Shown here piece after piece: positions 1-54,691 of a stretch of DNA of 54,691 bases. Numbering within the stretch: the first letter of the stretch is position 1; each line of letters opens with the position of its first letter. The stretch spans positions 1 through 54,691 of the forward strand of contig CALIKS010000004.1 of NCBI GenBank assembly GCA_938017985.1, given 5' to 3'. The notes beneath the pieces are model-generated. The model was not told where the DNA came from, made no database searches, and saw only the letters and a list, made by a program, of their open reading frames with translations. This DNA is from an uncultured archaeon (GTDB lineage Archaea; Thermoproteota; Nitrososphaeria_A; Caldarchaeales; Calditenuaceae). The position numbers were made by a program, and so were the translations under genes.

Positions 1-14
1 TTTGGAATATAGGC

Positions 15-431
15 CTACACTATTCGCGGCCTGAACTTGAAGCCATATATTATTAATCCTGACGGCCCATCTTGAGTTATCTTCCTAACGACGGCCTCAA
101 CCTCCATTCCGATTTTTAATTCTTCTGGTTCGCAGTCAGTCAGCTGAGTGACGAGGCGTGTCCCGTCCTCAAACTCAACTACACCTACGATGTAGGGTGC
201 TAGTTCCTCGAAGCCGACTGGAGCCTGTCTAACAACTGTGAATGATAATAACTTGGCTGTCTGTGGAAGCTGAGTATGTCGTAGTCTCGTGGACCTGCAT
301 TTCCTACAAATAATCGCGGGATATTGATGAACCATTCCACAATCTTCACATCTATAAACAATCAATCTATATCTAAATGGTTTTGCGCGCCAGTGGGATG
401 GAATTCTAAATCTGAATACCATGCAGCTCAC
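15..431 (-). CDS. DUF35 zinc-ribbon/OB-fold acyl-CoA-binding protein of the thiolase-HMGS complex
   Basis: A 138-residue protein with an N-terminal rubredoxin-like zinc ribbon (two CxxC pairs, in YRCEDCG and ICRKCR) followed by an OB-fold (about residues 55-135). This is the DUF35 family. In archaea it bridges acetoacetyl-CoA thiolase and HMG-CoA synthase and channels acetoacetyl-CoA. It is the last gene of a three-gene operon, and its GTG start overlaps the thiolase stop (GTGA); an ATG three codons later is an alternative start. The family is certain from the zinc ribbon and context; the scaffold role comes from characterised archaeal homologues. Confidence 0.9.
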   Translation of the reverse strand: MSCMVFRFRIPSHWRAKPFRYRLIVYRCEDCGMVHQYPAIICRKCRSTRLRHTQLPQTAKLLSFTVVRQAPVGFEELAPYIVGVVEFEDGTRLVTQLTDCEPEELKIGMEVEAVVRKITQDGPSGLIIYGFKFRPRIV

Positions 432-1585
432 CCCGTCCTCATTATGGTCGATATGGCCGTAGAGCCTAAACCGCCCAGAGATATTGCCAATCCAGCCTTT
501 GCTCCATCGACTTGGTTTTTACCAGCTAATCCGGTCAATTGCAAGTAGAGTTCTGCGACTTGATAGACACCGGTGGCTCCAAATGGGTGTCCACGTGCCT
601 TTAGGCCTCCGAAAGTGTTAATAGGCAATTCTCCACTCAATGAATATTTACCTTTTTTTACATCTATTCCAGCCTTGCCTTCTTGGGAAAATCCAAGCGA
701 CTCAAGTATTAGAGGTGCGAGTATTGAGTATGAGTCATGAAGCTCTATGATTTTTATCTCTTTCCTAGTCATTTTTGCTCGTGTTAATGAGTCATTAAAA
801 GCTAAAGATACGGCGCCTAGTTTGAGTGGGTCCTCCCTGTCAAATGGTGAGACAAAATCTGTCGACATAGATACCGCGGCAACCTCTACTGCTCCATCTC
901 TGCCTATTTTTTCGAGGGCGTCTCTGCTGCAAAGGACTATCGCAGCCGCGCCATCTGCAACAGCGGTACACTCCAGCCTTCTCAAGGGCTCCGATACAAT
1001 TGGCGAGTTCATGACATTATCTATAGAGATCTTGAATTGATATTGCGCGTGTGGTGCAGTTGAGGCGTTTTCATGCATTATGACTGGAAACTGAGCAACG
1101 TAGTCCTGTGGTATTTCATATCTCACTAAATAGTGTTGGTAGAGAAGTGCAGCAAGTGATGTCTGTGTTAAACCTTGATAGCCGGTATATTCATATTTAT
1201 CGAACATTGATGTAAGGCTTACAAACTCTTCTGGGAGTCCGTCTGAGAGTTTTTCAACACCAATAACGAGCGCGGTTTTTAGAATTCCAGAGGCAATCGC
1301 CATGTATGCTTCCCTTAGCGCAGCGGCTCCAGACGAGTCGGCTGATTCTACTCTAATGCTTGGAATTCCTATTAATCCAAGCTGTTCAGCAGCTAAGGCG
1401 CCGAGCTGTGACTGATACTGTAGGGTCTCAGCACCTACGTTGCCAATGTATATTGCATCTATTTTTTCAATTCTTAATTCTTTAAGGGCTTCTATCGCTG
1501 CTTTTGTCATTAAGTATTCAATGTTTTTGTCCCAATGTTCTTCTACTTTAACGAGGCCAACTCCCTTAGCAAATACTTGTGTCAA
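428..1585 (-). CDS. Acetyl-CoA acetyltransferase (thiolase), archaeal mevalonate type
   Basis: A 385-residue thiolase-fold protein of the SCP2-thiolase-like archaeal group. It is expected to condense two acetyl-CoA to acetoacetyl-CoA, the first step to mevalonate and archaeal isoprenoid lipids. Seen in the sequence: the ESADSSGAAALREA region with the early active-site part, the histidine motif ELHDSYS, and the C-terminal GGLKARGHPFGATG motif. It lies 5 bases after the HMG-CoA synthase gene and overlaps the DUF35 gene, so the three form one transcript. In the ESADSSG region the usual nucleophilic Cys position is not obvious, as in several archaeal/SCP2-type thiolases; I would check this by alignment. 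Confidence 0.9.
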   Translation of the reverse strand: MTQVFAKGVGLVKVEEHWDKNIEYLMTKAAIEALKELRIEKIDAIYIGNVGAETLQYQSQLGALAAEQLGLIGIPSIRVESADSSGAAALREAYMAIASGILKTALVIGVEKLSDGLPEEFVSLTSMFDKYEYTGYQGLTQTSLAALLYQHYLVRYEIPQDYVAQFPVIMHENASTAPHAQYQFKISIDNVMNSPIVSEPLRRLECTAVADGAAAIVLCSRDALEKIGRDGAVEVAAVSMSTDFVSPFDREDPLKLGAVSLAFNDSLTRAKMTRKEIKIIELHDSYSILAPLILESLGFSQEGKAGIDVKKGKYSLSGELPINTFGGLKARGHPFGATGVYQVAELYLQLTGLAGKNQVDGAKAGLAISLGGLGSTAISTIMRTG

Positions 1586-1590
1586 ATATT

Positions 1591-2646
1591 TTACACCCTA
1601 ATCTTGTCACGATGTCTAAGGTATCGTGCATAATCAATATAGGTGGCCCGCTGGAGTAGTCTGGCCAGCGTTGGAGCTTTTTGTCTCTTCTCAATTATGC
1701 CTTCACATACTTTCAGCACAAATGAGTCGCTTCCTGCACCTGAGCCATATGAAGTAATGAGTATTCTCTGACCCGGCTTTGCCTCGTCCAATACTTTTAC
1801 CAGACCCAATAATGAGCAAGCAGAATAGGTATTGCCTATAATGTGGGAGAGCATTCCAGGCTCGACTTTTTGTATTGGAATTCCAAGCATCTTTGCGGCT
1901 ACGTAGGGAAACTTAGCATTCGGCTGATGGAATATAAAGTAGTCAAAGTCAGAAAGTTTGTAGCCGTCCTCCTCCATCAAGGCATTTATTGCAGATAATG
2001 TATGATGAAAATATGCTGGCTCCCCAGTGAATCTAGAAGTATGTACGGGATATCTCTCATAATCTCTTCGCCAAAAGTCAGGCATGTCTGTTACGTAACT
2101 TTTAGAGGCTTCAAACTCTGCGGCCACATTATTTCCTGTTTTCCCTATGACGAAGGCGGCTGCACCTGCTGCTGCCGTGTATTCTAATGCATCGCCTGGC
2201 CTTCCTTGAGCTGTGTCAGAGCCTATTGCTATTCCATATTCAATCATTCCTGAGCCTACTAGTCCAATTATCATCTGCATTGCTTCGCTGCCTGCTTTGC
2301 AGGCAAATTCAAAATCTGCTGAGAATATTGATGGGCTAGTACCTAATGCTTCTGCTACAATGGTTCCGGAAGGCTTTACAGCATAGGGATGAGACTCCGA
2401 GCCTATATTTACTGCACCTATCTTTTTTGGGTCTATTTCTGCCCTAGCAATAGCATACTTAGCCGCCTCTATAGCCATAGTAATCGTGTCTTCGTCAAGA
2501 TTATTTACAGTCTTCTCTTTTACAGGTAATTCCCCCTCTCCTTTTCCCCAAACCCTAGCTATTTCTTCAGATTTTATTCGATATCTTGGAACGTAGCCTC
2601 CATACCCATGGATGGCTATTCCTGTAATTTTGACCAAGTCTCTCAT
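1591..2646 (-). CDS. Hydroxymethylglutaryl-CoA synthase, archaeal
   Basis: A 351-residue condensing enzyme that makes HMG-CoA from acetoacetyl-CoA and acetyl-CoA. The N-terminal IAIHGYGGYVPRYRI, the ADFEFACKAGSEAM segment containing the nucleophilic Cys, and the FHQPNAKFP segment containing the catalytic His match archaeal HMG-CoA synthases. It is the first gene of the operon with thiolase and DUF35. The ATG at 2646 is preceded by a TATA-like box at the distance expected for a leaderless transcript. It belongs to the mevalonate pathway for ether-lipid precursors, and acts in the cytosol. Confidence 0.95.
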   Translation of the reverse strand: MRDLVKITGIAIHGYGGYVPRYRIKSEEIARVWGKGEGELPVKEKTVNNLDEDTITMAIEAAKYAIARAEIDPKKIGAVNIGSESHPYAVKPSGTIVAEALGTSPSIFSADFEFACKAGSEAMQMIIGLVGSGMIEYGIAIGSDTAQGRPGDALEYTAAAGAAAFVIGKTGNNVAAEFEASKSYVTDMPDFWRRDYERYPVHTSRFTGEPAYFHHTLSAINALMEEDGYKLSDFDYFIFHQPNAKFPYVAAKMLGIPIQKVEPGMLSHIIGNTYSACSLLGLVKVLDEAKPGQRILITSYGSGAGSDSFVLKVCEGIIEKRQKAPTLARLLQRATYIDYARYLRHRDKIRV

Positions 2647-2665
2647 TAAGCTTATTTGTGGGCAC

Positions 2666-2676
2666 TATAAAAATTT
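2666..2676 (-). promoter_or_regulatory. TATA-like box of the mevalonate operon
   Basis: On the minus strand an AAATTTTTATA element is centred about 25 bases ahead of the HMG-CoA synthase ATG. This spacing predicts transcription starting at or next to the start codon, i.e. a leaderless mRNA. It is seen by eye only, with no start-site data. Confidence 0.5.
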
Positions 2677-2778
2677 GACGAAAATGATATAGACATTTGT
2701 CGATTACAATAGTCATCACAAAATCCGAAATAATAATGTTTAATTAGCCAGTAAGAACCACTAGTCAGGATATTTGGT

Positions 2779-3234
2779 ATGTCAATCTATGGATTAGACG
2801 AGAGGGACTTAGAGATTTTGAAGGCACTAATGAGAGATGCGCGTAAAAGCTACTCAGAGCTCGCCGAAGAGCTTGGCTTACCTAGAACTACCGTTCAGGA
2901 AAAGATTAGAAGAATGCTTGATAAGGGATACATTAAGAGCTTTACTGCTATTCCTGACTATTCAAAACTCGGAAAATCAGCGACGGCCTTTGTACTAATA
3001 TCCTTTACGCCTGTGATGGATATCTCTCAGAGAGAGCTTGCATCAATGATAGCTAAGATGGATAATGTTTACGAGGTTCACTTGATAAGCGGTCAATGGG
3101 ACATGCTTCTTAAGATTAGAGCTAACTCGACAGAGGAGGTTGGAAGACTCGTTGTTGATAATCTCAGGGGGATTAAGAATATCAGTAAGACCGAGACCTG
3201 CTTTGTTTTTTACACTGCGAAGGAACAGCCATAA
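2779..3234 (+). CDS. Lrp/AsnC-family transcriptional regulator
   Basis: A 151-residue regulator. Residues 1-60 form the HTH of the AsnC type (LDERDLEILKAL, then RTTVQEKIRRM as recognition helix). Residues 70-150 form the RAM ligand-binding/oligomerisation domain (VYEVHLISGQWDMLLKI). Such proteins usually sense amino acids and bind semi-palindromes as octamers. It is divergent from the mevalonate operon across a 132-base intergenic region. A strong inverted repeat lies 30 bases after its stop. Its ligand and targets are unknown. Confidence 0.9.
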   Translation: MSIYGLDERDLEILKALMRDARKSYSELAEELGLPRTTVQEKIRRMLDKGYIKSFTAIPDYSKLGKSATAFVLISFTPVMDISQRELASMIAKMDNVYEVHLISGQWDMLLKIRANSTEEVGRLVVDNLRGIKNISKTETCFVFYTAKEQP

Positions 3235-3263
3235 AAATTGATTGAAAACATATTGGACACTCA

Positions 3264-3301
3264 TTGGGTCATATCTACGTATTGACGTAGATATGGCTCA
3301 A
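3264..3301. repeat. Inverted repeat / hairpin between the Lrp gene and cdvC
   Basis: A perfect 11-bp inverted repeat (CATATCTACGT/ACGTAGATATG, loop ATTG). As RNA it extends by six more pairs (TTGGGT with GCTCAA, two of them G-U), giving a 17-pair stem around a 4-base loop. It starts 30 bases after the Lrp stop and ends 65 bases before the cdvC ATG. There is no U-tract after it, so a simple intrinsic terminator is not clear. It could be an operator, a processing site or a small structured RNA. Confidence 0.7.
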
Positions 3302-3366
3302 GGATTCCATACTCGATAGGCGTTATTAACCGCTTGTAAATAGCATGGAATTGGTGGCCACCCAGC

Positions 3367-4476
3367 ATGAGTGAGCTTGAAAAGATAGCAATAGCCAAGG
3401 CTAGGGAGGCAGTTATGCTTGATCAGAGTGGTTCTAGGGCTGAGGCAATAGCTAAGTATCGAGAGGCAGTGCAGATACTCTCACGCTTAATATCGCTTAC
3501 TGACAGCCACGTTATTAGGGCTGTTTATAAGGAAAAATTGAGGCAGTACCTAGAGAGATTATCTGAGCTAGGTGAGGAAGATAGCTCTAAGATAAGGAGT
3601 AATCGAGAAATAAACACAAGAAACGAGAAGGAGACTCTTACGGTTGAGCGGCCGACGATTAGCTGGGCGGACGTCATTGGGCTTGAGGATGCAAAACAGG
3701 CGATTAGAGAAAGCATAGTTTATCCCAAGCTAAGACCCGATCTATTCCCATTGGGCTGGCCTAATGGTATACTACTTTTTGGGCCGCCGGGTTGTGGAAA
3801 GACGCTACTAGTTGCGGCCACTGCTAATGAGATTGATGCGACGTTGTACACGGTTGACGCGGCGCAGGTTATGTCAAAGTGGTTAGGCGAGAGTGAGAAG
3901 AATATTGCTGATTTATTTAGCAGAGCTAGGCGAGAGGCTTCATCGGGCAGGCCAGTAATAATATTCATAGATGAGGTTGACTCTCTTGCAACTATGCATC
4001 AAGTCGAAGTTGGAGGAGAGGCAAGAGCTAGGAATCAGTTATTAAAGGAGATGGACGGCATAGCGGCTAAGAATAGACGTGAGTATCTCTACGTCATAGC
4101 TGCTACTAATAAGCCATGGCTGCTTGATGAGCCATTTATAAGGCGGTTCCAGAAGCGTATATATGTGCGTCATCCAGACGCTCATGTAAGAAGACTAATC
4201 TTAGAGCATTATACAAAGAATCTTAAGCTTTCTAACGACGTAGACTTGTCTCTACTGGCAAATGAGACTGAAGGGTACTCAGCAGCTGATTTATACGCAA
4301 TATGCCTAGATGCTCACATGGCGACGGTGAGGGAAATGTTTGAGAACGCTCTGGAGGAGCCTCGACCAATTACTCTATCAGATTTTCATGCATCGTTGGT
4401 AAAGAGGAAACCATCAATAATTAAGGAGAATCTTAAGCGATACGAGGACTGGAATCAGAGATATGGCGCATCTTAA
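3367..4476 (+). CDS. cdvC: Vps4/CdvC-like AAA ATPase of the archaeal ESCRT division system
   Basis: A 369-residue protein. Residues 1-75 form a three-helix MIT domain, a linker follows, and residues about 96-350 form an AAA ATPase. Walker A is GPPGCGKT (139-146), Walker B IIFIDEVDS (198-206), with arginine-rich RRFQKR downstream. Vps4/CdvC proteins disassemble ESCRT-III filaments, binding their MIM motifs through MIT. The gene converges with cdvB, with 3 bases between the stops, instead of the usual cdvABC order of Sulfolobales. No cdvA is visible here. Assignment to Vps4 rather than another AAA rests on the MIT domain and the neighbouring ESCRT-III gene. Confidence 0.93.
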   Translation: MSELEKIAIAKAREAVMLDQSGSRAEAIAKYREAVQILSRLISLTDSHVIRAVYKEKLRQYLERLSELGEEDSSKIRSNREINTRNEKETLTVERPTISWADVIGLEDAKQAIRESIVYPKLRPDLFPLGWPNGILLFGPPGCGKTLLVAATANEIDATLYTVDAAQVMSKWLGESEKNIADLFSRARREASSGRPVIIFIDEVDSLATMHQVEVGGEARARNQLLKEMDGIAAKNRREYLYVIAATNKPWLLDEPFIRRFQKRIYVRHPDAHVRRLILEHYTKNLKLSNDVDLSLLANETEGYSAADLYAICLDAHMATVREMFENALEEPRPITLSDFHASLVKRKPSIIKENLKRYEDWNQRYGAS

Positions 4477-4479
4477 TAT

Positions 4480-5271
4480 TTAATTTGCTTCAGCTTGAGC
4501 TATCTCTATCATGCCCTTATCATGCAGTCCTTGAAGAGCTTCCTCTACCTGTTCTTCAGTAATTCCAAGCGCTAATGAGCATTCCTTAGCATCGAACTCT
4601 TTATCGGGACTCATCGCGCTTATGTAAGTATAAACCATCCTTTCTATGTTGGTTAATATGGGCACCTCTGGGAAGCTCTCCCTGAGCTTCATCGCGACGA
4701 TCCTCCTAGCATCCTCGAAAATCTTGGACGCCTCATCAGTTAGCTCGGGAGTAGCTATTGGGGACTCAGTAATCTCAGTACTAGACGTCGCCATAAAGCT
4801 GTCTATTTGTTTAGAGAGGTCCTCCAGACTCGAGGCAGCGTCTGGCGCTATCTTTCCAACCTCGCCGACTACCCTTCCTATTATTCCTTTAAGTGAGGCC
4901 GCCAAACCAATTACCTCTGAAAGCTCAGTAAGACTCTCAAGCCTAATCTTTACCTGCTCCAGAATCAATTTGCTGTTCAGTATTATCTTTGCAAGCCTTC
5001 TAAGCTCAGCTATCTCGTCTGCGTATAGCTTAGCATGTGCCTCATCTCCCATCACGAGGGCATCTACGCATCTATCGAAATACTCTTTACCCCTAGCTTC
5101 CAGCTCCCTATATTTATGCTCGAGTCTCTGAACATGGGTTGATAAGGCAGTCAACGACGTACTCAATTTTTCTCTAAACTCGTCAGGCTCTATGCTGCTT
5201 TTAACATTAGGAAGCTTACCTTCACCGTCTCTCTTCATGAATTTAAATGGATTAAAGCGCATATTTACCAA
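4480..5271 (-). CDS. cdvB: ESCRT-III (Snf7-like) protein CdvB with C-terminal winged helix
   Basis: A 263-residue protein. Residues about 25-175 are the helical, charged Snf7/ESCRT-III core. A linker with SPIATPELTDEA may hold a MIM2-like segment for the Vps4 MIT domain. Residues about 205-263 form a winged helix, which in Crenarchaeota docks CdvB onto membrane-bound CdvA. ESCRT-III polymers constrict the division neck. It converges with cdvC and is divergent from Sec61-beta. The ATG at 5271 was chosen; a second in-frame ATG lies two codons later. Confidence 0.92.
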   Translation of the reverse strand: MVNMRFNPFKFMKRDGEGKLPNVKSSIEPDEFREKLSTSLTALSTHVQRLEHKYRELEARGKEYFDRCVDALVMGDEAHAKLYADEIAELRRLAKIILNSKLILEQVKIRLESLTELSEVIGLAASLKGIIGRVVGEVGKIAPDAASSLEDLSKQIDSFMATSSTEITESPIATPELTDEASKIFEDARRIVAMKLRESFPEVPILTNIERMVYTYISAMSPDKEFDAKECSLALGITEEQVEEALQGLHDKGMIEIAQAEAN

Positions 5272-5417
5272 CTAAAACGCGTCAAGCTCCTTAATATTGC
5301 TCTATCTATGGTTTATCATCTAAAGAGTATCTCAGTATTTCTGGGCAAATATATCTATCTTGGTCAGGCCATAGAAAAAGGTTTATTCATGAGTCTGTCC
5401 TTTAATATATCAAGGAA

Positions 5418-5588
5418 ATGTCAAGCCGTAAACGCAAGGAAGCACCCATGCCTGCCACCGCGGCAGGATTACTAAGGTTCTTCGAAGATGAAAGCAAAGG
5501 CATCAAGATACGGCCAGAAATAGCGCTCGGAATAGGAATAACACTAATGATACTAGTCCTAGTTATGCGGCTTTTATTCCCGATATAG
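5418..5588 (+). CDS. Preprotein translocase subunit Sec61-beta (SecG)
   Basis: A 56-residue tail-anchored protein. A basic N-terminus (MSSRKRKEAPMPATAAGLLR) is followed by the family-typical LLRFFEDE and GIKIRPE motifs. One C-terminal transmembrane helix (about residues 35-55) ends at the stop. Sec61-beta is the small non-essential third subunit of the SecYE channel. A GGAA sequence lies directly upstream of the ATG. It is too short for usual ORF cut-offs. It is transcribed away from cdvB. Confidence 0.93.
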   Translation: MSSRKRKEAPMPATAAGLLRFFEDESKGIKIRPEIALGIGITLMILVLVMRLLFPI

Positions 5589-5719
5589 ACCTGATAATCT
5601 ATCCTTTAAACATCTTTAACGACCTACCTAAATCTAAAGAATCAAAACCTTCTGAATAAGAAAAATAACAGTAATGGAATTTGAAGAGAAGCCATCAGCT
5701 AGGCAGTTTTATCATTGAA

Positions 5720-5857
5720 TTACGCTGAAGTTTCTCCAGCGCCTTCAGCGGGTTTTTCCTCAGGCGCTGGGGCTGGCTTTGCTACCTTTTTTGCAGGTCT
5801 TCGAGTTTTTTTTGCTTTTGTTTTCTTTGCCTTAGCCTTCTTTTTCTTAGCAGGCAT
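5720..5857 (-). CDS. Small lysine/alanine-rich basic protein (45 aa), histone-tail-like
   Basis: A short minus-strand ORF begins MPAKKKKAKAKKTKAKKT and ends in an acidic/Pro-Ala tail (EEKPAEGAGETSA). About 40 percent of the residues are Lys or Arg, and all of these lie in the first 34 residues. The start has a strong purine-rich Shine-Dalgarno sequence (GTGAGGAAGAGGAAC) just before the ATG, which supports translation. The composition resembles eukaryotic/bacterial H1-like tails or basic ribosomal extensions, so nucleic-acid binding is a reasonable guess. I cannot name a family. It lies alone, convergent with Sec61-beta. Confidence 0.65.
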   Translation of the reverse strand: MPAKKKKAKAKKTKAKKTRRPAKKVAKPAPAPEEKPAEGAGETSA

Positions 5858-6223
5858 GTTCCTCTTCCTCACTTATTTATTATGTAAAAATAAGTATAAG
5901 AACATTACGCTTCGAGTGATTGTTATAATGAAAAGCCCACAGTATAATTAGAATAGCAGATGATGATAAGCATAAGCCTTGTCAATGTTAATTTTCACAG
6001 AAAGAAGAGAGCTATGTAGGAGCATTAGATATAAGACGCTTATTGATTAAACTCGATGCGAGTGGCATGGAATTAATAGTTACCTCACCATCTATAACCA
6101 TAATTAGGCGCTAAGATTAGAAAAATGCTCTAAAAAGCCTGATTATTCATATTTTTGGAACCATAATTCTATTCAGGTTCTAATTTCAAGAATTTATTTG
6201 TCCTTATAGGTTCTCTTTATGGC
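5858..6223. other. Intergenic region before glmS (366 bases)
   Basis: AT-rich, with no convincing ORF. On the plus strand a TATA-like stretch (GAATTTATTT, 6190-6199) sits about 26 bases ahead of the glmS ATG, which fits a leaderless start. An ATGATGA sequence at 5960 resembles a C box but has no matching D box. Nothing else was recognised. Confidence 0.5.
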
Positions 6224-8044
6224 ATGTGCGGCATTGTTGGCTGTATAGTCGCTAAGGGCAACGTAGCGCCTATAATATTTGAGTGTCTGAAGAGATTAGA
6301 GTATAGGGGGTACGACTCTGCCGGTATAGCCACGATTCACGAGGGAAGAATACTAGTGAGAAAGGACGCTGGAAAACTCTCAGAAATTGACGCTAAGCTT
6401 GATCTTAAGGGTTTACCTGGAAGCATCGGTATAGGACACACTAGGTGGGCGACACATGGCGCGCCCAGCCAAGCTAATGCGCATCCCCACCTAGACGGCA
6501 GCGGAACCATAGCGGTTGTGCATAATGGAATAATTGAAAACTTCATGGAGCTTAAACGAGAGCTGCTAGAGCTGGGTCATACATTTCGTTCGAAGACTGA
6601 CACTGAGGTAGTGGCGCATCTAATACAGGAAATGATGAAAAAGGGCATGGACATACTTACCGCAACTGCTGAAACCCTCAGAAAGGTTAAGGGCTCATAC
6701 TCACTGGCAATTATCCATACTGGTACCCCTGACAGAGTAATCTTAGCTAGGAATGAGTCGCCCCTGATAATAGGAATAGGCGAAGGCTTCATGTTTGCTG
6801 CCTCCGACGCAGCCGCATTTCTACCTTATACTGACAAAGCTGTATATTTGGAAAATGGTGAAGTAGCAGTCCTAAAGATAGACGAGTATAAAATTTTTAA
6901 GATCGATGACCTCAGATCGGTAAATAGGTCACATGTAGTTCTTAAATGGACTGTTGAGGAGGCCCAGAAGGCAGGATTCCCGCATTACACCCTAAAAGAG
7001 ATATATGAACAGGCACAAACAGTCAGGGAGGCTTTACGTTTACAACTTACTTATGTTGACTTGGTCGTAGAGCTTCTTGACAGAGGTCGTGATGTCTTTC
7101 TGCTGGGCGCCGGGACCTCTTATCATGCCTGTCTCGCTGGCTCGTATATATTCTCAAAGCTTGCCAGATTATCAGCCTACCCAGTAATTGCTTCCGAATT
7201 CGTAGAGAACTATGGTTCATCAATCGGTGTCGATACAGTAATACTTGCAGTCAGCCAGTCAGGAGAAACGATAGACGTGTTAAATGCATTAGAATATGCA
7301 AGGCTAAGGGCAGCGACGATTTTGGGTCTGACAAACGTGGTGGGCAGCACCCTTACGAGGATTTCTAGGGCATATGTCCTCCAGAATAGTGGGCCAGAGA
7401 TAGGAGTCGCGGCAACTAAAACATTCACCTCCCAACTTACGGCGCTCATGTTTTTAGCTCTTAGACTTGCTCGTAAACGAGGAAAAGTCTCTCAAGCAGA
7501 AATGGATGCACTGCAGGAGGACCTATCAAATCTTCCTAGCTTGGTCAACAAGGTCGTGAAGGATTCTGAACCGATAGTTAAGGAGATTGCCAAGCAATTG
7601 TCTAATGCTGAATTATTATTATTTCTAGGTCGGGGAATAAGCTATGCTACTGCTCTCGAAGGGAGATTAAAAGTAATGGAGCTCAGCTACATTCCATGCA
7701 TAGCTTATCCGGCAGGCGAGAGTAAACATGGGCCCATAAGCATCATCGAGGAAGGTCAGCCAGTATTCTTCGTGGCACCCAGAGACGAAACTCGTAGATA
7801 CATAATCGGGAACGTCATGGAAATGAAGGCTAGGGGAGCAAGAGCAATAATAACCTGCGAGAGAGATGATGATGAGCTTCAAGGCCTTGCGGATATTTCC
7901 ATACCGATGCCGCCGACAAATCCATTGTTATCGCCTATACTTTACACTATTCCATACCAGCTCTTGGCGTATTACTTAGCTTTAGAGAGGGGAAATGACC
8001 CTGACAAGCCTAGAAATCTTGCGAAAAGTGTTACTGTCTTGTAA
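6224..8044 (+). CDS. glmS: Glutamine-fructose-6-phosphate aminotransferase (isomerizing)
   Basis: A 606-residue enzyme making glucosamine-6-phosphate for UDP-GlcNAc and glycan synthesis. The start was fixed by MCGIVG: after Met removal Cys becomes the N-terminal nucleophile of the class II glutaminase. GYDSAGIA and HTRWATHG are in the amidotransferase half (1-230). Two SIS domains follow (GTSYHACLAG, AVSQSGETIDV, then GRGISYATALEGRLKVMEL), and the protein ends in the usual NLAKSVTV. Full length, all motifs present. It is a monocistron with its own promoter-like sequence. Confidence 0.97.
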   Translation: MCGIVGCIVAKGNVAPIIFECLKRLEYRGYDSAGIATIHEGRILVRKDAGKLSEIDAKLDLKGLPGSIGIGHTRWATHGAPSQANAHPHLDGSGTIAVVHNGIIENFMELKRELLELGHTFRSKTDTEVVAHLIQEMMKKGMDILTATAETLRKVKGSYSLAIIHTGTPDRVILARNESPLIIGIGEGFMFAASDAAAFLPYTDKAVYLENGEVAVLKIDEYKIFKIDDLRSVNRSHVVLKWTVEEAQKAGFPHYTLKEIYEQAQTVREALRLQLTYVDLVVELLDRGRDVFLLGAGTSYHACLAGSYIFSKLARLSAYPVIASEFVENYGSSIGVDTVILAVSQSGETIDVLNALEYARLRAATILGLTNVVGSTLTRISRAYVLQNSGPEIGVAATKTFTSQLTALMFLALRLARKRGKVSQAEMDALQEDLSNLPSLVNKVVKDSEPIVKEIAKQLSNAELLLFLGRGISYATALEGRLKVMELSYIPCIAYPAGESKHGPISIIEEGQPVFFVAPRDETRRYIIGNVMEMKARGARAIITCERDDDELQGLADISIPMPPTNPLLSPILYTIPYQLLAYYLALERGNDPDKPRNLAKSVTVL

Positions 8045-8168
8045 TGCTGCTTAAATAAAGCCTCAATGTGACCTAGAAATTATATAGGTATTGTCGATAA
8101 GTCTTTAAATGGAAGAGCTTAAGAAGGAAGAGTTTATTGGTGGCTGACACGGAATAGCGTCAGTAAAG

Positions 8169-8831
8169 ATGACCGTCATGGACGCCGTACAGACAATACA
8201 AATAATAGCTATTTTTGCATCAGTAGTAACGGTCATACTTGCAATTTATGCGATAACGCTTACGAGTCGCCTCATAAGGGAGGCAAGGGCATACATACTG
8301 GCCTCGCAACTATCACCCCTCAAGATAGAGCCAAGAAAAGAAGCACCCCCAGCACATAGGCCTATGGATGCCGTTAAGGAAGCTGAGCAACAAAAGGCTC
8401 CAGGGCTAATAGAAACATCTGCACCCGCGGTTCAGCAGGCAGCGCCATCCCCACCTCCTGCTCCAGAGGCTCAGCCACTTATAGAGGCTCCAAAACTTAC
8501 TAGAATTGAAGATATACTCATAGCATTTGGGCTTGAGGAATTAGTAATCTTCGACTCATTAGGACAAGTAATAGATTATGCAGGCAAGAGTGAGCCCGGA
8601 CGAGTCGCTGCAATGATGACTGAGCTCATTAACGTAGTAATGATGGCTGATGAAACTCCATCCGGGATAACGATTTGGAACAATCTACAGACAATAATCG
8701 CCGTCATAGGGAGAGTTGACGCCAAGACCATCTATCTCTACGCTAAAGCACCTGTCGAGGCATCGAAGGAAGACATCAACAGGCTCATTGAATCATCTAG
8801 ATACTTTATAGAATCACTGACTAGGAAGTGA
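8169..8831 (+). CDS. Membrane-anchored roadblock/LC7-domain protein
   Basis: A 220-residue protein. One N-terminal transmembrane helix (about residues 8-32) is followed by a basic stretch, then a Pro/Ala/Gln-rich flexible linker (about 55-110). The C-terminal domain (about 112-220) has the roadblock/longin-like pattern (DILIAFGLEELVIFDSLGQ, later AVIGRVDAKTIYLYAKAP). It is the first gene of a three-gene set with a free roadblock protein and a small GTPase. Roadblock dimers serve as GTPase platforms or regulators, so this one probably tethers the module to the membrane. The exact role is unknown. Confidence 0.75.
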   Translation: MTVMDAVQTIQIIAIFASVVTVILAIYAITLTSRLIREARAYILASQLSPLKIEPRKEAPPAHRPMDAVKEAEQQKAPGLIETSAPAVQQAAPSPPPAPEAQPLIEAPKLTRIEDILIAFGLEELVIFDSLGQVIDYAGKSEPGRVAAMMTELINVVMMADETPSGITIWNNLQTIIAVIGRVDAKTIYLYAKAPVEASKEDINRLIESSRYFIESLTRK

Positions 8832-8840
8832 TGCGCCATA

Positions 8841-9203
8841 ATGATGGAATACAAATCACCAGAGCTCCAAGCCCATATTGAGGAAGTAGTAAGGGTAAGT
8901 AGAGGTTCAATCGACGCCATAATAGTGACTAAGCCCGATGGAACACCAGTAGCAAATGTCAACTCAATAGATGTTAATCCTGATTACCTCGCTGCGGCAA
9001 TATCAGCCGTCTCCGGCGTGATATCATCCGTGCTTGAGGTCATGGAGATGGGAGACTTTCGGAGAGCACATGTTGAGATAAAGGATAAGCGTTATCTATA
9101 CGTTCTGCCATATAAGGGGGACTATGTTGCATTGATTACGAAGCCAAATCCCAACCTTGGCTTTATCGACCTGTTACTAGACGTATACTTCAAGGAGGAA
9201 TAA
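8841..9203 (+). CDS. Roadblock/LC7 family protein
   Basis: A 120-residue single-domain protein with the roadblock pattern: an N-terminal helix, the DAIIVTKPDGTPVAN strand-turn, the ISAVSGVISSVLEVMEMG helix, and strands through RYLYVLPYKGDYVALITK. Related proteins (MglB, LAMTOR-like) act on Ras-like GTPases. Such a GTPase gene follows 4 bases later, so the two probably form a functional pair. Cytosolic, with no signal or membrane segment. Confidence 0.85.
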   Translation: MMEYKSPELQAHIEEVVRVSRGSIDAIIVTKPDGTPVANVNSIDVNPDYLAAAISAVSGVISSVLEVMEMGDFRRAHVEIKDKRYLYVLPYKGDYVALITKPNPNLGFIDLLLDVYFKEE

Positions 9204-9207
9204 ATAG

Positions 9208-9747
9208 ATGTATAACTTCAAGATACTCATTCTTGGACCATTCAACGCTGGTAAAACAACACTCGTAAAGACATTATCTGAAATCAGCATGACTACTGAA
9301 CGTGAGGTTACTAGGCCAGAAGAAAAAACCAAGAAGACCAAGACCACCGTGGCCATGGATTTCGGCATAATAAACCTAGGCGATGGCTACGTTGTTAGGC
9401 TCTTCGGAACACCAGGACAAAGGAGATTCTCATTCATGTGGCGTATACTCAGTAAGGGCATTCATGGATACATACTAATTATTGACTCAACTGACGAGGA
9501 ATCAATCATAGAGGGTATCAAGATACATGAAAGCTTCAGAGAAGAGCATCGTGACGTTCCATACGTCGTTGCCGCAAATAAGCAGGACCTTCCAGGGGCT
9601 ATTTCACCACTAGATATTAGATTCGCACTAAGCATTCCTGACGAGGTACCTGTAATACCCACCGTGGCGACTAATCATCAATCAGCATGGAACTTGTTGA
9701 GCACGCTTCTTGAACGATGCATAACTCACTGGAAGATCGCTATTTAG
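9208..9747 (+). CDS. Small Ras/Arf-like GTPase (COG2229 type)
   Basis: A 179-residue P-loop GTPase: G1 GPFNAGKT (10-17), G3 FGTPGQ (66-71), G4 NKQD (124-127). Compared with Ras, the G3 aspartate is replaced in the LFGTPGQ form, which is usual for this prokaryotic Arf/MglA-related family. It is co-transcribed with two roadblock proteins, one of them membrane-anchored. It is likely a molecular switch for cell-surface, polarity or membrane-associated processes. It converges with endA; the two stops abut. Confidence 0.88.
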   Translation: MYNFKILILGPFNAGKTTLVKTLSEISMTTEREVTRPEEKTKKTKTTVAMDFGIINLGDGYVVRLFGTPGQRRFSFMWRILSKGIHGYILIIDSTDEESIIEGIKIHESFREEHRDVPYVVAANKQDLPGAISPLDIRFALSIPDEVPVIPTVATNHQSAWNLLSTLLERCITHWKIAI

Positions 9748-10302
9748 CTAAAGCCTTGTCCAGCTGAAAACGAGATATCGAACTTTCCCGCTAATGTGTT
9801 CAGGAATAGCAATAATGAAGTTTTTCCTAACAGTGGTGGCTAGTCTACCCGCCCTGACAAGCTCGGTAGCATGAATCTCATCAAAAATAGATTTTACTTG
9901 GACAATGAATGGTGCATGATCAATTCCTGGACCATGTTTATAAACGGCAAAATCGCTGCCAAACTTTATCCCAGAAGTAACTATAAATCCACGTTTTCTG
10001 AGATCTCTGTATACTATGTATAGCTCATCAAATCTAGTGTAGCATTCTTTTCCAAGTCTTTCTAGCTCGTCTCTGCTTAGCTCTTTTTTATCCTTATAGA
10101 CTTTTAGCTCACCCTCATCAAATAAGAACAATGCTTCTATCAGATCTAATACTAAGGGCTCGTCGAAATCAAGGTCTTTTGGTTTAGATACTCCTAATGG
10201 CTTGCCATAGTAGCCCGCTGCATAGAGTTTCCTAGCGCTCTCTCTATCAAATACGACAATGTTGCCTTCGACATATTCAGCCTTTATCACCACTACTAAC
10301 AC
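9748..10302 (-). CDS. endA: tRNA-splicing endonuclease EndA
   Basis: A 184-residue single-domain endonuclease. The catalytic triad is visible: Tyr121 and His129 in FAVYKHGPGIDHAPFIV, and Lys160 in TVRKNF. It cleaves bulge-helix-bulge introns of pre-tRNA. The size fits the homotetrameric type, in which one gene makes both catalytic and structural subunits; the alpha2beta2 form would need a second gene outside this window. Start at 10302; a second ATG is not close. Confidence 0.93.
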   Translation of the reverse strand: MLVVVIKAEYVEGNIVVFDRESARKLYAAGYYGKPLGVSKPKDLDFDEPLVLDLIEALFLFDEGELKVYKDKKELSRDELERLGKECYTRFDELYIVYRDLRKRGFIVTSGIKFGSDFAVYKHGPGIDHAPFIVQVKSIFDEIHATELVRAGRLATTVRKNFIIAIPEHISGKVRYLVFSWTRL

Positions 10303-10373
10303 CTAATCTCTAATAAGAGATTTATAGCTAATCCTTAAGGTTATGCATCCGTATATGGCTATCACTTAGAATT

Positions 10374-10390
10374 ATGCTTCTTCGAAGCAT
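10374..10390. repeat. Short perfect inverted repeat
   Basis: ATGCTTC-TTC-GAAGCAT, a 7-bp perfect stem with a 3-base loop, 20 bases beyond the stop of the PhoU-like gene on the minus strand and upstream of endA. There is no clear U-tract. It could be a weak terminator-like element or a protein site. Confidence 0.45.
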
Positions 10391-10409
10391 TGCTAGGGCT
10401 TAAATGCAT

Positions 10410-11072
10410 TTATTTTATCTGTGGGAATAAAGCCCTTATTATATTCGTTATCTCCTCAGACTTGTCAGCTATATCTTCAAGCATGTGCGTAACTTCTCTC
10501 ATAAGTAGCAAATGAGGAACAGAAAACTTGCCTTGAAGAAGTGTAATATCTAATTTACGAAATAACTCGTCAACTTTATGTTCCTGTTCTTCAATCTCTA
10601 TAAGCTTTGAGTAAAGCACAGACGAGTCAAGCGTTATTGCAAGTATTGCTTCTTTTAGTTTTTCAACAGTTGAAAATACGTTGTCTGAAAGCTCAGATAA
10701 TCTACGATAAATATTTTCGTCATTAAAACCTAGTTTTTGAAGGCTTAGAAGTCTGAAGGCTGCTCCTTCAGCCTTGTCCGAAATCTTGTCAAGACAACTT
10801 ACTAGTCTTATAAAATCTTCTCTTTCCTGCAGCAGTGAACCTATCCTCATGATCTGTTCACTAGTAGAGTGTTTAAGTTTCTTACATTCTTCATCAAGTT
10901 TTAAAATATCGTTGTACTTCTGGAGGATAATATTTTCACTTTTTTTATTAACAATATCTTCAATCATAAGCGAGAGGACTCGCATGACATCCATAATTTT
11001 CCTAGCATGTTCTTGTGTGAGAACCATGATAGTGTTTTCTATATCTTCAATTCTTTGACGAGGAAATGACAT
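10410..11072 (-). CDS. PhoU-like DUF47 family protein
   Basis: A 220-residue all-helical, charged protein of the DUF47/PhoU-like type. Features are EREDFIRLVSCLDKISDKAEGA and the C-terminal repeat-like MREVTHMLEDIADKSEEITNII, giving two three-helix halves with D/E-rich metal-binding faces. DUF47 proteins often accompany Pit phosphate transporters, but no transporter gene is adjacent here. It probably acts as a phosphate-signalling or transporter accessory protein. It lies between endA and glyS. Confidence 0.75.
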   Translation of the reverse strand: MSFPRQRIEDIENTIMVLTQEHARKIMDVMRVLSLMIEDIVNKKSENIILQKYNDILKLDEECKKLKHSTSEQIMRIGSLLQEREDFIRLVSCLDKISDKAEGAAFRLLSLQKLGFNDENIYRRLSELSDNVFSTVEKLKEAILAITLDSSVLYSKLIEIEEQEHKVDELFRKLDITLLQGKFSVPHLLLMREVTHMLEDIADKSEEITNIIRALFPQIK

Positions 11073-11120
11073 ACCCTTCCTAAATATAATAATATGTCAC
11101 GAGTTACTTATATAATTAAA

Positions 11121-12596
11121 CTATCCATGAAGATTGTCTATATGGAGTATCTTTGAGATAGCGTCCTTAAGTTCAGAAACATGGATACGGCGCTGAGCCA
11201 TGGTATCCCTGTCACGAATAGTAACCGTATCATCATTCATTGTCTGATAATCAATTGTTATGCATACTGGAGTACCAACCTCGTCCATTCTTCTATACCT
11301 CCTCCCAATATCGCCCTTATCATCAAATACAACATCAAAATCTAGCTTAAGCATTTCATAGATCTTTAATGCTTTATCTGGGAGGCCGTCTTTTGAGACA
11401 AGTGGAAAAACAGCGACCTGAATTGGAGCCAAGAAGTAGGGAAGCTTTAAGACTCTTCTATTCTGCGTTTCATGGTAATTGTGTTCTATTATTGTGTAGA
11501 GGCTTCGGTCGACACCCATCGAGAGTTCGAATACATGCGGTATGATCTTTTCTCCATCGTCTAAAACTGTTAAGTCCTTGCCACTTGTCCTCATGTGTCC
11601 TGAGAGGTCATAGTCGCCTCTATAGTTACACGCCACCAACTCTATCCATCCAATAGAAGTCTCGGCTTCAACGTCCCAAGCCTCAATTGCGTAAAATGCT
11701 TTTTCATCGTCACTGAGCTGTCTAAGTCTTAGTCGACTTTTGTCCAGACCCACTTTTTCGTAAAACTGCTGAATCAATGCTAGATAATATGCTGATAAAT
11801 AGTTAGAAATGATTCCATTTTCAACAGCATCGCGGCATGTGATCTCAATAAGTTTGCCATCTTTTGGTAATAGTCTCAGCTTATAATCAGCGGTGGTTTT
11901 TACCTTTTCATACATATTTGCTTTCTTTGGGTTAAAGAAGACCTCTATCTCTGCCTGATAGAACTCCCTCAATCTCATTAGACTTTGGCGCGGGGAAATC
12001 TCGTTCCTAAAGCTCTTTCCAAACTGACAAATAGCGAATGGAAGCTTTAACCCCATCGTCATGTATATTCGATGAAAATCAACGAAGATGCTTTGACAGG
12101 TTTCTGGTCTTAGATAGGCCTCTTCACCTGTTCCACCCACTCTGACCTGAAACATCATGTTAAATCTCCCCACTGGTCCTAGCTCGCCATTACATGAGGG
12201 GCATTTTACATTGTATCGCTTGAGCATAGCCTCGATTTCTTTATCATTCATTCTCTCAGGAACCCTAATGTTTGTTTTTTCCTCGATTAATCTATCAATT
12301 CTGTGAAGTGCTCCACACTTTTGGCATATAGACACAGGGTCTGCGAAGCTTTCAAGATGACCTGAAGCCATGAAAACCTGCTTGGCCATTATCTGTGAGC
12401 CATCAATCTCTATCATCTCGTCTCTTCTTACGAGTTCTCTTCTCCAAGCCTCGATGAATCTATTTCTGAGTAGGACACCTAGCTTTCCATATTCCCAAAA
12501 CCCGGCAGGGGCGTCGCTATATATTTCACACGATGGAAAGAAGAATCCTCTATTAAGAAATAACTTCATCAGTTTCTCGTAGAGCGTCTCCGGCAT
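11121..12596 (-). CDS. glyS: Glycyl-tRNA synthetase (dimeric, archaeal/eukaryotic type)
   Basis: A 491-residue class II synthetase. Class II motifs are visible: the motif 2 region with FGKSFRNEISPRQSLMRLRE and the motif 3 region with VFELSMGVDRSLY. A zinc-ribbon-like set (CQKCG and CPSC) lies in the insert, and the C-terminal anticodon-binding domain includes PIQVAVFPL. It is shorter than the roughly 570 residues of many archaeal GlyRS, but both ends are in place. It is followed upstream (21 bases) by a membrane/zinc-finger gene on the same strand, so the two may be co-transcribed. Confidence 0.95.
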   Translation of the reverse strand: MPETLYEKLMKLFLNRGFFFPSCEIYSDAPAGFWEYGKLGVLLRNRFIEAWRRELVRRDEMIEIDGSQIMAKQVFMASGHLESFADPVSICQKCGALHRIDRLIEEKTNIRVPERMNDKEIEAMLKRYNVKCPSCNGELGPVGRFNMMFQVRVGGTGEEAYLRPETCQSIFVDFHRIYMTMGLKLPFAICQFGKSFRNEISPRQSLMRLREFYQAEIEVFFNPKKANMYEKVKTTADYKLRLLPKDGKLIEITCRDAVENGIISNYLSAYYLALIQQFYEKVGLDKSRLRLRQLSDDEKAFYAIEAWDVEAETSIGWIELVACNYRGDYDLSGHMRTSGKDLTVLDDGEKIIPHVFELSMGVDRSLYTIIEHNYHETQNRRVLKLPYFLAPIQVAVFPLVSKDGLPDKALKIYEMLKLDFDVVFDDKGDIGRRYRRMDEVGTPVCITIDYQTMNDDTVTIRDRDTMAQRRIHVSELKDAISKILHIDNLHG

Positions 12597-12617
12597 CTTA
12601 ATGCACCGCTAAATTAA

Positions 12618-13367
12618 TTATGAAGACAGTCTTGCACCACAGTTTGGGCACTGTCCTCCCAGCTCTGCCCACGCATCTGCACAGTCCTTGTGGAAAAGAG
12701 CACCGCATGAATTACATGAATACGCAGTATCAGCCGTCAGTTGGTCATAACATATGACGCATTGAGCCCCCTCAGGAACGTTTTGCGCCGGAGAATAGTT
12801 TGGCCCTGCGACAGGTGGTCTTGCCTCCGGTTCCTCTACGCTTATTTGAGCAGGCTCCTCACCAATCGATTCAAGCTCATACTGCTGATAAGCAGCTGTC
12901 CGCCATTCCCGCCCTACTTGTTGGGTCTTTACACTAAGACTTACGAGTCCAGCCAAGATGGCAGCACCCGCAATGCCGATGCCTGAGAAAATAGCGGCAA
13001 ATAACCCAATTTCTGGGTTAAAAATCACATTGAAACGCGGCATTTTAAATATGTAGGAATAGAGCGGTGAGAGGATTGCGAGGGCTGCAGATGCACTTGC
13101 AGCTGAGGGAACAACTATCTTGACTATGCTTATTTTTTTGGATACTGATGCGAATACTCCGGCTAGTCCTGCCAAGGCTCCTGCTGTTAAGGAAAGCATC
13201 AAGCTCTCGTTTAGCCAGTAGCCTAAAAGTATCTGTCTCTGAAGATTATCATAGGTAACTGCAAACCAAGTCAACAATAGCGTCAATATGTGAAATGCGC
13301 CTAGTAGTGAAATAAGAGCCCCAACCCTCATAAACCTTGACAGTGCCTCTGATATAGGAGTAATCAT
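12618..13367 (-). CDS. Membrane protein with C-terminal C4HC3 (RING/PHD-like) zinc finger
   Basis: A 249-residue protein. About four hydrophobic segments lie in residues 16-150, followed by a Pro/Glu-rich linker. A C-terminal zinc finger (about 202-247) has spacing C-x2-C-x11-C-x2-C-x4-H-x2-C-x10-C-x2-C. The order C4HC3 fits RING-variant or PHD-like treble clefts. Nearly the same signature recurs in the small protein at 14733-14939. In eukaryotes such membrane RING-variant proteins are E3 ligases. No ubiquitin-like or E2 gene is in this window, so an E3 role is speculative. Confidence 0.7.
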   Translation of the reverse strand: MITPISEALSRFMRVGALISLLGAFHILTLLLTWFAVTYDNLQRQILLGYWLNESLMLSLTAGALAGLAGVFASVSKKISIVKIVVPSAASASAALAILSPLYSYIFKMPRFNVIFNPEIGLFAAIFSGIGIAGAAILAGLVSLSVKTQQVGREWRTAAYQQYELESIGEEPAQISVEEPEARPPVAGPNYSPAQNVPEGAQCVICYDQLTADTAYSCNSCGALFHKDCADAWAELGGQCPNCGARLSS

Positions 13368-13508
13368 GTCTTTAAATTCATAAGTAGACTTCTTCTATAT
13401 AAATTAGCATCATGCCTAGCTAGAAAAGCTTACGAACGGGTCATAGAGGCTTTGGTGCGGGTGGAGTGCGAAAGTTTATAAGCAAAACTATACTTCTTTG
13501 AAAAAGTA

Positions 13509-14348
13509 ATGAGTATATTTGGAAAGAAGGGCGAGGAGCTAGGACGTATAACCGAGCTATTATCAGAGCTTATAAATAAACTAGAAGGAATGGAGGGAAG
13601 ATTAGCCGTAAGGATTGTCGAGCCTTTAGAAGCAGGAATAGTCAGCATAAAGTCAGATTTAGAAAGCATCAAGACATCTCAGCCATCAGAGCTGTTAATG
13701 GAATTCAGAGAAGCCATAAGGATGTTAAAGCTTTCTATATCAACGATCCAAGCACTTCAAGAGCATGAAAATAACCTAAAAGAAATACTGGAGTTTCAAA
13801 ATTCTCAAGTAGAGCAACTTGAACAGGTCAGAAGGTCAATAGCGGCAGAACGTGAGGCACTCAAAGAGGAGAAAGAAAGACTTGAGGAGCTTAAGCGCCA
13901 AATAGAGGCCTGGAAAACGGAGCTTGACAAAAAAGAAGCCACACTCGTGAATTATGAACGAGACGTCCATATGCTTGAAGAACGGAAAGAAGAGCTTGAG
14001 CGAAGGATAAAAGAGCTAAATGACCAGTACGTAGGCATAATAGAGCAGGCAAACACCAAGTTAGAAAAGGTCTTAAGGGACCTAGATAGGAGGTTCAAAA
14101 TACGGGAGATAAAGCTTGATAGACTGTCAAGATTGGAGGAAAGAAAGAGGGAGGAGCTGACTAAGCTTGAGTTAGAGAAGAAAACATTGGAAGGATACAA
14201 TAAGCAATTTACTGAGCTTGTTGAAGAGATAAAGAAGCTCGAGAAGAAGAAACAGATGTTGCAGCAAGAGATAAGTAGTCTCGAAGAGGAAAAGTATAGG
14301 CTTGAGAAATTAAAACAGGAGCTCAGAAGCAATATACTTAAAGGTTGA
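13509..14348 (+). CDS. Coiled-coil protein, unknown function
   Basis: A 279-residue protein, almost wholly helical and charged. An N-terminal MSIFGKKGEELGR segment precedes the long heptad-rich region (residues about 80-275) with repeated LEE/KKE patterns, so a long parallel coiled coil is expected. There are no cysteines in pairs and no membrane helix. It resembles SMC-arm or cytoskeletal-type sequences only in composition, so similarity searches would be biased. It converges with another coiled-coil gene. It lacks the PRC-barrel expected of CdvA, so I do not call it CdvA. Confidence 0.75.
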   Translation: MSIFGKKGEELGRITELLSELINKLEGMEGRLAVRIVEPLEAGIVSIKSDLESIKTSQPSELLMEFREAIRMLKLSISTIQALQEHENNLKEILEFQNSQVEQLEQVRRSIAAEREALKEEKERLEELKRQIEAWKTELDKKEATLVNYERDVHMLEERKEELERRIKELNDQYVGIIEQANTKLEKVLRDLDRRFKIREIKLDRLSRLEERKREELTKLELEKKTLEGYNKQFTELVEEIKKLEKKKQMLQQEISSLEEEKYRLEKLKQELRSNILKG

Positions 14349-14358
14349 TATAAAGTAA

Positions 14359-14763
14359 TTACTCCTCATATGCTTCTTGTTTACTCTTAAAATAGCGTTC
14401 TACTAATTCGCTCAGATAATCTATTACGTCTGTTTTTTCAGAGATCTCATTTAAAATTTCTTCTATGTAATTGATTTTTTCATACAAGTTTTTGATTTCT
14501 TCTTTAAGAGTCTTAATTTCTGAGAGTATTGCATCTATCTTGTCAGGCTTTATTATTTGTTGCGAAGCTTTCTTCTCGACTGATTCTAGTCTGACGTCCT
14601 GCTCCATTAGTACCTCAGCTAAATCTTCGAATGCCTTGCTAATGCTTTCATAAGTCGGAACCTTTCCACGAGGAGTATCTACCCAATCAATCTTAATCTC
14701 CACCTCATCTACTTTTTCTTTATTTTCATCGCTCAAGTGAGGGCCACCCTGCATTTTGGACAT
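14359..14763 (-). CDS. Small coiled-coil protein, unknown function
   Basis: A 134-residue acidic protein with a helical middle and C-terminal half (AILSEIKTLKEEIKNLYEKI). The N-terminus has a short IDWVDTPRGKVPTYESISKA segment that may be a folded start. It overlaps by 31 bases the zinc-finger gene that precedes it on the same strand; using the ATG three codons later gives 22. Translational coupling is likely, so the two proteins probably work together. No family recognised. Confidence 0.7.
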   Translation of the reverse strand: MSKMQGGPHLSDENKEKVDEVEIKIDWVDTPRGKVPTYESISKAFEDLAEVLMEQDVRLESVEKKASQQIIKPDKIDAILSEIKTLKEEIKNLYEKINYIEEILNEISEKTDVIDYLSELVERYFKSKQEAYEE

Positions 14764-14939
14764 ACACCCTTAGTCCCTATAAGGCTTTTGTAGCATTCTA
14801 CGTGAAACATTGCCCCGCAGTTGCTGCACTTATTATAATTAGTCCCCTCTTCTATCTCGAGTAAACAAGCGTCACAGATGGGTATTTCCCAAGCCCATTT
14901 CCCGACTGACGAGCCTTGAACAACTCTAATACTTTTCAA
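14733..14939 (-). CDS. Small C4HC3 zinc-finger (RING/PHD-like) protein
   Basis: A 68-residue protein that is nearly all zinc finger, with spacing C-x2-C-x12-C-x2-C-x4-H-x2-C-x10-C-x2-C. It shares CGAxFHxxC and the C-terminal CPxC with the membrane zinc-finger protein at 12618-13367. It looks like a stand-alone version of that domain. It is co-transcribed with the small coiled-coil gene and divergent from L15e. It may bind a protein partner or act as a RING-like adaptor; the function is unknown. Confidence 0.72.
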   Translation of the reverse strand: MKSIRVVQGSSVGKWAWEIPICDACLLEIEEGTNYNKCSNCGAMFHVECYKSLIGTKGVCPKCRVALT

Positions 14940-15072
14940 CGTTTATCAAGTGTCCCGCTGTTTATTTAAATATACTGTTGTATTTGTCCAGTAGTCTTGG
15001 ATGAAGATTTAATTAACGGTTAGGGAAGGTTTAGGTTTTTTAATGATTAATTGCGTATTACTGTAGGTCTGT

Positions 15073-15561
15073 ATGGGACTTTATGCTTTGATGAACTCTA
15101 TGTGGCGTGAGAGACCTAGTGAATTAAGAGAACTGCTTAGACAGCGTAGGATAAAGTGGAGAAGAGAGCCCTCCATCGTTAGAGTTGAGAAACCAATCAG
15201 GCTCGATAGGGCGAAGATGCTTGGCTATAAGGCTAAGCAAGGATTCGTGGTTCTACGAGTAAGGGTGAGAAGAGGTGGCTTCAGTAGACCAAGGCCAAAT
15301 AGTGGTAGAAGGCCAAAAGCAATAGGTGCTGTCCTCCACAAGGTAAACGTTACGATGCTTGAGGAGGCGATAAACAGATGCGTTAGAAAATATCCTAATC
15401 TATATCCACTAGGAGGCTATCCATTGACGTATGACAGTCTATACTACTGGTTCGAGGTCATAATGATTGATCCGTATCATCCCGCAATTATGTCCGACCC
15501 TGAGATAAAAGTTCCTAACACCCTGAAAAGACGCATCTTCAAAAAGAAGGTAAGTAAATAA
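15073..15561 (+). CDS. rpl15e: 50S ribosomal protein L15e
   Basis: A 162-residue archaeal/eukaryotic ribosomal protein. MGLYALMNSMWRERP at the N-terminus and the GFVVLRVRVRRGG and RRPKAIG motifs are family-typical. It binds 23S rRNA in the large subunit. It is shorter than the usual 190-200 residues: the conserved basic C-terminal tail after KVPNTLKRRIF is missing, and no frameshifted continuation is seen. It is followed by the gene at 15611, which also starts with a region resembling a ribosome-biogenesis factor. The promoter region is AT-rich and divergent from the zinc-finger gene. Confidence 0.93.
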   Translation: MGLYALMNSMWRERPSELRELLRQRRIKWRREPSIVRVEKPIRLDRAKMLGYKAKQGFVVLRVRVRRGGFSRPRPNSGRRPKAIGAVLHKVNVTMLEEAINRCVRKYPNLYPLGGYPLTYDSLYYWFEVIMIDPYHPAIMSDPEIKVPNTLKRRIFKKKVSK

Positions 15562-15610
15562 GAATACTTTCACAGTTTTAAATCAGCTGGCATAGGCTAG
15601 GTGACTTAGA

Positions 15611-16861
15611 CTGGCAGTAATTATAGCCGCGTCTACTAGAGGAGCACCTAGCATTATTCGTCTTACAGAGGTAGTAGGAGAGCTTACGAATAGGTGGCCC
15701 AGAGTAGATATCATTATGGATGAGCAAAAAGTGTCCTTGAATGATTTAGAAAATCCATTTCATAGGTTTGTAGTAGTGATACTTCATGCTGGAAACGACA
15801 TATTCGTCAGGGGAAAGAACTACTTAGAAGTTAATCTCCTACCCAGCACAATTCTTGGCGACCCATCTCTACATCGCTCGCCTTTCTATCTAAAAGTTAA
15901 AATTACTACATTGACAATCGAGGCAATGACTGACCATTTCTCTACGATTCCTGCACTAGTGCATTTTGGAGAACCGATAGTCTTGTCGAGCTGGAACGGA
16001 TTAATCTCCGAGCCGAGAAGGATCGTATGCCCAGTTGCGCCATTAACAAATCTGACTATTAATGAGAATGGATTAACAATAATTAGAGAAATTACTGGTA
16101 TAGCCCACGATATCTATCAATCTCCAAAAAATTTGTTAGAATTAATAGAGTCTTCAATCAGGAAAAGTGTCTCAAAGAAATGTGCAGTCCTTTTCTCAGG
16201 TGGTCTTGACAGCACTCTATTATTGAAACTCATCATAGATTCGGGTAGGAAACCACTGGCAGTCTCAGTTGGTCTTAGCGAGTCACATGACTTAATGTTA
16301 TCAGAACGTGTTGCTAGGCTCATCGGTGCAGAAAGAGTAACGGTAGAGCTATCTCAAGAAAAATTATTTGAGAATGCGAGATATGTGAGGGATATGCTTG
16401 GAATTAAGACATTGATGGAGGTCTCACTTGCGGTTCTCTTCTTCACAGGTGCCTTGGAAGCTCTAAGGAATGGAAGGAGACAGCTGATCGCTGGACAGGG
16501 TGCAGATGAACTTTTTGGAGGCTATTTGAAATATTTAAGAACTTATGAGGAAGATGGTCCAGCGGCTGCGGATAATCTCATGAAGCTTGACTTTGCAAGA
16601 CTATGGAGTAGCGGTCTAGTTAGAGATTACTCAGCTACAGCTCTCGGTGGATGTCTACTAACCCTTCCCTATCTTGACCCTGATATAATTAGGATCGTAA
16701 CATCATTACCAATATCCGCTAAAATCAAACCTCCACTAAGAAAGGTGATCCTGAGAAAAATTTGCAGAGAGGCTGGACTACCAGAAGAAGTCTGCATGTA
16801 TGATAAAAAAGCAGCACAATATGGCAGCGGCATCGAAAAGCTACTCAGAAAATGGTTTTAA
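15611..16861 (+). CDS. Probable Brix/Imp4-like domain fused to asparagine-synthase-type PP-loop domain; CTG start proposed
   Basis: From the ATG at 15716 the protein has 381 residues. The same frame stays open 35 codons upstream to a CTG at 15611, with a GGTGA Shine-Dalgarno 6 bases before it. The added residues (AVIIAASTRGAPSIIRL) and following QKVSLNDL resemble the N-terminus of archaeal Brix/Imp4 rRNA-processing proteins (STSRxP... GKMSLxDL). The C-terminal half has the ATP-pyrophosphatase SGGLDS (residues 196-201) and AGQGADELFGGY motifs of AsnB-like synthetases, without a glutaminase domain. The PP-loop part is firm; the Brix assignment and start codon are tentative. Confidence 0.65.
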   Translation: MAVIIAASTRGAPSIIRLTEVVGELTNRWPRVDIIMDEQKVSLNDLENPFHRFVVVILHAGNDIFVRGKNYLEVNLLPSTILGDPSLHRSPFYLKVKITTLTIEAMTDHFSTIPALVHFGEPIVLSSWNGLISEPRRIVCPVAPLTNLTINENGLTIIREITGIAHDIYQSPKNLLELIESSIRKSVSKKCAVLFSGGLDSTLLLKLIIDSGRKPLAVSVGLSESHDLMLSERVARLIGAERVTVELSQEKLFENARYVRDMLGIKTLMEVSLAVLFFTGALEALRNGRRQLIAGQGADELFGGYLKYLRTYEEDGPAAADNLMKLDFARLWSSGLVRDYSATALGGCLLTLPYLDPDIIRIVTSLPISAKIKPPLRKVILRKICREAGLPEEVCMYDKKAAQYGSGIEKLLRKWF

Positions 16862-17124
16862 TGATTTTCTACCTGACATACATGGGTAGAATTATAATGA
16901 AGCCACGCAGGCTAGAAAAATCATTCGTAATGTAGTAAATATTCTTGAATTTCTAGTGGCGAAATATCTCGGGCCGAAGAAATAAATAATTTTGCATTAG
17001 TTCTGAGACCTATCATAAATTTAGGAATCTTTGAATTGCAGCCAATTAAGCTATTTTTAGCTACAAAATTTGATGATTTATGATATATCCTTAAAAACAG
17101 GCGAATAATTATTGATAGAGTAGA

Positions 17125-18309
17125 ATGTCAAATAAATTTGCTTTTGCAATTTCTGTAATTATCTTAATAATAATAGTGTTCACTGCATTTAGTCTGATTA
17201 ATATCGGAGCCCAAATAGCTAATCTTAATTCTTCGTTTTCAAGTCAGGTCTCAGCGATCTCCAGTCTGCAAAAAGAGTTATCTAGCGTAAAGGCCGAGAT
17301 GAGTAAAATCGTCTTGACAACTTCGACGATCACACTAACAGTTGGAGGTGAAGCAACGGACTGGATATCAGCTGTGTATGAAAGTGTCAAGGACTCTGTG
17401 GTGATGGTGACTGTCAGAACTAGGTATGGGACATCGGTAGGCTCAGGATTTGTCTATGACGATAAGGGACATATAGTGACAAATAATCATGTAGTGGGTG
17501 ACGGTATTCGATTTACTGTATCATTCCTAGACGGTACGGTGCTTAGCGCCACGCTTGTCGGACAAGACCCAGACACTGATCTCGCTGTTCTCAAAGTAGA
17601 TCCTAAAGACATTCAATTAAAGCCGCTTAGGCTAGGAAATTCCTCTAATCTCAAGATAGGCGAGCAGATAATTGCTGTTGGAAATCCATTCGAACTCACC
17701 GGATCTGTTACTTTAGGCATAGTGAGTCAGAAGGGGAGACTACTGCCTACTGAGCGAGGCTATCTAATTCCCGGAATAATACAGATAGACGCTGCGATTA
17801 ATCCTGGTAACTCAGGCGGCCCATTACTAAACATGAGGGGAGAAGTAGTAGGTGTCACGACTGCAATAGAATCGATGACGGGCGAATTTGCAGGTATTGG
17901 ATATGCAATATCCTCAAACATAGTCGCGAGAGTAGTGCCAGTATTGATAGAGAAAGGCGTGTATCGGCATAGCTATTTAGGCATAACTGGAATAGAGATC
18001 AACTCGGCAATCGCTGAAGCCCTAAACATCAACGTTAAACAGGGATTCTTAGTCGTGACAGTCGCTCCAGACAGTCCCGCTGCTAACGCAGGAATAAGAG
18101 GGGGTAATAAGACAATTAATGTTTTTGGACAGAGGATTGTTGCCGGTGGAGACGTAATAATTGCAATTAATGGCATTCCTGTAAAAGGACTAGACGATAT
18201 ACTTACATACCTTGTCGAGAAGACAAGTCCCGGAGATATGATTTATTTAAAAATAATTAGGGATGGTATAGTGATGGATGTTCCAGTAACAATTGGAGAA
18301 AGACCCTAA
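17125..18309 (+). CDS. HtrA/DegP-type serine protease with PDZ domain
   Basis: A 394-residue protein. One N-terminal transmembrane helix (about 5-28) works as an uncleaved anchor, followed by a short coiled stretch. The trypsin-like domain carries His122 (TNNHVV), Asp152 (DTDLAVL) and Ser230 (NPGNSGGPL). A C-terminal PDZ domain (about 290-392) follows. HtrA proteins degrade or refold damaged surface proteins; here it faces outside the membrane. A TATA-like sequence lies in the 263-base upstream gap, which otherwise holds nothing I recognise. Confidence 0.95.
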   Translation: MSNKFAFAISVIILIIIVFTAFSLINIGAQIANLNSSFSSQVSAISSLQKELSSVKAEMSKIVLTTSTITLTVGGEATDWISAVYESVKDSVVMVTVRTRYGTSVGSGFVYDDKGHIVTNNHVVGDGIRFTVSFLDGTVLSATLVGQDPDTDLAVLKVDPKDIQLKPLRLGNSSNLKIGEQIIAVGNPFELTGSVTLGIVSQKGRLLPTERGYLIPGIIQIDAAINPGNSGGPLLNMRGEVVGVTTAIESMTGEFAGIGYAISSNIVARVVPVLIEKGVYRHSYLGITGIEINSAIAEALNINVKQGFLVVTVAPDSPAANAGIRGGNKTINVFGQRIVAGGDVIIAINGIPVKGLDDILTYLVEKTSPGDMIYLKIIRDGIVMDVPVTIGERP

Positions 18310-18321
18310 AAAAAATTTTGG

Positions 18322-20484
18322 TTATAATGCTATTAGTCCGATAAGGAATAGCGGTATGAAGACGAGGCTCAGCGTGTTTAGCAGTTTGATTAGTATGTGA
18401 AGGCTTGGTGCATATGTGTCCTTCATAGGATCTCCGACTGTGTCTCCTACTACTGCGGCCTTATGTGGGTCTGTTCCTTTCTTTCCAGCAATCTCTAATG
18501 CCTTCTTAGCATTATCCATTGCTGCTCCTCCATAGAACCCAACTATCGCAAGAGGTATGGCCGAGACAGTTGCACCGATGACTAGTGCCCCCACTGCTTT
18601 CCAGCCAAATAAATATCCAATAAGTATTGGCGATAAAGTGACAGTTAGAGTCGGAGCAATCATAAGGCTCAACGCTGTCTTAGTCGAGATATCGACACAT
18701 CTAGCATAGTCAGGCTTGCCATTTCCATCTAGGAGGCCGGGAATTTCTCTGAATTGTCTCCTGACTTCTTCTACTATTTGGTAGGCGCCCTGTGCGACTG
18801 CTTTCATGGCTTGGCCAGAGAAAAGGAATGGGATCATAGCACCTATGAATAATCCCAAGATAACTGTAGGCGAGTTTAGCTGTAGTTCTTGGCTTAGCAT
18901 TGATATTCTAGTCAGCAGCAATTCTGCCTTCTCGAGTGGGAGATGCGTAAGCTCAATTATGCCTGCCTGATATCTAGCAACCTCCAATAGAAATGCTTGG
19001 AACAATAGAAGTGCAGCCAGTGCCGCTGAGCCCATGGCATAAGACTTAGTTAAAGCCTTTGTCGTGTTGCCTAGTGCGTCAAGAGGCTCCAACCTGTCCC
19101 TAATCTCTTTCGGGGCGTTTGCCAGCTCGGCTATTCCACCCGCATTGTCGACGATTGGGCCGACACCATCCATTGTTAGGACGAAGCCCGCGGTTGAGAG
19201 TAGCCCCATGGTTGCCATGGTTGTGCCGTATATTCCACTCAACAAGTGGTCTGGCAGGCCTGCCTGTTTTCCCCACTCAACGCCCAATACAAATGATACT
19301 ATCAATGCTGCTATGACGGTGATTATTGGCAGAGCTGTCGAGATCATGCCGCTTGAGAGTCCGCTTATAACAGTGATGGCGGGTCCTGACTCACTGTTCT
19401 TTGCAATTAGCTTGACGTAGCCAGATCTCAGGCTTGTATATATCTCGCTGTAAAACATGATTAGTATGCCAGTGATAAGTCCAACTATCATCGCTACATA
19501 GAGTGGCAGTCCGGCGGAGCCAAATATATAGCTAGTTGCAAAGAACATAAGTATTGCTGCTAAGATACTCGTGACTATTAGGCCGTTTCTAAGAGGCTCA
19601 ATTGCTTCTTTGAATCTTGTCTGGCCAGCTGCCCATGCTACACCACCGAGCGTCGCTATGACTCCAAGCGCCCTTATAATAAGTGGAGTTACGACGTAAA
19701 GTTCATTGACATGCTTGAAGAGGATTATCGAGACAATTAATGCGATTATCATTCCTCCAAGGTTCTCTGCAGTTACTGACTCAAAGAGGTCGGCTCCCCT
19801 TCCAGCTTCGTCTCCGACGTTATCACCTACTTGGTCAGCTATTACTGCAGGGTTTCTTGGGTCATCCTCAGGTATGCCGGCCTCAACTTTTCCTACAAGA
19901 TCTGCACCGATATCGGCGCTCTTAGTATAGATTCCTCCTCCAAGCTGTGCAAATAGGGCAGCTAGACTAGCTCCGAAGCCGAATCCTGCTAGTATTCCTG
20001 GGTCTCTAAAGACGCCATAGAGAATAGAGAGTCCAAGTAGGCTCATTGCTATTACTGCGAGTCCAAGCGCAGCTCCTCCCATAGTTGCTATGCGTAGTGC
20101 CTTGCTTGAACTAATGTTAGCAGCATATGTTGTTCTTACGTTAGCTCTAGTCGCAGAGTCCATAGCTATGTATGCTGCGATGAGTGAGAACGTTACTCCA
20201 AGAAGGAAGCTCCCACCTATTCCGAGGGCATATGCAAATCCTCCAATCTCTGGAAAGGCCGAGAAAATTCCTAGTATCAATAGAAAGATTAGGACTGAAA
20301 TGACTCCGATGGTCTTGAACTGTCGCTTAAGATAGGCAGCCGAACCAGTCCTAATTGCCTTCCATATCTCTTCAAATTCAGGTGGACCTATTGGTTTTCT
20401 GCTCACTAATACAACGAAAAGAACGGCCGAAATTGCTCCCAAGAAGCCGATAAGGGCTGTCAGGATTATTGGGTCAACCTGCAT
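18322..20484 (-). CDS. hppA: Membrane-bound proton-pumping pyrophosphatase, K+-independent type
   Basis: A 720-residue protein with about 16 transmembrane helices. The substrate site motif GADLVGKVEAGIPEDDPRN and the following DQVGDNVGD are intact, as is the C-terminal DTVGDPMKDTYAPSL motif. In GNTTKALTK the Lys, with Thr three residues later, occupies the positions that mark K+-independent enzymes. It couples PPi hydrolysis to H+ export. It converges with htrA and is followed upstream by a ROK kinase on the same strand after a 100-base gap with its own AT-rich promoter. Confidence 0.97.
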   Translation of the reverse strand: MQVDPIILTALIGFLGAISAVLFVVLVSRKPIGPPEFEEIWKAIRTGSAAYLKRQFKTIGVISVLIFLLILGIFSAFPEIGGFAYALGIGGSFLLGVTFSLIAAYIAMDSATRANVRTTYAANISSSKALRIATMGGAALGLAVIAMSLLGLSILYGVFRDPGILAGFGFGASLAALFAQLGGGIYTKSADIGADLVGKVEAGIPEDDPRNPAVIADQVGDNVGDEAGRGADLFESVTAENLGGMIIALIVSIILFKHVNELYVVTPLIIRALGVIATLGGVAWAAGQTRFKEAIEPLRNGLIVTSILAAILMFFATSYIFGSAGLPLYVAMIVGLITGILIMFYSEIYTSLRSGYVKLIAKNSESGPAITVISGLSSGMISTALPIITVIAALIVSFVLGVEWGKQAGLPDHLLSGIYGTTMATMGLLSTAGFVLTMDGVGPIVDNAGGIAELANAPKEIRDRLEPLDALGNTTKALTKSYAMGSAALAALLLFQAFLLEVARYQAGIIELTHLPLEKAELLLTRISMLSQELQLNSPTVILGLFIGAMIPFLFSGQAMKAVAQGAYQIVEEVRRQFREIPGLLDGNGKPDYARCVDISTKTALSLMIAPTLTVTLSPILIGYLFGWKAVGALVIGATVSAIPLAIVGFYGGAAMDNAKKALEIAGKKGTDPHKAAVVGDTVGDPMKDTYAPSLHILIKLLNTLSLVFIPLFLIGLIAL

Positions 20485-20584
20485 CTTTTATCACTCGTAA
20501 ACGATTTTATTATATGACGAATTAAACCTTACTTACAATTATGAAAATCAATACAACGATATATATTAGTATACATGTTAATTG

Positions 20585-21559
20585 CTAAGAAGTTTTTACT
20601 AATAGGTCTTCTAGCTTATGTTTAGCTACTAGTGCGGCGCCTATTAATGGTGAAGTCTCACCAAATTGAGGATTAGTTATCCTCGGCGCTCTTACGCCTA
20701 GATAATTATTAATCAGGGGGAATACTTTCTCTTGAAAATATCTATAGTTATTCATTACGACTGCTCCTCCTAAGACTAACACTTCAGGGTCATAGCAAGT
20801 AATGACTGACGAAATTCCAGCAGCATTGAAGGTCGCGGTTCTGTCAAGTAACGCAACAGCTCCTCTGTCTCCCGCGTAGTATAATCTATAGACTTCCTCT
20901 GGGGTGAGCTTCTCTTCTTCTAATAGTCTCGAGAGCTCATTATCATTTTCAATTATTCTATCTTGTGATAGCCTGGCTGCGTATCTCACTATGTTGACGC
21001 CTGAGCAATATGCCTCCCAGTGGCCTAGGCCTCCACATCCGCACTTCATGTATCCAATAGGGTCCACAACTATGTGTCCAACTTCTGCTGCATTTCCATC
21101 CTTGCCGATTAAGAGATGATTATCGACTACCACGCCTCCACCTATGCCACTACTGATAGTGATATAGACAAGCGATTTTACCCCCTCATTTCTAGCAGCC
21201 CACCACTCCGCATATGCAGCTGCATTACAATCATTTAGCAAGTAATAATCAATATCTAACCACTCTCTTAGCATCTTGATGAGTGGTATATTTTCGGCAC
21301 CAACTGTAGGCGTCTTGGCGATGACTCCTCTCTTAGCATCAAGAGGCCCCATTGAGGCTATGCTGAATACTTTAACTTTAGCTAGATATTCACGCAGCAT
21401 CTTTCCAGCACTCTCAATGATTGCTCGAGGAATATTTTCTGGTGAAGGGCCCCTTGGTGTCTGAGTAATTTTTAATTTTAAAATATTTAATGCTTCATCG
21501 AATAATGCTAAGCGAATTTTAGACCCACCAATATCGGCTGTGAGTATGAATTCATTCAC
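20585..21559 (-). CDS. ROK-family sugar kinase (glucokinase-like)
   Basis: A 324-residue ASKHA kinase. The N-terminal phosphate motif is ADIGGSKIRLALFD, the ITISSGIGGG motif is the second phosphate-binding region, and the ROK zinc segment reads CGCGGLGHWEAYCSG, where His replaces one of the usual cysteines. It probably phosphorylates glucose or a related hexose with ATP. Sugar specificity cannot be read off. A GalT-like gene nearby (22705) also points to hexose metabolism. Confidence 0.88.
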   Translation of the reverse strand: MNEFILTADIGGSKIRLALFDEALNILKLKITQTPRGPSPENIPRAIIESAGKMLREYLAKVKVFSIASMGPLDAKRGVIAKTPTVGAENIPLIKMLREWLDIDYYLLNDCNAAAYAEWWAARNEGVKSLVYITISSGIGGGVVVDNHLLIGKDGNAAEVGHIVVDPIGYMKCGCGGLGHWEAYCSGVNIVRYAARLSQDRIIENDNELSRLLEEEKLTPEEVYRLYYAGDRGAVALLDRTATFNAAGISSVITCYDPEVLVLGGAVVMNNYRYFQEKVFPLINNYLGVRAPRITNPQFGETSPLIGAALVAKHKLEDLLVKTS

Positions 21560-21605
21560 AAGTAATTGTTCATTAAAACTCTTTAATATCTTTATGGATA
21601 TAATG

Positions 21606-21971
21606 TTAACCGCATGGATACTCTATAGAGAGAAGGAAAGTCTTTGATCTATACATAAGAGTGACTGACGTCTTGTAGAGATCGATTTTCGTCCTGTCTT
21701 TTATGAACTTGATGAGTTTCACGACATCATTTTTATTCATAGTAATTACCTCTGGTGTTGGTTGCAGAAATGTGTAATCTTTTGGAAATCTTTTTAACAA
21801 ATATTCAAGCGCGCTTATTTTCTCGTAGGCTTTATTCATGGCCTCAAGTAGTCCATATTCTGCGGCCTCATCATCGTTTAGCGTGAGTAGGGGAATAACG
21901 TCTACGGCTCCTACGACTTTTACTCTAACTTGTTGAGGCAATGCTGAGATGTAGCTTGACTCGTCAGTCAT
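21606..21971 (-). CDS. Hypothetical protein, 121 aa
   Basis: Unrecognised. The middle is helical (LLEAMNKAYEKISALEYLLKRF). It has no signal, membrane helix or cysteine pairs. It has a good ATG and normal codon use. It is divergent from the molybdopterin oxidoreductase and lies 46 bases before the ROK gene on the same strand. I offer no function. Confidence 0.6.
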   Translation of the reverse strand: MTDESSYISALPQQVRVKVVGAVDVIPLLTLNDDEAAEYGLLEAMNKAYEKISALEYLLKRFPKDYTFLQPTPEVITMNKNDVVKLIKFIKDRTKIDLYKTSVTLMYRSKTFLLSIEYPCG

Positions 21972-22061
21972 CTAATGTGGAAGAGGGGGCGTCCATTATA
22001 TCAACTATATGTAGCTTATCAAAATTTATGGCTAAGAAGTTAATGTAATTATAAGAGGAGT

Positions 22062-22655
22062 ATGACGCAGGACAAAGAAACTATTGTTCCTCCTGGACAA
22101 TATTTCATAAAGAACTTCATAGTCTACTCAGTGCTGGGAACACCGCTTATTGATAAAGAGCGTTATAGACTAAGAGTAACGGGGCTTGTCGAGAGAGAAC
22201 TTGAATTTAGCTATGACGAGCTTTTAAGACTACCCCAGATTAAAGTCACGGCAGACTCTCACTGCGTAACTAAGTGGTCAGTCAAGAATGTTACTTGGGA
22301 GGGCATCCCAATAAGAATATTCGCTGAAATGGCCGGTGTAAAACCCGCAGCTAGATGGATAATGTTTCGTTGCCTAGATGGATATACTACTCCAGTACCT
22401 ATTGAGGATGCGCTGAGCGAGAATGCAATCGTAGCGCTAAGAATGAATGGTGAGTCCTTTAAGCTCGAGCACGGCTGGCCGGCAAGACCATTTATACCAC
22501 ATCTCTATCTATGGAAGAGCGCCAAATGGCTAAACATAATTGAATTTATCGAGAAATACATTGATGGATACTGGGAAGCTCGCGGATATCATGAACGCGG
22601 CAACATCTGGCTTGAGGAGCGATTCAAGAATAGCTCTGAAAAGCATCATAGGTGA
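22062..22655 (+). CDS. Sulfite-oxidase-like molybdopterin oxidoreductase
   Basis: A 197-residue protein of the oxidoreductase molybdopterin-binding domain (SUOX/YedY fold). [17 protein letters not shown] carries the Cys expected to ligate Mo, and the downstream [16 protein letters not shown] and [14 protein letters not shown] segments are typical. There is no Tat signal and no heme or dimerisation domain, so it is a minimal cytosolic member. The substrate is unknown. The family is well known for sulfite or methionine-sulfoxide chemistry, but that cannot be assumed. Confidence 0.88.
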
Positions 22656-22704
22656 AGAACTCTTAAACCTCCATAAATAAATAATAATCCTCTAAGTACT
22701 ACTA

Positions 22705-23757
22705 ATGAGGTTCGCCATGATAAAATTTGAGAAGACTGTTAGATATTCAAAAATATTGAGTCCACTTAAAAACTTCGAGGAGACGCTAGTCGAGTTTGAA
22801 TACAGACTTGATCCGCTAACAGGCAGAAACACCACTGTTATTAAAGGAATGCTTGGGTATGTCCAGAAATTTTTAAGGACAGACGAGTCTATTCTTAACT
22901 CGCTTGTAAACTCTACAAGAATTAACTGCCCATTCTGCCCTGAAAATCTATGGAGTAAGACTCCGATGTTCACGTCTGATATAGTGCCAGAAGGAAGAAT
23001 CAAGTGTGGCGACGCATTGATTGTCCCAAATCTTTTAGGACACGCAGAGAGGAGCGTCCTAGCAATATTGTCTGATAAACATCACTTAAAACTAAATGAA
23101 ATATCTCCAAAAATGCTTTTAGACGCATTTAAATGTGGGTTGATTTATCTAAAAAGGCTTGCAGAACGAGAACCGAATGAGCGCTTTCCAGTATTTATAA
23201 TAAATTACCTGCCACCTGCAGGTTCCTCAATCATGCATCCACATATGCAGATACTTGTTAGAGAAACACCATTTTTCCTAACTAAACTCCTCATAGAAAA
23301 AAGTGAAGAATATTATCAAAGATTTGGGAGAAAATACTGGGAAGACTTACTAAAAATTGAGAGGAATGGTGATAGGTACTTATTTTCTGAGAACAATGTA
23401 GAGTGGCTTGTACCATTCGCACCATTGAGAGGTATAGCTGAAGTTCAAGCAATAGTATCAGGCCGCTCAAACCTGCTGGAGCTTAAAGAAGAAGAGCTCC
23501 GAGGACTTACAGAGGGATTGGCAAAAATACTGAAATTTTATCATCAAGAATCATTACTTAGCTTTAATACTATATTAATATCTGGGCCACTCGACCAACA
23601 CTTGGATTATTTTGACGTCAACCTCAGAGTGATGGCTAGGCCCGGCCTACAAGGAATAGGATTCACCGATGCGTGGGCACTACCATATTTTTTATGGGAC
23701 GGAGAAGCGGTTGAGGAGCCTGAAAAGCTTGCAGAACGGATCAAGAAGTATTTGTAA
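22705..23757 (+). CDS. Galactose-1-phosphate uridylyltransferase-like (GalT/HIT superfamily)
   Basis: A 350-residue two-domain HIT-fold nucleotidyltransferase. CPFCPENLW (CxxC, possible zinc site) lies at the N-terminal half. The active-site MHPHMQILV (H-x-H-x-Q) contains the histidine that would carry the uridylyl/adenylyl intermediate. It may transfer NMP between sugar phosphates, related to GalT or to the archaeal DUF4931 group. It is downstream of the Mo enzyme by 49 bases on the same strand. Confidence 0.82.
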   Translation: MRFAMIKFEKTVRYSKILSPLKNFEETLVEFEYRLDPLTGRNTTVIKGMLGYVQKFLRTDESILNSLVNSTRINCPFCPENLWSKTPMFTSDIVPEGRIKCGDALIVPNLLGHAERSVLAILSDKHHLKLNEISPKMLLDAFKCGLIYLKRLAEREPNERFPVFIINYLPPAGSSIMHPHMQILVRETPFFLTKLLIEKSEEYYQRFGRKYWEDLLKIERNGDRYLFSENNVEWLVPFAPLRGIAEVQAIVSGRSNLLELKEEELRGLTEGLAKILKFYHQESLLSFNTILISGPLDQHLDYFDVNLRVMARPGLQGIGFTDAWALPYFLWDGEAVEEPEKLAERIKKYL

Positions 23758-23809
23758 TAGAATGAAAAAATAATACTTAAAATTAAGAAAAAATAATGAT
23801 TAAGCAATA

Positions 23810-24031
23810 ATGAGCATGAAGCCAACCAAAAAGATTAGAATACCTAGTCATAGACATTGTCCGGTCTGCGGTAATTCCATGCCTATAGACGCTGAGTTTT
23901 GCTCAGATGAGTGCAGAGACAAGTATTTGCAGAAGGTTAAGCGTGATAGAAGAATGAGGCTCTTTTTCTTCTTATTCTACGCAATACTTATGGCTGTGCT
24001 TTTCTTCTTCTTTGTCTGGAGACCTAGCTGA
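23810..24031 (+). CDS. Small zinc-ribbon membrane protein (DUF2116-like)
   Basis: A 73-residue protein with an N-terminal zinc ribbon (CPVCGNSMPIDAEFCSDEC) and a single C-terminal transmembrane helix (about 50-70). It is widespread in archaea as a predicted nucleic-acid-binding Zn-ribbon protein anchored in the membrane, of unknown function. It lies between the GalT-like and formamidase genes on the same strand. Confidence 0.8.
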   Translation: MSMKPTKKIRIPSHRHCPVCGNSMPIDAEFCSDECRDKYLQKVKRDRRMRLFFFLFYAILMAVLFFFFVWRPS

Positions 24032-24100
24032 CAAAATAAATCATTAACCCATCATCTAAAGGATATATTTATCAACATATTATCTCTGAGATGCATAAAA

Positions 24101-25021
24101 ATGAGAAAGATATCATTCAAAGAAATTGGTCTCAGATATGTTTTCTCACCTTATGTGCATCCAGTTGCAAGAGTCATGCCGGGCGAGTCCTTAAGATTAG
24201 AGATTCAGGATGCATCAAGCGGACAAGTAAGAAAAAGCGAAGACGTTAGAGATAAATCAAAGATTCCGTTTGCTAACCCCGTCATAGGGCCAATCTATGT
24301 TGAAGGAGCTGAGCCAGGAGACATCGTCTCGATACTTATTGAAGATATCCAGCCACTTGAAGGCATCGGCGCAGTTTACTATCTAGACAGTTTCGAATCA
24401 TATCTTACAGGTATATCTCTCAATAAGTTTTTAGATAGTAAACTAAGTTTTAGGACAGTAATTTGCGAGATTAAGGAAGGTTATGTCCATCTCCTTGATG
24501 GAAGAAAAATTCCTTATAGTCCAATGCTCGGCACAATTGCAGTCGCTCCCCATCCAGAGGCCGAATCACTTTCCACATTTAAAAATCCTGGTCCTCATGG
24601 AGGAAATATTGATCTTCCGGACGTAGCTCCTAAAAGCAGAGTATTCCTACCTGTTTATCACAGTGGTGGATTGGTATATCTCGGCGACGCACACGCTGCT
24701 CAGGGCGATGGCGAGATCTTCGGCGTCGCAGTAGAGATGTCAGCAGAGGTCACTGTAAGATTTGACATACTGAAGAGAAAAAAGATTGAGTGGCCGAGAT
24801 TAGAGACCGAGAGAGAATTAGTCTCAGTGGTTGTAGCTTCTGGAGAAAGGGGACTGAAGGAAGCAATCACGGAGGCGTATTTACAACTAGCTATCTGGAT
24901 AGAGGAGAGGTACGGAATCAATAGACGTGATGCCTTAATTCTGCTTGGACAGGCTGGAAAAATAAGAATAGGAAATTTATGGACAGCGGCTGCAAAAATA
25001 TCTAAAGACCTATTCGAATAG
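24101..25021 (+). CDS. Acetamidase/formamidase family amidase
   Basis: A 306-residue FmdA/AmdA-family protein. Diagnostic segments are HPVARVMPGESLRLEIQD, GPIYVEGAEPGDIV, and GPHGGNIDLPDV with YLGDAHAAQGDGEIFG, which form the metal/active site. It hydrolyses formamide or acetamide to ammonia and the acid. Full length. An ammonia-releasing amide hydrolase would fit the amide/ureide chemistry seen at 43-54 kb, but the two regions are 20 kb apart. Confidence 0.9.
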   Translation: MRKISFKEIGLRYVFSPYVHPVARVMPGESLRLEIQDASSGQVRKSEDVRDKSKIPFANPVIGPIYVEGAEPGDIVSILIEDIQPLEGIGAVYYLDSFESYLTGISLNKFLDSKLSFRTVICEIKEGYVHLLDGRKIPYSPMLGTIAVAPHPEAESLSTFKNPGPHGGNIDLPDVAPKSRVFLPVYHSGGLVYLGDAHAAQGDGEIFGVAVEMSAEVTVRFDILKRKKIEWPRLETERELVSVVVASGERGLKEAITEAYLQLAIWIEERYGINRRDALILLGQAGKIRIGNLWTAAAKISKDLFE

Positions 25022-25090
25022 CCAGAATATAATGATTAGCTCATAGCTTGAATAGATTAATATTGCAATTTTTCATGTTATTTAATTCTG

Positions 25091-25603
25091 ATGAGTGTAT
25101 CTGACATTATTAGGACTAAGAGAGACATCAGAGAGTTTAGTGATCGTCCTATCAGCAAGGAGGATAAGCTCGCGATACTTGAGGCCGCAAGGATGGCTGG
25201 AAGCGGACTTAACAGTCAGCACTGGAGATTCATTGTCATCGATGATAAATCTGAGCTAGAGACCTTGGCAAGGCTAAGCACTACTGGTGACTGGGTAGCG
25301 GATGCAAATTTCGCAGTAATTGTTTTGACTGAAAAAAATAGACCATACCACGCATTGGATGCCGGGAGGGCATTGACAAACATGCAGCTTGAGGCTTGGA
25401 GTAGGGGAATAGTCTCCTGCATATATACTGGTTTTAAGGAGGCCGAGATGAGAAAGAGATACGGTATTCCTGACAAATATTCAATAGATGTAGTTGTAGG
25501 TTTCGGCTATCCTGCAGGCAAAGTAATCGGTAAAAAGCGTAGAAAGCCATTAGAAGAATTGGTATATAGTAATAAATTTGGGCAGACACTTAATCTTAAG
25601 TAG
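25091..25603 (+). CDS. Nitroreductase-family flavoprotein
   Basis: A 170-residue FMN-binding protein: IIRTKRDIREFSDRPI and ARMAGSGLNSQHWRF are the flavin phosphate and dimer motifs, followed by ALDAGRALTNMQLEA. Family members reduce nitro compounds or quinones with NAD(P)H, or act in dehalogenation, so the substrate is not predictable. Its stop lies 4 bases before the Elp3 ATG, so the two are probably co-transcribed. Confidence 0.9.
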   Translation: MSVSDIIRTKRDIREFSDRPISKEDKLAILEAARMAGSGLNSQHWRFIVIDDKSELETLARLSTTGDWVADANFAVIVLTEKNRPYHALDAGRALTNMQLEAWSRGIVSCIYTGFKEAEMRKRYGIPDKYSIDVVVGFGYPAGKVIGKKRRKPLEELVYSNKFGQTLNLK

Positions 25604-25607
25604 AATA

Positions 25608-27206
25608 ATGTCGGTAGACCTCGATGAAGAAAAGGAATCAATAAAGGAAGAATACATACACAGCATTATTAAGAGTCTTAAATCATGCGGAGACCCTGTA
25701 AGGCTAAAACTAGACCTTGCTAAAACTCTTCAAATTAAATGTATACCATCCAACATCGAGCTGATATCTGAACTTAAAAAAAGAGGTGTAGAGAGAGGCC
25801 TAATCACGAAGCTTAGAAAGAAGCCCGTAAAGACTAGGGCCGGCGTAACTGTAATCACGGTCGTCATGCCATTATTTAATTGTCCACATGGTAGATGCAT
25901 ATATTGTCCAGGAGGTGGAACAACTGGAATACCTCAAAGTTACTCAGGAAAAGAGCTCCAAATAATGTCTGCCCGAGAGTTAAATTATGATCCTGAGGAG
26001 CAGGTACGTAGACATGTGGAAAGGCTTAGAGCAATGGGGCATAACGTAGACAAGGTAGAGCTAATCTTTATTGGTGGGACATTTACAGCTGCTCCAATAG
26101 AATTTCAGAGAAGCATAATTAAAGCTGCGCTAGATGGATTACATGGTTCTACATCAAGAAGTTTAGAGGAAGCATTAGCCAGAGCTGAGAAGACGCATCC
26201 ATACATCTCAGGCATGACGGTTGAGACTAGGCCTGACTGGGCGACTGAACGAGAGGCTGATGCTCTCTTATCAATGGGCATTACAAGAGTCGAGCTTGGA
26301 GTCCAAGCACTTGATGATGAAATCTATAAAAAAATTAACAGAGGACATACAGTTGGAGACGTAGCAAGAGCGACCCGCATACTTAGAGACAGGGCATTCA
26401 AGATATGTTATCACTTAATGCCTGGGCTTCCCGGCTCCTCGCCAGAAAAAGACGTAGAGATGTATAAGCAAGTCTTTAATGATCCGCGATTCAGGCCAGA
26501 CATGGTTAAAATTTATCCATTAATGGTGTTGCCTGACACTCCTCTTTATCAGTCTTGGAAAAGAGGCGAATATAAACCATATGAACTAGAAGTCCTCATC
26601 GAGGTACTCGTAAAATGGCTAGAAATAACTCCTCCATACGTCAGGATTCAAAGAATTAGGCGAGAGATCCCTATAAGCGAGGCGGCTGACGGAAAATATC
26701 CAGGGAATCTTAGACAAATCATAGAGCAAGAAATGGAAAAAAGAGGAATAAGATGTAGATGCATAAGGTGTAGAGAAGTAGGCAATCCAAGAGTTGCTAA
26801 ACAATTGAATGAGGCGATAAAGAGGATGCAACTAATAGATACATGGTATGAGACAGATGGTGGGCAAGAAGTTTTTCTATCATATGAAACTCCTGATAGG
26901 TCAGTGCTCTCAGGACTTTTGAGGCTTAGACTTCCCTACGAATCAGCAACTCCACTAACAGACCACTCAGCACTTATACGGGAGCTGCATGTATATGGAC
27001 AGATGGTACCAGTAGGGCATAGAGGCGAAGAAATAGTCGCATGGCAGCATAGAGGCATTGGTTCTGAACTTTTGAGAAGAGCCGAAGAGATAGCCGTCGA
27101 GAATGGATATGAAAGAATAGTAGTAATTAGTGGCATTGGAGTAAAGCAATACTACATGAAGCATGGATATCATCCCTATGGCCCATATATGGCTAAATCA
27201 CTATAA
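25608..27206 (+). CDS. elp3: Elp3-like tRNA uridine(34) acetyltransferase
   Basis: A 532-residue radical SAM/GNAT fusion. The cluster cysteines are Cys92, Cys97 and Cys100 (NCPHGRCIYC), and the radical SAM domain runs to about residue 370. A GNAT acetyltransferase domain occupies the C-terminus (GIGSELLRRAEEIA, then GVKQYYMKHGYHPYG). It installs the carboxymethyl group at wobble U34 of tRNA. A longer frame to 25578 exists, but the ATG at 25608 just after the nitroreductase stop is preferred. A hairpin follows 9 bases after the stop. Confidence 0.95.
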   Translation: MSVDLDEEKESIKEEYIHSIIKSLKSCGDPVRLKLDLAKTLQIKCIPSNIELISELKKRGVERGLITKLRKKPVKTRAGVTVITVVMPLFNCPHGRCIYCPGGGTTGIPQSYSGKELQIMSARELNYDPEEQVRRHVERLRAMGHNVDKVELIFIGGTFTAAPIEFQRSIIKAALDGLHGSTSRSLEEALARAEKTHPYISGMTVETRPDWATEREADALLSMGITRVELGVQALDDEIYKKINRGHTVGDVARATRILRDRAFKICYHLMPGLPGSSPEKDVEMYKQVFNDPRFRPDMVKIYPLMVLPDTPLYQSWKRGEYKPYELEVLIEVLVKWLEITPPYVRIQRIRREIPISEAADGKYPGNLRQIIEQEMEKRGIRCRCIRCREVGNPRVAKQLNEAIKRMQLIDTWYETDGGQEVFLSYETPDRSVLSGLLRLRLPYESATPLTDHSALIRELHVYGQMVPVGHRGEEIVAWQHRGIGSELLRRAEEIAVENGYERIVVISGIGVKQYYMKHGYHPYGPYMAKSL

Positions 27207-27214
27207 TTCATTTT

Positions 27215-27234
27215 TTATACACTTTTTTGTATAA
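27215..27234 (+). terminator. Terminator-like hairpin after elp3
   Basis: A perfect 7-bp inverted repeat (TTATACA-CTTTTT-TGTATAA) inside a T-rich stretch, 9 bases beyond the elp3 stop. The T-run in the loop and just before it, rather than after, is unusual. It may alternatively be an operator for the next gene at 27273. Confidence 0.45.
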
Positions 27235-27272
27235 CTATAAATCATGCTAAGTATTTTAAGGAATAAGAAGGT

Positions 27273-28229
27273 ATGAAACCGAGGCTAAAGCTTTTTCATA
27301 CAAGCGATATTCACGGGTCTGAGAAATGTTTTAGAAAATTTCTAAATGTACCTAAAGTATACGGTGTCGACGTTATAATGCTTGGAGGAGACATAACTGG
27401 AAAAATGCTTGTCCCAATCGTTGAGCAGGGTGATGGGACATACAAAACAGAGTTCATGGGAAATGAAGTAGATATAAGGACACAGGACGAGTTAAAAAAC
27501 ACTATGAAACTTATAGCTGATGTCGGTGGATATCCCTATATATGTAGTAGTGACGAATATATCCGGCTCAAAAATGATGCCTCATATCTAGATAAAGTCT
27601 TTAAGAATCAAATTATTAAAAGAGTGGAAGACTGGGTTAGACTAGCGGAGGAACGACTAGGCAGCTCAAAAGTTGAGGTTTACATAATGCCTGGAAATGA
27701 CGATTACCCAGAAATTGATGAAGCATTAAACAAGTCGAGTTTTGTAGTCAATCCAGACGGAAAAGTAGTAGAAATAGGCGGGAGATACGAGATGATAAGT
27801 AGTGGGTTTGTTAACATGACTCCTTGGAGAGCTCCGCGTGACATTCCTGATGAAAAACTCGAAGAAGTGCTAGAAGAACTAATAAGCAGAGTGAGAAGAA
27901 TAAATGAGTCAATTTTTAGTCTGCATGCTCCGCCTTACAATACGCCCATAGATCTTGCGCCTCTTCTTGATAATACATTAAAACCCGTAATGTCGGGTGG
28001 CGAATTAGTAATGACGCATGTTGGCAGTATAGCCGTTAGAAAAGTGATAGAAAAATATCAGCCCTTATTGGGGCTTCATGGGCATATACATGAATCTAAA
28101 GGTGTCGTAAAAATAGGAAGAACACTATGCATGAACGCTGGGAGCGACTACTTGGCAGGAAATCTCCAAGGAGCGCTTATAACAATAGAAGATGGAAAAG
28201 TAAAGAATTACATGTTTACAATCGGATAA
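27273..28229 (+). CDS. Metallophosphoesterase (calcineurin-like)
   Basis: A 318-residue protein with the phosphoesterase blocks FHTSDIHGS (D-x-H), VIMLGGDITG (GGD), IMPGNDDYP (GN[D/H]), and later THVGSIAVR and LLGLHGHIHESKG (G-H-x-H). It binds two metals. The substrate may be a nucleotide or sugar phosphate; it cannot be read off. It converges with the nucleotidyltransferase-like gene; the stops are 4 bases apart. Confidence 0.9.
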   Translation: MKPRLKLFHTSDIHGSEKCFRKFLNVPKVYGVDVIMLGGDITGKMLVPIVEQGDGTYKTEFMGNEVDIRTQDELKNTMKLIADVGGYPYICSSDEYIRLKNDASYLDKVFKNQIIKRVEDWVRLAEERLGSSKVEVYIMPGNDDYPEIDEALNKSSFVVNPDGKVVEIGGRYEMISSGFVNMTPWRAPRDIPDEKLEEVLEELISRVRRINESIFSLHAPPYNTPIDLAPLLDNTLKPVMSGGELVMTHVGSIAVRKVIEKYQPLLGLHGHIHESKGVVKIGRTLCMNAGSDYLAGNLQGALITIEDGKVKNYMFTIG

Positions 28230-28233
28230 AATG

Positions 28234-28995
28234 TTATTTTAAGCCTCCACGTAAGGGTTCTTCGGGGATTTCGTACCATCTGACTTTTTCTCCTATCTTT
28301 GCCCTCATCTTCCACTTTAACGATTTTGGCTCAGAATCTATTGTTGTCTTTATTTTGCTTAATTTTGAAATAATTATTTTTTTGTACTCTTCGTGAATTG
28401 GGCTTTGATTGGTCCACTCGAAAACTTTATCTATAGTACTCTCTATAGTTTTTTGTAGTCCCCAATCATTCGAGCAGAGACTAGCTATATACTTAATATT
28501 TATCTTGTCATCCTCATCTTTATCGCTTAATTCGTGGTCTATCAATAGGACGGCAATGTCTTTTATGTCTTTCTCGTTTAGCTCAACTATCTGTAGCTTA
28601 GTTAGTAACAAGTCTGCTAGAGGTATTGTCAAGTTATCTATTCTTAGCCTATCGCGGAGGTCAATTTTATGACACATTTCGAAGTAATCCAGCAAAAAGT
28701 CTATCCTTAAATTATTAGGCTCATCAAAATACATGAGTCTTCTATCCCCATGCAGTGCGTTAAATCTCTCGTAAGGACTATAACCTAGACTCTCCATGAG
28801 TTTTTTAATTATTTTTGTCTGCGAGCTAAGTCCAAAGAAGTCTATATCGCCATAAGTTCTAGATAAGTATTCATTTTTAGCTGTTGGCGAGTGATAATAG
28901 ATTGCGAGCCCACCCATAAGTCTAATAGTAGCTCCTCTCCTCTCACCTTCTTCGATAATCTTTAGGGCTTTTTCTAAGTTTTCCATTCCACCCAC
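28234..28995 (-). CDS. Nucleotidyltransferase-fold protein (AbiEii/DUF-type)
   Basis: A 253-residue protein with the N-terminal MGGLAIYYHSPTAK helix and TYGDIDFFG, which carries the DxD metal pair of pol-beta-type nucleotidyltransferases. A distal acidic strand (NNLRIDFLLD) is the third-carboxylate region. Related proteins include the AbiEii toxin group and uncharacterised archaeal stand-alone members. No antitoxin partner of AbiEi type is adjacent. Start at 28995 or the ATG three codons later. Confidence 0.7.
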   Translation of the reverse strand: MGGMENLEKALKIIEEGERRGATIRLMGGLAIYYHSPTAKNEYLSRTYGDIDFFGLSSQTKIIKKLMESLGYSPYERFNALHGDRRLMYFDEPNNLRIDFLLDYFEMCHKIDLRDRLRIDNLTIPLADLLLTKLQIVELNEKDIKDIAVLLIDHELSDKDEDDKINIKYIASLCSNDWGLQKTIESTIDKVFEWTNQSPIHEEYKKIIISKLSKIKTTIDSEPKSLKWKMRAKIGEKVRWYEIPEEPLRGGLK

Positions 28996-29008
28996 TTAAA
29001 TTATCTCT

Positions 29009-29026
29009 CTAATATTAAAATATTAG
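29009..29026. promoter_or_regulatory. AT-only palindrome in a divergent promoter
   Basis: CTAATATT-AA-AATATTAG, an 8-bp perfect inverted repeat about 14 bases upstream of the nucleotidyltransferase ATG and 64 bases before the enolase-family gene. It could be an operator or a TATA region. The low complexity makes chance occurrence possible. Confidence 0.35.
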
Positions 29027-29089
29027 TCTTAAGGTATTAACTCTCCATAAAACACAATATTTATTTCAGTTAAGAATAATTAGAGAGGT

Positions 29090-30220
29090 ATGAGAATTAA
29101 AAACGTTCGTTTAATACCATTAATGACCCAGGAAGAATCGATTTCAGCTGGACCCGGCGCAGCCCTAGTCGAGGTAGAGACAGATGAAGGAGTAACGGGC
29201 ATCGGTGAAGCATGTATTCACAGTGAGCGTGGAGAGGCAGCATTAGCGGCGCAAAAAATCGTCGAAATTGGTTTTAAACCCTTACTCATAGGTGAGAACC
29301 CATTTGATGTTCAAAGACTTTGGCTCAAGTTGTATAGCTACTGTGAATGGTATGGCAGGGCTGGCGTTGCAATTTACGCGTTAAGTGGCATCGACGTCGC
29401 ATTATGGGACATCTGTGGAAAGACATTAGGCGTGCCTGTGTATACGCTTCTCGGCGGCAAGTTTAGAGACAAAATACCGGTTTATGCAAGTCTTTTATTC
29501 GACATGGATGATCCAGAGGGTACGGCCAATGTAGGCAAGGAATACGTAAAGCAGGGATATAGGGCCGTTAAATATGGATGGGGAAAAACGCGTGAACGTG
29601 CCTTTGGAATGAATCCAGACGAGGATGAGGAGATGATTAGAACTATAAGAGAAGTGTTGGGTCCTGGCGTACAGATAATGGTTGACGTAGGACGTTTTGT
29701 TAACATGACACCTGCGCAGGCCATAAAGCTGGCGAAACGTCTCGAGAAATATAACGTTTTTTGGCTAGAGGAACCGCTTCCGCCTGAAGATATCGCGGGT
29801 TATAAGATGCTGACTGACGCCGTGGATGTTTACATAGCGGCTGGAGAGAGTGAATACAACAGGCAGGGCTTCGTGGAATATATTACCAGAAGGGCTGTCG
29901 ATATAATTCAACCAGACGTCACTAAGGCAGGTGGCCTAACCGAGGCTAGAAAAATTGTTGACATGTGTGAGACATGGAATTTAATGATGGTCCCGCATGG
30001 ATTCAGTTCGGTTGTTAATGTAGCGGCTAATCTTCAATTAGTAGCGTCGATGCCCCGCGCATTTATACTTGAGTATAGGAGAGCTCCTAGCCCATTAATT
30101 TCTAAGCTATCCAAGAAGCCCTTCATGTATGAAGATGGGTATCTAAAGATTCCAACAGAACCCGGTCTAGGAATCGAAATTGACTACACAGTCGTAGAGG
30201 AATGTTCAATCAAGCAATAA
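29090..30220 (+). CDS. Enolase-superfamily dehydratase/racemase (mandelate racemase subgroup)
   Basis: A 376-residue protein with an N-terminal capping domain and a C-terminal TIM barrel. The visible ligands are Asp199 (MVDVGR), Glu227/228 (WLEEP) and Glu253 (GESEY), with an Asp276-His303 dyad (IIQPDV and VPHGF) and Lys161 in VKYGWGK. These fit acid-sugar dehydratases. The exact sugar acid is unknown. It lies next to an amino-acid/polyamine-type permease and a second, more divergent paralogue (31930). Confidence 0.9.
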   Translation: MRIKNVRLIPLMTQEESISAGPGAALVEVETDEGVTGIGEACIHSERGEAALAAQKIVEIGFKPLLIGENPFDVQRLWLKLYSYCEWYGRAGVAIYALSGIDVALWDICGKTLGVPVYTLLGGKFRDKIPVYASLLFDMDDPEGTANVGKEYVKQGYRAVKYGWGKTRERAFGMNPDEDEEMIRTIREVLGPGVQIMVDVGRFVNMTPAQAIKLAKRLEKYNVFWLEEPLPPEDIAGYKMLTDAVDVYIAAGESEYNRQGFVEYITRRAVDIIQPDVTKAGGLTEARKIVDMCETWNLMMVPHGFSSVVNVAANLQLVASMPRAFILEYRRAPSPLISKLSKKPFMYEDGYLKIPTEPGLGIEIDYTVVEECSIKQ

Positions 30221-30242
30221 AATAATAAAAATTTTTATTGTT

Positions 30243-31853
30243 TTATTCTGGCGGAATTGACTTAAATATCAGATCTATGTCTATGCCTTGTCTTTTCCTG
30301 ACCGCTCTTACTATCCAGTAGAGAACAAATGGTATGAGGAATGTGAAGATAAGCAGCAAAGTTGATGGGAGACCCATTCCTAGCTCTGGAGTAATTGTGA
30401 AGAACAGCACTGCTGCTCCATTATAGATGAATCCAAGTATTCCGCCTATAGTGATTATTGGAATCGGGCCTATTCTATACTTGTTCGCCGGCGAGAGTGA
30501 CCAAAGCTCTTTTCTAAGAGGTAGCAACGCGGCAGATAAGCAAAGAAGCGCAATGGGTACTAACGTTGTATCCCAAGCAGCAGTGGTAAAGAATGCTAAG
30601 TACTCGATGAAGTATATGAAGAGAACCATGAAGATGCATGCAACTATCAGGTTTATTATAATGCTCCAGACTGGTGTGTGGTATCTATCACTAACCTCTG
30701 AGAGTTTTTCAGGCAAAAGTCTGTCAAATGACCATGCGAACCATTCTCTAGTGACTATTAGCCAGTTAGCGGGGAAGTATGCTAATACGCCGCAAATAGT
30801 ACCAATCATGATTATGAATTGAATTACGGGATTATCGGCGATCATCATTGGTATTAGAGTCATTACATATGCCGGCATGGCTGGTACTCCTTCAAAGAAT
30901 CCGGGATTATTTGTCAGTATCTGCGTCGTTGCAACAAAGAAGTCTCTTCCAAGTATTGTTTGTGCCATGCCGGAAGTTAGTCCAACTATTATTGCTATCA
31001 AAGTGCTCGGAATCCACATAGATACTAATTGCATCTTCAAGTCATTTGCTCTTCTTACTTCACCTACAGCCCACGAATTCCAGTAAGTATTGAATGAGCC
31101 TGCAGTGAATGCTATTGCAGCCATTATTGGGACAAAAGCGTAGATTGGTGGAATCATTGCGTCTGGATAAGACGTCCTCGCCTCGGCTATAATGCTGTTA
31201 AAATCGGTATGAAGATACTTTGGTAGCACTACTTCTAATTGAGATTTAGAAGTAGTGGCCCAGAGTGCTATCAAGATGATGATGGCTATAAACATTATAA
31301 TTGTTATAGGTAGCTGGAATGTCCTGACTAGTTTTCTCGTTCCTAAAGCTGCTATAAGGCTTGTTGGGACAAGCATTAAGAACCCTGCAAGTATCGCCCA
31401 CTCGGGTTGGGCTAAAGCAAATGCAGCATCTATGAAAGCCTTGGATCCTGATGATACTCCTATTGTATAAAGCCCTGGAATTAATGCCCAAGTTATCATG
31501 AATCCCGGATATAGTGCTAGCGCCATTATCCAGCCAAGCCACATCAGCACTTCGGTCGGCCATCCGATTGCTGGATGAATAATTCTGCTATTAGCAATAT
31601 ATGGAGCAGCTGAACGCGGAAAAGTAGCTGAAATCATGGAGTAGGATATGAGTGACCCGAACATTGTGAATAGCCATCCGCCTAGGATAGCCAGCATTAC
31701 GTCGCCGCCTTTAACGGCGAAGAAGACCCACCATGGCGTCAATACTATAGCTGCTAATGGAACAACGCCGTTCATGTTCGTTATGAGGTGGTCAAGAAAA
31801 CCAATTTCTCGCACAAGACCAGTAGACTCTCTGACAAAAGTTTTACTGGCCAT
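30243..31853 (-). CDS. APC-superfamily permease (amino acid/organic acid)
   Basis: A 536-residue membrane protein with about 12-14 helices. The N-terminal GLVREIGFLDHLITNMNGV and the unwound first-helix region resemble AAT/APC permeases. It sits between two enolase-superfamily genes and is on the same strand as the second. It could carry the substrate of those enzymes (an acid sugar) or an amino acid; family specificity alone does not decide. Confidence 0.85.
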   Translation of the reverse strand: MASKTFVRESTGLVREIGFLDHLITNMNGVVPLAAIVLTPWWVFFAVKGGDVMLAILGGWLFTMFGSLISYSMISATFPRSAAPYIANSRIIHPAIGWPTEVLMWLGWIMALALYPGFMITWALIPGLYTIGVSSGSKAFIDAAFALAQPEWAILAGFLMLVPTSLIAALGTRKLVRTFQLPITIIMFIAIIILIALWATTSKSQLEVVLPKYLHTDFNSIIAEARTSYPDAMIPPIYAFVPIMAAIAFTAGSFNTYWNSWAVGEVRRANDLKMQLVSMWIPSTLIAIIVGLTSGMAQTILGRDFFVATTQILTNNPGFFEGVPAMPAYVMTLIPMMIADNPVIQFIIMIGTICGVLAYFPANWLIVTREWFAWSFDRLLPEKLSEVSDRYHTPVWSIIINLIVACIFMVLFIYFIEYLAFFTTAAWDTTLVPIALLCLSAALLPLRKELWSLSPANKYRIGPIPIITIGGILGFIYNGAAVLFFTITPELGMGLPSTLLLIFTFLIPFVLYWIVRAVRKRQGIDIDLIFKSIPPE

Positions 31854-31929
31854 TTTTCATCGGCTCATTCTAATGATGTCTAGTATATAAGTATTTATTG
31901 ATAAATTAACTAAACACTCCTGAGTCTAT

Positions 31930-33108
31930 TTAGAATGGTTCGACTTTATATTTATCAATAATTTTTTCGTTAAGTTTAAAACCAAGTCCCGGTTTTTTTG
32001 GTACATCTACGTATCCATTCCTGGGGATAGGTGTAGGGTCCAGTAATTCAGAAATTAGAGGAGAGTAGGGATACGGACTAGGCATTTCTATGTATGGCAT
32101 ATTTGGCACAACGGCGGCTAAATGAACCTCGGCAGCTACACCTATCATCCATGCATAAGAATGAGGAATACATAGCTTTCCTTTTTCATATGCCATTGAT
32201 GCAATTCTAAGTATTTCTGTTATTCCTCCAGTTCTCACAGCGCTTGGCTGAACAACATCAACTCTTCCTCGTTCAATTAGTTCTTTAAACTCAAATCGAG
32301 TAGTGAAACCTCCGTCTCCGCAAGCTATGAGTGTCTCAACAGAGTCAGCCAACATTGCATATGCCTCTAAAGAGTCTGGTGGAAGTGGCGCCTCGACGAA
32401 ATAAACATTAAATGGCTCTATGGCTTTTATGCTTGACAAAGCTCTAGTATAATCATTCCATATATATTGAGCATCAATCATTAAGTCTCTCTTGTGACCA
32501 ATAGCTTCTCTCGCGGCTTGAACTAGCTCGACGTCGTGTTCCACATCTTTTCTACCGAATCCCTCCTCGCTCTCCTCTAGCTTGACCGCTTCGAAACCAG
32601 CATTCACAGCGAGTGATAAGTTTCTCTTAACTTCTTCAGGTGTGCTTCCAGAGGGGTAGACTGTGGCGTAAGGCTTTACGCGTGGTTTGGGTCCTATGAT
32701 GTCAGGATCAGCCCGCGTGACGTTACATGCGCTCCAAATCAGCTCGAAAATAGGTTTTCCTAAAATTTTTCCCTTAATGTCCCATAGAGCTGTGTCAATG
32801 GCAGTCATTACAGCTATGCCCGCCCCTCTTCTGCCGTATAGCCACATACTAGCATACATTTTATGCCAGATTCTCTCAACGTTCATTGGGTCTTCTCCTA
32901 GGAGTACCCTTTCGAGTCCACCATGATAATAGCCCGTTACTTCCCATTCCTTTGTCTTAACGAATGCAGTAGCTATCATTGCAGGAATCTCAACTTGTCC
33001 TATTCCCTCAACTCCCTCATCGGTGTGTATGCGTATTATGCATGTGCTCTTAACAACTTCTGCATCAGGAACATAGAGAGGTATAACCTCGATTTCTGTT
33101 ATCTTCAT
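31930..33108 (-). CDS. Enolase-superfamily protein with altered active-site dyad
   Basis: A 392-residue member of the mandelate racemase/muconate-lactonizing type. Ligands are Asp212 (MIDAQY), Glu239 (FVEAPL) and Asp265 (CGDGGF, normally Glu). The base Lys176 is in KLEES. The usual Asp of the Asp-His dyad is Ser289 (VVQPSAV), while His316 (IPHSYAW) remains. It is therefore related to, but chemically different from, the neighbour at 29090. It shares a strand with the permease, 76 bases apart, and may be co-transcribed. Substrate unknown. Confidence 0.88.
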   Translation of the reverse strand: MKITEIEVIPLYVPDAEVVKSTCIIRIHTDEGVEGIGQVEIPAMIATAFVKTKEWEVTGYYHGGLERVLLGEDPMNVERIWHKMYASMWLYGRRGAGIAVMTAIDTALWDIKGKILGKPIFELIWSACNVTRADPDIIGPKPRVKPYATVYPSGSTPEEVKRNLSLAVNAGFEAVKLEESEEGFGRKDVEHDVELVQAAREAIGHKRDLMIDAQYIWNDYTRALSSIKAIEPFNVYFVEAPLPPDSLEAYAMLADSVETLIACGDGGFTTRFEFKELIERGRVDVVQPSAVRTGGITEILRIASMAYEKGKLCIPHSYAWMIGVAAEVHLAAVVPNMPYIEMPSPYPYSPLISELLDPTPIPRNGYVDVPKKPGLGFKLNEKIIDKYKVEPF

Positions 33109-33166
33109 GGTGCTAACAATATTATTCCTTTTTATTAAGCCTTAAAACAATTAAGATATAGACAAA

Positions 33167-33907
33167 ATGGAATTACCCGAAGCATTAGAAAAAATAATGA
33201 GTGGCGTGAATTCTGGGAAGACAATAATAGTTGTGGGTAAGATGCATGCTCAATATGTTGGGCGCTCGACAAGCCGGCTTACTGAGGGAGATAGGGTCCT
33301 TATAATTAAGAATGATAGGTCAGTCTTGCTTCACAGACCAACTGGGTATGAGCCAGTCAATTGGCAGCCACCCGGCGTCGTGATAAATGCCCAAATAACT
33401 GTAGAGGGGCTCGAATTGGAGTGTAGCCGTAAATCGCCACCTGAGGTTTTAAGAATAGTGATTACTGAGGTCTACTCGGCTGAGGCCTATAGACTGATCG
33501 ATAAGGGCGAATTTACTATTCATGCAAGGGAAGAAGACATGAAGTTGGCTATAATCAACTCTCCAGACATGATTGAGCCTGGACTTAAGATACTTGAGAC
33601 TGAGAGAAGAGTCGGTGACGAGTATATAGATATACTTGCTGTTGACTCGGATGGACAGCTAGTTGTCATTGAGATAAAACGAAGACGCGGAACAAGGCAA
33701 GACGTAGAGCAGGTCATTCATTATGCTAGTATGGTCGAGAAAGAATTAGGAAAAAAGACCAGAAAAATTTTAGTGGCACCATCAATATCAAGAGAGGCAG
33801 CATCACTAGCCATGGCGCTAAAAGTAGAATACAAATGCTTCTCCCCAAGACTAGCATATGAGATACTCTCAAAAAAGAAAGGATTAGAGAGGTTCATGAA
33901 GGGTTAA
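33167..33907 (+). CDS. nucS: Endonuclease NucS (EndoMS) for mismatch/flap DNA
   Basis: A 246-residue protein. The N-terminal dimerisation/DNA-binding half includes KIIV-like KTIIVVGKMHAQYVGR and GPYEPVNWQPP-like PTGYEPVNWQPPG. The C-terminal RecB-like nuclease has DILAVDSDGQLVVIEIKRRRG, giving the D-x(n)-ExK site. NucS cuts both strands at mismatches with PCNA in archaea that lack MutS/MutL. It is divergent from the enolase-family gene. Full length. Confidence 0.93.
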   Translation: MELPEALEKIMSGVNSGKTIIVVGKMHAQYVGRSTSRLTEGDRVLIIKNDRSVLLHRPTGYEPVNWQPPGVVINAQITVEGLELECSRKSPPEVLRIVITEVYSAEAYRLIDKGEFTIHAREEDMKLAIINSPDMIEPGLKILETERRVGDEYIDILAVDSDGQLVVIEIKRRRGTRQDVEQVIHYASMVEKELGKKTRKILVAPSISREAASLAMALKVEYKCFSPRLAYEILSKKKGLERFMKG

Positions 33908-33956
33908 AGGTTTATAAATATTTAAGCGTAATTAATATTAAATTGGAAGATGTGGT

Positions 33957-35435
33957 TTGTCTAAGAGCCAATCTTCAATTGGCTTTACCCTTCTTCAACA
34001 GATTCTTTTAGGGCCGAGACAGCGGCTCGTGTTGAGATTGAGTTTCCTTAGATGTAATAGATGTAAAGATAGACCAATAGACATGTTTTTTGACGAGTAT
34101 CTAGGGAAGAAACGAAATAAATGTATAAGATGCGCTACTATAGTTTCTACCCTCAGCTTTTTAATGGGCCTCGCAATAAGGACTATGAGAATACCGAGGG
34201 AGTCTTTTAATAGAGTATTAATGACGCCCTACTGGAGAAAGGGAATAATAGCTACGATTAAGGGAATAGCATACTTCGGAGCAAGTAAACCTATAGTCAC
34301 TGGTGCCCCACTCTTCGTGGTTTGGAACTTCACCAATAGATGTAATTTAAGATGTAAACATTGCTACCAGAATGCTGGATCCACGTTATCAAATGAGTTA
34401 AGTACGGAGGAAGCGCTTCGGGTGGTAAAGGAGCTTTCAGACTCTGATGTTTCTTCTATAGCTTTCTCAGGTGGTGAGCCACTCATTAGGAAAGATTTCT
34501 TCAAAGTAGCTAATTATGCAAAGGACTGTGGAATGTATGTATCGGTAGCGACAAATGGCACATTGATAAATAAAGAAGTCGCTAAGAAGCTTTCTGAGAC
34601 TGTACATTACGTCGAGATAAGCATAGACGGAGCAACACCTGAAGTTCATGATGATTTTAGAGGAATATCGGGCAGCTGGGAAAAATCAGTCGCTGCGATA
34701 AGGTACCTTAAGGATGAAGGCGTAATGGTCGGCATCGCTACCACCGCGACGAAAAACAACCTCGGCGAAATCCATAGAATAATAGACCTTGCAGAGCAGT
34801 TAAAAGTAGATTATTTTATATGTTTTAACTTTATACCGACTGGTAGGGGTCAAGAGATAATAAAATCGGACCTTAATCCGATTGAGAGAGAAAAATTGCT
34901 AAAAGACTTGTACAAAAGGTTGGTTCAGAACATGCTAAATAATAAAAAACCCCAAGTCTATTCTACTGCTCCTCAGTTTGCCAGAGTCGGATTAGAGATG
35001 CAAAGACAGATAATGCATGAAATGTGTTTTGTTGACCCTAATTTTGAACCAATTATTCCAGCAACTCATTACGCAAATTTACTAGGATTGACGATTGAGA
35101 TGGCTGAGTTTATTGGAGGATGTGGGGCTGGTAGAGTCTATGCTGCCATAAGCCCTGAGGGAGACGTACAGCCATGTGTATTTATGCCAATTAAGCTTGG
35201 CAACCTTAGAAAGAAGAGATTTGAAGATATCTGGCTGCATTCACCGGTCTTAGAGGAGTTGAGGAATAGAAATAATTTGAGGGGCGGCTGTGCTAGTTGT
35301 CCATACAAATATGTATGTGGTGGATGCAGGGCAAGGGCATATGGATACTTCAGTGATTATCTAATGCATGACCCGGGATGCATTAGGAGATTACAGGAGG
35401 ATAAGCTTGAACAGATACAGGCTATAAGGACATAA
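33957..35435 (+). CDS. Radical SAM/SPASM enzyme with extra N-terminal cysteine pairs
   Basis: A 492-residue protein. Residues 33-59 hold two CxxC pairs (RCNRC, KCIRC). A hydrophobic segment follows (about 60-75). The radical SAM domain begins with Cys129-x3-Cys133-x2-Cys136 (CNLRCKHC). The C-terminal SPASM domain carries many cysteines (GGCGAGR, CVFMPIK, CASCPYKYVCGGC). It probably modifies a peptide or cofactor precursor. Archaeal relatives act in heme (Ahb) or peptide modification; the substrate is unknown. It uses a TTG start at 33957; no in-frame ATG fits better. A TATA-like TTTATAAATATTTAA lies upstream. Confidence 0.85.
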   Translation: MSKSQSSIGFTLLQQILLGPRQRLVLRLSFLRCNRCKDRPIDMFFDEYLGKKRNKCIRCATIVSTLSFLMGLAIRTMRIPRESFNRVLMTPYWRKGIIATIKGIAYFGASKPIVTGAPLFVVWNFTNRCNLRCKHCYQNAGSTLSNELSTEEALRVVKELSDSDVSSIAFSGGEPLIRKDFFKVANYAKDCGMYVSVATNGTLINKEVAKKLSETVHYVEISIDGATPEVHDDFRGISGSWEKSVAAIRYLKDEGVMVGIATTATKNNLGEIHRIIDLAEQLKVDYFICFNFIPTGRGQEIIKSDLNPIEREKLLKDLYKRLVQNMLNNKKPQVYSTAPQFARVGLEMQRQIMHEMCFVDPNFEPIIPATHYANLLGLTIEMAEFIGGCGAGRVYAAISPEGDVQPCVFMPIKLGNLRKKRFEDIWLHSPVLEELRNRNNLRGGCASCPYKYVCGGCRARAYGYFSDYLMHDPGCIRRLQEDKLEQIQAIRT

Positions 35436-35453
35436 AATTAAAAACCAATTACA

Positions 35454-36707
35454 CTAGAACAGGGTTACTTTACCTTCAAGTATCAAATCAGTTATCTTGG
35501 TAACGTTCTCAAGCTCTGAATACAGTATCTCCAACGCTTCATTCCTAATGGAAGAGTTAATTGGACGAGATGAAATGTACTGTATTGAGACAGATAGTGG
35601 GCGATCAATTCTTCTACCTATCTGTGATAGTAGCCTGACATAAATCTCTTCAAAAGCATTAGTCTCTCTATAGATTCTATCAGCTATTCTAAATGCGAGA
35701 ACATTGTATATTTTTCCTACATGTGAGATGGCATTCTTACCCGCCGTCGCTTCTAATGACATCTGTCGATTAGGCGTTATTAGTCCTGACGCTCTGTTCC
35801 CCCTCCCAGTATTTCCATCGTCTCCCTGCTCAGCAGACGTTCCCGTAACAGTTAGGTATATTGAGCTATTCTCCGGACTCCCCGCAACGATTTTATCTGC
35901 AGTATTTACATATACTTCGACTGAGCAGTTTTCTACAATTTTTACAGCTAGGTCAGAGACACGGTTAGCTATCTCTTCCTTAACCGATACGTAATGATCA
36001 AGATCAGGAGTTAGATGCGAGACTATTCCATCTGCAACTGTGAGTATGATTTTGTCTTTTGTTCTAACACCCATAACTTTACAGTCTTCGCCGCTTTCTC
36101 GTACAATGCTCTTAAAACTGGGAGAATTAATCATCCGTTCACTTTCTAGCACCAGTTTTTCTAGCGGGGTGAATGGAGCGAAACCAACGCCGAAAGATGT
36201 GTCATTGGATAATGGAACTTCTGCAACGCTCTCAACTATGTTGATTAAATCATTACTTCCTTGTCTAATCTTATGATCGATAATTACGTGTTTATCCGGG
36301 TCCAAGAACCTGAAGTTTTTCCTAATGAAGCTCTTTACTGCTTCTTGAACGATCTTTCCGACTGGGACCTCATGTTTTTCACCGCTTGCATTTACGTGTA
36401 GAGTTGCGCGTCCAGCTATCAATATGTATATTGGTTCGTCGAGTGTACCTCCTCCCAGTCTCGGGGTTGCTTTTCCACCTACTAGGAGTCCCTTGTCTAG
36501 GTTATGATGAAGAATTCTGCCAAACTTTTCTATGTAGTATCTTGAAAGCGCGACGCTTGATGCTTCGCAAGCCGCATCGATTATATAGTCAGGGTGGCCT
36601 AGACCTTTTCTCTCTACGATTTCGACGACTTGTTTATGGATGGGTAAGCCACGTATCCGCTCAAACATTATCTTACTTTTCTGCATGGTAGTTCCTTCTG
36701 TGGGCAT
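35454..36707 (-). CDS. S-adenosylmethionine synthetase, archaeal type
   Basis: A 417-residue protein of the archaeal MAT family. Diagnostic segments are ERKGLGHPDYIIDAACEAS and GKATPRLGGGTLDEPIYI, with TSAEQGDDGNTGRGNR and LEATAGKNAISHVGKIYN. It makes SAM from methionine and ATP. The TATA-like box (TTTTAAATAT, near 36722) suggests the downstream ATG at 36686 (MQKSK) as the real start, which would remove 7 residues. SAM use is served by the neighbouring radical SAM gene and by MTA phosphorylase at 42008. Confidence 0.95.
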   Translation of the reverse strand: MPTEGTTMQKSKIMFERIRGLPIHKQVVEIVERKGLGHPDYIIDAACEASSVALSRYYIEKFGRILHHNLDKGLLVGGKATPRLGGGTLDEPIYILIAGRATLHVNASGEKHEVPVGKIVQEAVKSFIRKNFRFLDPDKHVIIDHKIRQGSNDLINIVESVAEVPLSNDTSFGVGFAPFTPLEKLVLESERMINSPSFKSIVRESGEDCKVMGVRTKDKIILTVADGIVSHLTPDLDHYVSVKEEIANRVSDLAVKIVENCSVEVYVNTADKIVAGSPENSSIYLTVTGTSAEQGDDGNTGRGNRASGLITPNRQMSLEATAGKNAISHVGKIYNVLAFRIADRIYRETNAFEEIYVRLLSQIGRRIDRPLSVSIQYISSRPINSSIRNEALEILYSELENVTKITDLILEGKVTLF

Positions 36708-36757
36708 ATCAAGGCAATATTTAAAAGCATTTCAAACTTTTCCACTCGGAAAAGTTG

Positions 36758-37000
36758 TTATTCTGAATGTTCAAGTTGTATGTACATGATGTTGTTTCCC
36801 CTGATGAGTATGTAGGGATAGTTTGCCCTCCTATCATTATTGTAAAACTCTGTTGCCTTCTCAAGCACTAGATTCATGTAATTATCAGTCTCGATTACTA
36901 TGCCGCTGTATGCCACTTCGTTCTTCAACGTGACTTTTATGGGCTTATCAATGTATTTCTTTATCAGCGAAAGTGGCTTAATCCCGAACTCATTGCTCAA
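36758..37000 (-). CDS. Sm-like (LSm) RNA-binding protein
   Basis: An 80-residue archaeal Sm protein: Sm1 (IKVTLKNEVAYSGIVIETDNYMNLVLE) and Sm2 (YPYILIRGNNIMYIQ) motifs, with the IRGNNI signature. It assembles into a seven-membered ring that binds U-rich RNA. It lies 44 bases before a membrane zinc-ribbon gene on the same strand. Confidence 0.92.
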   Translation of the reverse strand: MSNEFGIKPLSLIKKYIDKPIKVTLKNEVAYSGIVIETDNYMNLVLEKATEFYNNDRRANYPYILIRGNNIMYIQLEHSE

Positions 37001-37044
37001 TTTGTTCTTCAGAATAATGTTCTAAACAACGCTAATTTAAGCAT

Positions 37045-37746
37045 TTACTTGAATATCTTTGAAGCCCGCTCAGGAGGTATCTCGAGCTCGCTAAAACATA
37101 TTCCACAGATATATATGTTATCTCCTAGCTTAGCAGCTCTCGTTAAATCTCCTCCACATACGGGACAGGCCTTTTCAGGCTCGCTTGAGACTTCGAGTTT
37201 AGCACCACACTTAGTACAACTTGTAGAGCCTAGGGGCAATGTTTCTCCACACATTAGACAGACAACTGTTGTTCCTGCAGTTCTAACCCTTATCGATGAC
37301 ATATTTTCTTTAATAAGTTGATTACTTTTCTGCTCCAGATTTTCGTAAACCTCAGGCAAGTGCGGCATAGAACCAGCATTAGTAGGCATAAAGGTCTCTT
37401 CGTTATGAAGACTAGGCTCAGCAATTTCAACTCCGCTTAATTGGGCCTGCATCTCGGCTTGCTTAATCATTTCTTTAATTCCTCCCCTAAATATCACTAG
37501 TCCACTTATAGTAACCGGTGCACCGCATATTGCAAGTACTAAGTAGAGAGGGACTTCTGGAAAGATTTCTTGGCTAAGAAGAGGTCCGATTCCCTGCTCA
37601 GCGACTGCCATATAGATGAGTGTAGGGATTAATGTTATTCCTAGTCCCAACCCAGAAATTAGTAGTCCTAGAGATGTCTTAGTTAGCAGTCCTTTTTTCA
37701 CCCCTTTAATTCCAGCAACACTGAATATTAAAGTATATTCCCTCAT
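37045..37746 (-). CDS. Membrane protein with two zinc ribbons
   Basis: A 233-residue protein. Two hydrophobic segments lie in about residues 25-95, then a linker. A double zinc ribbon follows: CLMCGETLPLGSTSCTKCG and then CPVCGGDL with CGICFSEL. The function is unknown. Many archaeal proteins combine such ribbons with membrane anchors. No catalytic motif. Confidence 0.75.
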   Translation of the reverse strand: MREYTLIFSVAGIKGVKKGLLTKTSLGLLISGLGLGITLIPTLIYMAVAEQGIGPLLSQEIFPEVPLYLVLAICGAPVTISGLVIFRGGIKEMIKQAEMQAQLSGVEIAEPSLHNEETFMPTNAGSMPHLPEVYENLEQKSNQLIKENMSSIRVRTAGTTVVCLMCGETLPLGSTSCTKCGAKLEVSSEPEKACPVCGGDLTRAAKLGDNIYICGICFSELEIPPERASKIFK

Positions 37747-37785
37747 GGGAATAGAAAATTAATGCTCTAACATGGTCAGAGTTGC

Positions 37786-38676
37786 TTAACGTTTATTATA
37801 GGCTTGTAGTTTTTTCAATAATCTTTCAACATATCTGTCTTTATCGAGTGTTAGGTGATGTCTCTTTGCGAAGAATTCAATTATGTTTGAAGCATCATGC
37901 ACTAAATATACTTTAGCCATTTTGTGAGTTGGCCTAACCCACTGAGGCCAATCAATAATGACTACTTCATCGTTATCCTTTAACAATATGTTGTACGCAC
38001 TCAAGTCGCAGTGAATAACACCTGCATCTAAAGACGCCTCAATAGCCTCCATTATATGTTCAAAGATCTTTTTAGGACTTGGTATTTTCCTCACCTTAGG
38101 TAAAGGATCCCCCTCAATAAGTGAAGTGACGACTACATGTCTATTCCTAGAAACTGGTTGAGGGACAGGCGCATCATTTAAAGACAATATCCTAAGCGCC
38201 TCTATCTCTCTTGCCGCTGTCCTTTTAGAGGCCTCTAAGTAGCTTGGATGGGCTGTTTCCTCGCTCCTAAACCTCTTATATTTCTTTATGCTGGGTTTTC
38301 CAATCCTATAGAACTTAACAGCGACAACATTTTTCTCGGTCGTCATACCTGTATATACTTCTGCCTCTTTACCTATGCCTATCCTTGAACCGATATAGGA
38401 TAGTATTCCCCTCCTCGAGAGAGCTACAAGTGCTAGTGTGTCCAATCCATTAAAATTAAGAGTATATCCTTTTTCTCGGCCTAGTGGAGCCCAGATAAGA
38501 TGTTTAGAGTGAAGCTCCTCGACCAGTTTATTAATATATTCTGGTGATTTCTTAGTTATGTTTGCTATTTGTTCAATTGGGATAATGTATTTTGATCTTA
38601 TCAATTCCTCCATAGTTCTAAGTATCGTTAACTGGTCATCTGTTATCTTTGCGACGACTTCTGCAATCTCCTTCAA
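37786..38676 (-). CDS. rio2: RIO2-type protein kinase
   Basis: A 296-residue protein with an N-terminal winged helix (about 1-85) and a RIO kinase domain. P-loop IGKEAEVYTG, Lys in VAVKFYRIG, catalytic loop HCDLSAYNILL and metal-binding IIDWPQWV are visible. RIO2 acts in 18S/16S rRNA maturation and 40S/30S release. The DWPQ form of the metal motif is close to the DFPQ of the family. It is separated by 52 bases from ileS on the same strand. Confidence 0.95.
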   Translation of the reverse strand: MKEIAEVVAKITDDQLTILRTMEELIRSKYIIPIEQIANITKKSPEYINKLVEELHSKHLIWAPLGREKGYTLNFNGLDTLALVALSRRGILSYIGSRIGIGKEAEVYTGMTTEKNVVAVKFYRIGKPSIKKYKRFRSEETAHPSYLEASKRTAAREIEALRILSLNDAPVPQPVSRNRHVVVTSLIEGDPLPKVRKIPSPKKIFEHIMEAIEASLDAGVIHCDLSAYNILLKDNDEVVIIDWPQWVRPTHKMAKVYLVHDASNIIEFFAKRHHLTLDKDRYVERLLKKLQAYNKR

Positions 38677-38728
38677 GCAGATCTATAGATAGGTAGTATC
38701 GGCCTTGTTAAAATTGATTCTTCTCGGT

Positions 38729-41700
38729 CTACGGCGTAAGACATATGATTATTTTTTCATTATTGATTTTCCATTCCTTTACGTATCCAGCGTCAGGCTT
38801 TGGTGGCTCTCTTAAGAATGTAATCCTCGTCCGTGTCTCCTCTTCTATGTAGTCCGTCATTTGTCTAGTATACTCGCCTATTAATGGGTTGTCAAGATAT
38901 AGCATGCATTGGGCTTCCTGTGTAATTTCGAGTTTCAACTCCTTCCTCATTACCTGTATGCGTCTTATCAGTTCATTAGAAATTGATATTGCCTTTAGCC
39001 TCTCATCTTCCCGTAAATCTATGTATACCTTAGCGAACTTTCCTTCTCCCATTACCATAAATTCGGGTAGTTTTTCCGTAAACTTTACATCATTTTTTTC
39101 CAACTCGAATATCGATTTATCAGGCAAGATAAGCTCATATTTTCTACTGGATTCGAATGCTTCTGAGACTTCGCGAGGCTTTACATTTTTTAGAGCCTCT
39201 ACTACGAGTGGTAGACGTTTACCAGCCTTGGGGCCAAGCCTAGAGAGTACTGGCTCCACTTTTATTACTAATTCTGCAGGGGTCTTTGAGGGATCTAGTA
39301 TTTCGAGGTTAAAGCAATTAACTTGTCTCATCAAATAGTTCTTAAAAACCTCGCATGATGTTTTAGCCCTTGCCAAATTAGGAGAGATTATTACTCTTGA
39401 TACTGGCCATCTTAGTTTTCTCTTAGCACGTTGTCTGGCATTCAGCGATGCTGTGATCACGTCCTCAACGATTTGCATTGAATCTTCAAGCTCTGGGTCA
39501 ATTAATCTATCATCCGGTCTAGGCCAGCTGTTAAAATTAACGCTCTCAGGCTGGCTCTTAGACTTTATGACCTGATAAAGATACTCAGAAATATACGGTG
39601 CAAATGCTGAGAGCATGATTAAGTAACGCGTGAGGACATAATGCAATGCTGCGTAGCAAGCTAATTTTTGTGGCGTCCTCTCTTCTATCCAAAATCTTCT
39701 CCTTACAGCCCTGACATAGGTCCTACTCAGATCTTCGGATGCAAAACGTAAAACTGCTTTTGCTGCCTCATGAAATTCATACTTCTCAATACTATTGGTA
39801 AGATATCTAATGAGAGAGTTTATGCGTGACACTATCCATCTATCTTCAGGCTCAGCATAAGGAAGCATCGCCTCAAGCCCTTCACGCTCCGGGTCATACT
39901 TATCTAACTCGAAGTAAGTCTTAGCGAATGAAACGACGTTCCACAGTATGTTTAAGATAGACTCGACTTGTTTAATCTCGTCTGGGTCAAAGTTAATAGA
40001 GTCCCATGGCTGAGCCTTGGAGAGTATATAGAGTCTAAGATTGTCAACGCCCCATTTCTCAAAGGCCTCTGAAGCCCATACAACATTTCCACGACTCTTA
40101 GACATCTTTTTCCCATCCTTGTCTAGTACATGTCCTTGATTCAGCACAACCCTATACGGCGACTTTCCAAACAATAATGCAGACGTAAAGATCAATGTAT
40201 AAAACCAGCCACGCGTCTGGTCTATGGCTTCAGTAATAAAATCGTATGGAAATAGGCGCTCAAAGAGCTTCTTATCCGATAAATAATCAATACTTGCGAA
40301 ATGAGCCACGCCAGAATCAAGCCAGGTGTCTAAGACAAAGGGCTCTCGCTTCATTTCTCCACCACATTCTTTACACTTGAAAATCACTTGGTCTATCCAT
40401 GGTCTATGGAGCTTAATTACTGGTGGTTTAAACTCGGCCTGCATTAATTCTTCTTTTGATCCAACTATCTTAGTAGCTCCACATTTCTCGCAAATCCAAA
40501 CATTTAGAGGGGTTCCCCATATCTTGGTTCTAGATATGCACCAGTCCTCGGCATTCTCTAGCCATTCACCAAACCTGCTCTGACCGGCCCAAGCTGGATA
40601 CCACTTTACTTTTGAGTTCTCCTCAATCATTATTTTCTTAATCCTATCAACCTTTAGAAACCATTGTCTACTGGCAAGATATATCAAAGGTGTGCCGCAT
40701 CTCCAACAATGAGGATAATTATGTATAATTTTGTCTTCATGGAATAGAAGTCCCTTGCTTCTCAAAATGTCGAGTATTATTCTTGAAGCATCTTTGTGAT
40801 AGAGTTCTTTAAGGGCGCCTGCCTCAGAGGTGAAGTACCCTGTCTGGGTTATTGGGCAGAGGATTGGAAGACCGTGCCGACGGCCCAGCTCGAAGTCCTC
40901 AGGACCATGTCCAGGAGCAATGTGCACAAGTCCAGTACCATCCGTCATCGACACGAATTCTGCTGGAAGAACAGTGTGCGCAGGCTCAGTATGCGTAGAG
41001 TGAATTGGCACTTCTTCGCCAAGCGGATGAAGATATCTTAGTCCTACGAGTTCCTCGCCTGAAAATCTTTTAAGAATCCGATATTCTTTCTTGAGGGTAT
41101 GCATCACATTTTCGAGGAGTTTAGCCGCTATGATTATTTGCTGCCCCTCTACTAGTATCTCCAAGTACTCCTCGTCTGGATGAATAGCAACTGCTTCATT
41201 TGCTGGAAGAGTCCAGGGAGTCGTTGTCCAGACAAGTAGACTTCTCCCAGCATCATCCGCGAGTTTAAACTTTACGTATATTGAGTAGTCCTCAACTTCT
41301 TCGTATCCTTGGGCAAGCTCATGTGAGGATAGTGGTGTTTCGCAGCGTGGACATACGGGTACGACTTTGTAGCTTGTATAGAGGTCGCCTTCTTGGTATG
41401 CTTTTTTGAGGAGGTACCAGACGTGTTCCATGTATCTTTCCTTTCTGGTTTCATATGCGTTGTCATAGTCTAGCCATAGTGCGAGTCTTTCTGAGTCTTT
41501 TCTCCATTTGCTGATGTAGTAGTCTACTAGTTTGTTTGCCTCTTCGACGAATTTTTCTAGTCCAATCTTCTCCTCTATGTCTTTCTTCGTTATTTTTTGA
41601 AGTCCGAATTGTTCCATTAGTCTTTTCTCTACTTCTAGTTCTGTTGGGAGTCCTTGGCAGTCCCATCCTGCTCTTCTCCATACGTTCATTCCTCTTAGGG

Positions 41701-41914
41701 TCCTGTATCTTAGTACGAGGTCTTTGTATATTCGTCCACGGGCGTGTCCGATGTGCATGTAGCCGTTTACTGTTGGTGGTCCTTCGAGGAATGAGTAGAT
41801 TGGTCCGTTGCTGTTTAGTTGTAGGAATTTTTCCGGTATCTTGTTTGCTCGCCAGAATTTTTCTATTTCTTTCTCTACGTGTTGGTGGTCGTATGTTGGT
41901 GGCAGGGCGTACAT
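38729..41914 (-). CDS. ileS: Isoleucyl-tRNA synthetase
   Basis: A 1061-residue class I synthetase. Start MYALPPTYDHQHVEKEIEKF; the HIGH motif is YMHIGHARGR, the KMSKS motif GKKMSKSRGN, and the editing (CP1) domain is present with VWTTTPWTLPANEAV. A longer open frame runs to 42466 into the opposite-strand gene, but this part is a low-complexity shadow and is not translated. It lies divergent from the MTA phosphorylase gene, with an 87-93 base promoter gap. The 5' part is remarkably poor in T at third codon positions. Confidence 0.97.
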   Translation of the reverse strand: MYALPPTYDHQHVEKEIEKFWRANKIPEKFLQLNSNGPIYSFLEGPPTVNGYMHIGHARGRIYKDLVLRYRTLRGMNVWRRAGWDCQGLPTELEVEKRLMEQFGLQKITKKDIEEKIGLEKFVEEANKLVDYYISKWRKDSERLALWLDYDNAYETRKERYMEHVWYLLKKAYQEGDLYTSYKVVPVCPRCETPLSSHELAQGYEEVEDYSIYVKFKLADDAGRSLLVWTTTPWTLPANEAVAIHPDEEYLEILVEGQQIIIAAKLLENVMHTLKKEYRILKRFSGEELVGLRYLHPLGEEVPIHSTHTEPAHTVLPAEFVSMTDGTGLVHIAPGHGPEDFELGRRHGLPILCPITQTGYFTSEAGALKELYHKDASRIILDILRSKGLLFHEDKIIHNYPHCWRCGTPLIYLASRQWFLKVDRIKKIMIEENSKVKWYPAWAGQSRFGEWLENAEDWCISRTKIWGTPLNVWICEKCGATKIVGSKEELMQAEFKPPVIKLHRPWIDQVIFKCKECGGEMKREPFVLDTWLDSGVAHFASIDYLSDKKLFERLFPYDFITEAIDQTRGWFYTLIFTSALLFGKSPYRVVLNQGHVLDKDGKKMSKSRGNVVWASEAFEKWGVDNLRLYILSKAQPWDSINFDPDEIKQVESILNILWNVVSFAKTYFELDKYDPEREGLEAMLPYAEPEDRWIVSRINSLIRYLTNSIEKYEFHEAAKAVLRFASEDLSRTYVRAVRRRFWIEERTPQKLACYAALHYVLTRYLIMLSAFAPYISEYLYQVIKSKSQPESVNFNSWPRPDDRLIDPELEDSMQIVEDVITASLNARQRAKRKLRWPVSRVIISPNLARAKTSCEVFKNYLMRQVNCFNLEILDPSKTPAELVIKVEPVLSRLGPKAGKRLPLVVEALKNVKPREVSEAFESSRKYELILPDKSIFELEKNDVKFTEKLPEFMVMGEGKFAKVYIDLREDERLKAISISNELIRRIQVMRKELKLEITQEAQCMLYLDNPLIGEYTRQMTDYIEEETRTRITFLREPPKPDAGYVKEWKINNEKIIICLTP

Positions 41915-42007
41915 TTTTCTATTTTTCTTTTTTCGGTCTGCGTATTTTAGGATTATTTTTCCTATTGTCCGGCTGGCTAGAGGGTTAAATGTGGGGTTTG
42001 TTTGGTT

Positions 42008-42799
42008 ATGAGTATGGTTGTCGTGGGCATTATTGGTGGTTCGGGTGTTTATAGTGTTGAGCTGCTGAGCGGTGTGCGGCAGGAGAAGGTTTTTACGCCT
42101 TTTGGCTCTCCGAGTTCTTTGCTGAGTGTCGGTGAGTTTGGTGGTCGTAGGGTTGTTTTTCTTCCTCGTCATGGTGTTGGGCATTCTGTTCCGCCGCACA
42201 TGATTAATTATCGGGCCAATGTTTGGGCGCTTCGTGAGCTTGGTGTCGAACGTGTCTTGGCGCCTAGTGCTGTTGGTAGTCTTCGGGACGAGTTTAGGCC
42301 TGGTGATGTCGTGCTGCCTGACCAGTTTATTGATCGGACTTGGGGTAGGCCTAATACGTTCTTTGACGGTGGGCGTGTTGCTCATGTCTCTATGGCTGAC
42401 CCGTTCTGTCCCGAGTTGATGGACCTTGTGTATGATGTTGGTCTTGGTCTTGGATTGTCGATTCATCGCGGCGGTACCTATGTATGTATTCAGGGGCCGA
42501 GATTCTCGACGAGGGCCGAGTCGAGGATGTTCAGGATGTGGGGCGGGGACATTATTGGGATGACGCTCGTGCCTGAGGTGAGTCTCGCGAGGGAGGCTGG
42601 AATGTGTTACTTGACGATCGCGATGGTTACGGATTATGACTGCTGGAAGGAGGGCTGGAGAGTTACTGCCGAGGAAGTCGTGAAGACGATGGCGAGCAAT
42701 GTTGAGAAGGTCCAGAAGATTCTTACGAAGGTTATTCCGTTGATTCCTGAGAAGCGTGGCTGTAGGTGTGGCGAATACATAAATGAGGCTCTTCTCTGA
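42008..42799 (+). CDS. mtnP: S-methyl-5'-thioadenosine phosphorylase
   Basis: A 263-residue purine-phosphorylase-fold protein. GIIGGSGVYS and PRHGVGHSVPPHMINYRAN form the phosphate/substrate sites, and VCIQGPRFSTRAESRMFR plus TDYDCWKEGW are typical of MTAP. It splits methylthioadenosine to adenine and methylthioribose-1-phosphate for salvage after SAM use. ATG starts at 42008 or 42014 are possible, and a TTG at 42002 is also in frame. Codon use differs sharply from its neighbours: A-ending codons are almost absent and Arg is CGN/AGG. Confidence 0.93.
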   Translation: MSMVVVGIIGGSGVYSVELLSGVRQEKVFTPFGSPSSLLSVGEFGGRRVVFLPRHGVGHSVPPHMINYRANVWALRELGVERVLAPSAVGSLRDEFRPGDVVLPDQFIDRTWGRPNTFFDGGRVAHVSMADPFCPELMDLVYDVGLGLGLSIHRGGTYVCIQGPRFSTRAESRMFRMWGGDIIGMTLVPEVSLAREAGMCYLTIAMVTDYDCWKEGWRVTAEEVVKTMASNVEKVQKILTKVIPLIPEKRGCRCGEYINEALL

Positions 42800-42802
42800 G
42801 TC

Positions 42803-42843
42803 GTGTTAAGTGGGCAGTATTTTTCGTAAAAATTGCTTAACAC
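42803..42843 (+). terminator. Terminator-like hairpin after mtnP
   Basis: A bulged inverted repeat: GTGTTAA with TTAACAC at the ends, an inner GCA/TGC, and ATTTTT/AAAAAT around a CGT loop. It begins 4 bases after the stop and is followed by a pyrimidine-rich tract. Fits an intrinsic terminator, though such structures are less used in archaea. The 42800-43065 gap is otherwise AT-rich and shows nothing else. Confidence 0.45.
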
Positions 42844-43065
42844 TTCTCGATTTCTCTTTATGTTTATTGCTATTCTATCGGTTGATTGACTGTCTTTTTT
42901 GTCCATTAGTTTCATTAAGTTGTCATCATTATAATTATAGTTACTAGGGTTAATATATTATTTCTGACATAATTAATTATTTAATTATTGTCATGCTTCA
43001 GATTTATTTTGTTTTTTGATTCTTTCCGGACAACTCAAATTTTTGAATAGGTATTTTTTCATTAA

Positions 43066-44028
43066 TTATGGCAAAACGTGTGTTCCAGCCTTTCCGTCTA
43101 TTGCATCTATTAGCTGGTCGAGCTCTGCGATTATGGCTTCTTTTCCATTATTCTCGATAAACCTTATTGCGGCTAATACCTTTGGTAACATGCTTCCCTC
43201 AGCGAAATGTCCCTCCTCGACATATTGTTTAAGTTCTTCAGCGCGTATCTTCTCGATTTTCTTTTGGTCTTGCTTCCCAAAGTTGATATAGGCCGCATCT
43301 ATGTCGGTCAAGATAATGAATCTGTCAGCTCTAACTAGCGATGCGAGTCTCTCACCTGCCAAATCTTTGTCTATTACAGCGTCGACTCCCCTAATTCCTT
43401 CGTCAGTATCGATTACTGGTATACCGCCGCCTCCAGATGCTACAACTATGAATCCATTACTCACCAATGCTTTTATCGCATCTGCCTCGAGTATTTTTAT
43501 CGGGTTGGGCGATGGCACAACTCTTCTCCATCCTGATCTTGCCTTATCCTCCTTGAAGACATATTCTGGATGCTCCTGCTTTATCTTCTCAGCCTCTTCC
43601 CTTGTGTAGAACGGGCCGACTGGCTTCGTCGGATTCTTAAACGCTGGGTCTTTCTCGTCTACCAAGACTCTGGTAATTATGGTGATTACATTTTTATTTA
43701 TCGATCTTCTTCTTAGCTCGTTTCCTAGTGCTTGCTGAATCATGTATCCTATGAATCCCTGAGTCTCAGATCCGCAGACATCCATAGGGAGGGCAGGAAC
43801 CCTGTAGAGCTTCTCGCCAGCATCATGCCTGAGCAGGGTTGCACCCACCTGTGGGCCGTTCCCATGCGTTATGATAAGCCTATAGCCTCTCTCAACCAAG
43901 TCCGCTAATATCTTGGCAGTCTTCTTGACGTTTTCATATTGCTCTTCAAAAGTACCGCTCTCTCCTTTTCTTAAAAGGGCGTTTCCGCCTAGGGCAATGA
44001 CTATAAGTTCGCTGGGCCTTGTACTCAT
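43066..44028 (-). CDS. arcC: Carbamate kinase
   Basis: A 320-residue amino-acid-kinase-fold protein. ALGGNALL and THGNGPQVGATLLRHD form the phosphate site, then VASGGGGIPVI, VDAVIDKDLAGERLA and DIDAAYINFG follow, all typical of ArcC. In ureide or arginine catabolism it transfers phosphate from carbamoyl phosphate to ADP. It is divergent from the transcarbamylase at 44448. A TATA-like ATTTATAAAG sits about 26 bases before its ATG. The lack of an arginine deiminase gene here argues against the arginine pathway. Confidence 0.96.
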   Translation of the reverse strand: MSTRPSELIVIALGGNALLRKGESGTFEEQYENVKKTAKILADLVERGYRLIITHGNGPQVGATLLRHDAGEKLYRVPALPMDVCGSETQGFIGYMIQQALGNELRRRSINKNVITIITRVLVDEKDPAFKNPTKPVGPFYTREEAEKIKQEHPEYVFKEDKARSGWRRVVPSPNPIKILEADAIKALVSNGFIVVASGGGGIPVIDTDEGIRGVDAVIDKDLAGERLASLVRADRFIILTDIDAAYINFGKQDQKKIEKIRAEELKQYVEEGHFAEGSMLPKVLAAIRFIENNGKEAIIAELDQLIDAIDGKAGTHVLP

Positions 44029-44447
44029 AAGGATATTAAAACACTGCTTTATAAATAGATAAAGATTTTTAATCAGTTTGCAAATATATTTTTTACTATA
44101 TAATAATTATAATTTTTATGTTTGTAGAGGGCTCCTGCAGAGGAGCGTCGTAGGCATTATCTCCGTCTCGAGAAAATTAGTCCAAACGGGGTCTTAAAGT
44201 GTAGAAGGTTTTCATCAGTAATAAAAGAAACAGTTTGTAGGATGATGCAGTGTCCTAAAGATTCTCTTATTGCCTCTTTCCCAATACGTTCTGTTCGTAG
44301 CCAAGATGAATGCCTGCCACTAAATTACGTAAGGTACGTCATCTCCATCTTTGTTTTCAAAGGTTTATCATGATTTTTTAATGAACTTTATGAGATACTT
44401 TTTCATAAAAATTTATATATAGAAATTTCACTGATAATTCGATTGTC
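44029..44447. other. Divergent promoter region with a GC-richer island
   Basis: A 419-base gap between carbamate kinase and a transcarbamylase. Both edges are AT-rich with TATA-like boxes: near 44055 on the minus strand and ATTTATATAT, 44411-44420, on the plus strand. In between, 44118-44373 is clearly richer in GC. It holds a small perfect hairpin (GCTCCT-GCAG-AGGAGC, 44131-44146) and an 81-codon plus-strand frame after a stop at 44125 that has no start codon near its beginning. A regulatory RNA or a decayed gene is possible; I cannot decide. Confidence 0.5.
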
Positions 44448-45500
44448 ATGAGTCTTCCATCTTATGTAGGATCAATGCGTGGAAGGGACTTCATCAACAC
44501 TAATGATTTTACTCAGGAAGAGATTTCCGAGATAATTAAGGCGGCTATGGATCTGCGGGAAAAATTTAGGGCAGGTGTTCCGACGAACTATCTTCCAGGG
44601 AAGACGCTGTTCATGCTGTTCTATAACAGGTCGCTGAGGACTAGGAACTCCTTTGAGGCTGGGATGCATCAGCTCGGTGGTCACGCTCACTTCCTCAGCC
44701 CGCAGGATGTTTATACTCCCACTCTTCCTGAGGATATGATTCCATATCAGACGGAGGCTATTTCCGACGTAGCTCGTGTTCTCAGCAGGTATGGAAATGC
44801 CATTGCTATAAGGATCTACGGCGATGCTGCTAAGTGGTTTATAGGCAGGGGCAACAGGGTCATCTTAGAGTTCGCTAAGTGGAGCGATGTTCCTGTGCTG
44901 AACATGGAAGACGATATCTATCATCCATTTCAGGCGTTGGCCGACATGATGGCAATAATGCAAGTGGCTCCGAAGCCTAGGGGAAAGAAGTTCGTGGTCT
45001 CCTATGCCTATTCAGGTGGGCTTAAGCCGCTCGCAGTTCCTCAAAGCTGCGTCTTAATCGGTACACAGTTCGGAATGGACGTAGTCCTGGCCCACCCGCC
45101 TGGATTCGAGCTGGAAGACCACGTCATAAAGGCTGCAAAGGAGAACGCTGATAGATATGGTGGAAGCTTCACAATAGTTAACGACATGAAGGAAGCATTC
45201 AGAGATGCCGATTTTGTATATCCGAAGGCATGGTCTCCGAAGAGGTATTTCCCACCCTACAACTCGAAGGTGGATAAGGATGGAGCCGTCGAGTATCAGA
45301 ACAAGTTTAAGAACTGGATCTGCACGCCGGAGCTAATGGACCTAACGAACAGGGGAAAATACATGCACTGCGGGCCAGCCGATCGAGGCCAAGAAGTAGT
45401 CGATGAAGTCATAGACAATTCTAGCTACTCGCTCTACTTCGAGCAGGCTGAGAATAGACTACATGTACAGAAGGCCGTAATGAGCATGGTCATGGGCTAG
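44448..45500 (+). CDS. Carbamoyltransferase (YgeW-like, divergent from OTC/ATC)
   Basis: A 350-residue transcarbamylase. The carbamoyl-phosphate motif is SLRTR (62-66), the HPFQALADMMAI motif lies in the first domain, and the second domain ends with MHCGPADRGQEV, where ornithine carbamoyltransferase has HCLP. The specific ornithine motif is absent, so the amino-acid partner is different. It starts an operon with two PLP enzymes. In cluster context it probably works in the phosphorolytic direction, releasing carbamoyl phosphate from a carbamoyl-amino compound for the divergent carbamate kinase. Confidence 0.9.
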   Translation: MSLPSYVGSMRGRDFINTNDFTQEEISEIIKAAMDLREKFRAGVPTNYLPGKTLFMLFYNRSLRTRNSFEAGMHQLGGHAHFLSPQDVYTPTLPEDMIPYQTEAISDVARVLSRYGNAIAIRIYGDAAKWFIGRGNRVILEFAKWSDVPVLNMEDDIYHPFQALADMMAIMQVAPKPRGKKFVVSYAYSGGLKPLAVPQSCVLIGTQFGMDVVLAHPPGFELEDHVIKAAKENADRYGGSFTIVNDMKEAFRDADFVYPKAWSPKRYFPPYNSKVDKDGAVEYQNKFKNWICTPELMDLTNRGKYMHCGPADRGQEVVDEVIDNSSYSLYFEQAENRLHVQKAVMSMVMG

Positions 45501-45514
45501 AACGGTGTAGACGT

Positions 45515-46561
45515 TTGCCAAGAATCGTCGTCCCACCCGCCGCAAAATCGATTTTGGACACAATAGGAAACACACCTATAGTAAGACTCAATAACATATC
45601 GAGGGAAGAGGGATTAAAGAGTAATATCTGGTGCAAGCTTGAATATTTTAATCCCAGTGGAAGCCTCAAGGACAGGCCTTACCGCGAGATGATATTAAAC
45701 GCGATCAAGAGAGGCGACCTAAAGCCTGGAATGGAGATAATCGAGGTATCAACTGGAAACGCAGGAATCGCATGCACATTCATCGGGACACTGCTTGGAT
45801 ACAGGGTAACCATAGTCATGCCAGAGGGAATGAGCGAAGAGAGGAAAAAACTAATCAGAGGTCTAGGAGGAGAAATAATCTTCACGCCGGGAGGAGAGAG
45901 CGACGTAGACCTAAGCATGGAGAAGGCCAAGAAACTTCTTGAAGAGAATCCCGGTAAATACTGGATGCCAAATCAGTTTGATAATCTAGACAACCTAGCG
46001 GCCCACTACAAAACAACGGGACCCGAGATCTGGCGGCAACTGAAGGGAAGAATTGATGCATTCGTCGCTACTCAGGGGACTGGAGGAACGATAAGCGGGG
46101 CTGGGAGATACTTAAAAAAGATGAGGAAGAGCGTCAGGATTTACGCCGGAGAACCCACCGAGGCTCCATTGCTTGCCTATAGTCGATGGGGCTCTCATCG
46201 GATCGAGGGCATAGGTGACGGATTTGTCCCTAAAAACCTAGACCTGAGCATACTTAGTGGAATAATACTAGTATCCTCGGATGAGGCCATAGAGATGACG
46301 AAGAGACTGATAAGAGAGGAGGGAATATTCTGCGGAATCTCATCAGGAGCAAACGTCGTCATGGCGATAAAGCTCGCGAAGAAGTATCCAAGTCTCAAGA
46401 ACATCGTTACCATTATTAACGATAATGGATACAGATACTTCTCAACCGAGGTCTTCGATGTTAAGAAGGAGATCTATATACCTGAGCGGGAACACCCAAT
46501 GGACGAGTACACGAAAAAGCAGCTCGAGATCTATCAGCCTAGATGGGAGATAATCGAGTAG
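45515..46561 (+). CDS. Fold-type II PLP enzyme, cysteine-synthase-like
   Basis: A 348-residue protein with the PLP lysine Lys52 (SGSLKDRP), the substrate loop STGNAG (79-84) and the phosphate site GTGGTISG. It belongs to the O-acetylserine sulfhydrylase/cystathionine beta-synthase group by these motifs. Within this operon it may instead be a deaminating lyase such as a diaminopropionate or serine ammonia-lyase. The start is TTG at 45515, 15 bases after the transcarbamylase stop. Confidence 0.88.
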   Translation: MPRIVVPPAAKSILDTIGNTPIVRLNNISREEGLKSNIWCKLEYFNPSGSLKDRPYREMILNAIKRGDLKPGMEIIEVSTGNAGIACTFIGTLLGYRVTIVMPEGMSEERKKLIRGLGGEIIFTPGGESDVDLSMEKAKKLLEENPGKYWMPNQFDNLDNLAAHYKTTGPEIWRQLKGRIDAFVATQGTGGTISGAGRYLKKMRKSVRIYAGEPTEAPLLAYSRWGSHRIEGIGDGFVPKNLDLSILSGIILVSSDEAIEMTKRLIREEGIFCGISSGANVVMAIKLAKKYPSLKNIVTIINDNGYRYFSTEVFDVKKEIYIPEREHPMDEYTKKQLEIYQPRWEIIE

Positions 46562-46594
46562 CATTCTGGCCAGGCCTGAAATGGGTATTTATCC

Positions 46595-47848
46595 ATGACC
46601 GAGTTCTTCGTTGAGAAGATTATATGCTCCAGATGTGGTCGCGAATACTCGCCAGAGTCAAACCCATTAATGTGCACCAGCAGAGACTTGGGAAGACTAG
46701 ACTTCGTATACAACTACGCCGCAGTATCGGAGAGGCTGACAAGAAGCGAGCTCAAGAGAAGAGAGGTCAGAGGCGTCTGGAGATACTGGGAGCTCCTGCC
46801 AGTAAAGAAGGAATACGCCATTTCTCTCGGCGAGGGCGATACACCACTCATCAGGGCGAGGAGGCTGGCTGATAAACTAAGGCTCAATAATCTCTACCTA
46901 AAGGACGAGACGAGAAATCCATCCTTCTCCTTCAAGGACAGAGCGATGAGCGTAGGCGTGAGCAAGGCAGTCGAGATGGGCGTAGAGGTAGCAGTGACTG
47001 CGTCTAGCGGCAACGCAGCCGCCGCACTGGCGGCCTACTCGGCGAGAAGTGGATTAAGATGTGTCGCGTTTGTCCCTGAGGACGTTGCGGCTGGAAAAGT
47101 ATCGCAGCTCCTTCTTTATGGTGCGAGGGTTTTTAGGCTAAAACAGGTCGAGGAAGGAGTCGACCCCACCGTCCAGCTCATGATGCTTGCCCATGAGAGG
47201 CTCAACTGGTACACCTGCCCAAGCTTCGGGCCATTCAATCCATACCAAGTCGAGGGACCGAAGACGATGCTCTACGAGATCATGGAGCAACTAGATTGGA
47301 GGTCTCCTGACTTCATCTTCGTTCCGACAGGCTCTGGATGCCTAATCACGGGGCTATGGAAAGCATGCATGGACTTGAAGAACATTGGCCTCATGGAGAA
47401 TTATCCCAGACTCGTCTTGACTCAGCCGACTGGAAACATGCCGCTAGTCGATGCTCTTAGACGCGGCCTCTCCTTCTCCGAGATAAAGCCCACCGCGTAT
47501 CCTCAGTCTGTCGCTTCTGGGCTTCTCGACCCATATCCATGGGACGGAGACCTAGCGCTTGAGGGTGTTAGAAAGACGGGAGGAATAGGCGTGGCCGTCT
47601 CCGACGAGGAGATAATGAATGCCGTCAAGATGCTTGCCGGTTTTGAAGGAATATTCGCCGAACCTTCAGGGGCAGCGGGGCTCGCGGCGCTAGTAAAGCT
47701 TCTCGACGAGGGAGTGGTTTCTCCTAGCGATGAGGCAGTAGTTTTAGTGACTGGCTCAGGACTAAAGGAGCCGGAAAAAATCATGAAGCTTTATCCTACG
47801 ACTCCTCTTATAGAGCCTAGCTTAGACGAGGTCTTGAAGCATATTTAG
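46595..47848 (+). CDS. Threonine-synthase-like PLP enzyme
   Basis: A 417-residue fold-type II protein. The N-terminus has a cysteine cluster (Cys11, Cys14, Cys27), the PLP lysine is Lys114 (FSFKDRA), and ASSGNAAAAL and TGSGC are the substrate and phosphate loops. It looks like ThrC, which turns phosphohomoserine into threonine. The clustering with a transcarbamylase and carbamate kinase favours another role, for example deamination of a freed amino acid. It lies 33 bases after the previous gene and converges with the racemase. Confidence 0.85.
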   Translation: MTEFFVEKIICSRCGREYSPESNPLMCTSRDLGRLDFVYNYAAVSERLTRSELKRREVRGVWRYWELLPVKKEYAISLGEGDTPLIRARRLADKLRLNNLYLKDETRNPSFSFKDRAMSVGVSKAVEMGVEVAVTASSGNAAAALAAYSARSGLRCVAFVPEDVAAGKVSQLLLYGARVFRLKQVEEGVDPTVQLMMLAHERLNWYTCPSFGPFNPYQVEGPKTMLYEIMEQLDWRSPDFIFVPTGSGCLITGLWKACMDLKNIGLMENYPRLVLTQPTGNMPLVDALRRGLSFSEIKPTAYPQSVASGLLDPYPWDGDLALEGVRKTGGIGVAVSDEEIMNAVKMLAGFEGIFAEPSGAAGLAALVKLLDEGVVSPSDEAVVLVTGSGLKEPEKIMKLYPTTPLIEPSLDEVLKHI

Positions 47849-48553
47849 CTACCACTCGCTGTGGACGAGTCTACTGAATAGGCCTATCCTACTTATGTTT
47901 AGTCCCATCGAGAGAATACTCTCGGCAAGCTTTACACCAGCCTTAACGGGGTCTATGACTGGTAGTCTCATTTTTCTTGAAAGCTTCTCATCGTAGCCGG
48001 TTAGGCCGGCGCATCCCAGTATCAATACCTCGGCGCCCTTATTCCTCGCCTTTTCTCCTGCCTCTAGTAGTGGTCTAAGGACTTCTTCCTCACTCATCCT
48101 ATCAACATCGACTACTGATAGTTTCATCGACTCTATTGATGCGAGTCTCTTCTCTAATCCATATCTATAGATCATGTTTTCCATTAATGGTACTGCTTTC
48201 TCGGAGACGGCGAGTATTGAATACTTCCATCCGAGGGCGAGGGCCATCAGAATTGAGCTCTCACCTATTCCCAGCACTGGCACGTCGAGTATTTCTCTTA
48301 AAGCATACATGCCGGGATCATCAAAGCAAGCAATCACTACTGCGTCAATCTTTCCTAGGTTTGGGCGTATGATGTCCCTTATGACGTTGAGCGTAGATGT
48401 AGTCTCATCCATGAAAGACTCTATTGCCTCAGGACCAGTCTCGGGATTCCTCACAATTACCTCGACATCCTTTGATGCCGCCTGTCTTGCGCTTTTTTCA
48501 ATCATCGAAGTCATATGCTTCGAAGTATTCGGATTTACAACTAAAATTTTCAT
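47849..48553 (-). CDS. Asp/Glu/hydantoin racemase family protein
   Basis: A 234-residue protein starting MKILVVNPNTS, as in hydantoin racemases. The two catalytic cysteines are Cys76 (VVIACFDDPG) and Cys181 (ILGCAGL). Starting at 48553 rather than the upstream ATG gives this family-typical N-terminus and places a TATTTATAAA-like box in front. It probably epimerises the C5 carbon of a hydantoin-type substrate. It is divergent from the cyclic amidohydrolase across about 64 bases, so they may share control. Confidence 0.9.
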   Translation of the reverse strand: MKILVVNPNTSKHMTSMIEKSARQAASKDVEVIVRNPETGPEAIESFMDETTSTLNVIRDIIRPNLGKIDAVVIACFDDPGMYALREILDVPVLGIGESSILMALALGWKYSILAVSEKAVPLMENMIYRYGLEKRLASIESMKLSVVDVDRMSEEEVLRPLLEAGEKARNKGAEVLILGCAGLTGYDEKLSRKMRLPVIDPVKAGVKLAESILSMGLNISRIGLFSRLVHSEW

Positions 48554-48617
48554 ACCAAAAAATTTATAAATGCTGCAGATATAGTTTTTCAAAACGATCT
48601 AATTGGTGAAATAGTTT

Positions 48618-49961
48618 ATGAGTTTAGTTTACATAAAGAATGGAAATATCGTAACGAGTTCTGGCATAATTGAGGGTGGAAGCATCCTCATATCTAACGA
48701 GAAGATAGTGGCTATAGCTAAGGGCGAGATTCCGGCCCATGTAGATAAAATAATAGATGCAAGCTCCAAGCTGATTCTTCCAGGAGCCATAGACGTGCAT
48801 CCCCATATAGACGATCCAAGCTTCTTCGAGCGTAGAGAGGATTTCGAGACTGGGACGAGGTCTGCGATAATAGGAGGAGTTACCTCGATGGTGGAGATGC
48901 CTACTTGGAACCCAGTCTTAGAAAAATGCGTCATCGAGGAGAAGATAGATAGGGGGAAGAAGATGAGCTACATAGACTTTAAACTCCACGCGGGAAATGT
49001 ACGAGAGATCTTAAACGAATCAGTCGTTAATGAGCTTAAGAATCTTGGAGTCATATCCTACAAAACATTCACTTGTGAACCATACCTCTGTACTGATTAT
49101 GCTATCTATGAAAACTTTAGAAAATATGCTGATAGCGATATCATATTCATGTTTCACGCGGAGAACAATGAGATTTTGAATGGAGTTAAAAGGGAGTTCG
49201 ATGAAAAAAATATGAAGTCTGCGCGTTATCACCATCTAACTAGGCCCGCCATCGCAGAGGTGGAGGCCGTTAATAGGGTCCTTTTACTGGCTGAGAAGAC
49301 GAACGCAAAGATATACTTCGTCCACATCAGTCTAGGCGAATCTGTTAGACTGATTAAGGAAGCTAAAGCAAAAAATGTCAGGGTCAAGGTGGAGACATGC
49401 CCGCACTACTTGTACTTCACAGGTAAGGACATGGAGAGGCTAGGACCATACCTCAAAGTTAATCCACCAGTCAGGACCGAAGATGATAAGAACGCATTAA
49501 TCAATTACTTAAACACCGGCGTGATAGACATAGTCGCTAGCGATCATTACCCAACCTTTAGGGACGAGAGGGAACCTGGATGGGAAGATATGGATAAAGT
49601 AAGGTCAGGATTACCAGGAATAGGGACGCTTTACCAGTCAATTATCAATCTAATGCTGAGCAATGTGCTGAGACCTGAAGTAGTTGTAAAGACACTCTCA
49701 GAGAACCCAGCCAATGTCTTCAGAATCTCTGATAGGAAGGGTGGAGTGGCTGTTGGTAAGGATGCTGACCTAGTTATACTTGACCCTAAGAGGGAAGTTA
49801 AGGTTGAGCCTGAGAGGTTCTCGATCCATAGCGGCTGGACCCCCTTCGAGGGAAAAACCTTCAAGGGCTACATAGAGAAAGTCCTTCTAAGAGGAGAAGT
49901 AGTAGTAGAGGACTATGAGATTAAGACCAGAAAAACCGCGGAATATTTGGGCGTGGCTTAG
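48618..49961 (+). CDS. Cyclic amidohydrolase (hydantoinase/dihydropyrimidinase/allantoinase type)
   Basis: A 447-residue amidohydrolase. Binuclear metal site: His61 and His63 (DVHPHID), Lys149 (ISYKTF, probably carbamylated), His180 (FMFHAEN), His236 (FVHIS) and Asp309 (VASDHYP). It should open a cyclic ureide ring to a carbamoyl-amino acid, so it would feed the transcarbamylases. Allantoin, hydantoins or a dihydropyrimidine are all possible. It converges with the ECF transporter operon (3-base gap). Confidence 0.92.
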   Translation: MSLVYIKNGNIVTSSGIIEGGSILISNEKIVAIAKGEIPAHVDKIIDASSKLILPGAIDVHPHIDDPSFFERREDFETGTRSAIIGGVTSMVEMPTWNPVLEKCVIEEKIDRGKKMSYIDFKLHAGNVREILNESVVNELKNLGVISYKTFTCEPYLCTDYAIYENFRKYADSDIIFMFHAENNEILNGVKREFDEKNMKSARYHHLTRPAIAEVEAVNRVLLLAEKTNAKIYFVHISLGESVRLIKEAKAKNVRVKVETCPHYLYFTGKDMERLGPYLKVNPPVRTEDDKNALINYLNTGVIDIVASDHYPTFRDEREPGWEDMDKVRSGLPGIGTLYQSIINLMLSNVLRPEVVVKTLSENPANVFRISDRKGGVAVGKDADLVILDPKREVKVEPERFSIHSGWTPFEGKTFKGYIEKVLLRGEVVVEDYEIKTRKTAEYLGVA

Positions 49962-49964
49962 CAC

Positions 49965-51704
49965 TTACGACGGACTAATACTATTCATAAATTCATTAAC
50001 TGTTAAGATGTTCCTTGGCAAGCCGTAATTCTCTAGCGCCTGAGATAGAAGGGTTACTTGGGGAGGCTTAACGAAGGTCTTCTTGAGGGTCTCTGCGTTG
50101 CTGAGTACGTTCTTCGTTGGTCCATCTAGCAGAATCTTTCCCTCAGCCATTGCTATTGTCCTTCTAGCCCATCCAGCGACGATCCACATCTCATGTGTAA
50201 TAATTATAATTGTATGCCCCATCTCGTTTAACTTCTGTAGGAAGTTCATCACGTCTATGCTTTGAGGCGTGTCTTGGCCCGTAGTTGGCTCATCAACAAT
50301 GAGCACCTGGGGTCTCATAGCTAGGACCGATGCTATGGCGATTCTCTGTCTCATGCCCTTGCTCATTAAGAATGGATGTTCCTCTAAGATTTCTTCTGGG
50401 ACTCCTGTTATCCTCATGCTTTCCCTAATTCTCTGCTCTATTTCTTCTTCCTTGACGAGCTTAAATGATAGTAGATTCTTCAGACCGAACTCGAGCTCTT
50501 TCCTAATAGTATCATTGAAGATCTGATGGTCTGGATTCTGGAATACGTATCCCACCCTCGCTATAAGATTCGGCGTAGGAGTTACCTTGGTATCCATTCC
50601 GAAGACCTTCACTGAGCCAGAGGTAGGCTTATAGATTCCAGCCATAAGCTTTGAGAGCGTTGTTTTACCAGAACCATTCTGCCCGATCAAGGCAACGAAC
50701 TCGCCCTTCCTAATCTTGATGTCAACACCCCTCAAGGCAACGGTTCCATCTGGATAGACGAAATGCAAGTTCTCGACTTCTATCGCTGCCTCATCACTTA
50801 TCTGGGCGAGGGGCCGATAACTTTCCACGTCCATCCTATTCGGTTGCAACTTCCTCTCCCTGAATAATTTCACTAAAGCATCTACGGCTTCGTCTAACGT
50901 TAGGGTTATGTTTCCGAGAATGTTACGCTTCTTTAGGTATCCTGAAATAGCGCAGACATCTGGAACTCTGACACCATTCTCAATGAGAAAATCGGGGTCT
51001 GAGAAGAACTTCTCAGTCGGCTCATCGAGGAGTATCTCTCCATTCTTTAAGAGTATGAATCTATCCGCAATTTTCGCGAGCTCTTCTAAGTGATGCTCAA
51101 CGACGACTATCGTCTCGACTAATCTCCGACTCTTCATGGAGGTGATGATCTCCATAATTTCCTCCTTACCTATCGGGTCTAGCATTGAAGTAGGCTCGTC
51201 AAGAACCATGATCTTCGGATTCATGGATAGCGTAGCAGCCAACGCCGTCCTCTGCTTCTGTCCGCCTGAAAGCTCGACGGGGTCCTTCATTCTCATCTCC
51301 GAGAGACGCGTCACATCCAAAGCCCACGTCACTAATTTCCTTACCTCATCCGGTGGAAAGCCTAAGTTCTGAGGGCCGAAAGCCACTTCCTCATCAACTC
51401 TCGAGAGGAGGAACTGGGTCTCAGGGTCCTGGAAGGTCATGCCGACGAATGCGCAGAGTGCAGCTACATCTGAAGTTGCAACGTCTAGGCCTAGGACTTT
51501 GACGCTTCCCTTCATCACACCTCTCTGAGAATGGGGGATTAGTCCATTAAAGGCGGATATCAGCGATGATTTTCCTGAATCATTCGGGCCAGTTATCACT
51601 ACAAACTCTCCAGGATTTATCTTAAGATCTATGCCTCTTAGGACCCAGTCTTTAGAATACTCGTACCTCCACCATAGGTCCTCAATCTCAATCACGGGCT
51701 CCAC
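49965..51704 (-). CDS. ecfA: ECF transporter ATPase, fused EcfA-EcfA'
   Basis: A 579-residue fusion of two ABC ATPases. First half: Walker A GPNDSGKS, signature LSGGQ, Walker B IMVLDEPTS. Second half: Walker A GQNGSGKT, degenerate signature MSKGM, Walker B VLIVDEPTTG. The asymmetry is typical of ECF pairs in which one of the sites is less conserved. It ends the transporter operon with EcfT and an S-component. Confidence 0.94.
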   Translation of the reverse strand: MEPVIEIEDLWWRYEYSKDWVLRGIDLKINPGEFVVITGPNDSGKSSLISAFNGLIPHSQRGVMKGSVKVLGLDVATSDVAALCAFVGMTFQDPETQFLLSRVDEEVAFGPQNLGFPPDEVRKLVTWALDVTRLSEMRMKDPVELSGGQKQRTALAATLSMNPKIMVLDEPTSMLDPIGKEEIMEIITSMKSRRLVETIVVVEHHLEELAKIADRFILLKNGEILLDEPTEKFFSDPDFLIENGVRVPDVCAISGYLKKRNILGNITLTLDEAVDALVKLFRERKLQPNRMDVESYRPLAQISDEAAIEVENLHFVYPDGTVALRGVDIKIRKGEFVALIGQNGSGKTTLSKLMAGIYKPTSGSVKVFGMDTKVTPTPNLIARVGYVFQNPDHQIFNDTIRKELEFGLKNLLSFKLVKEEEIEQRIRESMRITGVPEEILEEHPFLMSKGMRQRIAIASVLAMRPQVLIVDEPTTGQDTPQSIDVMNFLQKLNEMGHTIIIITHEMWIVAGWARRTIAMAEGKILLDGPTKNVLSNAETLKKTFVKPPQVTLLSQALENYGLPRNILTVNEFMNSISPS

Positions 51705-51720
51705 GTCGATATCACCTAGA

Positions 51721-52590
51721 CTACATAAATGGATTACTTAGTAATCCGTACAGCCTAGCAATTATTAAGCCTACAAATACTATAACGAGCATGGCTATTA
51801 TCACAGTGTCCTTTTTTGAGTATCTCCAATAATATCTGCCGACGTAGGTTTCTTCAAGCTTCGCCCTCTCGAGGAACTTTACCTTAAGAGGAGCCTTAAA
51901 CGCTCTGGCCTCCATTGTTATTCCCGCGTCTATGGCCTTCTTAATCGTGATGGCTACTAGTGGAATTAGATAGTATCCAAAAACGAAGGGCCTCCTCCAG
52001 AGAGGCTGCGACTTAATGTCCAGTCCCCTAGCCTTCTGCGCGTCTTGAATCGTGTTGAAGTCCGAGTCGAACATCCCTACGAACCTGAAAGCCATCGTGA
52101 GATACGTCCTCGCAACATAAGATATCTTAAGCTTCTCGAAGGCGCTCATCAAGTCTGAAGTCGTAGTTATCGAGAGCCATAGAAGCATCGCGCTAACCAG
52201 CGCGAACATCCTAACATAAACCATGACGCCGAACCCTAGCGCCTGGCTATAAACTTCAACGGGGCCTATCGTGGCTATTACTGTCGGAGACGGCCCAGCG
52301 ACAGACCTTCCAAAGAATATAACCGAGACAAATATGAAGAGGGCCAGCGTCATAAGGACCTTAAAGTATTTCTCAACATGCATAAGCGTAGCCTTGAAGA
52401 CCCTCATCAGAATTATATTAAAGAAACCGAATGCCGCATTATAGATTGGATTATCTATAATGATTGGATAAGCGTTAAAGAATAATAGGATAAAAATTTT
52501 AGTGATAGGGCTCATCTTATTGGCAATTGACGTCGCGGCAACGTATGAAAAAAAAGTTCTATATCTTGGTATTACTTGCTGAGTAGCCAC
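51721..52590 (-). CDS. ecfT: ECF transporter transmembrane subunit EcfT
   Basis: A 289-residue CbiQ/EcfT-type membrane protein with about five helices. The cytosolic coupling helices include IQDAQKARGLDIKSQPLW (the A-R-G motif that contacts EcfA) and a second ITMEARAFKAP (E-A-R-A-F) motif. It lies 16 bases before ecfA and 4 bases after the S-component. It forms the scaffold of the energising module. Confidence 0.94.
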   Translation of the reverse strand: MATQQVIPRYRTFFSYVAATSIANKMSPITKIFILLFFNAYPIIIDNPIYNAAFGFFNIILMRVFKATLMHVEKYFKVLMTLALFIFVSVIFFGRSVAGPSPTVIATIGPVEVYSQALGFGVMVYVRMFALVSAMLLWLSITTTSDLMSAFEKLKISYVARTYLTMAFRFVGMFDSDFNTIQDAQKARGLDIKSQPLWRRPFVFGYYLIPLVAITIKKAIDAGITMEARAFKAPLKVKFLERAKLEETYVGRYYWRYSKKDTVIIAMLVIVFVGLIIARLYGLLSNPFM

Positions 52591-52594
52591 CTAT

Positions 52595-53182
52595 TTACCA
52601 CCAATCAGGGAAGACGTAGACCCTTGTTCTCTTCACGAAGGGAGTAGCGATCTTGAGTATCAGGCTTCCAAAGACTATTGCTGGCCATGTATTGCCGATG
52701 AACCAGCCTGCCCAGAACAGCGGCTGTGCCTCCCAAGTAAATAGTCCCCATAGGACAAAAGCAGTAGTTCCAAGAGTCGCCCCAATTGCATTCTGCAAGA
52801 TACAACCTATCAGAATCCACGCGAGCCAGTCCTTCCTAGTCTTCAGCTCAGGATTCAACTTGAATCTCCTGAAGACCCAAGCCACAGTCCATGATTGGAA
52901 GAAGTTTGCGGGGATTAGGGTTGCCGCCACATACATGGGAATTGCCTCTCCTATTGCGTCAGAGATAATTGGGAAGAGGAACGCAACGATGACTCCCCAC
53001 ATGCCGAACCATATTCCACCTATAGCCTGTAGAGCCATCGCGGGCCAGAACCCTGAGACGTAGCCACCTATCGGCAACGACATGCTGCCATACGCTCCAA
53101 CAACAATACAGATACCGGTCCAAGCCGCTAAGATGCTTCCCATAGTCGCGCCGGTTCTTTTTGGACGAACTACTTCACTCAT
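52595..53182 (-). CDS. ECF transporter S-component, substrate unknown
   Basis: A 195-residue integral membrane protein with about 5-6 helices, in the first position of the T-A transporter operon, so it is the substrate-binding S-component. It does not carry a family signature I recognise for biotin, riboflavin, thiamine or cobalt. Gene context suggests a cyclic ureide, hydantoin or purine breakdown product. Aromatic-rich loops (WFGMWG, YVFPDWW) may form the pocket. Its Shine-Dalgarno (GAGGTG) overlaps the stop of the small upstream gene. Confidence 0.8.
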   Translation of the reverse strand: MSEVVRPKRTGATMGSILAAWTGICIVVGAYGSMSLPIGGYVSGFWPAMALQAIGGIWFGMWGVIVAFLFPIISDAIGEAIPMYVAATLIPANFFQSWTVAWVFRRFKLNPELKTRKDWLAWILIGCILQNAIGATLGTTAFVLWGLFTWEAQPLFWAGWFIGNTWPAIVFGSLILKIATPFVKRTRVYVFPDWW

Positions 53183-53194
53183 GTTTTAATCACC

Positions 53195-53317
53195 TCAAAA
53201 TAATTTTCCGTAGTACAAGAATATCAATAGTATGCCGACTATCAGAATTATTATTGATATTGCGAGAAGCGCCGCATTGCTGAGCCCACTCTTCTTTTTT
53301 TTATTTTCTACCATCAT
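53195..53317 (-). CDS. 40-residue single-helix membrane peptide at the head of the ECF operon
   Basis: A short minus-strand ORF: a lysine-rich start (MMVENKKKKSGLSN), one transmembrane helix (residues about 14-35) and a short basic end. Its stop TGA is part of the TGAGGTG Shine-Dalgarno of the S-component gene, 12 bases before that start codon, so the pair must be translationally coupled if expressed. It may be an accessory subunit of the transporter. Not matched to a known family. Confidence 0.65.
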   Translation of the reverse strand: MMVENKKKKSGLSNAALLAISIIILIVGILLIFLYYGKLF

Positions 53318-53435
53318 GACGCTTCGAAAAAAATAGAATTAGGTAATATTTAAATATTACTGAGGTATATATAAAAATTATAATTAAAAACTAAAACTTT
53401 GTTTTAATTTATTTCTTAATTTTTGTAAACGAAGG

Positions 53436-54473
53436 TTATTTATAGAGTTGTTCACTCATGGTTACTGCCATGACCGCTGACTTAACGTAAAGTCCGTTCT
53501 CAGCTTGTTCATAAATTACGGAGCGTGGACCATCCATTACTTCGTCCGTCGCTTCTTGACCCCGTAAAACAGGAAGCACGTGAGTTACTATTCCCTTCTT
53601 ATCCATTAGGTCTACGAGTTCTTGGGTCAGGATCCAGTTCCTATATTTGTTATGGAGCTGTATCTCTTTATCGACTCCGAATTTTGAGGCTCCTACTTTT
53701 AGGAGCTCCCAGCTGGCCCAGCTTCTCGGAAAGACTACATGGGCACCATTTATGGCGGCCTTAAGATCCGTGGTCTCTTCGAAGCTTCCACCGCTCTGCT
53801 TAGCGTTTTCTTTCGCTGTATTGGCTATCTCTGGGTCAATATTAAACTCCGGTGGACGTGCTACTACGACATCCATTCCGAACCTCGTCATGATGAGTGC
53901 CTCTTCCTGAATACTGCATAGCCCTCTTAGCTTTGAGGCATATCCCCACATGATCACGTACTTTTTTCCCTTTACCTCTCCTAGTTTTTCGCGTACTGTC
54001 ATGAGGTCTTGCATGCCTTGGGTTGGATGAAACGTGCAGCAGGCCATATTAATCACTGGGATATCAGCGTGTCTAGCGTATTCCTCAACTGTGGCCCTTC
54101 CAAGTCCATACTTATAATCTATGGCGTCATCCAAGCATCTAATTCCAATTCCATGTCCATATTTCTCATACATCTTGGCGACGTCCTTGACCGCCTCTCC
54201 GAAGCCGACCCTAAGAGTCGAGACATCTATGAACGTTGAATGGCCCCCGAGCATACTCGCGCCAGACTCGAATGCTGCCCTAGTCCTAGTTGACGGGGCA
54301 TAAAATATGGCGAAGAAGCTTTTCCCCTCAAGAAGCTTCGGTAAAAGCTCCTTATTACGGTACTTCACCTTAATCTCCCCTGCCAACTTTAGTGTCGCTT
54401 CTATCTCCTCGATACTCCAGTCCTGGCTAGATATCAGGTCACGACCGTAGAGATTGACTCCTAAACTAACCAT
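53436..54473 (-). CDS. Second divergent carbamoyltransferase
   Basis: A 345-residue transcarbamylase with STRTR (61-65), FHPTQGMQDLM, and a final HVLPVLRGQEATDEV. It resembles the enzyme at 44448 across the whole length but differs in the substrate-side motif (HVLP versus HCGP). The ATG at 54473 was chosen because a TATA-like box (TCTTATAAATAAG, near 54505) lies at leaderless spacing; a TTG at 54491 would add six residues. It may use a second carbamoyl-amino compound of the same pathway. Confidence 0.88.
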   Translation of the reverse strand: MVSLGVNLYGRDLISSQDWSIEEIEATLKLAGEIKVKYRNKELLPKLLEGKSFFAIFYAPSTRTRAAFESGASMLGGHSTFIDVSTLRVGFGEAVKDVAKMYEKYGHGIGIRCLDDAIDYKYGLGRATVEEYARHADIPVINMACCTFHPTQGMQDLMTVREKLGEVKGKKYVIMWGYASKLRGLCSIQEEALIMTRFGMDVVVARPPEFNIDPEIANTAKENAKQSGGSFEETTDLKAAINGAHVVFPRSWASWELLKVGASKFGVDKEIQLHNKYRNWILTQELVDLMDKKGIVTHVLPVLRGQEATDEVMDGPRSVIYEQAENGLYVKSAVMAVTMSEQLYK

Positions 54474-54595
54474 GCCTAGATAAAAACTCAATCTTATTTA
54501 TAAGATTTTAAATCAAACATTCACTACAACTTCTTCACAAGACGTTCTGAATCAAGTATAAAAGCGATTGAGAGGTTTTGCATTTTTACGCGTAT

Positions 54596-54691
54596 TTATT
54601 CATGCATTAGTGCTTCTCGGAGTGTTTTTTTCTTTATGCCATCTGGTGGATAGTTGTTTCTCGTCGCGTCTATGATTTCTACTTCGGGCCT
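54596..54691 (-). CDS. C-terminal part of an unidentified gene (runs off the window)
   Basis: A minus-strand frame open to the window edge and ending in TAA at 54598-54596. The 31 visible residues include DATRNNYPPDGIKKKTLREA. It is upstream of the second carbamoyltransferase on the same strand, 122 bases away, and might belong to the same pathway. No family can be assigned from this fragment. Confidence 0.55.
   Translation of the reverse strand, partial: RPEVEIIDATRNNYPPDGIKKKTLREALMHE

Follow-up and report, generated by a model that had tools for sequence, protein, structure and literature searches.

The locus at 43066-54491 of the window (the whole analysed stretch of DNA, 54,691 nucleotides from an uncultured archaeon of the Calditenuaceae) raises the question of which compound, if any single one, its enzymes break down together. 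The preliminary description had listed a carbamate kinase, two carbamoyltransferases, two fold-type II PLP enzymes, a racemase, an amidohydrolase and an ECF importer, and this inventory is confirmed. Profile searches give each of the ten genes, all intact open frames, a clear family match, and scans of the window for Rfam families, promoters and repeats added nothing of use. The genes are:

43066..44028, minus strand: CK, a catabolic carbamate kinase of the ArcC/YqeA type (TIGR00746 arcC, 447 bits, cut-off 358)
44448..45500, plus strand: OTC1, a knotted carbamoyltransferase with YgeW-like signatures (PF02729 and PF00185)
45515..46561, plus strand: a CysK-like fold-type II PLP enzyme (TIGR01136 and TIGR01139 above cut-off)
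46595..47848, plus strand: a ThrC-like fold-type II PLP enzyme (clade of cluster-linked proteins; PLP lysine K114)
47849..48592, minus strand: an Asp/Glu/hydantoin racemase of the hydantoin/allantoin type (PF01177)
48618..49961, plus strand: HYD, a hydantoinase-like cyclic amidohydrolase (family models and metal ligands)
49965..51704, minus strand: ECF-A, two fused energy-coupling-factor ATPases (TIGR04520, 459 bits; TIGR04521, 453 bits)
51721..52590, minus strand: ECF-T, a CbiQ-like transmembrane component (PF02361)
52595..53182, minus strand: a small membrane protein, probably the ECF S-component (predicted fold; no Pfam family)
53436..54491, minus strand: OTC2, a second knotted carbamoyltransferase from a separate clade (PF02729 and PF00185)

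Judged from sequence, the balance tips slightly towards the cluster encoding the downstream half of the reductive uric-acid pathway, in an archaeal version. The published chemistry of that pathway (PMC12507026, PMC12990295) stands behind the substrates that we propose. HYD would open the ring of a hydantoin (5-ureidomethyl-hydantoin most likely, or a near relative of it) to 2,3-diureidopropionate; OTC1 and OTC2 would each take one ureido group with phosphate, which would leave 2,3-diaminopropionate and release two molecules of carbamoyl phosphate; from these CK would make up to two ATP, with ammonia and CO2; and the ThrC-like enzyme, perhaps together with the CysK-like one, would form pyruvate from diaminopropionate by eliminating ammonia. 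Relatives would run the whole route from purines, with an adenine deaminase, a xanthine-dehydrogenase-type enzyme (XDH), an F420- or PreA-type reductase and SsnA; the organism of the window would probably take up the hydantoin through the ECF importer and then racemise it. CK, which exceeds the cut-off of its family model as the carbamate kinase of a uric-acid cluster should and is 68-72% identical to the CK of Caldarchaeales clusters, is assigned the predicted conversion of carbamoyl phosphate and ADP to ATP, and the earlier proposal of ATP gain through carbamoyl phosphate is supported. Against the scheme count the unfavourable thermodynamics of ureido-group phosphorolysis, as noted for YgeW (PMC12507026).

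OTC1, OTC2, CK and the ThrC-like protein, often joined by the CysK-like protein, form a core that is not unique to the window. It recurs in the Caldarchaeales, Nitrososphaerales, Desulfurococcales/Sulfolobales and several deep bacterial phyla, and the finding of the same set in one neighbourhood in dozens of genomes from several phyla shows the grouping to be more than chance. Caldisericota have a minimal block, GntR-OTC1-OTC2-CK-ThrC. That Thorarchaeota keep OTC1 with the other cluster genes not nearby speaks against the scheme. The usual neighbours of the core are xanthine-dehydrogenase subunits, SsnA, a ring reductase (F420 or PreA/YgfK type) and hydantoinases, and adenine deaminase is also found among the cluster genes of relatives; XDH, SsnA or AdeD lies within about 10 kb in 15 of the 16 archaeal loci with OTC2 (Asgard loci left out). 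Complete gene sets are present in four genomes (G001, G014, G021 and G039; loci L175-L178, L181, L182 and L187), with no hydantoinase in the part read for G014 and G021, and one Nitrososphaerales locus (L063) has most of a set. An SsnA ortholog is present in 14 of 16 genomes with OTC1 and in none of 45 without it (Fisher p 5e-12, uncorrected for kinship). The genes have no fixed separate contexts in relatives, and the link to the bacterial ygeW/ygeX/hyuA/yqeA purine cluster that the preliminary description had drawn is supported by the XDH, SsnA, reductases, adenine deaminase and hydantoinases of these loci, together with the YgeW signatures of OTC1. The set is not the bacterial one throughout: the orthologs of YgeX and YgeY are apparently replaced by ThrC/CysK-like enzymes and a second carbamoyltransferase. 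The description of the combination as unusual in an archaeon does not hold for the core, since many Caldarchaeales and Desulfurococcales have it. The racemase and the ECF genes, which occur in 0 of 60 related loci, lie outside the conserved core.

The two PLP enzymes share at most 24% identity with YgeX and do not qualify as the YgeX of a uric-acid cluster; among the archaea examined, neither YgeX nor YgeY turned up as an ortholog, YgeX never being the best match, and no diaminopropionate-lyase model is among the families listed for either enzyme. The ThrC-like protein retains K114, and in a tree it belongs to its cluster-linked clade, apart from the threonine synthases of the same genome; a biosynthetic threonine synthase is disfavoured by a stronger thrC elsewhere in the genome (contig C20). 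We propose, from its sequence and setting, that it may be a 2,3-diaminopropionate ammonia-lyase replacing YgeX. The role of the CysK-like enzyme, whose gene is conserved in Caldarchaeales and Nitrososphaerales clusters, is uncertain; it may act on diaminopropionate or albizziin, by beta-elimination or by beta-replacement.

HYD, which we propose would open the ring to a ureido acid, has kept its metal ligands (H61, H63, K149, H180, H236 and D309). In a tree this hydantoinase-like protein with its intact metal site falls outside the HyuA clade; it clusters with the HYD of genome G040, which sits between the OTC1 and OTC2 of that genome. A dihydroorotase, a possibility raised in the preliminary description, is unlikely and was rejected: TIGR00857 pyrC_multi is above its cut-off, but HYD has HPHID where dihydroorotases have HxHxR, and the genome encodes a separate pyrC (HVHCR), which shares a contig with pyrB at a distance of about 0.5 kb. 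The family models score HYD about equally as allantoinase, hydantoinase and dihydropyrimidinase, which would also suit reductive pyrimidine breakdown or a generic breakdown of hydantoins to amino acids, with HYD as dihydropyrimidinase or hydantoinase and a carbamoyltransferase phosphorolysing N-carbamoyl-beta-alanine or an N-carbamoyl amino acid. The PreA-like reductases inside Desulfurococcales clusters and the resemblance of the racemase to hydantoin racemases (best PDB match 3qvj) are consistent with such a role. Nevertheless, we consider it unlikely: SsnA, XDH and adenine deaminase in the relatives point to purines, a route to beta-alanine needs neither two carbamoyltransferases nor a lyase of the diamino-acid type, and the MAG of the window has no PreA beyond a pyrD-like gene.

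The variant of the uric-acid pathway that we prefer appears, from family and protein searches, to be represented in this MAG by its downstream half only. No SsnA ortholog was found there (best match 29%), XDH molybdenum-subunit homologues number zero, and the search for a ring reductase gave one pyrD-like DHODH and seven LLM proteins of unassigned cluster type. Contig C15, where an AOR gene lies beside LLM and PLP genes, was rejected as the upstream locus, having neither SsnA nor hydantoinase. The MAG is 83% complete, and missing upstream genes could be unassembled. That the full pathway operates here too, with SsnA, XDH and the reductase merely missing from an incomplete assembly, would agree with the presence of SsnA and XDH in the closest OTC1-bearing genus (g2) and of F420-type LLM proteins in the MAG itself. 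We nevertheless find this rather improbable, since other OTC1 genomes, G040 excepted, have 1-17 XDH molybdenum-subunit homologues, and since the ECF importer and the racemase, absent from clusters with the full pathway, suggest that the route is entered elsewhere.

The ECF importer has its A, T and S components together, A and T assigned by family models and S by predicted fold, with weak E-values. The AlphaFold model of the 52595..53182 protein (pLDDT 79) resembles BioY/ThiT/RibU, and comparison with ECF S-components gave a TM score of about 0.6 and Foldseek probabilities of 0.96-1.0 at E-values of only 0.06-0.3, which makes an S-component probable. Its homologues adjoin ECF-T/A genes, in G014, G017 and G029 also XdhA-like genes; the wider ECF context is mixed, with XdhA/SsnA-like genes in Caldarchaeum-type genomes and MtmB-type methyltransferase genes in G012. 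The racemase, whose probable start is Met14 (48553), has both cysteines, C89 and C194. Being absent from the clusters of relatives, it was rejected as a conserved cluster partner, and one pair of its paralogues in the MAG adjoins ABC-transporter genes and a gene for an S-Me-THD family protein. The presence of importer and racemase in a MAG without SsnA and XDH makes uptake and racemisation of a hydantoin probable, and we infer that this entry is peculiar to the window's genome among those compared. The further notion that the archaeon scavenges hydantoin from purine-degrading neighbours, by dedicated ECF import, racemisation and a gain of two ATP per molecule through the knotted carbamoyltransferase pair, is more tentative.

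Use of allantoin, in which an allantoin racemase and an allantoinase would supply allantoate or ureidoglycolate-type products for phosphorolysis by the carbamoyltransferases, has only a slim chance. The highest-scoring models for HYD are indeed those of allantoinase (312 and 302 bits, both below cut-offs), and the allantoin racemase 5lfd is the second-best PDB match of the racemase; however, enzymes for allantoate or ureidoglycolate were not recognised in the cluster or in those of relatives, in a tree whose deeper branches are weak HYD falls with the hydantoinases of clusters and not with AllB, and the diamino-acid lyase would be left without a role.

Returning to the preferred degradation of 2,3-diureidopropionate, the carbamoyl-phosphate motifs are intact in both carbamoyltransferases: OTC1 has S62LRTR, H159PFQ, VYPKAW from 257 and MHCGPAD from 306, and OTC2 has S67TRTR, H155PTQ, VFPRSW from 253 and THVLPV from 303. 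OTC1 shares a branch with YgeW (support 98/95) and carries its sequence signatures, and OTC2, whose nearest relative is in G040 (73% identical), forms a separate clade; both score below the cut-off of 500 of the TIGR03316 ygeW model (153 and 141 bits), and searches for true orthologs of YgeX, YgeY and YgeW found none. We propose that OTC1 might phosphorolyse the first ureido group and OTC2 the second, in place of YgeY. No YgeY ortholog was found in 11 genomes, where the best matches were 28-31% identical generic M20 peptidases, none of them in the cluster. In clusters of Cloacimonadota and Terriglobia, YgeY (44-53% identical) accompanies OTC1 and OTC2, and the Cloacimonadota have a third YgeW-like enzyme as well, which indicates that OTC2 need not replace YgeY. 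An alternative arginine or citrulline metabolism, in which OTC1 and OTC2 would form or cleave compounds of the citrulline type and which their similarity to ornithine and acetylornithine carbamoyltransferases might suggest, is barely credible given a separate ArgF-like OTC (contig C35) and a PyrB in the MAG, the knotted-type loop with K/R in place of the SMG loop of OTCs, and the purine clusters of relatives, and no arginine deiminase was seen in the cluster or the loci read.

The reductive uric-acid pathway was elucidated in 2025, in gut bacteria, and described from bacteria only (Li 2025). According to a commentary it is confined to anaerobic bacteria, archaea go unmentioned in the primary paper, and we found no archaeal report in the open-access literature; the gene complement is complete in Caldarchaeales and near-complete in Nitrososphaerales, with related sets in Desulfurococcales. 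The variant with two carbamoyltransferases could double the ATP yield, and the linked racemase and second carbamoyltransferase clade touch on the commentary's open question of the order and stereochemistry of ureido cleavage. Carbamoyl phosphate is heat-labile in thermophiles, and a catabolic route with two such steps therefore raises the question of channelling.

The closest known system is the reductive uric-acid (yanthine) cluster of E. coli and C. difficile, with xdhD, ygfK/uacX, ssnA, hyuA, ygeW/uacY, ygeY, ygeX and yqeA, in which UacX is of the PreA type; an F420-type reductase is noted for Chloroflexota (PMC12507026). The window shares with it the putative hydantoin opening, a carbamoyltransferase with YgeW signatures, a carbamate kinase and a putative PLP lyase, and the loci of relatives also XDH, SsnA and a reductase. 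The archaeal cluster differs in that a second carbamoyltransferase clade apparently replaces YgeY and ThrC/CysK-like enzymes YgeX, and in that the genome of the window has an ECF importer and a racemase in addition but no upstream half. N-acetylornithine and other knotted carbamoyltransferases have the same knot-type loop and K/R motif (VYAKSW in AOTC) but fall outside the OTC1/OTC2/YgeW clade and have another genetic context. Carbamoyl phosphate and carbamate kinase also take part in the ureide breakdown that involves the ureidoglycine carbamoyltransferase of Rubrobacter (PMC4016543) and the AllFGH oxamate carbamoyltransferase (PMC11326118); these differ in that the former is a pseudo-ATCase and the latter a three-gene enzyme outside the OTC family.

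All ten cluster genes claimed in the preliminary description proved to be real and intact on reanalysis (positions 43066-54491). They are carried on a contig of 133 kb, of which the window makes up bases 1-54691, in a metagenome-assembled genome of 1.63 Mb that is 83% complete, and which is placed with the Caldarchaeales because of its protein matches; the first carbamoyltransferase (OTC1) is 81-86% identical to proteins from Benthortus, Pelearchaeum, Caldarchaeum and Calditenuaceae genomes. OTC1 and the genes for the CysK-like and ThrC-like PLP enzymes are read in the same direction, and the genes of the ECF importer and of the second carbamoyltransferase (OTC2) in the opposite one. The genes for carbamate kinase, the racemase and the hydantoinase-like cyclic amidohydrolase (HYD) stand singly, beside or between these directional groups. 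The near flank of the cluster consists of housekeeping genes:

38729-42466, isoleucyl-tRNA-synthetase-like frame, in the near flank, read from the sequence
42002-42799, S-methyl-5'-thioadenosine (MTA) phosphorylase gene, directly adjoining the cluster

The MTA phosphorylase gene is probably also a housekeeping gene, even though its enzyme releases adenine.

Both carbamoyltransferases retain the carbamoyl-phosphate motifs and a loop of the knotted type. The relatives of OTC1 share WAYSPS..KP.(A/S)VPQ, VYPKSW and HCLPAD with YgeW of E. coli, the last motif being replaced by HCGPAD in the Caldarchaeales, and OTC2 carries RSWGSVQ/RGLCSIQ-type loops, VFPRSWAS and THVLPV. In the tree, the OTC2 sequences form one clade (100/99), with one Anaerolinea protein as the exception. 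OTC1 falls together with YgeW (98/95), although the precise position is unsure on account of the long branches of YgeW and AOTC. Neither OTC1 nor OTC2 passes the NCBI model for YgeW.

A scan of the genome contigs for OTC1 gave 79 loci, and synteny was tabulated by lineage for 60 OTC1 loci of at least 9 kb each. In this table OTC2, carbamate kinase and the ThrC-like protein accompany OTC1 in most Caldarchaeales and Thermoproteota, and all four also occur together in Caldisericota, Elusimicrobiota, Acidobacteriota and Cloacimonadota; the Bipolaricaulota loci have OTC2 and carbamate kinase, and in Thorarchaeota OTC1 is found without the accompanying set. In Caldisericota the block is minimal (GntR-OTC1-OTC2-CK-ThrC, CK being carbamate kinase), and a Nitrososphaerales locus (L063) holds most of the gene set. 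Larger stretches of four relatives (genomes G001, G039, G014 and G021) contain full gene sets, at times split over two loci; these include a hydantoinase in G001 and G039, and none in the stretches read from G014 and G021. The neighboring genes identified in relatives encode xanthine-dehydrogenase subunits, SsnA, PreA, an F420-dependent LLM protein, adenine deaminase and hydantoinases. The OTC1-like genes of Thorarchaeota (loci L073-L088) are 52-55% identical, and most of these loci have no other cluster genes nearby. Two Cloacimonadota loci (L114:2707-13090 and L116:2920-18280) combine SsnA, YgfK, YgeY and carbamate kinase with three carbamoyltransferases (YgeW-like, OTC1 and OTC2).

We searched a sample of 61 genomes for both OTC1 and SsnA, a protein of the reductive uric-acid pathway. 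A strong SsnA ortholog is present in 14 of the 16 genomes with OTC1 versus none of the 45 without it (Fisher p 5e-12, kinship ignored), the two exceptions being G036 and the genome under study. Within two families (f1 and f3), some genera possess both genes and other genera neither, so the link between SsnA and OTC1 does not merely reflect one shared event.

For the upstream half of the pathway, we found no SsnA ortholog and no homologue of the molybdenum subunit of xanthine dehydrogenase (XDH) in the genome under study, only a pyrD-like dihydroorotate dehydrogenase. In the related cluster of genome G040 (L022:7183-19530), PreA and two proteins of the aldehyde-ferredoxin-oxidoreductase (AOR) type lie beside SsnA-like and ThrC genes; this genome is without XDH, and a tungsten-type enzyme might be the agent of the reductive step there. 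Elsewhere in the genome under study (L174:6227-13375, contig C15 of G000), an AOR gene, an LLM protein and a ThrC-like protein lie at most 7 kb apart.

As to transport, the model of the probable S-component of the ECF importer bears a weak resemblance to BioY, ThiT and RibU. Homologues of this component adjoin XdhA-like genes in three Caldarchaeum-type genomes, in two of them together with SsnA-like and F420-LLM genes; in other genomes they adjoin methylamine-type methyltransferase genes. Genome G012 (L195:9020-14383) has ECF genes related to those of the window next to the genes for a methyltransferase of the MtmB family and for a corrinoid protein. The two cysteines of the family are present in the racemase, and the protein is similar to racemases of hydantoin and of allantoin.

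HYD retains its metal ligands, does not keep the dihydroorotase motif HxHxR, and has the L-hydantoinase 1GKR as its best match in the PDB; a separate pyrC adjoins pyrB in the genome. In the tree it falls outside the HyuA clade and joins the HYD of G040, which sits between OTC1 and OTC2, and enzymes from Desulfurococcales clusters (94% SH-aLRT).

Li et al. (2025, PMC12507026) showed for bacteria that HyuA opens ureidomethyl-hydantoin to 2,3-diureidopropionate and that YgeW, YgeY and YgeX carry this on to pyruvate, energy being gained in the form of carbamoyl phosphate. A search of 11 genomes yielded no YgeY ortholog, YgeX was never the best match for the cluster proteins, and the ThrC-like proteins encoded in the clusters stand apart from the threonine synthases of the same genome. 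Our analysis suggests that OTC2 would fill the step of YgeY and the ThrC-like protein that of YgeX; this is not a strict replacement, as YgeY also occurs in clusters of Cloacimonadota and Terriglobia. Both the substrate of the cluster and phosphorolysis at the two carbamoyltransferase steps are inferences. Compared with the bacterial pathway (PMC12507026), the cluster fits the downstream part of the chemistry, but it differs in having a second carbamoyltransferase.
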